From Sabellastarte sp. h YS-2021 (lineage: Eukaryota; Annelida; Polychaeta; Sabellida; Sabellidae), in assembly GCA_964017235.1 (NCBI GenBank), contig OZ024931.1, positions 119,671,530-119,735,529 of the forward strand: 64,000 nucleotides of DNA, given 5' to 3'. The notes beneath the pieces are model-generated. The model saw only the letters and a list, made by a program, of their open reading frames with translations. It was not told the DNA's origin and made no database searches. This document shows positions 1 to 64,000 of this stretch, piece by piece. Made by a program: the position numbers and the translations under genes. The first letter of the stretch is position 1. The number at the start of each line of letters is the position of its first letter.

Positions 1-15
1 CCCCCCATGTGGGGG

Positions 16-701
16 TTATGTCAAGTATATCATAATGTATCAAATCTGAAGCCCAAAATTAATTTCATTCATGTTTTGACAATAAAAGAGGACCTTTTAG
101 GCGCATTTGGAGCATTACATCTCTGAACAGAAATAATTTAACCCAAATAGGGCTGTTAAATGGTCAAAAATAGATGCATAACAGCCCCAATGAGTACAAA
201 ATGTTGGTCTATAATCCTGAAATTTGGCCAGAAAATCCTCTGTAACTAGCTAAATCTGACTACACAGGTTTTAGGATTACATCTGGTATAGCAGTGACTA
301 CTGGTGTGGTATTTGGACTCCAGCAGGCCTGTAATATGCCTGCTGGGGGTGCATTAAGATATACTCATATCTTGCCCAATCAGACAGATGTAAGGCTCTA
401 AACCATATTTCTCGCGAGAGTGGGAGCCACTTAGAGAGAATTGAGTAGTGTATTCCTTAAGAAATACACACCAAGCTCAAAATACATGTCTTGGGAGTGC
501 ATGTAGCGAGGTACCACTAAATGGCAATTCAGCCCAAAACACCCCTTAAAGCTGTTATATCTGGCTCAAATTTTCACAGAAAATTCAGTTTATACCAGAG
601 AATAAAAGTGTATTGGTATGAACCACTCGAGAGCCATATTAGGAATTTCAGTTCCGGGGTGTGGGGCTGGTCTGCCCCCCCCCCCCCCCCCCATGTGGGG
701 G
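16..701 (+). repeat. Satellite monomer A1, complete, 686 bp
   Basis: This is the only complete A-type monomer in the window. It is delimited by the TTATGTCAAG that follows the C-run/ATGTGGGGG block on each side. The 10 bp excess over the B monomer is accounted for by +12 C in the C tract, +1 T within the ATG-G run, and three single-base deletions elsewhere. It carries the full palindrome TCTCGCGAGA at 410-419, where B has TCTCGCGAGT. Confidence 0.93.
675..692 (+). repeat. Poly-C tract, 18 bases
   Basis: An uninterrupted run of 18 C precedes ATGTGGGGG. The homologous place in B monomers has C6 (rarely C5 or C7) before ATGGGGGG. The window opens inside what is probably another such tract (bases 1-6 are C). 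This is homopolymer expansion by slippage. The exact length should be treated with caution because long C runs are error-prone in all sequencing chemistries. Confidence 0.9.
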
Positions 702-1325
702 TTATGTCAAGTATATCATAATGTATCAAATCTGAAGCCCAAAATTAATTTCATTCATGTTTTGACAATAAAAGAGGACCTTTTAGGCGCATTTGGAGCA
801 TTACATCTCTGAACAGAAATAATTTAACCCCAATAGGGCTGTTAAATGGTCAAAAATAGATGCATAACAGCCCCAATGAGTACAAAATGTTGGTCTATAA
901 TCCTGAAATTTGGCCAGAAAATCCTCTGTAACTAGCTAAATCTGACTACACAGGTTTTAGGATTACATCTGGTATAGCAGTGACTACTGGTGTGGTATTT
1001 GGACTCCAGCAGGCCTGTAATATGCCTGCTGGGGGTGCATTAAGATATACTCATATCTTGCCCAATCAGACAGATGTAAGGCTCTAAACCATATTTCTCG
1101 CGAGAGTGGGAGCCACTTAGAGAGAATTGAGTAGTGTATTCCTTAAGAAATACACACCAAGCTCAAAATACATGTCTTGGGAGTGCATGTAGCGAGGTAC
1201 CACTAAATGGCAATTCAGCCCAAAACACCCCTTAAAGCTGTTATATCTGGCTCAAATTTTCACAGAAAATTCAGTTTATACCAGAGAATAAAAGTGTATT
1301 GGTATGAACCACTCGAGAGCCATAT
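702..1325 (+). repeat. Satellite monomer A2, truncated by assembly gap
   Basis: This is the second A-type monomer, 624 bp present. It is interrupted by the N run about 35 bp before its next long C tract would be expected (from 675 + 686 = 1361). It is otherwise collinear with A1, including TCTCGCGAGA at 1096-1105. The truncation is an assembly break, not a biological end. Confidence 0.92.
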
Positions 1326-1525
1326 NNNNNNNNNNNNNNNNNNNNNNNNNNNNNNNNNNNNNNNNNNNNNNNNNNNNNNNNNNNNNNNNNNNNNNNNNNN
1401 NNNNNNNNNNNNNNNNNNNNNNNNNNNNNNNNNNNNNNNNNNNNNNNNNNNNNNNNNNNNNNNNNNNNNNNNNNNNNNNNNNNNNNNNNNNNNNNNNNNN
1501 NNNNNNNNNNNNNNNNNNNNNNNNN
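1326..1525. other. Assembly gap, 200 N
   Basis: The sequence is exactly 200 N, a round placeholder length of the kind used for scaffold joins. The left side stops at monomer position 624 (A numbering) and the right side resumes at position 542 (B numbering). If the array kept its register, the missing length would be about 603 bp plus a whole number of 676 bp units, so 200 is not the true size. The left side is A-type and the right side is B-type, so the A/B junction lies in the gap or the two contigs are not truly adjacent. Confidence 0.98.
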
Positions 1526-1660
1526 GTTATATCTGGCTCAAATTTTCACAGAAAATTCAGTTTATACCAGAGAATAAAATTGTATTGGTCTGAACCACTC
1601 GAGAGCCATTTTAGGAATTTCAGTTCCGGGGTGTGGGGCTGGTCTGCCCCCCATGGGGGG
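1526..1660 (+). repeat. Partial B monomer after the gap
   Basis: These are the last 135 bp of a B monomer (from GTTATATCTGG to the C6-ATG-G6 block). It carries the B-type bases in AAAATTG, GGTCTGAACC and CCATTTTAGG where A has AAAAGTG, GGTATGAACC and CCATATTAGG, so it is not an overlapping copy of the sequence just before the gap. Confidence 0.93.
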
Positions 1661-4600
1661 TTATGTCAAGTATATCATAATGTATCAAATCTGAAGACCA
1701 AAATTAATTTCAGTTATGTTTTGACAATAAAAGATGACATTTTAGGCGCATTTGGAGCATTACATCTCTGAACAGAAATTATTTAACCCAAATAGGGCTG
1801 TTAAATGGTCAAAAGTAGATGCGTAACAGCCCCAATGAGAACAAAATGTTGGTCTATAATCCTGAAATTTGGCCAGAAAATCCTCTGTAATTAGCTAAAT
1901 CTGACTGCACAGGTTTCAGGATTACATCTGGTATAGCAGTGACTACTTGTGTGGTATTTGGACTCCAGCAGGCCTGTAATATGCCTGCTGGGGGGTGCAT
2001 TAACATATACTCATATTTTGCCCAATCAGACAGATGTAAGGCTCTAAACCACATTTCTCGCGAGTGTGGGAGCCACTTAGAGAGAATTAAGTAGTGTATT
2101 CCTTAAGAAATACACACCAAGCTCAAAATACATGTCTTGGGAGTGCATGTAGCGAGGGTACCACTAAATGGCAATTCAGCCCCAAAACACCCCTTAAGGC
2201 TGTTATATCTGGCTCAAATTTTCACAGAAAATTCAGTTTATACCAGAGAATAAAATTGTATTGGTCTGAACCACTCGAGAGCCATTTTAGGAATTTCAGT
2301 TCCGGGGTGTGGGGCTGGTCTGCCCCCATGGGGGGTTATGTCAAGTATATCATAATGTATCAAATCTGAAGACCAAAATTAATTTCAGTTATGTTTTGAC
2401 AATAAAAGATGACATTTTAGGCGCATTTGGAGCATTACATCTCTGAACAGAAATTATTTAACCCAAATAGGGCTGTTAAATGGTCAAAAATAGATGCGTA
2501 ACAGCCCCAATGAGAACAAAATGTTGGTCTATAATCCTGAAATTTGGCCAGAAAATCCTCTGTAACTAGCTAAATCTGACTGCACAGGTTTCAGGATTAC
2601 ATCTGGTATAGCAGTGACTACTTGTGTGGTATTTGGACTCCAGCAGGCCTGTAATATGCCTGCTGGGGGGTGCATTAACATATACTCATATTTTGCCCAA
2701 TCAGACAGATGTAAGGCTCTAAACCACATTTCTCGCGAGTGTGGGAGCCACTTAGAGAGAATTAAGTAGTGTATTCCTTAAGAAATACACACCAAGCTCA
2801 AAATACATGTCTTGGGAGTGCATGTAGCGAGGGTACCACTAAATGGCAATTCAGCCCCAAAACACCCCTTAAGGCTGTTATATCTGGCTCAAATTTTCAC
2901 AGAAAATTCAGTTTATACCAGAGAATAAAATTGTATTGGTCTGAACCACTCGAGAGCCATTTTAGGAATTTCAGTTCCGGGGTGTGGGGCTGGTCTGCCC
3001 CCCATGGGGGGTTATGTCAAGTATATCATAATGTATCAAATCTGAAGACCAAAATTAATTTCAGTTATGTTTTGACAATAAAAGATGACATTTTAGGCGC
3101 ATTTGGAGCATTACATCTCTGAACAGAAATTATTTAACCCAAATAGGGCTGTTAAATGGTCAAAAGTAGATGCGTAACAGCCCCAATGAGAACAAAATGT
3201 TGGTCTATAATCCTGAAATTTGGCCAGAAAATCCTCTGTAATTAGCTAAATCTGACTGCACAGGTTTCAGGATTACATCTGGTATAGCAGTGACTACTTG
3301 TGTGGTATTTGGACTCCAGCAGGCCTGTAATATGCCTGCTGGGGGGTGCATTAACATATACTCATATTTTGCCCAATCAGACAGATGTAAGGCTCTAAAC
3401 CACATTTCTCGCGAGTGTGGGAGCCACTCAGAGAGAATTAAGTAGTGTATTCCTTAAGAAATACACACCAAGCTCAAAATACATGTCTTGGGAGTGCATG
3501 TAGCGAGGGTACCACTAAATGGCAATTCAGCCCCAAAACACCCCTTAAGGCTGTTATATCTGGCTCAAATTTTCACAGAAAATTCAGTTTATACCAGAGA
3601 ATAAAATTGTATTGGTCTGAACCACTCGAGAGCCATTTTAGGAATTTCAGTTCCGGGGTGTGGGGCTGGTCTGCCCCCCATGGGGGGTTATGTCAAGTAT
3701 ATCATAATGTATCAAATCTGAAGACCAAAATTAATTTCAGTTATGTTTTGACAATAAAAGATGACATTTTAGGCGCATTTGGAGCATTACATCTCTGAAC
3801 AGAAATTATTTAACCCAAATAGGGCTGTTAAATGGTCAAAAATAGATGCGTAACAGCCCCAATGAGAACAAAATGTTGGTCTATAATCCTGAAATTTGGC
3901 CAGAAAATCCTCTGTAACTAGCTAAATCTGACTGCACAGGTTTCAGGATTACATCTGGTATAGCAGTGACTACTTGTGTGGTATTTGGACTCCAGCAGGC
4001 CTGTAATATGCCTGCTGGGGGGTGCATTAACATATACTCATATTTTGCCCAATCAGACAGATGTAAGGCTCTAAACCACATTTCTCGCGAGTGTGGGAGC
4101 CACTTAGAGAGAATTAAGTAGTGTATTCCTTAAGAAATACACACCAAGCTCAAAATACATGTCTTGGGAGTGCATGTAGCGAGGGTACCACTAAATGGCA
4201 ATTCAGCCCCAAAACACCCCTTAAGGCTGTTATATCTGGCTCAAATTTTCACAGAAAATTCAGTTTATACCAGAGAATAAAATTGTATTGGTCTGAACCA
4301 CTCGAGAGCCATTTTAGGAATTTCAGTTCCGGGGTGTGGGGCTGGTCTGCCCCCCATGGGGGGTTATGTCAAGTATATCATAATGTATCAAATCTGAAGA
4401 CCAAAATTAATTTCAGTTATGTTTTGACAATAAAAGATGACATTTTAGGCGCATTTGGAGCATTACATCTCTGAACAGAAATTATTTAACCCAAATAGGG
4501 CTGTTAAATGGTCAAAAGTAGATGCGTAACAGCCCCAATGAGAACAAAATGTTGGTCTATAATCCTGAAATTTGGCCAGAAAATTCTCTGTAACTAGCTA

Positions 4601-7600
4601 AATCTGACTGCACAGGTTTCAGGATTACATCTGGTATAGCAGTGACTACTTGTGTGGTATTTGGACTCCAGCAGGCCTGTAATATGCCTGCTGGGGGGTG
4701 CATTAACATATACTCATATTTTGCCCAATCAGACAGATGTAAGGCTCTAAACCACATTTCTCGCGAGTGTGGGAGCCACTCAGAGAGAATTAAGTAGTGT
4801 ATTCCTTAAGAAATACACACCAAGCTCAAAATACATGTCTTGGGAGTGCATGTAGCGAGGGTACCACTAAATGGCAATTCAGCCCCAAAACACCCCTTAA
4901 GGCTGTTATATCTGGCTCAAATTTTCACAGAAAATTCAGTTTATACCAGAGAATAAAATTGTATTGGTCTGAACCACTCGAGAGCCATTTTAGGAATTTC
5001 AGTTCCGGGGTGTGGGGCTGGTCTGCCCCCCATGGGGGGTTATGTCAAGTATATCATAATGTATCAAATCTGAAGACCAAAATTAATTTCAGTTATGTTT
5101 TGACAATAAAAGATGACATTTTAGGCGCATTTGGAGCATTACATCTCTGAACAGAAATTATTTAACCCAAATAGGGCTGTTAAATGGTCAAAAATAGATG
5201 CGTAACAGCCCCAATGAGAACAAAATGTTGGTCTATAATCCTGAAATTTGGCCAGAAAATCCTCTGTAACTAGCTAAATCTGACTGCACAGGTTTCAGGA
5301 TTACATCTGGTATAGCAGTGACTACTTGTGTGGTATTTGGACTCCAGCAGGCCTGTAATATGCCTGCTGGGGGGTGCATTAACATATACTCATATTTTGC
5401 CCAATCAGACAGATGTAAGGCTCTAAACCACATTTCTCGCGAGTGTGGGAGCCACTTAGAGAGAATTAAGTAGTGTATTCCTTAAGAAATACACACCAAG
5501 CTCAAAATACATGTCTTGGGAGTGCATGTAGCGAGGGTACCACTAAATGGCAATTCAGCCCCAAAACACCCCTTAAGGCTGTTATATCTGGCTCAAATTT
5601 TCACAGAAAATTCAGTTTATACCAGAGAATAAAATTGTATTGGTCTGAACCACTCGAGAGCCATTTTAGGAATTTCAGTTCCGGGGTGTGGGGCTGGTCT
5701 GCCCCCCATGGGGGGTTATGTCAAGTATATCATAATGTATCAAATCTGAAGACCAAAATTAATTTCAGTTATGTTTTGACAATAAAAGATGACATTTTAG
5801 GCGCATTTGGAGCATTACATCTCTGAACAGAAATTATTTAACCCAAATAGGGCTGTTAAATGGTCAAAAGTAGATGCGTAACAGCCCCAATGAGAACAAA
5901 ATGTTGGTCTATAATCCTGAAATTTGGCCAGAAAATCCTCTGTAATTAGCTAAATCTGACTGCACAGGTTTCAGGATTACATCTGGTATAGCAGTGACTA
6001 CTTGTGTGGTATTTGGACTCCAGCAGGCCTGTAATATGCCTGCTGGGGGGTGCATTAACATATACTCATATTTTGCCCAATCAGACAGATGTAAGGCTCT
6101 AAACCACATTTCTCGCGAGTGTGGGAGCCACTCAGAGAGAATTAAGTAGTGTATTCCTTAAGAAATACACACCAAGCTCAAAATACATGTCTTGGGAGTG
6201 CATGTAGCGAGGGTACCACTAAATGGCAATTCAGCCCCAAAACACCCCTTAAGGCTGTTATATCTGGCTCAAATTTTCACAGAAAATTCAGTTTATACCA
6301 GAGAATAAAATTGTATTGGTCTGAACCACTCGAGAGCCATTTTAGGAATTTCAGTTCCGGGGTGTGGGGCTGGTCTGCCCCCCATGGGGGGTTATGTCAA
6401 GTATATCATAATGTATCAAATCTGAAGACCAAAATTAATTTCAGTTATGTTTTGACAATAAAAGATGACATTTTAGGCGCATTTGGAGCATTACATCTCT
6501 GAACAGAAATTATTTAACCCAAATAGGGCTGTTAAATGGTCAAAAATAGATGCGTAACAGCCCCAATGAGAACAAAATGTTGGTCTATAATCCTGAAATT
6601 TGGCCAGAAAATCCTCTGTAACTAGCTAAATCTGACTGCACAGGTTTCAGGATTACATCTGGTATAGCAGTGACTACTTGTGTGGTATTTGGACTCCAGC
6701 AGGCCTGTAATATGCCTGCTGGGGGGTGCATTAACATATACTCATATTTTGCCCAATCAGACAGATGTAAGGCTCTAAACCACATTTCTCGCGAGTGTGG
6801 GAGCCACTTAGAGAGAATTAAGTAGTGTATTCCTTAAGAAATACACACCAAGCTCAAAATACATGTCTTGGGAGTGCATGTAGCGAGGGTACCACTAAAT
6901 GGCAATTCAGCCCCAAAACACCCCTTAAGGCTGTTATATCTGGCTCAAATTTTCACAGAAAATTCAGTTTATACCAGAGAATAAAATTGTATTGGTCTGA
7001 ACCACTCGAGAGCCATTTTAGGAATTTCAGTTCCGGGGTGTGGGGCTGGTCTGCCCCCCATGGGGGGTTATGTCAAGTATATCATAATGTATCAAATCTG
7101 AAGACCAAAATTAATTTCAGTTATGTTTTGACAATAAAAGATGACATTTTAGGCGCATTTGGAGCATTACATCTCTGAACAGAAATTATTTAACCCAAAT
7201 AGGGCTGTTAAATGGTCAAAAATAGATGCGTAACAGCCCCAATGAGAACAAAATGTTGGTCTATAATCCTGAAATTTGGCCAGAAAATCCTCTGTAACTA
7301 GCTAAATCTGACTGCACAGGTTTCAGGATTACATCTGGTATAGCAGTGACTACTTGTGTGGTATTTGGACTCCAGCAGGCCTGTAATATGCCTGCTGGGG
7401 GGTGCATTAACATATACTCATATTTTGCCCAATCAGACAGATGTAAGGCTCTAAACCACATTTCTCGCGAGTGTGGGAGCCACTCAGAGAGAATTAAGTA
7501 GTGTATTCCTTAAGAAATACACACCAAGCTCAAAATACATGTCTTGGGAGTGCATGTAGCGAGGGTACCACTAAATGGCAATTCAGCCCCAAAACACCCC

Positions 7601-10600
7601 TTAAGGCTGTTATATCTGGCTCAAATTTTCACAGAAAATTCAGTTTATACCAGAGAATAAAATTGTATTGGTCTGAACCACTCGAGAGCCATTTTAGGAA
7701 TTTCAGTTCCGGGGTGTGGGGCTGGTCTGCCCCCCATGGGGGGTTATGTCAAGTATATCATAATGTATCAAATCTGAAGACCAAAATTAATTTCAGTTAT
7801 GTTTTGACAATAAAAGATGACATTTTAGGCGCATTTGGAGCATTACATCTCTGAACAGAAATTATTTAACCCAAATAGGGCTGTTAAATGGTCAAAAGTA
7901 GATGCGTAACAGCCCCAATGAGAACAAAATGTTGGTCTATAATCCTGAAATTTGGCCAGAAAATCCTCTGTAATTAGCTAAATCTGACTGCACAGGTTTC
8001 AGGATTACATCTGGTATAGCAGTGACTACTTGTGTGGTATTTGGACTCCAGCAGGCCTGTAATATGCCTGCTGGGGGGTGCATTAACATATACTCATATT
8101 TTGCCCAATCAGACAGATGTAAGGCTCTAAACCACATTTCTCGCGAGTGTGGGAGCCACTCAGAGAGAATTAAGTAGTGTATTCCTTAAGAAATACACAC
8201 CAAGCTCAAAATACATGTCTTGGGAGTGCATGTAGCGAGGGTACCACTAAATGGCAATTCAGCCCCAAAACACCCCTTAAGGCTGTTATATCTGGCTCAA
8301 ATTTTCACAGAAAATTCAGTTTATACCAGAGAATAAAATTGTATTGGTCTGAACCACTCGAGAGCCATTTTAGGAATTTCAGTTCCGGGGTGTGGGGCTG
8401 GTCTGCCCCCCATGGGGGGTTATGTCAAGTATATCATAATGTATCAAATCTGAAGACCAAAATTAATTTCAGTTATGTTTTGACAATAAAAGATGACATT
8501 TTAGGCGCATTTGGAGCATTACATCTCTGAACAGAAATTATTTAACCCAAATAGGGCTGTTAAATGGTCAAAAATAGATGCGTAACAGCCCCAATGAGAA
8601 CAAAATGTTGGTCTATAATCCTGAAATTTGGCCAGAAAATCCTCTGTAACTAGCTAAATCTGACTGCACAGGTTTCAGGATTACATCTGGTATAGCAGTG
8701 ACTACTTGTGTGGTATTTGGACTCCAGCAGGCCTGTAATATGCCTGCTGGGGGGTGCATTAACATATACTCATATTTTGCCCAATCAGACAGATGTAAGG
8801 CTCTAAACCACATTTCTCGCGAGTGTGGGAGCCACTCAGAGAGAATTAAGTAGTGTATTCCTTAAGAAATACACACCAAGCTCAAAATACATGTCTTGGG
8901 AGTGCATGTAGCGAGGGTACCACTAAATGGCAATTCAGCCCCAAAACACCCCTTAAGGCTGTTATATCTGGCTCAAATTTTCACAGAAAATTCAGTTTAT
9001 ACCAGAGAATAAAATTGTATTGGTCTGAACCACTCGAGAGCCATTTTAGGAATTTCAGTTCCGGGGTGTGGGGCTGGTCTGCCCCCCATGGGGGGTTATG
9101 TCAAGTATATCATAATGTATCAAATCTGAAGACCAAAATTAATTTCAGTTATGTTTTGACAATAAAAGATGACATTTTAGGCGCATTTGGAGCATTACAT
9201 CTCTGAACAGAAATTATTTAACCCAAATAGGGCTGTTAAATGGTCAAAAGTAGATGCGTAACAGCCCCAATGAGAACAAAATGTTGGTCTATAATCCTGA
9301 AATTTGGCCAGAAAATCCTCTGTAATTAGCTAAATCTGACTGCACAGGTTTCAGGATTACATCTGGTATAGCAGTGACTACTTGTGTGGTATTTGGACTC
9401 CAGCAGGCCTGTAATATGCCTGCTGGGGGGTGCATTAACATATACTCATATTTTGCCCAATCAGACAGATGTAAGGCTCTAAACCACATTTCTCGCGAGT
9501 GTGGGAGCCACTCAGAGAGAATTAAGTAGTGTATTCCTTAAGAAATACACACCAAGCTCAAAATACATGTCTTGGGAGTGCATGTAGCGAGGGTACCACT
9601 AAATGGCAATTCAGCCCCAAAACACCCCTTAAGGCTGTTATATCTGGCTCAAATTTTCACAGAAAATTCAGTTTATACCAGAGAATAAAATTGTATTGGT
9701 CTGAACCACTCGAGAGCCATTTTAGGAATTTCAGTTCCGGGGTGTGGGGCTGGTCTGCCCCCCATGGGGGGTTATGTCAAGTATATCATAATGTATCAAA
9801 TCTGAAGACCAAAATTAATTTCAGTTATGTTTTGACAATAAAAGATGACATTTTAGGCGCATTTGGAGCATTACATCTCTGAACAGAAATTATTTAACCC
9901 AAATAGGGCTGTTAAATGGTCAAAAATAGATGCGTAACAGCCCCAATGAGAACAAAATGTTGGTCTATAATCCTGAAATTTGGCCAGAAAATCCTCTGTA
10001 ACTAGCTAAATCTGACTGCACAGGTTTCAGGATTACATCTGGTATAGCAGTGACTACTTGTGTGGTATTTGGACTCCAGCAGGCCTGTAATATGCCTGCT
10101 GGGGGGTGCATTAACATATACTCATATTTTGCCCAATCAGACAGATGTAAGGCTCTAAACCACATTTCTCGCGAGTGTGGGAGCCACTTAGAGAGAATTA
10201 AGTAGTGTATTCCTTAAGAAATACACACCAAGCTCAAAATACATGTCTTGGGAGTGCATGTAGCGAGGGTACCACTAAATGGCAATTCAGCCCCAAAACA
10301 CCCCTTAAGGCTGTTATATCTGGCTCAAATTTTCACAGAAAATTCAGTTTATACCAGAGAATAAAATTGTATTGGTCTGAACCACTCGAGAGCCATTTTA
10401 GGAATTTCAGTTCCGGGGTGTGGGGCTGGTCTGCCCCCCATGGGGGGTTATGTCAAGTATATCATAATGTATCAAATCTGAAGACCAAAATTAATTTCAG
10501 TTATGTTTTGACAATAAAAGATGACATTTTAGGCGCATTTGGAGCATTACATCTCTGAACAGAAATTATTTAACCCAAATAGGGCTGTTAAATGGTCAAA

Positions 10601-13600
10601 AGTAGATGCGTAACAGCCCCAATGAGAACAAAATGTTGGTCTATAATCCTGAAATTTGGCCAGAAAATCCTCTGTAATTAGCTAAATCTGACTGCACAGG
10701 TTTCAGGATTACATCTGGTATAGCAGTGACTACTTGTGTGGTATTTGGACTCCAGCAGGCCTGTAATATGCCTGCTGGGGGGTGCATTAACATATACTCA
10801 TATTTTGCCCAATCAGACAGATGTAAGGCTCTAAACCACATTTCTCGCGAGTGTGGGAGCCACTCAGAGAGAATTAAGTAGTGTATTCCTTAAGAAATAC
10901 ACACCAAGCTCAAAATACATGTCTTGGGAGTGCATGTAGCGAGGGTACCACTAAATGGCAATTCAGCCCCAAAACACCCCTTAAGGCTGTTATATCTGGC
11001 TCAAATTTTCACAGAAAATTCAGTTTATACCAGAGAATAAAATTGTATTGGTCTGAACCACTCGAGAGCCATTTTAGGAATTTCAGTTCCGGGGTGTGGG
11101 GCTGGTCTGCCCCCCATGGGGGGTTATGTCAAGTATATCATAATGTATCAAATCTGAAGACCAAAATTAATTTCAGTTATGTTTTGACAATAAAAGATGA
11201 CATTTTAGGCGCATTTGGAGCATTACATCTCTGAACAGAAATTATTTAACCCAAATAGGGCTGTTAAATGGTCAAAAATAGATGCGTAACAGCCCCAATG
11301 AGAACAAAATGTTGGTCTATAATCCTGAAATTTGGCCAGAAAATCCTCTGTAACTAGCTAAATCTGACTGCACAGGTTTCAGGATTACATCTGGTATAGC
11401 AGTGACTACTTGTGTGGTATTTGGACTCCAGCAGGCCTGTAATATGCCTGCTGGGGGGTGCATTAACATATACTCATATTTTGCCCAATCAGACAGATGT
11501 AAGGCTCTAAACCACATTTCTCGCGAGTGTGGGAGCCACTCAGAGAGAATTAAGTAGTGTATTCCTTAAGAAATACACACCAAGCTCAAAATACATGTCT
11601 TGGGAGTGCATGTAGCGAGGGTACCACTAAATGGCAATTCAGCCCCAAAACACCCCTTAAGGCTGTTATATCTGGCTCAAATTTTCACAGAAAATTCAGT
11701 TTATACCAGAGAATAAAATTGTATTGGTCTGAACCACTCGAGAGCCATTTTAGGAATTTCAGTTCCGGGGTGTGGGGCTGGTCTGCCCCCCATGGGGGGT
11801 TATGTCAAGTATATCATAATGTATCAAATCTGAAGACCAAAATTAATTTCAGTTATGTTTTGACAATAAAAGATGACATTTTAGGCGCATTTGGAGCATT
11901 ACATCTCTGAACAGAAATTATTTAACCCAAATAGGGCTGTTAAATGGTCAAAAGTAGATGCGTAACAGCCCCAATGAGAACAAAATGTTGGTCTATAATC
12001 CTGAAATTTGGCCAGAAAATCCTCTGTAATTAGCTAAATCTGACTGCACAGGTTTCAGGATTACATCTGGTATAGCAGTGACTACTTGTGTGGTATTTGG
12101 ACTCCAGCAGGCCTGTAATATGCCTGCTGGGGGGTGCATTAACATATACTCATATTTTGCCCAATCAGACAGATGTAAGGCTCTAAACCACATTTCTCGC
12201 GAGTGTGGGAGCCACTCAGAGAGAATTAAGTAGTGTATTCCTTAAGAAATACACACCAAGCTCAAAATACATGTCTTGGGAGTGCATGTAGCGAGGGTAC
12301 CACTAAATGGCAATTCAGCCCCAAAACACCCCTTAAGGCTGTTATATCTGGCTCAAATTTTCACAGAAAATTCAGTTTATACCAGAGAATAAAATTGTAT
12401 TGGTCTGAACCACTCGAGAGCCATTTTAGGAATTTCAGTTCCGGGGTGTGGGGCTGGTCTGCCCCCCATGGGGGGTTATGTCAAGTATATCATAATGTAT
12501 CAAATCTGAAGACCAAAATTAATTTCAGTTATGTTTTGACAATAAAAGATGACATTTTAGGCGCATTTGGAGCATTACATCTCTGAACAGAAATTATTTA
12601 ACCCAAATAGGGCTGTTAAATGGTCAAAAATAGATGCGTAACAGCCCCAATGAGAACAAAATGTTGGTCTATAATCCTGAAATTTGGCCAGAAAATCCTC
12701 TGTAACTAGCTAAATCTGACTGCACAGGTTTCAGGATTACATCTGGTATAGCAGTGACTACTTGTGTGGTATTTGGACTCCAGCAGGCCTGTAATATGCC
12801 TGCTGGGGGGTGCATTAACATATACTCATATTTTGCCCAATCAGACAGATGTAAGGCTCTAAACCACATTTCTCGCGAGTGTGGGAGCCACTTAGAGAGA
12901 ATTAAGTAGTGTATTCCTTAAGAAATACACACCAAGCTCAAAATACATGTCTTGGGAGTGCATGTAGCGAGGGTACCACTAAATGGCAATTCAGCCCCAA
13001 AACACCCCTTAAGGCTGTTATATCTGGCTCAAATTTTCACAGAAAATTCAGTTTATACCAGAGAATAAAATTGTATTGGTCTGAACCACTCGAGAGCCAT
13101 TTTAGGAATTTCAGTTCCGGGGTGTGGGGCTGGTCTGCCCCCCATGGGGGGTTATGTCAAGTATATCATAATGTATCAAATCTGAAGACCAAAATTAATT
13201 TCAGTTATGTTTTGACAATAAAAGATGACATTTTAGGCGCATTTGGAGCATTACATCTCTGAACAGAAATTATTTAACCCAAATAGGGCTGTTAAATGGT
13301 CAAAAATAGATGCGTAACAGCCCCAATGAGAACAAAATGTTGGTCTATAATCCTGAAATTTGGCCAGAAAATCCTCTGTAACTAGCTAAATCTGACTGCA
13401 CAGGTTTCAGGATTACATCTGGTATAGCAGTGACTACTTGTGTGGTATTTGGACTCCAGCAGGCCTGTAATATGCCTGCTGGGGGGTGCATTAACATATA
13501 CTCATATTTTGCCCAATCAGACAGATGTAAGGCTCTAAACCACATTTCTCGCGAGTGTGGGAGCCACTTAGAGAGAATTAAGTAGTGTATTCCTTAAGAA

Positions 13601-16530
13601 ATACACACCAAGCTCAAAATACATGTCTTGGGAGTGCATGTAGCGAGGGTACCACTAAATGGCAATTCAGCCCCAAAACACCCCTTAAGGCTGTTATATC
13701 TGGCTCAAATTTTCACAGAAAATTCAGTTTATACCAGAGAATAAAATTGTATTGGTCTGAACCACTCGAGAGCCATTTTAGGAATTTCAGTTCCGGGGTG
13801 TGGGGCTGGTCTGCCCCCCATGGGGGGTTATGTCAAGTATATCATAATGTATCAAATCTGAAGACCAAAATTAATTTCAGTTATGTTTTGACAATAAAAG
13901 ATGACATTTTAGGCGCATTTGGAGCATTACATCTCTGAACAGAAATTATTTAACCCAAATAGGGCTGTTAAATGGTCAAAAGTAGATGCGTAACAGCCCC
14001 AATGAGAACAAAATGTTGGTCTATAATCCTGAAATTTGGCCAGAAAATCCTCTGTAATTAGCTAAATCTGACTGCACAGGTTTCAGGATTACATCTGGTA
14101 TAGCAGTGACTACTTGTGTGGTATTTGGACTCCAGCAGGCCTGTAATATGCCTGCTGGGGGGTGCATTAACATATACTCATATTTTGCCCAATCAGACAG
14201 ATGTAAGGCTCTAAACCACATTTCTCGCGAGTGTGGGAGCCACTCAGAGAGAATTAAGTAGTGTATTCCTTAAGAAATACACACCAAGCTCAAAATACAT
14301 GTCTTGGGAGTGCATGTAGCGAGGGTACCACTAAATGGCAATTCAGCCCCAAAACACCCCTTAAGGCTGTTATATCTGGCTCAAATTTTCACAGAAAATT
14401 CAGTTTATACCAGAGAATAAAATTGTATTGGTCTGAACCACTCGAGAGCCATTTTAGGAATTTCAGTTCCGGGGTGTGGGGCTGGTCTGCCCCCCATGGG
14501 GGGTTATGTCAAGTATATCATAATGTATCAAATCTGAAGACCAAAATTAATTTCAGTTATGTTTTGACAATAAAAGATGACATTTTAGGCGCATTTGGAG
14601 CATTACATCTCTGAACAGAAATTATTTAACCCAAATAGGGCTGTTAAATGGTCAAAAATAGATGCGTAACAGCCCCAATGAGAACAAAATGTTGGTCTAT
14701 AATCCTGAAATTTGGCCAGAAAATCCTCTGTAACTAGCTAAATCTGACTGCACAGGTTTCAGGATTACATCTGGTATAGCAGTGACTACTTGTGTGGTAT
14801 TTGGACTCCAGCAGGCCTGTAATATGCCTGCTGGGGGGTGCATTAACATATACTCATATTTTGCCCAATCAGACAGATGTAAGGCTCTAAACCACATTTC
14901 TCGCGAGTGTGGGAGCCACTTAGAGAGAATTAAGTAGTGTATTCCTTAAGAAATACACACCAAGCTCAAAATACATGTCTTGGGAGTGCATGTAGCGAGG
15001 GTACCACTAAATGGCAATTCAGCCCCAAAACACCCCTTAAGGCTGTTATATCTGGCTCAAATTTTCACAGAAAATTCAGTTTATACCAGAGAATAAAATT
15101 GTATTGGTCTGAACCACTCGAGAGCCATTTTAGGAATTTCAGTTCCGGGGTGTGGGGCTGGTCTGCCCCCCATGGGGGGTTATGTCAAGTATATCATAAT
15201 GTATCAAATCTGAAGACCAAAATTAATTTCAGTTATGTTTTGACAATAAAAGATGACATTTTAGGCGCATTTGGAGCATTACATCTCTGAACAGAAATTA
15301 TTTAACCCAAATAGGGCTGTTAAATGGTCAAAAGTAGATGCGTAACAGCCCCAATGAGAACAAAATGTTGGTCTATAATCCTGAAATTTGGCCAGAAAAT
15401 CCTCTGTAATTAGCTAAATCTGACTGCACAGGTTTCAGGATTACATCTGGTATAGCAGTGACTACTTGTGTGGTATTTGGACTCCAGCAGGCCTGTAATA
15501 TGCCTGCTGGGGGGTGCATTAACATATACTCATATTTTGCCCAATCAGACAGATGTAAGGCTCTAAACCACATTTCTCGCGAGTGTGGGAGCCACTCAGA
15601 GAGAATTAAGTAGTGTATTCCTTAAGAAATACACACCAAGCTCAAAATACATGTCTTGGGAGTGCATGTAGCGAGGGTACCACTAAATGGCAATTCAGCC
15701 CCAAAACACCCCTTAAGGCTGTTATATCTGGCTCAAATTTTCACAGAAAATTCAGTTTATACCAGAGAATAAAATTGTATTGGTCTGAACCACTCGAGAG
15801 CCATTTTAGGAATTTCAGTTCCGGGGTGTGGGGCTGGTCTGCCCCCCATGGGGGTTATGTCAAGTATATCATAATGTATCAAATCTGAAGACCAAAATTA
15901 ATTTCAGTTATGTTTTGACAATAAAAGATGACATTTTAGGCGCATTTGGAGCATTACATCTCTGAACAGAAATTATTTAACCCAAATAGGGCTGTTAAAT
16001 GGTCAAAAATAGATGCGTAACAGCCCCAATGAGAACAAAATGTTGGTCTATAATCCTGAAATTTGGCCAGAAAATCCTCTGTAACTAGCTAAATCTGACT
16101 GCACAGGTTTCAGGATTACATCTGGTATAGCAGTGACTACTTGTGTGGTATTTGGACTCCAGCAGGCCTGTAATATGCCTGCTGGGGGGTGCATTAACAT
16201 ATACTCATATTTTGCCCAATCAGACAGATGTAAGGCTCTAAACCACATTTCTCGCGAGTGTGGGAGCCACTTAGAGAGAATTAAGTAGTGTATTCCTTAA
16301 GAAATACACACCAAGCTCAAAATACATGTCTTGGGAGTGCATGTAGCGAGGGTACCACTAAATGGCAATTCAGCCCCAAAACACCCCTTAAGGCTGTTAT
16401 ATCTGGCTCAAATTTTCACAGAAAATTCAGTTTATACCAGAGAATAAAATTGTATTGGTCTGAACCACTCGAGAGCCATTTTAGGAATTTCAGTTCCGGG
16501 GTGTGGGGCTGGTCTGCCCCCCATGGGGGG
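1661..16530 (+). repeat. B block 1: alternating two-type region (22 monomers)
   Basis: Monomers typed at positions 155/231/418 read in order: GTT, ACT, GTC, ACT, GCC, ACT, GTC, ACT, ACC, GTC, ACC, GTC, ACT, GTC, ACC, GTC, ACT, ACT, GTC, ACT, GTC, ACT. GTC units are almost always separated by one AC-type unit, giving a dominant 1352 bp dimer periodicity with occasional doubled AC units. The fifth monomer (from 4364) has a private C to T at 4585. A C5 tract at 2323-2327 and a G5 tract near 15849-15853 shorten two copies by one base. Confidence 0.85.
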
Positions 16531-19500
16531 TTATGTCAAGTATATCATAATGTATCAAATCTGAAGACCAAAATTAATTTCAGTTATGTTTTGACAATAA
16601 AAGATGACATTTTAGGCGCATTTGGAGCATTACATCTCTGAACAGAAATTATTTAACCCAAATAGGGCTGTTAAATGGTCAAAAATAGATGCGTAACAGC
16701 CCCAATGAGAACAAAATGTTGGTCTATAATCCTGAAATTTGGCCAGAAAATCCTCTGTAACTAGCTAAATCTGACTGCACAGGTTTCAGGATTACATCTG
16801 GTATAGCAGTGACTACTTGTGTGGTATTTGGACTCCAGCAGGCCTGTAATATGCCTGCTGGGGGGTGCATTAACATATACTCATATTTTGCCCAATCAGA
16901 CAGATGTAAGGCTCTAAACCACATTTCTCGCGAGTGTGGGAGCCACTCAGAGAGAATTAAGTAGTGTATTCCTTAAGAAATACACACCAAGCTCAAAATA
17001 CATGTCTTGGGAGTGCATGTAGCGAGGGTACCACTAAATGGCAATTCAGCCCCAAAACACCCCTTAAGGCTGTTATATCTGGCTCAAATTTTCACAGAAA
17101 ATTCAGTTTATACCAGAGAATAAAATTGTATTGGTCTGAACCACTCGAGAGCCATTTTAGGAATTTCAGTTCTGGGGTGTGGGGCTGGTCTGCCCCCCAT
17201 GGGGGGTTATGTCAAGTATATCATAATGTATCAAATCTGAAGACCAAAATTAATTTCAGTTATGTTTTGACAATAAAAGATGACATTTTAGGCGCATTTG
17301 GAGCATTACATCTCTGAACAGAAATTATTTAACCCAAATAGGGCTGTTAAATGGTCAAAAATAGATGCGTAACAGCCCCAATGAGAACAAAATGTTGGTC
17401 TATAATCCTGAAATTTGGCCAGAAAATCCTCTGTAACTAGCTAAATCTGACTGCACAGGTTTCAGGATTACATCTGGTATAGCAGTGACTACTTGTGTGG
17501 TATTTGGACTCCAGCAGGCCTGTAATATGCCTGCTGGGGGGTGCATTAACATATACTCATATTTTGCCCAATCAGACAGATGTAAGGCTCTAAACCACAT
17601 TTCTCGCGAGTGTGGGAGCCACTTAGAGAGAATTAAGTAGTGTATTCCTTAAGAAATACACACCAAGCTCAAAATACATGTCTTGGGAGTGCATGTAGCG
17701 AGGGTACCACTAAATGGCAATTCAGCCCCAAAACACCCCTTAAGGCTGTTATATCTGGCTCAAATTTTCACAGAAAATTCAGTTTATACCAGAGAATAAA
17801 ATTGTATTGGTCTGAACCACTCGAGAGCCATTTTAGGAATTTCAGTTCCGGGGTGTGGGGCTGGTCTGCCCCCCATGGGGGGTTATGTCAAGTATATCAT
17901 AATGTATCAAATCTGAAGACCAAAATTAATTTCAGTTATGTTTTGACAATAAAAGATGACATTTTAGGCGCATTTGGAGCATTACATCTCTGAACAGAAA
18001 TTATTTAACCCAAATAGGGCTGTTAAATGGTCAAAAATAGATGCGTAACAGCCCCAATGAGAACAAAATGTTGGTCTATAATCCTGAAATTTGGCCAGAA
18101 AATCCTCTGTAACTAGCTAAATCTGACTGCACAGGTTTCAGGATTACATCTGGTATAGCAGTGACTACTTGTGTGGTATTTGGACTCCAGCAGGCCTGTA
18201 ATATGCCTGCTGGGGGGTGCATTAACATATACTCATATTTTGCCCAATCAGACAGATGTAAGGCTCTAAACCACATTTCTCGCGAGTGTGGGAGCCACTT
18301 AGAGAGAATTAAGTAGTGTATTCCTTAAGAAATACACACCAAGCTCAAAATACATGTCTTGGGAGTGCATGTAGCGAGGGTACCACTAAATGGCAATTCA
18401 GCCCCAAAACACCCCTTAAGGCTGTTATATCTGGCTCAAATTTTCACAGAAAATTCAGTTTATACCAGAGAATAAAATTGTATTGGTCTGAACCACTCGA
18501 GAGCCATTTTAGGAATTTCAGTTCCGGGGTGTGGGGCTGGTCTGCCCCCCATGGGGGGTTATGTCAAGTATATCATAATGTATCAAATCTGAAGACCAAA
18601 ATTAATTTCAGTTATGTTTTGACAATAAAAGATGACATTTTAGGCGCATTTGGAGCATTACATCTCTGAACAGAAATTATTTAACCCAAATAGGGCTGTT
18701 AAATGGTCAAAAATAGATGCGTAACAGCCCCAATGAGAACAAAATGTTGGTCTATAATCCTGAAATTTGGCCAGAAAATCCTCTGTAACTAGCTAAATCT
18801 GACTGCACAGGTTTCAGGATTACATCTGGTATAGCAGTGACTACTTGTGTGGTATTTGGACTCCAGCAGGCCTGTAATATGCCTGCTGGGGGGTGCATTA
18901 ACATATACTCATATTTTGCCCAATCAGACAGATGTAAGGCTCTAAACCACATTTCTCGCGAGTGTGGGAGCCACTCAGAGAGAATTAAGTAGTGTATTCC
19001 TTAAGAAATACACACCAAGCTCAAAATACATGTCTTGGGAGTGCATGTAGCGAGGGTACCACTAAATGGCAATTCAGCCCCAAAACACCCCTTAAGGCTG
19101 TTATATCTGGCTCAAATTTTCACAGAAAATTCAGTTTATACCAGAGAATAAAATTGTATTGGTCTGAACCACTCGAGAGCCATTTTAGGAATTTCAGTTC
19201 CGGGGTGTGGGGCTGGTCTGCCCCCCATGGGGGGTTATGTCAAGTATATCATAATGTATCAAATCTGAAGACCAAAATTAATTTCAGTTATGTTTTGACA
19301 ATAAAAGATGACATTTTAGGCGCATTTGGAGCATTACATCTCTGAACAGAAATTATTTAACCCAAATAGGGCTGTTAAATGGTCAAAAATAGATGCGTAA
19401 CAGCCCCAATGAGAACAAAATGTTGGTCTATAATCCTGAAATTTGGCCAGAAAATCCTCTGTAACTAGCTAAATCTGACTGCACAGGTTTCAGGATTACA

Positions 19501-21938
19501 TCTGGTATAGCAGTGACTACTTGTGTGGTATTTGGACTCCAGCAGGCCTGTAATATGCCTGCTGGGGGGTGCATTAACATATACTCATATTTTGCCCAAT
19601 CAGACAGATGTAAGGCTCTAAACCACATTTCTCGCGAGTGTGGGAGCCACTCAGAGAGAATTAAGTAGTGTATTCCTTAAGAAATACACACCAAGCTCAA
19701 AATACATGTCTTGGGAGTGCATGTAGCGAGGGTACCACTAAATGGCAATTCAGCCCCAAAACACCCCTTAAGGCTGTTATATCTGGCTCAAATTTTCACA
19801 GAAAATTCAGTTTATACCAGAGAATAAAATTGTATTGGTCTGAACCACTCGAGAGCCATTTTAGGAATTTCAGTTCCGGGGTGTGGGGCTGGTCTGCCCC
19901 CCATGGGGGGTTATGTCAAGTATATCATAATGTATCAAATCTGAAGACCAAAATTAATTTCAGTTATGTTTTGACAATAAAAGATGACATTTTAGGCGCA
20001 TTTGGAGCATTACATCTCTGAACAGAAATTATTTAACCCAAATAGGGCTGTTAAATGGTCAAAAATAGATGCGTAACAGCCCCAATGAGAACAAAATGTT
20101 GGTCTATAATCCTGAAATTTGGCCAGAAAATCCTCTGTAACTAGCTAAATCTGACTGCACAGGTTTCAGGATTACATCTGGTATAGCAGTGACTACTTGT
20201 GTGGTATTTGGACTCCAGCAGGCCTGTAATATGCCTGCTGGGGGGTGCATTAACATATACTCATATTTTGCCCAATCAGACAGATGTAAGGCTCTAAACC
20301 ACATTTCTCGCGAGTGTGGGAGCCACTTAGAGAGAATTAAGTAGTGTATTCCTTAAGAAATACACACCAAGCTCAAAATACATGTCTTGGGAGTGCATGT
20401 AGCGAGGGTACCACTAAATGGCAATTCAGCCCCAAAACACCCCTTAAGGCTGTTATATCTGGCTCAAATTTTCACAGAAAATTCAGTTTATACCAGAGAA
20501 TAAAATTGTATTGGTCTGAACCACTCGAGAGCCATTTTAGGAATTTCAGTTCCGGGGTGTGGGGCTGGTCTGCCCCCCATGGGGGGTTATGTCAAGTATA
20601 TCATAATGTATCAAATCTGAAGACCAAAATTAATTTCAGTTATGTTTTGACAATAAAAGATGACATTTTAGGCGCATTTGGAGCATTACATCTCTGAACA
20701 GAAATTATTTAACCCAAATAGGGCTGTTAAATGGTCAAAAATAGATGCGTAACAGCCCCAATGAGAACAAAATGTTGGTCTATAATCCTGAAATTTGGCC
20801 AGAAAATCCTCTGTAACTAGCTAAATCTGACTGCACAGGTTTCAGGATTACATCTGGTATAGCAGTGACTACTTGTGTGGTATTTGGACTCCAGCAGGCC
20901 TGTAATATGCCTGCTGGGGGGTGCATTAACATATACTCATATTTTGCCCAATCAGACAGATGTAAGGCTCTAAACCACATTTCTCGCGAGTGTGGGAGCC
21001 ACTTAGAGAGAATTAAGTAGTGTATTCCTTAAGAAATACACACCAAGCTCAAAATACATGTCTTGGGAGTGCATGTAGCGAGGGTACCACTAAATGGCAA
21101 TTCAGCCCCAAAACACCCCTTAAGGCTGTTATATCTGGCTCAAATTTTCACAGAAAATTCAGTTTATACCAGAGAATAAAATTGTATTGGTCTGAACCAC
21201 TCGAGAGCCATTTTAGGAATTTCAGTTCCGGGGTGTGGGGCTGGTCTGCCCCCCATGGGGGGTTATGTCAAGTATATCATAATGTATCAAATCTGAAGAC
21301 CAAAATTAATTTCAGTTATGTTTTGACAATAAAAGATGACATTTTAGGCGCATTTGGAGCATTACATCTCTGAACAGAAATTATTTAACCCAAATAGGGC
21401 TGTTAAATGGTCAAAAATAGATGCGTAACAGCCCCAATGAGAACAAAATGTTGGTCTATAATCCTGAAATTTGGCCAGAAAATCCTCTGTAACTAGCTAA
21501 ATCTGACTGCACAGGTTTCAGGATTACATCTGGTATAGCAGTGACTACTTGTGTGGTATTTGGACTCCAGCAGGCCTGTAATATGCCTGCTGGGGGGTGC
21601 ATTAACATATACTCATATTTTGCCCAATCAGACAGATGTAAGGCTCTAAACCACATTTCTCGCGAGTGTGGGAGCCACTCAGAGAGAATTAAGTAGTGTA
21701 TTCCTTAAGAAATACACACCAAGCTCAAAATACATGTCTTGGGAGTGCATGTAGCGAGGGTACCACTAAATGGCAATTCAGCCCCAAAACACCCCTTAAG
21801 GCTGTTATATCTGGCTCAAATTTTCACAGAAAATTCAGTTTATACCAGAGAATAAAATTGTATTGGTCTGAACCACTCGAGAGCCATTTTAGGAATTTCA
21901 GTTCCGGGGTGTGGGGCTGGTCTGCCCCCCATGGGGGG
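16531..21938 (+). repeat. B block 2: AC-type run (8 monomers)
   Basis: Types in order are ACC, ACT, ACT, ACC, ACC, ACT, ACT, ACC. The GT-type monomer that alternates to the left is absent. The order suggests pairs (two ACT, two ACC), but one variable site is too little to claim a higher-order unit. A private C to T at 17173 turns CCGG into CTGG, a CpG transition. Confidence 0.8.
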
Positions 21939-23290
21939 TTATGTCAAGTATATCATAATGTATCAAATCTGAAGACCAAAATTAATTTCAGTTATGTTTT
22001 GACAATAAAAGATGACATTTTAGGCGCATTTGGAGCATTACATCTCTGAACAGAAATTATTTAACCCAAATAGGGCTGTTAAATGGTCAAAAATAGATGC
22101 GTAACAGCCCCAATGAGAACAAAATGTTGGTCTATAATCCTGAAATTTGGCCAGAAAATCCTCTGTAATTAGCTAAATCTGACTGCACAGGTTTCAGGAT
22201 TACATCTGGTATAGCAGTGACTACTTGTGTGGTATTTGGACTCCAGCAGGCCTGTAATATGCCTGCTGGGGGGTGCATTAACATATACTCATATTTTGCC
22301 CAATCAGACAGATGTAAGGCTCTAAACCACATTTCTCGCGAGTGTGGGAGCCACTCAGAGAGAATTAAGTAGTGTATTCCTTAAGAAATACACACCAAGC
22401 TCAAAATACATGTCTTGGGAGTGCATGTAGCGAGGGTACCACTAAATGGCAATTCAGCCCCAAAACACCCCTTAAGGCTGTTATATCTGGCTCAAATTTT
22501 CACAGAAAATTCAGTTTATACCAGAGAATAAAATTGTATTGGTCTGAACCACTCGAGAGCCATTTTAGGAATTTCAGTTCCGGGGTGTGGGGCTGGTCTG
22601 CCCCCCATGGGGGGTTATGTCAAGTATATCATAATGTATCAAATCTGAAGACCAAAATTAATTTCAGTTATGTTTTGACAATAAAAGATGACATTTTAGG
22701 CGCATTTGGAGCATTACATCTCTGAACAGAAATTATTTAACCCAAATAGGGCTGTTAAATGGTCAAAAATAGATGCGTAACAGCCCCAATGAGAACAAAA
22801 TGTTGGTCTATAATCCTGAAATTTGGCCAGAAAATCCTCTGTAATTAGCTAAATCTGACTGCACAGGTTTCAGGATTACATCTGGTATAGCAGTGACTAC
22901 TTGTGTGGTATTTGGACTCCAGCAGGCCTGTAATATGCCTGCTGGGGGGTGCATTAACATATACTCATATTTTGCCCAATCAGACAGATGTAAGGCTCTA
23001 AACCACATTTCTCGCGAGTGTGGGAGCCACTCAGAGAGAATTAAGTAGTGTATTCCTTAAGAAATACACACCAAGCTCAAAATACATGTCTTGGGAGTGC
23101 ATGTAGCGAGGGTACCACTAAATGGCAATTCAGCCCCAAAACACCCCTTAAGGCTGTTATATCTGGCTCAAATTTTCACAGAAAATTCAGTTTATACCAG
23201 AGAATAAAATTGTATTGGTCTGAACCACTCGAGAGCCATTTTAGGAATTTCAGTTCCGGGGTGTGGGGCTGGTCTGCCCCCCATGGGGGG
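21939..23290 (+). repeat. B block 3: two recombinant ATC monomers
   Basis: Both monomers carry A at position 155 with T at 231 and C at 418. Elsewhere T at 231 is always found with G at 155, so ATC is a recombinant or back-mutated haplotype. Its presence in two adjacent copies suggests that it arose once and was then duplicated as a 676 bp step. Confidence 0.8.
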
Positions 23291-25994
23291 TTATGTCAAG
23301 TATATCATAATGTATCAAATCTGAAGACCAAAATTAATTTCAGTTATGTTTTGACAATAAAAGATGACATTTTAGGCGCATTTGGAGCATTACATCTCTG
23401 AACAGAAATTATTTAACCCAAATAGGGCTGTTAAATGGTCAAAAGTAGATGCGTAACAGCCCCAATGAGAACAAAATGTTGGTCTATAATCCTGAAATTT
23501 GGCCAGAAAATCCTCTGTAACTAGCTAAATCTGACTGCACAGGTTTCAGGATTACATCTGGTATAGCAGTGACTACTTGTGTGGTATTTGGACTCCAGCA
23601 GGCCTGTAATATGCCTGCTGGGGGGTGCATTAACATATACTCATATTTTGCCCAATCAGACAGATGTAAGGCTCTAAACCACATTTCTCGCGAGTGTGGG
23701 AGCCACTTAGAGAGAATTAAGTAGTGTATTCCTTAAGAAATACACACCAAGCTCAAAATACATGTCTTGGGAGTGCATGTAGCGAGGGTACCACTAAATG
23801 GCAATTCAGCCCCAAAACACCCCTTAAGGCTGTTATATCTGGCTCAAATTTTCACAGAAAATTCAGTTTATACCAGAGAATAAAATTGTATTGGTCTGAA
23901 CCACTCGAGAGCCATTTTAGGAATTTCAGTTCCGGGGTGTGGGGCTGGTCTGCCCCCCATGGGGGGTTATGTCAAGTATATCATAATGTATCAAATCTGA
24001 AGACCAAAATTAATTTCAGTTATGTTTTGACAATAAAAGATGACATTTTAGGCGCATTTGGAGCATTACATCTCTGAACAGAAATTATTTAACCCAAATA
24101 GGGCTGTTAAATGGTCAAAAATAGATGCGTAACAGCCCCAATGAGAACAAAATGTTGGTCTATAATCCTGAAATTTGGCCAGAAAATCCTCTGTAACTAG
24201 CTAAATCTGACTGCACAGGTTTCAGGATTACATCTGGTATAGCAGTGACTACTTGTGTGGTATTTGGACTCCAGCAGGCCTGTAATATGCCTGCTGGGGG
24301 GTGCATTAACATATACTCATATTTTGCCCAATCAGACAGATGTAAGGCTCTAAACCACATTTCTCGCGAGTGTGGGAGCCACTCAGAGAGAATTAAGTAG
24401 TGTATTCCTTAAGAAATACACACCAAGCTCAAAATACATGTCTTGGGAGTGCATGTAGCGAGGGTACCACTAAATGGCAATTCAGCCCCAAAACACCCCT
24501 TAAGGCTGTTATATCTGGCTCAAATTTTCACAGAAAATTCAGTTTATACCAGAGAATAAAATTGTATTGGTCTGAACCACTCGAGAGCCATTTTAGGAAT
24601 TTCAGTTCCGGGGTGTGGGGCTGGTCTGCCCCCCATGGGGGGTTATGTCAAGTATATCATAATGTATCAAATCTGAAGACCAAAATTAATTTCAGTTATG
24701 TTTTGACAATAAAAGATGACATTTTAGGCGCATTTGGAGCATTACATCTCTGAACAGAAATTATTTAACCCAAATAGGGCTGTTAAATGGTCAAAAATAG
24801 ATGCGTAACAGCCCCAATGAGAACAAAATGTTGGTCTATAATCCTGAAATTTGGCCAGAAAATCCTCTGTAACTAGCTAAATCTGACTGCACAGGTTTCA
24901 GGATTACATCTGGTATAGCAGTGACTACTTGTGTGGTATTTGGACTCCAGAAGGCCTGTAATATGCCTGCTGGGGGGTGCATTAACATATACTCATATTT
25001 TGCCCAATCAGACAGATGTAAGGCTCTAAACCACATTTCTCGCGAGTGTGGGAGCCACTCAGAGAGAATTAAGTAGTGTATTCCTTAAGAAATACACACC
25101 AAGCTCAAAATACATGTCTTGGGAGTGCATGTAGCGAGGGTACCACTAAATGGCAATTCAGCCCCAAAACACCCCTTAAGGCTGTTATATCTGGCTCAAA
25201 TTTTCACAGAAAATTCAGTTTATACCAGAGAATAAAATTGTATTGGTCTGAACCACTCGAGAGCCATTTTAGGAATTTCAGTTCCGGGGTGTGGGGCTGG
25301 TCTGCCCCCCATGGGGGGTTATGTCAAGTATATCATAATGTATCAAATCTGAAGACCAAAATTAATTTCAGTTATGTTTTGACAATAAAAGATGACATTT
25401 TAGGCGCATTTGGAGCATTACATCTCTGAACAGAAATTATTTAACCCAAATAGGGCTGTTAAATGGTCAAAAATAGATGCGTAACAGCCCCAATGAGAAC
25501 AAAATGTTGGTCTATAATCCTGAAATTTGGCCAGAAAATCCTCTGTAACTAGCTAAATCTGACTGCACAGGTTTCAGGATTACATCTGGTATAGCAGTGA
25601 CTACTTGTGTGGTATTTGGACTCCAGCAGGCCTGTAATATGCCTGCTGGGGGGTGCATTAACATATACTCATATTTTGCCCAATCAGACAGATGTAAGGC
25701 TCTAAACCACATTTCTCGCGAGTGTGGGAGCCACTCAGAGAGAATTAAGTAGTGTATTCCTTAAGAAATACACACCAAGCTCAAAATACATGTCTTGGGA
25801 GTGCATGTAGCGAGGGTACCACTAAATGGCAATTCAGCCCCAAAACACCCCTTAAGGCTGTTATATCTGGCTCAAATTTTCACAGAAAATTCAGTTTATA
25901 CCAGAGAATAAAATTGTATTGGTCTGAACCACTCGAGAGCCATTTTAGGAATTTCAGTTCCGGGGTGTGGGGCTGGTCTGCCCCCCATGGGGGG
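23291..25994 (+). repeat. B block 4: GCT, ACC, ACC, ACC monomers
   Basis: Four B monomers. The third (24643-25318) carries a C to A change at 24951, turning CCAGCAGGC into CCAGAAGGC in the left arm of the inverted repeat at monomer positions 305-331. The same change recurs at 31711, exactly ten monomers away. Confidence 0.8.
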
Positions 25995-28900
25995 TTATGT
26001 CAAGTATATCATAATGTATCAAATCTGAAGACCAAAATTAATTTCAGTTATGTTTTGACAATAAAAGATGACATTTTAGGCGCATTTGGAGCATTACATC
26101 TCTGAACAGAAATTATTTAACCCAAATAGGGCTGTTAAATGGTCAAAAGTAGATGCGTAACAGCCCCAATGAGAACAAAATGTTGGTCTATAATCCTGAA
26201 ATTTGGCCAGAAAATCCTCTGTAACTAGCTAAATCTGACTGCACAGGTTTCAGGATTACATCTGGTATAGCAGTGACTACTTGTGTGGTATTTGGACTCC
26301 AGCAGGCCTGTAATATGCCTGCTGGGGGGTGCATTAACATATACTCATATTTTGCCCAATCAGACAGATGTAAGGCTCTAAACCACATTTCTCGCGAGTG
26401 TGGGAGCCACTCAGAGAGAATTAAGTAGTGTATTCCTTAAGAAATACACACCAAGCTCAAAATACATGTCTTGGGAGTGCATGTAGCGAGGGTACCACTA
26501 AATGGCAATTCAGCCCCAAAACACCCCTTAAGGCTGTTATATCTGGCTCAAATTTTCACAGAAAATTCAGTTTATACCAGAGAATAAAATTGTATTGGTC
26601 TGAACCACTCGAGAGCCATTTTAGGAATTTCAGTTCCGGGGTGTGGGGCTGGTCTGCCCCCCATGGGGGGTTATGTCAAGTATATCATAATGTATCAAAT
26701 CTGAAGACCAAAATTAATTTCAGTTATGTTTTGACAATAAAAGATGACATTTTAGGCGCATTTGGAGCATTACATCTCTGAACAGAAATTATTTAACCCA
26801 AATAGGGCTGTTAAATGGTCAAAAGTAGATGCGTAACAGCCCCAATGAGAACAAAATGTTGGTCTATAATCCTGAAATTTGGCCAGAAAATCCTCTGTAA
26901 CTAGCTAAATCTGACTGCACAGGTTTCAGGATTACATCTGGTATAGCAGTGACTACTTGTGTGGTATTTGGACTCCAGCAGGCCTGTAATATGCCTGCTG
27001 GGGGGTGCATTAACATATACTCATATTTTGCCCAATCAGACAGATGTAAGGCTCTAAACCACATTTCTCGCGAGTGTGGGAGCCACTTAGAGAGAATTAA
27101 GTAGTGTATTCCTTAAGAAATACACACCAAGCTCAAAATACATGTCTTGGGAGTGCATGTAGCGAGGGTACCACTAAATGGCAATTCAGCCCCAAAACAC
27201 CCCTTAAGGCTGTTATATCTGGCTCAAATTTTCACAGAAAATTCAGTTTATACCAGAGAATAAAATTGTATTGGTCTGAACCACTCGAGAGCCATTTTAG
27301 GAATTTCAGTTCCGGGGTGTGGGGCTGGTCTGCCCCCCATGGGGGGTTATGTCAAGTATATCATAATGTATCAAATCTGAAGACCAAAATTAATTTCAGT
27401 TATGTTTTGACAATAAAAGATGACATTTTAGGCGCATTTGGAGCATTACATCTCTGAACAGAAATTATTTAACCCAAATAGGGCTGTTAAATGGTCAAAA
27501 ATAGATGCGTAACAGCCCCAATGAGAACAAAATGTTGGTCTATAATCCTGAAATTTGGCCAGAAAATCCTCTGTAACTAGCTAAATCTGACTGCACAGGT
27601 TTCAGGATTACATCTGGTATAGCAGTGACTACTTGTGTGGTATTTGGACTCCAGCAGGCCTGTAATATGCCTGCTGGGGGGTGCATTAACATATACTCAT
27701 ATTTTGCCCAATCAGACAGATGTAAGGCTCTAAACCACATTTCTCGCGAGTGTGGGAGCCACTCAGAGAGAATTAAGTAGTGTATTCCTTAAGAAATACA
27801 CACCAAGCTCAAAATACATGTCTTGGGAGTGCATGTAGCGAGGGTACCACTAAATGGCAATTCAGCCCCAAAACACCCCTTAAGGCTGTTATATCTGGCT
27901 CAAATTTTCACAGAAAATTCAGTTTATACCAGAGAATAAAATTGTATTGGTCTGAACCACTCGAGAGCCATTTTAGGAATTTCAGTTCCGGGGTGTGGGG
28001 CTGGTCTGCCCCCCATGGGGGGTTATGTCAAGTATATCATAATGTATCAAATCTGAAGACCAAAATTAATTTCAGTTATGTTTTGACAATAAAAGATGAC
28101 ATTTTAGGCGCATTTGGAGCATTACATCTCTGAACAGAAATTATTTAACCCAAATAGGGCTGTTAAATGGTCAAAAATAGATGCGTAACAGCCCCAATGA
28201 GAACAAAATGTTGGTCTATAATCCTGAAATTTGGCCAGAAAATCCTCTGTAACTAGCTAAATCTGACTGCACAGGTTTCAGGATTACATCTGGTATAGCA
28301 GTGACTACTTGTGTGGTATTTGGACTCCAGCAGGCCTGTAATATGCCTGCTGGGGGGTGCATTAACATATACTCATATTTTGCCCAATCAGACAGATGTA
28401 AGGCTCTAAACCACATTTCTCGCGAGTGTGGGAGCCACTCAGAGAGAATTAAGTAGTGTATTCCTTAAGAAATACACACCAAGCTCAAAATACATGTCTT
28501 GGGAGTGCATGTAGCGAGGGTACCACTAAATGGCAATTCAGCCCCAAAACACCCCTTAAGGCTGTTATATCTGGCTCAAATTTTCACAGAAAATTCAGTT
28601 TATACCAGAGAATAAAATTGTATTGGTCTGAACCACTCGAGAGCCATTTTAGGAATTTCAGTTCCGGGGTGTGGGGCTGGTCTGCCCCCCATGGGGGGTT
28701 ATGTCAAGTATATCATAATGTATCAAATCTGAAGACCAAAATTAATTTCAGTTATGTTTTGACAATAAAAGATGACATTTTAGGCGCATTTGGAGCATTA
28801 CATCTCTGAACAGAAATTATTTAACCCAAATAGGGCTGTTAAATGGTCAAAAGTAGATGCGTAACAGCCCCAATGAGAACAAAATGTTGGTCTATAATCC

Positions 28901-31402
28901 TGAAATTTGGCCAGAAAATCCTCTGTAACTAGCTAAATCTGACTGCACAGGTTTCAGGATTACATCTGGTATAGCAGTGACTACTTGTGTGGTATTTGGA
29001 CTCCAGCAGGCCTGTAATATGCCTGCTGGGGGGTGCATTAACATATACTCATATTTTGCCCAATCAGACAGATGTAAGGCTCTAAACCACATTTCTCGCG
29101 AGTGTGGGAGCCACTCAGAGAGAATTAAGTAGTGTATTCCTTAAGAAATACACACCAAGCTCAAAATACATGTCTTGGGAGTGCATGTAGCGAGGGTACC
29201 ACTAAATGGCAATTCAGCCCCAAAACACCCCTTAAGGCTGTTATATCTGGCTCAAATTTTCACAGAAAATTCAGTTTATACCAGAGAATAAAATTGTATT
29301 GGTCTGAACCACTCGAGAGCCATTTTAGGAATTTCAGTTCCGGGGTGTGGGGCTGGTCTGCCCCCCATGGGGGGTTATGTCAAGTATATCATAATGTATC
29401 AAATCTGAAGACCAAAATTAATTTCAGTTATGTTTTGACAATAAAAGATGACATTTTAGGCGCATTTGGAGCATTACATCTCTGAACAGAAATTATTTAA
29501 CCCAAATAGGGCTGTTAAATGGTCAAAAGTAGATGCGTAACAGCCCCAATGAGAACAAAATGTTGGTCTATAATCCTGAAATTTGGCCAGAAAATCCTCT
29601 GTAACTAGCTAAATCTGACTGCACAGGTTTCAGGATTACATCTGGTATAGCAGTGACTACTTGTGTGGTATTTGGACTCCAGCAGGCCTGTAATATGCCT
29701 GCTGGGGGGTGCATTAACATATACTCATATTTTGCCCAATCAGACAGATGTAAGGCTCTAAACCACATTTCTCGCGAGTGTGGGAGCCACTTAGAGAGAA
29801 TTAAGTAGTGTATTCCTTAAGAAATACACACCAAGCTCAAAATACATGTCTTGGGAGTGCATGTAGCGAGGGTACCACTAAATGGCAATTCAGCCCCAAA
29901 ACACCCCTTAAGGCTGTTATATCTGGCTCAAATTTTCACAGAAAATTCAGTTTATACCAGAGAATAAAATTGTATTGGTCTGAACCACTCGAGAGCCATT
30001 TTAGGAATTTCAGTTCCGGGGTGTGGGGCTGGTCTGCCCCCCATGGGGGGTTATGTCAAGTATATCATAATGTATCAAATCTGAAGACCAAAATTAATTT
30101 CAGTTATGTTTTGACAATAAAAGATGACATTTTAGGCGCATTTGGAGCATTACATCTCTGAACAGAAATTATTTAACCCAAATAGGGCTGTTAAATGGTC
30201 AAAAATAGATGCGTAACAGCCCCAATGAGAACAAAATGTTGGTCTATAATCCTGAAATTTGGCCAGAAAATCCTCTGTAACTAGCTAAATCTGACTGCAC
30301 AGGTTTCAGGATTACATCTGGTATAGCAGTGACTACTTGTGTGGTATTTGGACTCCAGCAGGCCTGTAATATGCCTGCTGGGGGGTGCATTAACATATAC
30401 TCATATTTTGCCCAATCAGACAGATGTAAGGCTCTAAACCACATTTCTCGCGAGTGTGGGAGCCACTCAGAGAGAATTAAGTAGTGTATTCCTTAAGAAA
30501 TACACACCAAGCTCAAAATACATGTCTTGGGAGTGCATGTAGCGAGGGTACCACTAAATGGCAATTCAGCCCCAAAACACCCCTTAAGGCTGTTATATCT
30601 GGCTCAAATTTTCACAGAAAATTCAGTTTATACCAGAGAATAAAATTGTATTGGTCTGAACCACTCGAGAGCCATTTTAGGAATTTCAGTTCCGGGGTGT
30701 GGGGCTGGTCTGCCCCCCATGGGGGGTTATGTCAAGTATATCATAATGTATCAAATCTGAAGACCAAAATTAATTTCAGTTATGTTTTGACAATAAAAGA
30801 TGACATTTTAGGCGCATTTGGAGCATTACATCTCTGAACAGAAATTATTTAACCCAAATAGGGCTGTTAAATGGTCAAAAATAGATGCGTAACAGCCCCA
30901 ATGAGAACAAAATGTTGGTCTATAATCCTGAAATTTGGCCAGAAAATCCTCTGTAACTAGCTAAATCTGACTGCACAGGTTTCAGGATTACATCTGGTAT
31001 AGCAGTGACTACTTGTGTGGTATTTGGACTCCAGCAGGCCTGTAATATGCCTGCTGGGGGGTGCATTAACATATACTCATATTTTGCCCAATCAGACAGA
31101 TGTAAGGCTCTAAACCACATTTCTCGCGAGTGTGGGAGCCACTCAGAGAGAATTAAGTAGTGTATTCCTTAAGAAATACACACCAAGCTCAAAATACATG
31201 TCTTGGGAGTGCATGTAGCGAGGGTACCACTAAATGGCAATTCAGCCCCAAAACACCCCTTAAGGCTGTTATATCTGGCTCAAATTTTCACAGAAAATTC
31301 AGTTTATACCAGAGAATAAAATTGTATTGGTCTGAACCACTCGAGAGCCATTTTAGGAATTTCAGTTCCGGGGTGTGGGGCTGGTCTGCCCCCCATGGGG
31401 GG
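25995..31402 (+). repeat. B block 5: possible four-monomer pattern, two copies of 2704 bp
   Basis: Types read GCC, GCT, ACC, ACC, then GCC, GCT, ACC, ACC. This is two copies of a tetramer by the two informative sites (155 and 418). Site 231 is C throughout. With so few markers, chance is not excluded. Confidence 0.55.
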
Positions 31403-34106
31403 TTATGTCAAGTATATCATAATGTATCAAATCTGAAGACCAAAATTAATTTCAGTTATGTTTTGACAATAAAAGATGACATTTTAGGCGCATTTGGAGC
31501 ATTACATCTCTGAACAGAAATTATTTAACCCAAATAGGGCTGTTAAATGGTCAAAAATAGATGCGTAACAGCCCCAATGAGAACAAAATGTTGGTCTATA
31601 ATCCTGAAATTTGGCCAGAAAATCCTCTGTAACTAGCTAAATCTGACTGCACAGGTTTCAGGATTACATCTGGTATAGCAGTGACTACTTGTGTGGTATT
31701 TGGACTCCAGAAGGCCTGTAATATGCCTGCTGGGGGGTGCATTAACATATACTCATATTTTGCCCAATCAGACAGATGTAAGGCTCTAAACCACATTTCT
31801 CGCGAGTGTGGGAGCCACTTAGAGAGAATTAAGTAGTGTATTCCTTAAGAAATACACACCAAGCTCAAAATACATGTCTTGGGAGTGCATGTAGCGAGGG
31901 TACCACTAAATGGCAATTCAGCCCCAAAACACCCCTTAAGGCTGTTATATCTGGCTCAAATTTTCACAGAAAATTCAGTTTATACCAGAGAATAAAATTG
32001 TATTGGTCTGAACCACTCGAGAGCCATTTTAGGAATTTCAGTTCCGGGGTGTGGGGCTGGTCTGCCCCCCATGGGGGGTTATGTCAAGTATATCATAATG
32101 TATCAAATCTGAAGACCAAAATTAATTTCAGTTATGTTTTGACAATAAAAGATGACATTTTAGGCGCATTTGGAGCATTACATCTCTGAACAGAAATTAT
32201 TTAACCCAAATAGGGCTGTTAAATGGTCAAAAGTAGATGCATAACAGCCCCAATGAGTACAACATGTTGGTCTATAATCCTGAAATTTGGCCAGAAAATC
32301 CTCTGTAACTAGCTAAATCTGACTGCACAGGTTTCAGGATTACATCTGGTATACCAGTGACTACTTGTGTGGTATTTGGACTCCAGCAGGCCTGTAATAT
32401 GCCTGCTGGGGGGTGCATTAACATATACTCATATTTTGCCCAATCAGACAGATGTAAGGCTCTAAACCACATTTCTCGCGAGTGTGGGAGCCACTCAGAG
32501 AGAATTAAGTAGTGTATTCCTTAAGAAATACACACCAAGCTCAAAATACATGTCTTGGGAGTGCATGTAGCGAGGGTACCACTAAATGGCAATTCAGCCC
32601 CAAAACACCCCTTAAGGCTGTTATATCTGGCTCAAATTTTCACAGAAAATTCAGTTTATACCAGAGAATAAAATTGTATTGGTCTGAACCACTCGAGAGC
32701 CATTTTAGGAATTTCAGTTCCGGGGTGTGGGGCTGGTCTGCCCCCCATGGGGGGTTATGTCAAGTATATCATAATGTATCAAATCTGAAGACCAAAATTA
32801 ATTTCAGTTATGTTTTGACAATAAAAGATGATATTTTAGGCGCATTTGGAGCATTACATCTCTGAACAGAAATTATTTAACCCAAATAGGGCTGTTAAAT
32901 GGTCAAAAGTAGATGCGTAACAGCCCCAATGAGAACAAAATGTTGGTCTATAATCCTGAAATTTGGCCAGAAAATCCTCTGTAACTAGCTAAATCTGACT
33001 GCACAGGTTTCAGGATTACATCTGGTATAGCAGTGACTACTTGTGTGGTATTTGGACTCCAGCAGGCCTGTAATATGCCTGCTGGGGGGTGCATTAACAT
33101 ATACTCATATTTTGCCCAATCAGACAGATGTAAGGCTCTAAACCACATTTCTCGCGAGTGTGGGAGCCACTCAGAGAGAATTAAGTAGTGTATTCCTTAA
33201 GAAATACACACCAAGCTCAAAATACATGTCTTGGGAGTGCATGTAGCGAGGGTACCACTAAATGGCAATTCAGCCCCAAAACACCCCTTAAGGCTGTTAT
33301 ATCTGGCTCAAATTTTCACAGAAAATTCAGTTTATACCAGAGAATAAAATTGTATTGGTCTGAACCACTCGAGAGCCATTTTAGGAATTTCAGTTCCGGG
33401 GTGTGGGGCTGGTCTGCCCCCCATGGGGGGTTATGTCAAGTATATCATAATGTATCAAATCTGAAGACCAAAATTAATTTCAGTTATGTTTTGACAATAA
33501 AAGATGACATTTTAGGCGCATTTGGAGCATTACATCTCTGAACAGAAATTATTTAACCCAAATAGGGCTGTTAAATGGTCAAAAGTAGATGCGTAACAGC
33601 CCCAATGAGAACAAAATGTTGGTCTATAATCCTGAAATTTGGCCAGAAAATCCTCTGTAACTAGCTAAATCTGACTGCACAGGTTTCAGGATTACATCTG
33701 GTATAGCAGTGACTACTTGTGTGGTATTTGGACTCCAGCAGGCCTGTAATATGCCTGCTGGGGGGTGCATTAACATATACTCATATTTTGCCCAATCAGA
33801 CAGATGTAAGGCTCTAAACCACATTTCTCGCGAGTGTGGGAGCCACTTAGAGAGAATTAAGTAGTGTATTCCTTAAGAAATACACACCAAGCTCAAAATA
33901 CATGTCTTGGGAGTGCATGTAGCGAGGGTACCACTAAATGGCAATTCAGCCCCAAAACACCCCTTAAGGCTGTTATATCTGGCTCAAATTTTCACAGAAA
34001 ATTCAGTTTATACCAGAGAATAAAATTGTATTGGTCTGAACCACTCGAGAGCCATTTTAGGAATTTCAGTTCCGGGGTGTGGGGCTGGTCTGCCCCCCAT
34101 GGGGGG
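31403..34106 (+). repeat. B block 6: mixed monomers, one with A-like bases
   Basis: Types are ACT (with C to A at 31711), GCC, GCC, GCT. The second monomer (32079-32754) is the most divergent B copy noticed. It has A-subfamily bases at 32241 and 32258 and private changes at 32263 and 32354. The third has C to T at 32832. Confidence 0.85.
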
Positions 34107-37100
34107 TTATGTCAAGTATATCATAATGTATCAAATCTGAAGACCAAAATTAATTTCAGTTATGTTTTGACAATAAAAGATGACATTTTAGGCGCATTTG
34201 GAGCATTACATCTCTGAACAGAAATTATTTAACCCAAATAGGGCTGTTAAATGGTCAAAAATAGATGCGTAACAGCCCCAATGAGAACAAAATGTTGGTC
34301 TATAATCCTGAAATTTGGCCAGAAAATCCTCTGTAACTAGCTAAATCTGACTGCACAGGTTTCAGGATTACATCTGGTATAGCAGTGACTACTTGTGTGG
34401 TATTTGGACTCCAGCAGGCCTGTAATATGCCTGCTGGGGGGTGCATTAACATATACTCATATTTTGCCCAATCAGACAGATGTAAGGCTCTAAACCACAT
34501 TTCTCGCGAGTGTGGGAGCCACTCAGAGAGAATTAAGTAGTGTATTCCTTAAGAAATACACACCAAGCTCAAAATACATGTCTTGGGAGTGCATGTAGCG
34601 AGGGTACCACTAAATGGCAATTCAGCCCCAAAACACCCCTTAAGGCTGTTATATCTGGCTCAAATTTTCACAGAAAATTCAGTTTATACCAGAGAATAAA
34701 ATTGTATTGGTCTGAACCACTCGAGAGCCATTTTAGGAATTTCAGTTCCGGGGTGTGGGGCTGGTCTGCCCCCCATGGGGGGTTATGTCAAGTATATCAT
34801 AATGTATCAAATCTGAAGACCAAAATTAATTTCAGTTATGTTTTGACAATAAAAGATGACATTTTAGGCGCATTTGGAGCATTACATCTCTGAACAGAAA
34901 TTATTTAACCCAAATAGGGCTGTTAAATGGTCAAAAATAGATGCGTAACAGCCCCAATGAGAACAAAATGTTGGTCTATAATCCTGAAATTTGGCCAGAA
35001 AATCCTCTGTAACTAGCTAAATCTGACTGCACAGGTTTCAGGATTACATCTGGTATAGCAGTGACTACTTGTGTGGTATTTGGACTCCAGCAGGCCTGTA
35101 ATATGCCTGCTGGGGGGTGCATTAACATATACTCATATTTTGCCCAATCAGACAGATGTAAGGCTCTAAACCACATTTCTCGCGAGTGTGGGAGCCACTC
35201 AGAGAGAATTAAGTAGTGTATTCCTTAAGAAATACACACCAAGCTCAAAATACATGTCTTGGGAGTGCATGTAGCGAGGGTACCACTAAATGGCAATTCA
35301 GCCCCAAAACACCCCTTAAGGCTGTTATATCTGGCTCAAATTTTCACAGAAAATTCAGTTTATACCAGAGAATAAAATTGTATTGGTCTGAACCACTCGA
35401 GAGCCATTTTAGGAATTTCAGTTCCGGGGTGTGGGGCTGGTCTGCCCCCCATGGGGGGTTATGTCAAGTATATCATAATGTATCAAATCTGAAGACCAAA
35501 ATTAATTTCAGTTATGTTTTGACAATAAAAGATGACATTTTAGGCGCATTTGGAGCATTACATCTCTGAACAGAAATTATTTAACCCAAATAGGGCTGTT
35601 AAATGGTCAAAAATAGATGCGTAACAGCCCCAATGAGAACAAAATGTTGGTCTATAATCCTGAAATTTGGCCAGAAAATCCTCTGTAACTAGCTAAATCT
35701 GACTGCACAGGTTTCAGGATTACATCTGGTATAGCAGTGACTACTTGTGTGGTATTTGGACTCCAGCAGGCCTGTAATATGCCTGCTGGGGGGTGCATTA
35801 ACATATACTCATATTTTGCCCAATCAGACAGATGTAAGGCTCTAAACCACATTTCTCGCGAGTGTGGGAGCCACTCAGAGAGAATTAAGTAGTGTATTCC
35901 TTAAGAAATACACACCAAGCTCAAAATACATGTCTTGGGAGTGCATGTAGCGAGGGTACCACTAAATGGCAATTCAGCCCCAAAACACCCCTTAAGGCTG
36001 TTATATCTGGCTCAAATTTTCACAGAAAATTCAGTTTATACCAGAGAATAAAATTGTATTGGTCTGAACCACTCGAGAGCCATTTTAGGAATTTCAGTTC
36101 CGGGGTGTGGGGCTGGTCTGCCCCCCATGGGGGGTTATGTCAAGTATATCATAATGTATCAAATCTGAAGACCAAAATTAATTTCAGTTATGTTTTGACA
36201 ATAAAAGATGACATTTTAGGCGCATTTGGAGCATTACATCTCTGAACAGAAATTATTTAACCCAAATAGGGCTGTTAAATGGTCAAAAGTAGATGCGTAA
36301 CAGCCCCAATGAGAACAAAATGTTGGTCTATAATCCTGAAATTTGGCCAGAAAATCCTCTGTAACTAGCTAAATCTGACTGCACAGGTTTCAGGATTACA
36401 TCTGGTATAGCAGTGACTACTTGTGTGGTATTTGGACTCCAGCAGGCCTGTAATATGCCTGCTGGGGGGTGCATTAACATATACTCATATTTTGCCCAAT
36501 CAGACAGATGTAAGGCTCTAAACCACATTTCTCGCGAGTGTGGGAGCCACTCAGAGAGAATTAAGTAGTGTATTCCTTAAGAAATACACACCAAGCTCAA
36601 AATACATGTCTTGGGAGTGCATGTAGCGAGGGTACCACTAAATGGCAATTCAGCCCCAAAACACCCCTTAAGGCTGTTATATCTGGCTCAAATTTTCACA
36701 GAAAATTCAGTTTATACCAGAGAATAAAATTGTATTGGTCTGAACCACTCGAGAGCCATTTTAGGAATTTCAGTTCCGGGGTGTGGGGCTGGTCTGCCCC
36801 CCATGGGGGGTTATGTCAAGTATATCATAATGTATCAAATCTGAAGACCAAAATTAATTTCAGTTATGTTTTGACAATAAAAGATGACATTTTAGGCGCA
36901 TTTGGAGCATTACATCTCTGAACAGAAATTATTTAACCCAAATAGGGCTGTTAAATGGTCAAAAATAGATGCGTAACAGCCCCAATGAGAACAAAATGTT
37001 GGTCTATAATCCTGAAATTTGGCCAGAAAATCCTCTGTAACTAGCTAAATCTGACTGCACAGGTTTCAGGATTACATCTGGTATAGCAGTGACTACTTGT

Positions 37101-40100
37101 GTGGTATTTGGACTCCAGCAGGCCTGTAATATGCCTGCTGGGGGGTGCATTAACATATACTCATATTTTGCCCAATCAGACAGATGTAAGGCTCTAAACC
37201 ACATTTCTCGCGAGTGTGGGAGCCACTCAGAGAGAATTAAGTAGTGTATTCCTTAAGAAATACACACCAAGCTCAAAATACATGTCTTGGGAGTGCATGT
37301 AGCGAGGGTACCACTAAATGGCAATTCAGCCCCAAAACACCCCTTAAGGCTGTTATATCTGGCTCAAATTTTCACAGAAAATTCAGTTTATACCAGAGAA
37401 TAAAATTGTATTGGTCTGAACCACTCGAGAGCCATTTTAGGAATTTCAGTTCCGGGGTGTGGGGCTGGTCTGCCCCCCATGGGGGGTTATGTCAAGTATA
37501 TCATAATGTATCAAATCTGAAGACCAAAATTAATTTCAGTTATGTTTTGACAATAAAAGATGACATTTTAGGCGCATTTGGAGCATTACATCTCTGAACA
37601 GAAATTATTTAACCCAAATAGGGCTGTTAAATGGTCAAAAATAGATGCGTAACAGCCCCAATGAGAACAAAATGTTGGTCTATAATCCTGAAATTTGGCC
37701 AGAAAATCCTCTGTAACTAGCTAAATCTGACTGCACAGGTTTCAGGATTACATCTGGTATAGCAGTGACTACTTGTGTGGTATTTGGACTCCAGCAGGCC
37801 TGTAATATGCCTGCTGGGGGGTGCATTAACATATACTCATATTTTGCCCAATCAGACAGATGTAAGGCTCTAAACCACATTTCTCGCGAGTGTGGGAGCC
37901 ACTCAGAGAGAATTAAGTAGTGTATTCCTTAAGAAATACACACCAAGCTCAAAATACATGTCTTGGGAGTGCATGTAGCGAGGGTACCACTAAATGGCAA
38001 TTCAGCCCCAAAACACCCCTTAAGGCTGTTATATCTGGCTCAAATTTTCACAGAAAATTCAGTTTATACCAGAGAATAAAATTGTATTGGTCTGAACCAC
38101 TCGAGAGCCATTTTAGGAATTTCAGTTCCGGGGTGTGGGGCTGGTCTGCCCCCCATGGGGGGTTATGTCAAGTATATCATAATGTATCAAATCTGAAGAC
38201 CAAAATTAATTTCAGTTATGTTTTGACAATAAAAGATGACATTTTAGGCGCATTTGGAGCATTACATCTCTGAACAGAAATTATTTAACCCAAATAGGGC
38301 TGTTAAATGGTCAAAAATAGATGCGTAACAGCCCCAATGAGAACAAAATGTTGGTCTATAATCCTGAAATTTGGCCAGAAAATCCTCTGTAACTAGCTAA
38401 ATCTGACTGCACAGGTTTCAGGATTACATCTGGTATAGCAGTGACTACTTGTGTGGTATTTGGACTCCAGCAGGCCTGTAATATGCCTGCTGGGGGGTGC
38501 ATTAACATATACTCATATTTTGCCCAATCAGACAGATGTAAGGCTCTAAACCACATTTCTCGCGAGTGTGGGAGCCACTCAGAGAGAATTAAGTAGTGTA
38601 TTCCTTAAGAAATACACACCAAGCTCAAAATACATGTCTTGGGAGTGCATGTAGCGAGGGTACCACTAAATGGCAATTCAGCCCCAAAACACCCCTTAAG
38701 GCTGTTATATCTGGCTCAAATTTTCACAGAAAATTCAGTTTATACCAGAGAATAAAATTGTATTGGTCTGAACCACTCGAGAGCCATTTTAGGAATTTCA
38801 GTTCCGGGGTGTGGGGCTGGTCTGCCCCCCATGGGGGGTTATGTCAAGTATATCATAATGTATCAAATCTGAAGACCAAAATTAATTTCAGTTATGTTTT
38901 GACAATAAAAGATGACATTTTAGGCGCATTTGGAGCATTACATCTCTGAACAGAAATTATTTAACCCAAATAGGGCTGTTAAATGGTCAAAAATAGATGC
39001 GTAACAGCCCCAATGAGAACAAAATGTTGGTCTATAATCCTGAAATTTGGCCAGAAAATCCTCTGTAACTAGCTAAATCTGACTGCACAGGTTTCAGGAT
39101 TACATCTGGTATAGCAGTGACTACTTGTGTGGTATTTGGACTCCAGCAGGCCTGTAATATGCCTGCTGGGGGGTGCATTAACATATACTCATATTTTGCC
39201 CAATCAGACAGATGTAAGGCTCTAAACCACATTTCTCGCGAGTGTGGGAGCCACTCAGAGAGAATTAAGTAGTGTATTCCTTAAGAAATACACACCAAGC
39301 TCAAAATACATGTCTTGGGAGTGCATGTAGCGAGGGTACCACTAAATGGCAATTCAGCCCCAAAACACCCCTTAAGGCTGTTATATCTGGCTCAAATTTT
39401 CACAGAAAATTCAGTTTATACCAGAGAATAAAATTGTATTGGTCTGAACCACTCGAGAGCCATTTTAGGAATTTCAGTTCCGGGGTGTGGGGCTGGTCTG
39501 CCCCCCATGGGGGGTTATGTCAAGTATATCATAATGTATCAAATCTGAAGACCAAAATTAATTTCAGTTATGTTTTGACAATAAAAGATGACATTTTAGG
39601 CGCATTTGGAGCATTACATCTCTGAACAGAAATTATTTAACCCAAATAGGGCTGTTAAATGGTCAAAAATAGATGCGTAACAGCCCCAATGAGAACAAAA
39701 TGTTGGTCTATAATCCTGAAATTTGGCCAGAAAATCCTCTGTAACTAGCTAAATCTGACTGCACAGGTTTCAGGATTACATCTGGTATAGCAGTGACTAC
39801 TTGTGTGGTATTTGGACTCCAGCAGGCCTGTAATATGCCTGCTGGGGGGTGCATTAACATATACTCATATTTTGCCCAATCAGACAGATGTAAGGCTCTA
39901 AACCACATTTCTCGCGAGTGTGGGAGCCACTCAGAGAGAATTAAGTAGTGTATTCCTTAAGAAATACACACCAAGCTCAAAATACATGTCTTGGGAGTGC
40001 ATGTAGCGAGGGTACCACTAAATGGCAATTCAGCCCCAAAACACCCCTTAAGGCTGTTATATCTGGCTCAAATTTTCACAGAAAATTCAGTTTATACCAG

Positions 40101-42218
40101 AGAATAAAATTGTATTGGTCTGAACCACTCGAGAGCCATTTTAGGAATTTCAGTTCCGGGGTGTGGGGCTGGTCTGCCCCCCATGGGGGGTTATGTCAAG
40201 TATATCATAATGTATCAAATCTGAAGACCAAAATTAATTTCAGTTATGTTTTGACAATAAAAGATGACATTTTAGGCGCATTTGGAGCATTACATCTCTG
40301 AACAGAAATTATTTAACCCAAATAGGGCTGTTAAATGGTCAAAAATAGATGCGTAACAGCCCCAATGAGAACAAAATGTTGGTCTATAATCCTGAAATTT
40401 GGCCAGAAAATCCTCTGTAACTAGCTAAATCTGACTGCACAGGTTTCAGGATTACATCTGGTATAGCAGTGACTACTTGTGTGGTATTTGGACTCCAGCA
40501 GGCCTGTAATATGCCTGCTGGGGGGTGCATTAACATATACTCATATTTTGCCCAATCAGACAGATGTAAGGCTCTAAACCACATTTCTCGCGAGTGTGGG
40601 AGCCACTCAGAGAGAATTAAGTAGTGTATTCCTTAAGAAATACACACCAAGCTCAAAATACATGTCTTGGGAGTGCATGTAGCGAGGGTACCACTAAATG
40701 GCAATTCAGCCCCAAAACACCCCTTAAGGCTGTTATATCTGGCTCAAATTTTCACAGAAAATTCAGTTTATACCAGAGAATAAAATTGTATTGGTCTGAA
40801 CCACTCGAGAGCCATTTTAGGAATTTCAGTTCCGGGGTGTGGGGCTGGTCTGCCCCCCATGGGGGGTTATGTCAAGTATATCATAATGTATCAAATCTGA
40901 AGACCAAAATTAATTTCAGTTATGTTTTGACAATAAAAGATGACATTTTAGGCGCATTTGGAGCATTACATCTCTGAACAGAAATTATTTAACCCAAATA
41001 GGGCTGTTAAATGGTCAAAAGTAGATGCGTAACAGCCCCAATGAGAACAAAATGTTGGTCTATAATCCTGAAATTTGGCCAGAAAATCCTCTGTAACTAG
41101 CTAAATCTGACTGCACAGGTTTCAGGATTACATCTGGTATAGCAGTGACTACTTGTGTGGTATTTGGACTCCAGCAGGCCTGTAATATGCCTGCTGGGGG
41201 GTGCATTAACATATACTCATATTTTGCCCAATCAGACAGATGTAAGGCTCTAAACCACATTTCTCGCGAGTGTGGGAGCCACTCAGAGAGAATTAAGTAG
41301 TGTATTCCTTAAGAAATACACACCAAGCTCAAAATACATGTCTTGGGAGTGCATGTAGCGAGGGTACCACTAAATGGCAATTCAGCCCCAAAACACCCCT
41401 TAAGGCTGTTATATCTGGCTCAAATTTTCACAGAAAATTCAGTTTATACCAGAGAATAAAATTGTATTGGTCTGAACCACTCGAGAGCCATTTTAGGAAT
41501 TTCAGTTCCGGGGTGTGGGGCTGGTCTGCCCCCCATGGGGGGTTATGTCAAGTATATCATAATGTATCAAATCTGAAGACCAAAATTAATTTCAGTTATG
41601 TTTTGACAATAAAAGATGACATTTTAGGCGCATTTGGAGCATTACATCTCTGAACAGAAATTATTTAACCCAAATAGGGCTGTTAAATGGTCAAAAATAG
41701 ATGCGTAACAGCCCCAATGAGAACAAAATGTTGGTCTATAATCCTGAAATTTGGCCAGAAAATCCTCTGTAACTAGCTAAATCTGACTGCACAGGTTTCA
41801 GGATTACATCTGGTATAGCAGTGACTACTTGTGTGGTATTTGGACTCCAGCAGGCCTGTAATATGCCTGCTGGGGGGTGCATTAACATATACTCATATTT
41901 TGCCCAATCAGACAGATGTAAGGCTCTAAACCACATTTCTCGCGAGTGTGGGAGCCACTCAGAGAGAATTAAGTAGTGTATTCCTTAAGAAATACACACC
42001 AAGCTCAAAATACATGTCTTGGGAGTGCATGTAGCGAGGGTACCACTAAATGGCAATTCAGCCCCAAAACACCCCTTAAGGCTGTTATATCTGGCTCAAA
42101 TTTTCACAGAAAATTCAGTTTATACCAGAGAATAAAATTGTATTGGTCTGAACCACTCGAGAGCCATTTTAGGAATTTCAGTTCCGGGGTGTGGGGCTGG
42201 TCTGCCCCCCATGGGGGG
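34107..42218 (+). repeat. B block 7: ACC-dominated run (12 monomers)
   Basis: Ten of twelve monomers are ACC. The other two are GCC and lie seven monomers apart (G at position 155 near 36289 and 41021). No private substitutions were noticed, so this looks like a recently homogenised stretch. Confidence 0.82.
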
Positions 42219-45200
42219 TTATGTCAAGTATATCATAATGTATCAAATCTGAAGACCAAAATTAATTTCAGTTATGTTTTGACAATAAAAGATGACATTT
42301 TAGGCGCATTTGGAGCATTACATCTCTGAACAGAAATTATTTAACCCAAATAGGGCTGTTAAATGGTCAAAAATAGATGCGTAACAGCCCCAATGAGAAC
42401 AAAATGTTGGTCTATAATCCTGAAATTTGGCCAGAAAATCCTCTGTAACTAGCTAAATCTGACTGCACAGGTTTCAGGATTACATCTGGTATAGCAGTGA
42501 CTACTTGTGTGGTATTTGGACTCCAGCAGGCCTGTAATATGCCTGCTGGGGGGTGCATTAACATATACTCATATTTTGCCCAATCAGACAGATGTAAGGC
42601 TCTAAACCACATTTCTCGCGAGTGTGGGAGCCACTTAGAGAGAATTAAGTAGTGTATTCCTTAAGAAATACACACCAAGCTCAAAATACATGTCTTGGGA
42701 GTGCATGTAGCGAGGGTACCACTAAATGGCAATTCAGCCCCAAAACACCCCTTAAGGCTGTTATATCTGGCTCAAATTTTCACAGAAAATTCAGTTTATA
42801 CCAGAGAATAAAATTGTATTGGTCTGAACCACTCGAGAGCCATTTTAGGAATTTCAGTTCCGGGGTGTGGGGCTGGTCTGCCCCCCATGGGGGGTTATGT
42901 CAAGTATATCATAATGTATCAAATCTGAAGACCAAAATTAATTTCAGTTATGTTTTGACAATAAAAGATGACATTTTAGGCGCATTTGGAGCATTACATC
43001 TCTGAACAGAAATTATTTAACCCAAATAGGGCTGTTAAATGGTCAAAAGTAGATGCGTAACAGCCCCAATGAGAACAAAATGTTGGTCTATAATCCTGAA
43101 ATTTGGCCAGAAAATCCTCTGTAATTAGCTAAATCTGACTGCACAGGTTTCAGGATTACATCTGGTATAGCAGTGACTACTTGTGTGGTATTTGGACTCC
43201 AGCAGGCCTGTAATATGCCTGCTGGGGGGTGCATTAACATATACTCATATTTTGCCCAATCAGACAGATGTAAGGCTCTAAACCACATTTCTCACGAGTG
43301 TGGGAGCCACTCAGAGAGAATTAAGTAGTGTATTCCTTAAGAAATACACACCAAGCTCAAAATACATGTCTTGGGAGTGCATGTAGCGAGGGTACCACTA
43401 AATGGCAATTCAGCCCCAAAACACCCCTTAAGGCTGTTATATCTGGCTCAAATTTTCACAGAAAATTCAGTTTATACCAGAGAATAAAATTGTATTGGTC
43501 TGAACCACTCGAGAGCCATTTTAGGAATTTCAGTTCCGGGGTGTGGGGCTGGTCTGCCCCCCATGGGGGGTTATGTCAAGTATATCATAATGTATCAAAT
43601 CTGAAGACCAAAATTAATTTCAGTTATGTTTTGACAATAAAAGATGACATTTTAGGCGCATTTGGAGCATTACATCTCTGAACAGAAATTATTTAACCCA
43701 AATAGGGCTGTTAAATGGTCAAAAATAGATGCGTAACAGCCCCAATGAGAACAAAATGTTGGTCTATAATCCTGAAATTTGGCCAGAAAATCCTCTGTAA
43801 CTAGCTAAATCTGACTGCACAGGTTTCAGGATTACATCTGGTATAGCAGTGACTACTTGTGTGGTATTTGGACTCCAGCAGGCCTGTAATATGCCTGCTG
43901 GGGGGTGCATTAACATATACTCATATTTTGCCCAATCAGACAGATGTAAGGCTCTAAACCACATTTCTCGCGAGTGTGAGAGCCACTTAGAGAGAATTAA
44001 GTAGTGTATTCCTTAAGAAATACACACCAAGCTCAAAATACATGTCTTGGGAGTGCATGTAGCGAGGGTACCACTAAATGGCAATTCAGCCCCAAAACAC
44101 CCCTTAAGGCTGTTATATCTGGCTCAAATTTTCACAGAAAATTCAGTTTATACCAGAGAATAAAATTGTATTGGTCTGAACCACTCGAGAGCCATTTTAG
44201 GAATTTCAGTTCCGGGGTGTGGGGCTGGTCTGCCCCCCATGGGGGGTTATGTCAAGTATATCATAATGTATCAAATCTGAAGACCAAAATTAATTTCAGT
44301 TATGTTTTGACAATAAAAGATGACATTTTAGGCGCATTTGGAGCATTACATCTCTGAACAGAAATTATTTAACCCAAATAGGGCTGTTAAATGGTCAAAA
44401 ATAGATGCGTAACAGCCCCAATGAGAACAAAATGTTGGTCTATAATCCTGAAATTTGGCCAGAAAATCCTCTGTAACTAGCTAAATCTGACTGCACAGGT
44501 TTCAGGATTACATCTGGTATAGCAGTGACTACTTGTGTGGTATTTGGACTCCAGCAGGCCTGTAATATGCCTGCTGGGGGGTGCATTAACATATACTCAT
44601 ATTTTGCCCAATCAGACAGATGTAAGGCTCTAAACCACATTTCTCGCGAGTGTGGGAGCCACTCAGAGAGAATTAAGTAGTGTATTCCTTAAGAAATACA
44701 CACCAAGCTCAAAATACATGTCTTGGGAGTGCATGTAGCGAGGGTACCACTAAATGGCAATTCAGCCCCAAAACACCCCTTAAGGCTGTTATATCTGGCT
44801 CAAATTTTCACAGAAAATTCAGTTTATACCAGAGAATAAAATTGTATTGGTCTGAACCACTCGAGAGCCATTTTAGGAATTTCAGTTCCGGGGTGTGGGG
44901 CTGGTCTGCCCCCCATGGGGGGTTATGTCAAGTATATCATAATGTATCAAATCTGAAGACCAAAATTAATTTCAGTTATGTTTTGACAATAAAAGATGAC
45001 ATTTTAGGCGCATTTGGAGCATTACATCTCTGAACAGAAATTATTTAACCCAAATAGGGCTGTTAAATGGTCAAAAATAGATGCGTAACAGCCCCAATGA
45101 GAACAAAATGTTGGTCTATAATCCTGAAATTTGGCCAGAAAATCCTCTGTAACTAGCTAAATCTGACTGCACAGGTTTCAGGATTACATCTGGTATAGCA

Positions 45201-46951
45201 GTGACTACTTGTGTGGTATTTGGACTCCAGCAGGCCTGTAATATGCCTGCTGGGGGGTGCATTAACATATACTCATATTTTGCCCAATCAGACAGATGTA
45301 AGGCTCTAAACCACATTTCTCGCGAGTGTGGGAGCCACTTAGAGAGAATTAAGTAGTGTATTCCTTAAGAAATACACACCAAGCTCAAAATACATGTCTT
45401 GGGAGTGCATGTAGCGAGGGTACCACTAAATGGCAATTCAGCCCCAAAACACCCCTTAAGGCTGTTATATCTGGCTCAAATTTTCACAGAAAATTCAGTT
45501 TATACCAGAGAATAAAATTGTATTGGTCTGAACCACTCGAGAGCCATTTTAGGAATTTCAGTTCCGGGGTGTGGGGCTGGTCTGCCCCCCCATGGGGGGT
45601 TATGTCAAGTATATCATAATGTATCAAATCTGAAGACCAAAATTAATTTCAGTTATGTTTTGACAATAAAAGATGACATTTTAGGCGCATTTGGAGCATT
45701 ACATCTCTGAACAGAAATTATTTAACCCAAATAGGGCTGTTAAATGGTCAAAAGTAGATGCGTAACAGCCCCAATGAGAACAAAATGTTGGTCTATAATC
45801 CTGAAATTTGGCCAGAAAATCCTCTGTAATTAGCTAAATCTGACTGCACAGGTTTCAGGATTACATCTGGTATAGCAGTGACTACTTGTGTGGTATTTGG
45901 ACTCCAGCAGGCCTGTAATATGCCTGCTGGGGGGTGCATTAACATATACTCATATTTTGCCCAATCAGACAGATGTAAGGCTCTAAACCACATTTCTCGC
46001 GAGTGTGGGAGCCACTCAGAGAGAATTAAGTAGTGTATTCCTTAAGAAATACACACCAAGCTCAAAATACATGTCTTGGGAGTGCATGTAGCGAGGGTAC
46101 CACTAAATGGCAATTCAGCCCCAAAACACCCCTTAAGGCTGTTATATCTGGCTCAAATTTTCACAGAAAATTCAGTTTATACCAGAGAATAAAATTGTAT
46201 TGGTCTGAACCACTCGAGAGCCATTTTAGGAATTTCAGTTCCGGGGTGTGGGGCTGGTCTGCCCCCCATGGGGGGTTATGTCAAGTATATCATAATGTAT
46301 CAAATCTGAAGACCAAAATTAATTTCAGTTATGTTTTGACAATAAAAGATGACATTTTAGGCGCATTTGGAGCATTACATCTCTGAACAGAAATTATTTA
46401 ACCCAAATAGGGCTGTTAAATGGTCAAAAGTGGATGCGTAACAGCCCCAATGAGAACAAAATGTTGGTCTATAATCCTGAAATTTGGCCAGAAAATCCTC
46501 TGTAATTAGCTAAATCTGACTGCACAGGTTTCAGGATTACATCTGGTATAGCAGTGACTACTTGTGTGGTATTTGGACTCCAGCAGGCCTGTAATATGCC
46601 TGCTGGGGGGTGCATTAACATATACTCATATTTTGCCCAATCAGACAGATGTAAGGCTCTAAACCACATTTCTCGCGAGTGTGGGAGCCACTCAGAGAGA
46701 ATTAAGTAGTGTATTCCTTAAGAAATACACACCAAGCTCAAAATACATGTCTTGGGAGTGCATGTAGCGAGGGTACCACTAAATGGCAATTCAGCCCCAA
46801 AACACCCCTTAAGGCTGTTATATCTGGCTCAAATTTTCACAGAAAATTCAGTTTATACCAGAGAATAAAATTGTATTGGTCTGAACCACTCGAGAGCCAT
46901 TTTAGGAATTTCAGTTCCGGGGTGTGGGGCTGGTCTGCCCCCCATGGGGTG
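42219..46951 (+). repeat. B block 8: mixed ACT/GTC region (7 monomers)
   Basis: Types are ACT, GTC, ACT, ACC, ACT, GTC, GTC. This stretch holds several private changes: G to A at 43294 (CTCGCGAG becomes CTCACGAG), G to A at 43979, C7 at 45585-45591, A to G at 46432, and G to T at 46950 inside the G run. It is more heterogeneous than its neighbours on either side. Confidence 0.82.
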
Positions 46952-49900
46952 TTATGTCAAGTATATCATAATGTATCAAATCTGAAGACCAAAATTAATT
47001 TCAGTTATGTTTTGACAATAAAAGATGACATTTTAGGCGCATTTGGAGCATTACATCTCTGAACAGAAATTATTTAACCCAAATAGGGCTGTTAAATGGT
47101 CAAAAATAGATGCGTAACAGCCCCAATGAGAACAAAATGTTGGTCTATAATCCTGAAATTTGGCCAGAAAATCCTCTGTAACTAGCTAAATCTGACTGCA
47201 CAGGTTTCAGGATTACATCTGGTATAGCAGTGACTACTTGTGTGGTATTTGGACTCCAGCAGGCCTGTAATATGCCTGCTGGGGGGTGCATTAACATATA
47301 CTCATATTTTGCCCAATCAGACAGATGTAAGGCTCTAAACCACATTTCTCGCGAGTGTGGGAGCCACTTAGAGAGAATTAAGTAGTGTATTCCTTAAGAA
47401 ATACACACCAAGCTCAAAATACATGTCTTGGGAGTGCATGTAGCGAGGGTACCACTAAATGGCAATTCAGCCCCAAAACACCCCTTAAGGCTGTTATATC
47501 TGGCTCAAATTTTCACAGAAAATTCAGTTTATACCAGAGAATAAAATTGTATTGGTCTGAACCACTCGAGAGCCATTTTAGGAATTTCAGTTCCGGGGTG
47601 TGGGGCTGGTCTGCCCCCCATGGGGGGTTATGTCAAGTATATCATAATGTATCAAATCTGAAGACCAAAATTAATTTCAGTTATGTTTTGACAATAAAAG
47701 ATGACATTTTAGGCGCATTTGGAGCATTACATCTCTGAACAGAAATTATTTAACCCAAATAGGGCTGTTAAATGGTCAAAAATAGATGCGTAACAGCCCC
47801 AATGAGAACAAAATGTTGGTCTATAATCCTGAAATTTGGCCAGAAAATCCTCTGTAACTAGCTAAATCTGACTGCACAGGTTTCAGGATTACATCTGGTA
47901 TAGCAGTGACTACTTGTGTGGTATTTGGACTCCAGCAGGCCTGTAATATGCCTGCTGGGGGGTGCATTAACATATACTCATATTTTGCCCAATCAGACAG
48001 ATGTAAGGCTCTAAACCACATTTCTCGCGAGTGTGGGAGCCACTTAGAGAGAATTAAGTAGTGTATTCCTTAAGAAATACACACCAAGCTCAAAATACAT
48101 GTCTTGGGAGTGCATGTAGCGAGGGTACCACTAAATGGCAATTCAGCCCCAAAACACCCCTTAAGGCTGTTATATCTGGCTCAAATTTTCACAGAAAATT
48201 CAGTTTATACCAGAGAATAAAATTGTATTGGTCTGAACCACTCGAGAGCCATTTTAGGAATTTCAGTTCCGGGGTGTGGGGCTGGTCTGCCCCCCATGGG
48301 GGGTTATGTCAAGTATATCATAATGTATCAAATCTGAAGACCAAAATTAATTTCAGTTATGTTTTGACAATAAAAGATGACATTTTAGGCGCATTTGGAG
48401 CATTACATCTCTGAACAGAAATTATTTAACCCAAATAGGGCTGTTAAATGGTCAAAAATAGATGCGTAACAGCCCCAATGAGAACAAAATGTTGGTCTAT
48501 AATCCTGAAATTTGGCCAGAAAATCCTCTGTAACTAGCTAAATCTGACTGCACAGGTTTCAGGATTACATCTGGTATAGCAGTGACTACTTGTGTGGTAT
48601 TTGGACTCCAGCAGGCCTGTAATATGCCTGCTGGGGGGTGCATTAACATATACTCATATTTTGCCCAATCAGACAGATGTAAGGCTCTAAACCACATTTC
48701 TCGCGAGTGTGGGAGCCACTTAGAGAGAATTAAGTAGTGTATTCCTTAAGAAATACACACCAAGCTCAAAATACATGTCTTGGGAGTGCATGTAGCGAGG
48801 GTACCACTAAATGGCAATTCAGCCCCAAAACACCCCTTAAGGCTGTTATATCTGGCTCAAATTTTCACAGAAAATTCAGTTTATACCAGAGAATAAAATT
48901 GTATTGGTCTGAACCACTCGAGAGCCATTTTAGGAATTTCAGTTCCGGGGTGTGGGGCTGGTCTGCCCCCCATGGGGGGTTATGTCAAGTATATCATAAT
49001 GTATCAAATCTGAAGACCAAAATTAATTTCAGTTATGTTTTGACAATAAAAGATGACATTTTAGGCGCATTTGGAGCATTACATCTCTGAACAGAAATTA
49101 TTTAACCCAAATAGGGCTGTTAAATGGTCAAAAATAGATGCGTAACAGCCCCAATGAGAACAAAATGTTGGTCTATAATCCTGAAATTTGGCCAGAAAAT
49201 CCTCTGTAACTAGCTAAATCTGACTGCACAGGTTTCAGGATTACATCTGGTATAGCAGTGACTACTTGTGTGGTATTTGGACTCCAGCAGGCCTGTAATA
49301 TGCCTGCTGGGGGGTGCATTAACATATACTCATATTTTGCCCAATCAGACAGATGTAAGGCTCTAAACCACATTTCTCGCGAGTGTGGGAGCCACTTAGA
49401 GAGAATTAAGTAGTGTATTCCTTAAGAAATACACACCAAGCTCAAAATACATGTCTTGGGAGTGCATGTAGCGAGGGTACCACTAAATGGCAATTCAGCC
49501 CCAAAACACCCCTTAAGGCTGTTATATCTGGCTCAAATTTTCACAGAAAATTCAGTTTATACCAGAGAATAAAATTGTATTGGTCTGAACCACTCGAGAG
49601 CCATTTTAGGAATTTCAGTTCCGGGGTGTGGGGCTGGTCTGCCCCCCATGGGGGGTTATGTCAAGTATATCATAATGTATCAAATCTGAAGACCAAAATT
49701 AATTTCAGTTATGTTTTGACAATAAAAGATGACATTTTAGGCGCATTTGGAGCATTACATCTCTGAACAGAAATTATTTAACCCAAATAGGGCTGTTAAA
49801 TGGTCAAAAATAGATGCGTAACAGCCCCAATGAGAACAAAATGTTGGTCTATAATCCTGAAATTTGGCCAGAAAATCCTCTGTAACTAGCTAAATCTGAC

Positions 49901-52360
49901 TGCACAGGTTTCAGGATTACATCTGGTATAGCAGTGACTACTTGTGTGGTATTTGGACTCCAGCAGGCCTGTAATATGCCTGCTGGGGGGTGCATTAACA
50001 TATACTCATATTTTGCCCAATCAGACAGATGTAAGGCTCTAAACCACATTTCTCGCGAGTGTGGGAGCCACTTAGAGAGAATTAAGTAGTGTATTCCTTA
50101 AGAAATACACACCAAGCTCAAAATACATGTCTTGGGAGTGCATGTAGCGAGGGTACCACTAAATGGCAATTCAGCCCCAAAACACCCCTTAAGGCTGTTA
50201 TATCTGGCTCAAATTTTCACAGAAAATTCAGTTTATACCAGAGAATAAAATTGTATTGGTCTGAACCACTCGAGAGCCATTTTAGGAATTTCAGTTCCGG
50301 GGTGTGGGGCTGGTCTGCCCCCCATGGGGGGTTATGTCAAGTATATCATAATGTATCAAATCTGAAGACCAAAATTAATTTCAGTTATGTTTTGACAATA
50401 AAAGATGACATTTTAGGCGCATTTGGAGCATTACATCTCTGAACAGAAATTATTTAACCCAAATAGGGCTGTTAAATGGTCAAAAATAGATGCGTAACAG
50501 CCCCAATGAGAACAAAATGTTGGTCTATAATCCTGAAATTTGGCCAGAAAATCCTCTGTAACTAGCTAAATCTGACTGCACAGGTTTCAGGATTACATCT
50601 GGTATAGCAGTGACTACTTGTGTGGTATTTGGACTCCAGCAGGCCTGTAATATGCCTGCTGGGGGGTGCATTAACATATACTCATATTTTGCCCAATCAG
50701 ACAGATGTAAGGCTCTAAACCACATTTCTCGCGAGTGTGGGAGCCACTTAGAGAGAATTAAGTAGTGTATTCCTTAAGAAATACACACCAAGCTCAAAAT
50801 ACATGTCTTGGGAGTGCATGTAGCGAGGGTACCACTAAATGGCAATTCAGCCCCAAAACACCCCTTAAGGCTGTTATATCTGGCTCAAATTTTCACAGAA
50901 AATTCAGTTTATACCAGAGAATAAAATTGTATTGGTCTGAACCACTCGAGAGCCATTTTAGGAATTTCAGTTCCGGGGTGTGGGGCTGGTCTGCCCCCCA
51001 TGGGGGGTTATGTCAAGTATATCATAATGTATCAAATCTGAAGACCAAAATTAATTTCAGTTATGTTTTGACAATAAAAGATGACATTTTAGGCGCATTT
51101 GGAGCATTACATCTCTGAACAGAAATTATTTAACCCAAATAGGGCTGTTAAATGGTCAAAAATAGATGCGTAACAGCCCCAATGAGAACAAAATGTTGGT
51201 CTATAATCCTGAAATTTGGCCAGAAAATCCTCTGTAACTAGCTAAATCTGACTGCACAGGTTTCAGGATTACATCTGGTATAGCAGTGACTACTTGTGTG
51301 GTATTTGGACTCCAGCAGGCCTGTAATATGCCTGCTGGGGGGTGCATTAACATATACTCATATTTTGCCCAATCAGACAGATGTAAGGCTCTAAACCACA
51401 TTTCTCGCGAGTGTGGGAGCCACTTAGAGAGAATTAAGTAGTGTATTCCTTAAGAAATACACACCAAGCTCAAAATACATGTCTTGGGAGTGCATGTAGC
51501 GAGGGTACCACTAAATGGCAATTCAGCCCCAAAACACCCCTTAAGGCTGTTATATCTGGCTCAAATTTTCACAGAAAATTCAGTTTATACCAGAGAATAA
51601 AATTGTATTGGTCTGAACCACTCGAGAGCCATTTTAGGAATTTCAGTTCCGGGGTGTGGGGCTGGTCTGCCCCCCATGGGGGGGTTATGTCAAGTATATC
51701 ATAATGTATCAAATCTGAAGACCAAAATTAATTTCAGTTATGTTTTGACAATAAAAGATGACATTTTAGGCGCATTTGGAGCATTACATCTCTGAACAGA
51801 AATTATTTAACCCAAATAGGGCTGTTAAATGGTCAAAAATAGATGCGTAACAGCCCCAATGAGAACAAAATGTTGGTCTATAATCCTGAAATTTGGCCAG
51901 AAAATCCTCTGTAACTAGCTAAATCTGACTGCACAGGTTTCAGGATTACATCTGGTATAGCAGTGACTACTTGTGTGGTATTTGGACTCCAGCAGGCCTG
52001 TAATATGCCTGCTGGGGGGTGCATTAACATATACTCATATTTTGCCCAATCAGACAGATGTAAGGCTCTAAACCACATTTCTCGCGAGTGTGGGAGCCAC
52101 TTAGAGAGAATTAAGTAGTGTATTCCTTAAGAAATACACACCAAGCTCAAAATACATGTCTTGGGAGTGCATGTAGCGAGGGTACCACTAAATGGCAATT
52201 CAGCCCCAAAACACCCCTTAAGGCTGTTATATCTGGCTCAAATTTTCACAGAAAATTCAGTTTATACCAGAGAATAAAATTGTATTGGTCTGAACCACTC
52301 GAGAGCCATTTTAGGAATTTCAGTTCCGGGGTGTGGGGCTGGTCTGCCCCCCATGGGGGG
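46952..52360 (+). repeat. B block 9: eight consecutive ACT monomers
   Basis: All eight copies are ACT and no internal substitution was noticed. The only difference is an extra G (G7 at 51678-51684) ending the seventh copy. This is the longest run of one haplotype in the window and points to very recent single-monomer amplification or conversion. Confidence 0.85.
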
Positions 52361-53712
52361 TTATGTCAAGTATATCATAATGTATCAAATCTGAAGACCA
52401 AAATTAATTTCAGTTATGTTTTGACAATAAAAGATGACATTTTAGGCGCATTTGGAGCATTACATCTCTGAACAGAAATTATTTAACCCAAATAGGGCTG
52501 TTAAATGGTCAAAAATAGATGCGTAACAGCCCCAATGAGAACAAAATGTTGGTCTATAATCCTGAAATTTGGCCAGAAAATCCTCTGTAACTAGCTAAAT
52601 CTGACTGCACAGGTTTCAGGATTACATCTGGTATAGCAGTGACTACTTGTGTGGTATTTGGACTCCAGCAGGCCTGTAATATGCCTGCTGGGGGGTGCAT
52701 TAACATATACTCATATTTTGCCCAATCAGACAGATGTAAGGCTCTAAACCACATTTCTCGCGAGTGTGGGAGCCACTCAGAGAGAATTAAGTAGTGTATT
52801 CCTTAAGAAATACACACCAAGCTCAAAATACATGTCTTGGGAGTGCATGTAGCGAGGGTACCACTAAATGGCAATTCAGCCCCAAAACACCCCTTAAGGC
52901 TGTTATATCTGGCTCAAATTTTCACAGAAAATTCAGTTTATACCAGAGAATAAAATTGTATTGGTCTGAACCACTCGAGAGCCATTTTAGGAATTTCAGT
53001 TCCGGGGTGTGGGGCTGGTCTGCCCCCCATGGGGGGTTATGTCAAGTATATCATAATGTATCAAATCTGAAGACCAAAATTAATTTCAGTTATGTTTTGA
53101 CAATAAAAGATGACATTTTAGGCGCATTTGGAGCATTACATCTCTGAACAGAAATTATTTAACCCAAATAGGGCTGTTAAATGGTCAAAAGTAGATGCGT
53201 AACAGCCCCAATGAGAACAAAATGTTGGTCTATAATCCTGAAATTTGGCCAGAAAATCCTCTGTAATTAGCTAAATCTGACTGCACAGGTTTCAGGATTA
53301 CATCTGGTATAGCAGTGACTACTTGTGTGGTATTTGGACTCCAGCAGGCCTGTAATATGCCTGCTGGGGGGTGCATTAACATATACTCATATTTTGCCCA
53401 ATCAGACAGATGTAAGGCTCTAAACCACATTTCTCGCGAGTGTGGGAGCCACTCAGAGAGAATTAAGTAGTGTATTCCTTAAGAAATACACACCAAGCTC
53501 AAAATACATGTCTTGGGAGTGCATGTAGCGAGGGTACCACTAAATGGCAATTCAGCCCCAAAACACCCCTTAAGGCTGTTATATCTGGCTCAAATTTTCA
53601 CAGAAAATTCAGTTTATACCAGAGAATAAAATTGTATTGGTCTGAACCACTCGAGAGCCATTTTAGGAATTTCAGTTCCGGGGTGTGGGGCTGGTCTGCC
53701 CCCCATGGGGGG
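52361..53712 (+). repeat. B block 10: ACC and GTC monomers before the higher-order repeat
   Basis: Together with the last two ACT copies of the preceding run these read ACT, ACT, ACC, GTC. That is the higher-order unit downstream minus its last GTC and minus the T-to-G marker. They may be a partial or ancestral copy of it. Confidence 0.7.
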
Positions 53713-53846
53713 TTATGTCAAGTATATCATAATGTATCAAATCTGAAGACCAAAATTAATTTCAGTTATGTTTTGACAATAAAAGATGACATTTTAGGCG
53801 CATTTGGAGCATTACATCTCTGAACAGAAATTATTTAACCCAAATA

Positions 53847-53884
53847 GGGCTGTTAAATGGTCAAAAATAGATGCGTAACAGCCC
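53847..53884. repeat. Inverted repeat 1 (9 bp arms, 20 bp spacer)
   Basis: GGGCTGTTA at 53847-53855 is the exact reverse complement of TAACAGCCC at 53876-53884. The variable G/A site at monomer position 155 lies in the spacer. The arms are conserved in the A subfamily too. It is repeated in every monomer. Confidence 0.85.
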
Positions 53885-53908
53885 CAATGAGAACAAAATG
53901 TTGGTCTA

Positions 53909-53976
53909 TAATCCTGAAATTTGGCCAGAAAATCCTCTGTAACTAGCTAAATCTGACTGCACAGGTTTCAGGATTA
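53909..53976. repeat. Inverted repeat 2 (11 bp arms, 46 bp spacer)
   Basis: TAATCCTGAAA at 53909-53919 is the exact reverse complement of TTTCAGGATTA at 53966-53976. In the A subfamily the right arm reads TTTTAGGATTA, which leaves one mismatch. The variable T/C site at position 231 lies in the spacer. Confidence 0.85.
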
Positions 53977-54016
53977 CATCTGGTATAGCAGTGACTACTT
54001 GTGTGGTATTTGGACT

Positions 54017-54043
54017 CCAGCAGGCCTGTAATATGCCTGCTGG
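54017..54043. repeat. Inverted repeat 3 (9 bp arms, 9 bp loop)
   Basis: CCAGCAGGC (54017-54025) and GCCTGCTGG (54035-54043) flank the loop CTGTAATAT. This GC-rich arm pair is the most likely of the four to form a hairpin. It abuts a GGGGGG run. The rare C to A variant at 24951 and 31711 disrupts the left arm. Confidence 0.85.
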
Positions 54044-54107
54044 GGGGTGCATTAACATATACTCATATTTTGCCCAATCAGACAGATGTAAGGCTCTAAA
54101 CCACATT

Positions 54108-54117
54108 TCTCGCGAGT
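54108..54117. promoter_or_regulatory. CTCGCGAG element, possible BANP-type CGCG motif
   Basis: Each monomer holds one 8 bp palindrome CTCGCGAG with two CpGs. In A copies it extends to TCTCGCGAGA (410-419, 1096-1105), which equals the published binding consensus of the vertebrate CpG-island factor BANP. B copies read TCTCGCGAGT, one base off. One B copy (43294) has lost a CpG. Binding is inference; only the motif is seen. Confidence 0.45.
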
Positions 54118-54145
54118 GTGGGAGCCACTTAGAGAGAATTAAGTA

Positions 54146-54167
54146 GTGTATTCCTTAAGAAATACAC
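54146..54167. repeat. Inverted repeat 4 (7 bp arms, 8 bp loop)
   Basis: GTGTATT (54146-54152) and AATACAC (54161-54167) flank CCTTAAGA. The whole 22 bp is a palindrome apart from one mismatched pair. It is identical in A and B. Confidence 0.8.
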
Positions 54168-54374
54168 ACCAAGCTCAAAATACATGTCTTGGGAGTGCAT
54201 GTAGCGAGGGTACCACTAAATGGCAATTCAGCCCCAAAACACCCCTTAAGGCTGTTATATCTGGCTCAAATTTTCACAGAAAATTCAGTTTATACCAGAG
54301 AATAAAATTGTATTGGTCTGAACCACTCGAGAGCCATTTTAGGAATTTCAGTTCCGGGGTGTGGGGCTGGTCTG

Positions 54375-54388
54375 CCCCCCATGGGGGG
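54375..54388. repeat. C6-ATG-G6 palindrome at the monomer boundary
   Basis: CCCCCCATGGGGGG is a perfect 14 bp palindrome. It is the length-variable point of the array: C5 at 2323-2327, C7 at 45585-45591, G5 near 15849-15853 and G7 at 51678-51684, while A copies have C18 with ATGTGGGGG. A G to T at 46950 breaks it once. It was used as the monomer boundary here, which is a convention only. Confidence 0.88.
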
Positions 54389-57092
54389 TTATGTCAAGTA
54401 TATCATAATGTATCAAATCTGAAGACCAAAATTAATTTCAGTTATGTTTTGACAATAAAAGATGACATTTTAGGCGCATTTGGAGCATTACATCTCTGAA
54501 CAGAAATTATTTAACCCAAATAGGGCTGTTAAATGGTCAAAAATAGATGCGTAACAGCCCCAATGAGAACAAAATGTTGGTCTATAATCCTGAAATTTGG
54601 CCAGAAAATCCTCTGTAACTAGCTAAATCTGACTGCACAGGTTTCAGGATTACATCTGGTATAGCAGTGACTACTTGTGTGGTATTTGGACTCCAGCAGG
54701 CCTGTAATATGCCTGCTGGGGGGTGCATTAACATATACTCATATTTTGCCCAATCAGACAGATGTAAGGCTCTAAACCACATTTCTCGCGAGTGTGGGAG
54801 CCACTTAGAGAGAATTAAGTAGTGTATTCCTTAAGAAATACACACCAAGCTCAAAATACATGTCTTGGGAGTGCATGTAGCGAGGGTACCACTAAATGGC
54901 AATTCAGCCCCAAAACACCCCTTAAGGCTGTTATATCTGGCTCAAATTTTCACAGAAAATTCAGTTTATACCAGAGAATAAAATTGTATTGGTCTGAACC
55001 ACTCGAGAGCCATTTTAGGAATTTCAGTTCCGGGGTGTGGGGCGGGTCTGCCCCCCATGGGGGGTTATGTCAAGTATATCATAATGTATCAAATCTGAAG
55101 ACCAAAATTAATTTCAGTTATGTTTTGACAATAAAAGATGACATTTTAGGCGCATTTGGAGCATTACATCTCTGAACAGAAATTATTTAACCCAAATAGG
55201 GCTGTTAAATGGTCAAAAATAGATGCGTAACAGCCCCAATGAGAACAAAATGTTGGTCTATAATCCTGAAATTTGGCCAGAAAATCCTCTGTAACTAGCT
55301 AAATCTGACTGCACAGGTTTCAGGATTACATCTGGTATAGCAGTGACTACTTGTGTGGTATTTGGACTCCAGCAGGCCTGTAATATGCCTGCTGGGGGGT
55401 GCATTAACATATACTCATATTTTGCCCAATCAGACAGATGTAAGGCTCTAAACCACATTTCTCGCGAGTGTGGGAGCCACTCAGAGAGAATTAAGTAGTG
55501 TATTCCTTAAGAAATACACACCAAGCTCAAAATACATGTCTTGGGAGTGCATGTAGCGAGGGTACCACTAAATGGCAATTCAGCCCCAAAACACCCCTTA
55601 AGGCTGTTATATCTGGCTCAAATTTTCACAGAAAATTCAGTTTATACCAGAGAATAAAATTGTATTGGTCTGAACCACTCGAGAGCCATTTTAGGAATTT
55701 CAGTTCCGGGGTGTGGGGCTGGTCTGCCCCCCATGGGGGGTTATGTCAAGTATATCATAATGTATCAAATCTGAAGACCAAAATTAATTTCAGTTATGTT
55801 TTGACAATAAAAGATGACATTTTAGGCGCATTTGGAGCATTACATCTCTGAACAGAAATTATTTAACCCAAATAGGGCTGTTAAATGGTCAAAAGTAGAT
55901 GCGTAACAGCCCCAATGAGAACAAAATGTTGGTCTATAATCCTGAAATTTGGCCAGAAAATCCTCTGTAATTAGCTAAATCTGACTGCACAGGTTTCAGG
56001 ATTACATCTGGTATAGCAGTGACTACTTGTGTGGTATTTGGACTCCAGCAGGCCTGTAATATGCCTGCTGGGGGGTGCATTAACATATACTCATATTTTG
56101 CCCAATCAGACAGATGTAAGGCTCTAAACCACATTTCTCGCGAGTGTGGGAGCCACTCAGAGAGAATTAAGTAGTGTATTCCTTAAGAAATACACACCAA
56201 GCTCAAAATACATGTCTTGGGAGTGCATGTAGCGAGGGTACCACTAAATGGCAATTCAGCCCCAAAACACCCCTTAAGGCTGTTATATCTGGCTCAAATT
56301 TTCACAGAAAATTCAGTTTATACCAGAGAATAAAATTGTATTGGTCTGAACCACTCGAGAGCCATTTTAGGAATTTCAGTTCCGGGGTGTGGGGCTGGTC
56401 TGCCCCCCATGGGGGGTTATGTCAAGTATATCATAATGTATCAAATCTGAAGACCAAAATTAATTTCAGTTATGTTTTGACAATAAAAGATGACATTTTA
56501 GGCGCATTTGGAGCATTACATCTCTGAACAGAAATTATTTAACCCAAATAGGGCTGTTAAATGGTCAAAAGTAGATGCGTAACAGCCCCAATGAGAACAA
56601 AATGTTGGTCTATAATCCTGAAATTTGGCCAGAAAATCCTCTGTAATTAGCTAAATCTGACTGCACAGGTTTCAGGATTACATCTGGTATAGCAGTGACT
56701 ACTTGTGTGGTATTTGGACTCCAGCAGGCCTGTAATATGCCTGCTGGGGGGTGCATTAACATATACTCATATTTTGCCCAATCAGACAGATGTAAGGCTC
56801 TAAACCACATTTCTCGCGAGTGTGGGAGCCACTCAGAGAGAATTAAGTAGTGTATTCCTTAAGAAATACACACCAAGCTCAAAATACATGTCTTGGGAGT
56901 GCATGTAGCGAGGGTACCACTAAATGGCAATTCAGCCCCAAAACACCCCTTAAGGCTGTTATATCTGGCTCAAATTTTCACAGAAAATTCAGTTTATACC
57001 AGAGAATAAAATTGTATTGGTCTGAACCACTCGAGAGCCATTTTAGGAATTTCAGTTCCGGGGTGTGGGGCTGGTCTGCCCCCCATGGGGGG

Positions 57093-60000
57093 TTATGTCA
57101 AGTATATCATAATGTATCAAATCTGAAGACCAAAATTAATTTCAGTTATGTTTTGACAATAAAAGATGACATTTTAGGCGCATTTGGAGCATTACATCTC
57201 TGAACAGAAATTATTTAACCCAAATAGGGCTGTTAAATGGTCAAAAATAGATGCGTAACAGCCCCAATGAGAACAAAATGTTGGTCTATAATCCTGAAAT
57301 TTGGCCAGAAAATCCTCTGTAACTAGCTAAATCTGACTGCACAGGTTTCAGGATTACATCTGGTATAGCAGTGACTACTTGTGTGGTATTTGGACTCCAG
57401 CAGGCCTGTAATATGCCTGCTGGGGGGTGCATTAACATATACTCATATTTTGCCCAATCAGACAGATGTAAGGCTCTAAACCACATTTCTCGCGAGTGTG
57501 GGAGCCACTTAGAGAGAATTAAGTAGTGTATTCCTTAAGAAATACACACCAAGCTCAAAATACATGTCTTGGGAGTGCATGTAGCGAGGGTACCACTAAA
57601 TGGCAATTCAGCCCCAAAACACCCCTTAAGGCTGTTATATCTGGCTCAAATTTTCACAGAAAATTCAGTTTATACCAGAGAATAAAATTGTATTGGTCTG
57701 AACCACTCGAGAGCCATTTTAGGAATTTCAGTTCCGGGGTGTGGGGCTGGTCTGCCCCCCATGGGGGGTTATGTCAAGTATATCATAATGTATCAAATCT
57801 GAAGACCAAAATTAATTTCAGTTATGTTTTGACAATAAAAGATGACATTTTAGGCGCATTTGGAGCATTACATCTCTGAACAGAAATTATTTAACCCAAA
57901 TAGGGCTGTTAAATGGTCAAAAATAGATGCGTAACAGCCCCAATGAGAACAAAATGTTGGTCTATAATCCTGAAATTTGGCCAGAAAATCCTCTGTAACT
58001 AGCTAAATCTGACTGCACAGGTTTCAGGATTACATCTGGTATAGCAGTGACTACTTGTGTGGTATTTGGACTCCAGCAGGCCTGTAATATGCCTGCTGGG
58101 GGGTGCATTAACATATACTCATATTTTGCCCAATCAGACAGATGTAAGGCTCTAAACCACATTTCTCGCGAGTGTGGGAGCCACTTAGAGAGAATTAAGT
58201 AGTGTATTCCTTAAGAAATACACACCAAGCTCAAAATACATGTCTTGGGAGTGCATGTAGCGAGGGTACCACTAAATGGCAATTCAGCCCCAAAACACCC
58301 CTTAAGGCTGTTATATCTGGCTCAAATTTTCACAGAAAATTCAGTTTATACCAGAGAATAAAATTGTATTGGTCTGAACCACTCGAGAGCCATTTTAGGA
58401 ATTTCAGTTCCGGGGTGTGGGGCGGGTCTGCCCCCCATGGGGGGTTATGTCAAGTATATCATAATGTATCAAATCTGAAGACCAAAATTAATTTCAGTTA
58501 TGTTTTGACAATAAAAGATGACATTTTAGGCGCATTTGGAGCATTACATCTCTGAACAGAAATTATTTAACCCAAATAGGGCTGTTAAATGGTCAAAAAT
58601 AGATGCGTAACAGCCCCAATGAGAACAAAATGTTGGTCTATAATCCTGAAATTTGGCCAGAAAATCCTCTGTAACTAGCTAAATCTGACTGCACAGGTTT
58701 CAGGATTACATCTGGTATAGCAGTGACTACTTGTGTGGTATTTGGACTCCAGCAGGCCTGTAATATGCCTGCTGGGGGGTGCATTAACATATACTCATAT
58801 TTTGCCCAATCAGACAGATGTAAGGCTCTAAACCACATTTCTCGCGAGTGTGGGAGCCACTCAGAGAGAATTAAGTAGTGTATTCCTTAAGAAATACACA
58901 CCAAGCTCAAAATACATGTCTTGGGAGTGCATGTAGCGAGGGTACCACTAAATGGCAATTCAGCCCCAAAACACCCCTTAAGGCTGTTATATCTGGCTCA
59001 AATTTTCACAGAAAATTCAGTTTATACCAGAGAATAAAATTGTATTGGTCTGAACCACTCGAGAGCCATTTTAGGAATTTCAGTTCCGGGGTGTGGGGCT
59101 GGTCTGCCCCCCATGGGGGGTTATGTCAAGTATATCATAATGTATCAAATCTGAAGACCAAAATTAATTTCAGTTATGTTTTGACAATAAAAGATGACAT
59201 TTTAGGCGCATTTGGAGCATTACATCTCTGAACAGAAATTATTTAACCCAAATAGGGCTGTTAAATGGTCAAAAGTAGATGCGTAACAGCCCCAATGAGA
59301 ACAAAATGTTGGTCTATAATCCTGAAATTTGGCCAGAAAATCCTCTGTAATTAGCTAAATCTGACTGCACAGGTTTCAGGATTACATCTGGTATAGCAGT
59401 GACTACTTGTGTGGTATTTGGACTCCAGCAGGCCTGTAATATGCCTGCTGGGGGGTGCATTAACATATACTCATATTTTGCCCAATCAGACAGATGTAAG
59501 GCTCTAAACCACATTTCTCGCGAGTGTGGGAGCCACTCAGAGAGAATTAAGTAGTGTATTCCTTAAGAAATACACACCAAGCTCAAAATACATGTCTTGG
59601 GAGTGCATGTAGCGAGGGTACCACTAAATGGCAATTCAGCCCCAAAACACCCCTTAAGGCTGTTATATCTGGCTCAAATTTTCACAGAAAATTCAGTTTA
59701 TACCAGAGAATAAAATTGTATTGGTCTGAACCACTCGAGAGCCATTTTAGGAATTTCAGTTCCGGGGTGTGGGGCTGGTCTGCCCCCCATGGGGGGTTAT
59801 GTCAAGTATATCATAATGTATCAAATCTGAAGACCAAAATTAATTTCAGTTATGTTTTGACAATAAAAGATGACATTTTAGGCGCATTTGGAGCATTACA
59901 TCTCTGAACAGAAATTATTTAACCCAAATAGGGCTGTTAAATGGTCAAAAGTAGATGCGTAACAGCCCCAATGAGAACAAAATGTTGGTCTATAATCCTG

Positions 60001-60472
60001 AAATTTGGCCAGAAAATCCTCTGTAATTAGCTAAATCTGACTGCACAGGTTTCAGGATTACATCTGGTATAGCAGTGACTACTTGTGTGGTATTTGGACT
60101 CCAGCAGGCCTGTAATATGCCTGCTGGGGGGTGCATTAACATATACTCATATTTTGCCCAATCAGACAGATGTAAGGCTCTAAACCACATTTCTCGCGAG
60201 TGTGGGAGCCACTCAGAGAGAATTAAGTAGTGTATTCCTTAAGAAATACACACCAAGCTCAAAATACATGTCTTGGGAGTGCATGTAGCGAGGGTACCAC
60301 TAAATGGCAATTCAGCCCCAAAACACCCCTTAAGGCTGTTATATCTGGCTCAAATTTTCACAGAAAATTCAGTTTATACCAGAGAATAAAATTGTATTGG
60401 TCTGAACCACTCGAGAGCCATTTTAGGAATTTCAGTTCCGGGGTGTGGGGCTGGTCTGCCCCCCATGGGGGG
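57093..60472 (+). repeat. Higher-order repeat copy 2 (five monomers, 3380 bp)
   Basis: Same order of types (ACT, ACT, ACC, GTC, GTC) and the same marker at 58424, exactly 3380 bp after the first. All fifteen typed sites and the marker agree with copy 1. Confidence 0.9.
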
Positions 60473-63400
60473 TTATGTCAAGTATATCATAATGTATCAA
60501 ATCTGAAGACCAAAATTAATTTCAGTTATGTTTTGACAATAAAAGATGACATTTTAGGCGCATTTGGAGCATTACATCTCTGAACAGAAATTATTTAACC
60601 CAAATAGGGCTGTTAAATGGTCAAAAATAGATGCGTAACAGCCCCAATGAGAACAAAATGTTGGTCTATAATCCTGAAATTTGGCCAGAAAATCCTCTGT
60701 AACTAGCTAAATCTGACTGCACAGGTTTCAGGATTACATCTGGTATAGCAGTGACTACTTGTGTGGTATTTGGACTCCAGCAGGCCTGTAATATGCCTGC
60801 TGGGGGGTGCATTAACATATACTCATATTTTGCCCAATCAGACAGATGTAAGGCTCTAAACCACATTTCTCGCGAGTGTGGGAGCCACTTAGAGAGAATT
60901 AAGTAGTGTATTCCTTAAGAAATACACACCAAGCTCAAAATACATGTCTTGGGAGTGCATGTAGCGAGGGTACCACTAAATGGCAATTCAGCCCCAAAAC
61001 ACCCCTTAAGGCTGTTATATCTGGCTCAAATTTTCACAGAAAATTCAGTTTATACCAGAGAATAAAATTGTATTGGTCTGAACCACTCGAGAGCCATTTT
61101 AGGAATTTCAGTTCCGGGGTGTGGGGCTGGTCTGCCCCCCATGGGGGGTTATGTCAAGTATATCATAATGTATCAAATCTGAAGACCAAAATTAATTTCA
61201 GTTATGTTTTGACAATAAAAGATGACATTTTAGGCGCATTTGGAGCATTACATCTCTGAACAGAAATTATTTAACCCAAATAGGGCTGTTAAATGGTCAA
61301 AAATAGATGCGTAACAGCCCCAATGAGAACAAAATGTTGGTCTATAATCCTGAAATTTGGCCAGAAAATCCTCTGTAACTAGCTAAATCTGACTGCACAG
61401 GTTTCAGGATTACATCTGGTATAGCAGTGACTACTTGTGTGGTATTTGGACTCCAGCAGGCCTGTAATATGCCTGCTGGGGGGTGCATTAACATATACTC
61501 ATATTTTGCCCAATCAGACAGATGTAAGGCTCTAAACCACATTTCTCGCGAGTGTGGGAGCCACTTAGAGAGAATTAAGTAGTGTATTCCTTAAGAAATA
61601 CACACCAAGCTCAAAATACATGTCTTGGGAGTGCATGTAGCGAGGGTACCACTAAATGGCAATTCAGCCCCAAAACACCCCTTAAGGCTGTTATATCTGG
61701 CTCAAATTTTCACAGAAAATTCAGTTTATACCAGAGAATAAAATTGTATTGGTCTGAACCACTCGAGAGCCATTTTAGGAATTTCAGTTCCGGGGTGTGG
61801 GGCGGGTCTGCCCCCCATGGGGGGTTATGTCAAGTATATCATAATGTATCAAATCTGAAGACCAAAATTAATTTCAGTTATGTTTTGACAATAAAAGATG
61901 ACATTTTAGGCGCATTTGGAGCATTACATCTCTGAACAGAAATTATTTAACCCAAATAGGGCTGTTAAATGGTCAAAAATAGATGCGTAACAGCCCCAAT
62001 GAGAACAAAATGTTGGTCTATAATCCTGAAATTTGGCCAGAAAATCCTCTGTAACTAGCTAAATCTGACTGCACAGGTTTCAGGATTACATCTGGTATAG
62101 CAGTGACTACTTGTGTGGTATTTGGACTCCAGCAGGCCTGTAATATGCCTGCTGGGGGGTGCATTAACATATACTCATATTTTGCCCAATCAGACAGATG
62201 TAAGGCTCTAAACCACATTTCTCGCGAGTGTGGGAGCCACTCAGAGAGAATTAAGTAGTGTATTCCTTAAGAAATACACACCAAGCTCAAAATACATGTC
62301 TTGGGAGTGCATGTAGCGAGGGTACCACTAAATGGCAATTCAGCCCCAAAACACCCCTTAAGGCTGTTATATCTGGCTCAAATTTTCACAGAAAATTCAG
62401 TTTATACCAGAGAATAAAATTGTATTGGTCTGAACCACTCGAGAGCCATTTTAGGAATTTCAGTTCCGGGGTGTGGGGCTGGTCTGCCCCCCATGGGGGG
62501 TTATGTCAAGTATATCATAATGTATCAAATCTGAAGACCAAAATTAATTTCAGTTATGTTTTGACAATAAAAGATGACATTTTAGGCGCATTTGGAGCAT
62601 TACATCTCTGAACAGAAATTATTTAACCCAAATAGGGCTGTTAAATGGTCAAAAGTAGATGCGTAACAGCCCCAATGAGAACAAAATGTTGGTCTATAAT
62701 CCTGAAATTTGGCCAGAAAATCCTCTGTAATTAGCTAAATCTGACTGCACAGGTTTCAGGATTACATCTGGTATAGCAGTGACTACTTGTGTGGTATTTG
62801 GACTCCAGCAGGCCTGTAATATGCCTGCTGGGGGGTGCATTAACATATACTCATATTTTGCCCAATCAGACAGATGTAAGGCTCTAAACCACATTTCTCG
62901 CGAGTGTGGGAGCCACTCAGAGAGAATTAAGTAGTGTATTCCTTAAGAAATACACACCAAGCTCAAAATACATGTCTTGGGAGTGCATGTAGCGAGGGTA
63001 CCACTAAATGGCAATTCAGCCCCAAAACACCCCTTAAGGCTGTTATATCTGGCTCAAATTTTCACAGAAAATTCAGTTTATACCAGAGAATAAAATTGTA
63101 TTGGTCTGAACCACTCGAGAGCCATTTTAGGAATTTCAGTTCCGGGGTGTGGGGCTGGTCTGCCCCCCATGGGGGGTTATGTCAAGTATATCATAATGTA
63201 TCAAATCTGAAGACCAAAATTAATTTCAGTTATGTTTTGACAATAAAAGATGACATTTTAGGCGCATTTGGAGCATTACATCTCTGAACAGAAATTATTT
63301 AACCCAAATAGGGCTGTTAAATGGTCAAAAGTAGATGCGTAACAGCCCCAATGAGAACAAAATGTTGGTCTATAATCCTGAAATTTGGCCAGAAAATCCT

Positions 63401-63852
63401 CTGTAATTAGCTAAATCTGACTGCACAGGTTTCAGGATTACATCTGGTATAGCAGTGACTACTTGTGTGGTATTTGGACTCCAGCAGGCCTGTAATATGC
63501 CTGCTGGGGGGTGCATTAACATATACTCATATTTTGCCCAATCAGACAGATGTAAGGCTCTAAACCACATTTCTCGCGAGTGTGGGAGCCACTCAGAGAG
63601 AATTAAGTAGTGTATTCCTTAAGAAATACACACCAAGCTCAAAATACATGTCTTGGGAGTGCATGTAGCGAGGGTACCACTAAATGGCAATTCAGCCCCA
63701 AAACACCCCTTAAGGCTGTTATATCTGGCTCAAATTTTCACAGAAAATTCAGTTTATACCAGAGAATAAAATTGTATTGGTCTGAACCACTCGAGAGCCA
63801 TTTTAGGAATTTCAGTTCCGGGGTGTGGGGCTGGTCTGCCCCCCATGGGGGG
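60473..63852 (+). repeat. Higher-order repeat copy 3 (five monomers, 3380 bp)
   Basis: Same order of types and the same marker at 61804, again exactly 3380 bp on. The window ends 148 bp into the next monomer, before any typing site, so continuation of the higher-order array beyond 64000 cannot be judged. Confidence 0.9.
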
Positions 63853-64000
63853 TTATGTCAAGTATATCATAATGTATCAAATCTGAAGACCAAAATTAAT
63901 TTCAGTTATGTTTTGACAATAAAAGATGACATTTTAGGCGCATTTGGAGCATTACATCTCTGAACAGAAATTATTTAACCCAAATAGGGCTGTTAAATGG
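63853..64000 (+). repeat. Partial B monomer at the right window edge
   Basis: These are the first 148 bp of the next monomer, cut by the window end before the first typing site at position 155. The array continues beyond the window. Confidence 0.95.

Follow-up and report, generated by a model that had tools for sequence, protein, structure and literature searches.

Three exact copies of a five-monomer block in a homogenised 676-bp satellite array of Sabellastarte sp., probably a local tandem triplication

The stretch of DNA analysed here, referred to below as the window, is 64,000 nucleotides long and occupies positions 119,671,530-119,735,529 of C5, a contig of 155.0 Mb in a genome of 1.786 Gb and 647 contigs. 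Apart from one gap, the window consists of a 676-bp satellite arranged head to tail, with 88 of its 94 monomer-start spacings being exactly 676 bp. Monomers free of N number 94 (93 whole and one cut at the window end), which corrects an earlier count of 92. The window and 100 kb on either side make up the 264 kb examined in full; regions beyond were covered by small samples. All 381 BLAST pieces from the 264 kb lie in a single orientation. The same region yields 377 monomer-start intervals, of which 375 (640-720 bp, no N) were kept, those affected by the gap and by a transposon insertion being dropped, and the 375 monomers fall into 159 exact types. Based on the window, its flanks and the outer samples, the array starts near 119.5365 Mb and reaches 119.853 Mb or beyond, a length of about 320 kb. 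The outer array was partly sampled, with closely spaced pattern matches bridging its left parts, and the satellite is absent from all five samples taken leftwards from 119.5215 Mb and all seven taken rightwards from 119.856 Mb. One reference monomer contains no long open frame, and the longest stop-to-stop frame in its trimer is 118 codons. Tandem Repeats Finder, for which the longest period was 500, returned no rows. As a long head-to-tail array of one non-coding unit, the sequence is satellite DNA.

Two subfamilies meet within the window at a run of 200 N (1326-1525), an assembly gap. To the left (1-1325, extending beyond the window), means per 5 kb are ~96-97% identical to the reference monomer. 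To the right (1526-64000, also extending beyond the window) lies a homogeneous subfamily, ~99.8% identical overall, for which the 5-kb means stay at ~99.5-99.9% as far as ~119.75 Mb and then fall to 98-99% and finally to 96.7%. Within the 264 kb, none of the exact types among the 136 monomers on the left side of the gap recurs on its right side. Since the gap divides two subfamilies, the order across it presumably rests on scaffolding. Hardly any of the C5 subfamily lies elsewhere: 128 of the 131 exact genome-wide sites of a 49-mer fall in the 264 kb. For the left subfamily, a 43-mer matches 303 sites on a single strand, and all of the ~100 places listed for it are on C5.

The family as a whole is far more widespread. 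All 375 monomers share a 33-base word with 562 exact sites in the genome, and with 13,887 sites on both strands when up to three mismatches are permitted, as opposed to none for the same word written backwards. At ~680 bp per unit, this suggests a rough family total of ~9 Mb. Places elsewhere were taken from about the first 100 of 5,622 matches, so that the arrays named here are a lower bound. An interrupted array on C3 covers at least 43.207-43.288 Mb and is 87-90% identical to the reference in three samples; a pattern carrying a C3 variant has only two sites genome-wide. On C11, an array begins at 84.88 Mb and reaches 85.20 Mb or further, with 79-84% identity in three of six samples, the satellite being absent from the other three, taken from 85.6 Mb on. 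Arrays near 66.08 Mb on C6 and at a second C5 place, 56.457-56.474 Mb, are known solely from word matches ~680-700 bp apart. Samples 17 kb to the left and 11 kb to the right of the latter were negative, and the array there must therefore be small. Among the matches listed, the C5 places comprise the large array at 119.6 Mb, the small one at 56.46 Mb and a single word match at 121.16 Mb. The satellite is thus an abundant family spread over more than one array.

Some of these arrays are interrupted by other elements. A retrotransposon of 6,968 bp lies left of the window (C5:119,580,233-119,587,200) and has split direct repeats of 261 and 600 bp, together with weak reverse-transcriptase-like and tyrosine-recombinase matches, both under the Pfam cut-offs. 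We take its anatomy to be like that of DIRS/Ngaro elements. It forms a clean insertion between monomer bases, and no target duplication was seen. The C3 array is interrupted by two elements (L044:1292 and L045:1640) at the same monomer position, ~162, which may be a preferred insertion site. These two begin with similar bases (CAGTC, followed by a C-rich stretch) and have no other likeness that we could detect; the one at L045 has a weak tyrosine-recombinase match. The contact of tyrosine-recombinase-like elements with the arrays raised the idea that the monomer itself derives from a transposon. We do not favour this origin, as the C5 element sits cleanly between monomer bases and insertion is the simpler reading. 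Elsewhere in the assembly, contig C647 (15,345 bp) is mitochondrial and uses table 5, the code that keeps its cox1 frame open where table 2 does not, which indicates an invertebrate. Its genes occur on both strands, with cox1, cox2 and cox3 on the plus strand and most nad genes, cob and atp6 on the minus strand (cox1 named by Pfam, the rest by eye from translations).

Within the homogeneous subfamily, five adjacent monomers (3380 bp) occur in three exact copies at 53713-57092, 57093-60472 and 60473-63852. When the 15 monomers are typed by exact sequence, each copy reads 81, 99, 84, 82, 82, corresponding to ACT, ACT with a marker, ACC, GTC and GTC in the letters of the original prediction. Base identity over 53713-63852 is 1.0 at lag 3380 and 0.9978 at lag 676. 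The original prediction held that there are three exact copies and that monomers five apart should be closer than adjacent ones, and both statements are borne out: all 10 pairs five apart are identical, whereas adjacent monomers show, across 14 pairs, a mean of 1.5 differences per 676 sites. The largest difference between any two of the 15 monomers is four of 676 sites. Typing continued past the window, as had been advised, gives a copy number of three. The tract of exact lag-3380 identity begins at 52592, fills the window to 64000 and ends at 64006, six bases beyond it, giving a length of 11,415 bp, or 3.38 copies if the partial ends are counted. The monomers that follow are of types 100, 81 and 101, which breaks the five-type series. 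To gauge how often such an order arises by chance, the order of the 119 monomer types of 119,673,055-119,753,000 was randomised 20,000 times; 13 of these shuffles produced a block with a minimum of three types and three repeats, and the real order contains one such block. The three-copy pattern is real in the assembly.

The marker that distinguishes type 99 from type 81 is a single T-to-G change. As predicted, a 13-base context of the marker matches the window only at 55044, 58424 and 61804, at a spacing of 3380 bp and always in the second monomer of the unit. Its supposed restriction to one phase of the unit does not survive a wider search. A 33-base context has seven sites genome-wide, all on C5 within 23.7 kb, and four of them lie outside the window at 119,746,163-119,750,251, which is 12.8-16.9 kb downstream of the third site in the block. 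They fall into two five-monomer units 3380 bp apart, each with the marker in a pair of neighbouring monomers; the monomers concerned (types 103 and 104) each have one extra private site.

Exact copying of neighbouring monomers is not peculiar to this block. A search of the 375 monomers, which could find whole-monomer units only, returned 10 multi-monomer blocks present in two or more exact copies, and their periods are 2, 2, 2, 3, 4, 4, 5, 5, 5 and 6 monomers. Lags determined at the level of bases, such as 2028, 3380 and 4056, are likewise whole multiples of 676. A much larger unit is found at C5:119,609,303-119,626,877, where 17,575 bp, longer than the whole five-monomer block, are duplicated exactly, with a lag of 22,541 bp (~33 monomers). 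Single monomers are also seen in series, with 25 consecutive identical ones from C5:119,800,980 onward, in a subfamily 96.75% identical to the reference monomer of the window. These results narrow the proposal that the five-monomer block is what is now being amplified. Five monomers are the unit of copying in this stretch, but there is no support for their being the current amplification unit of the array, given that nearby units comprise 1, 2, 3, 4, 5 and 6 monomers, one farther away ~33, and the series ends after three copies. Nor does period 5 persist outside the block: in the rest of the 119-monomer segment, the mean number of differences is 1.438 at lag 1, 1.269 at lag 4 (93 pairs) and 1.315 at lag 5 (92 pairs). 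That lag 5 is no better than lag 4, in conjunction with the varied block sizes, marks the five-monomer unit as a local one. Taken as a whole, the array has been copied in blocks of many sizes, the five-monomer amplification being one local event among many. Three of the 10 blocks do have period 5, and the block at 53713-63852 is the sole one to reach three copies, which could hint at a size preference.

We consider it highly probable (roughly 0.85) that the block arose when five adjacent monomers were recently triplicated in tandem, as a local event, within a strongly homogenised array, in the course of ordinary satellite turnover. Sister chromatids or homologues would most likely have undergone unequal, out-of-register exchange with a shift of five monomers, repeated once; a similar copying process in the course of replication or break repair would offer another route. 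The clustering of all seven marker sites in 23.7 kb is what spread by local exchange would be expected to produce. Three copies with no differences suggest that the event was recent, or that conversion has kept the copies alike, and the five-monomer unit would have no selected role of its own. Sequence alone cannot separate unequal exchange from gene conversion, rolling-circle reinsertion or break-induced replication. A wrong copy number assembled from a near-identical array would mimic such a triplication, and the setting is one in which this might happen: the array in the window is ~99.8% homogeneous, it contains a 200-N gap with no monomer type shared across it, and an exact duplication of 17.6 kb exists elsewhere in the array. 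We nevertheless regard an assembly artefact as unlikely. The marker supplies a landmark, the tract of ~11.4 kb is probably shorter than typical accurate long reads, and the second block with the marker, downstream, bears other private sites in its types 103 and 104.

It is about as improbable that the block belongs to an active centromere of this chromosome as a true higher-order repeat in expansion. Such a role might be suggested by the length of the array (~320 kb), by a subfamily nearly private to it and by the much smaller size of the C5 array observed at 56.46 Mb. Against this, the exact tract takes up 11.4 kb of ~320 kb. The satellite family is also spread over several contigs and occupies more than one place on C5, and on a chromosome with a single centromere its presence alone could not point to that centromere. 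The CENP-B box core is absent from the one reference monomer searched, though many centromeres lack a CENP-B box. The triplication by itself is most likely no sign of a centromere, and nothing else in the window appears to indicate one. A related possibility, to which we likewise assign a very small probability, is that the array represents a centromeric satellite of recent origin, almost confined to one chromosome, at the onset of higher-order repeat formation. This reading would draw on the near-identity of the monomers, the side-by-side blocks of 2 to ~33 monomers and the occurrence of a five-monomer period at three separate places. Were the array centromeric, higher-order repeats would here be seen at birth. 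The local triplication preferred above is, as it stands, ordinary satellite biology, and its value lies in offering a clean example of satellite turnover, in which exact block copies of several sizes are legible in one assembled array.

Whether the block should be called a higher-order repeat depends on the definition. In the general sense, in which monomers n apart are closer than adjacent ones and the block stands in tandem, it is one. The Willard-type definition, as given in PMC12385485, has two parts. Tandem copies of the block are to be less than 5% apart, and the three copies here have no differences at all. The unit is also to consist of distinct monomer types about 20-40% apart, the range of classical alpha-satellite higher-order repeats, and monomers that diverge by less than 5% are counted as a single type (PMC12385485); with at most four differences in 676 sites among its 15 monomers, the five-monomer block then has a single type. 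The small copy number does not in itself bar the name, as two copies of a 52-monomer block are counted as a higher-order repeat in human alpha satellite (PMC12385485). The term fits here only loosely, in the meaning of a copied multi-monomer block.

Like Willard-type human alpha satellite, the C5 block is an n-monomer unit in tandem, with copies closer to one another than are the monomers within a copy. It differs from alpha satellite (PMC12385485) in monomer length (676 bp as opposed to ~171 bp) and in divergence within the unit (at most 4 of 676 sites as opposed to about 20-40%), and it amounts to three copies in one short tract known purely from its sequence. In the Pacific oyster, the satellite Cg170 and the CenH3-linked repeats also represent an invertebrate satellite on several chromosomes, and the presence of Cg170 does not cover all centromeres, as stated in PMC7348941; the C5 satellite is likened to it by description, with no kinship claimed. 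Judged by titles, we found no literature on a 676-bp satellite, and we do not claim that the family is unpublished. The closest counterpart is satellite DNA that evolves by unequal exchange and local amplification. As described in PMC5615363, unequal exchange in a tandem array yields close exact copies of varied monomer numbers. Such satellites share with the C5 array head-to-tail non-coding repeats, adjacent monomers copied together, local homogenisation and related arrays elsewhere (PMC5615363), and we see no difference in kind between the two.
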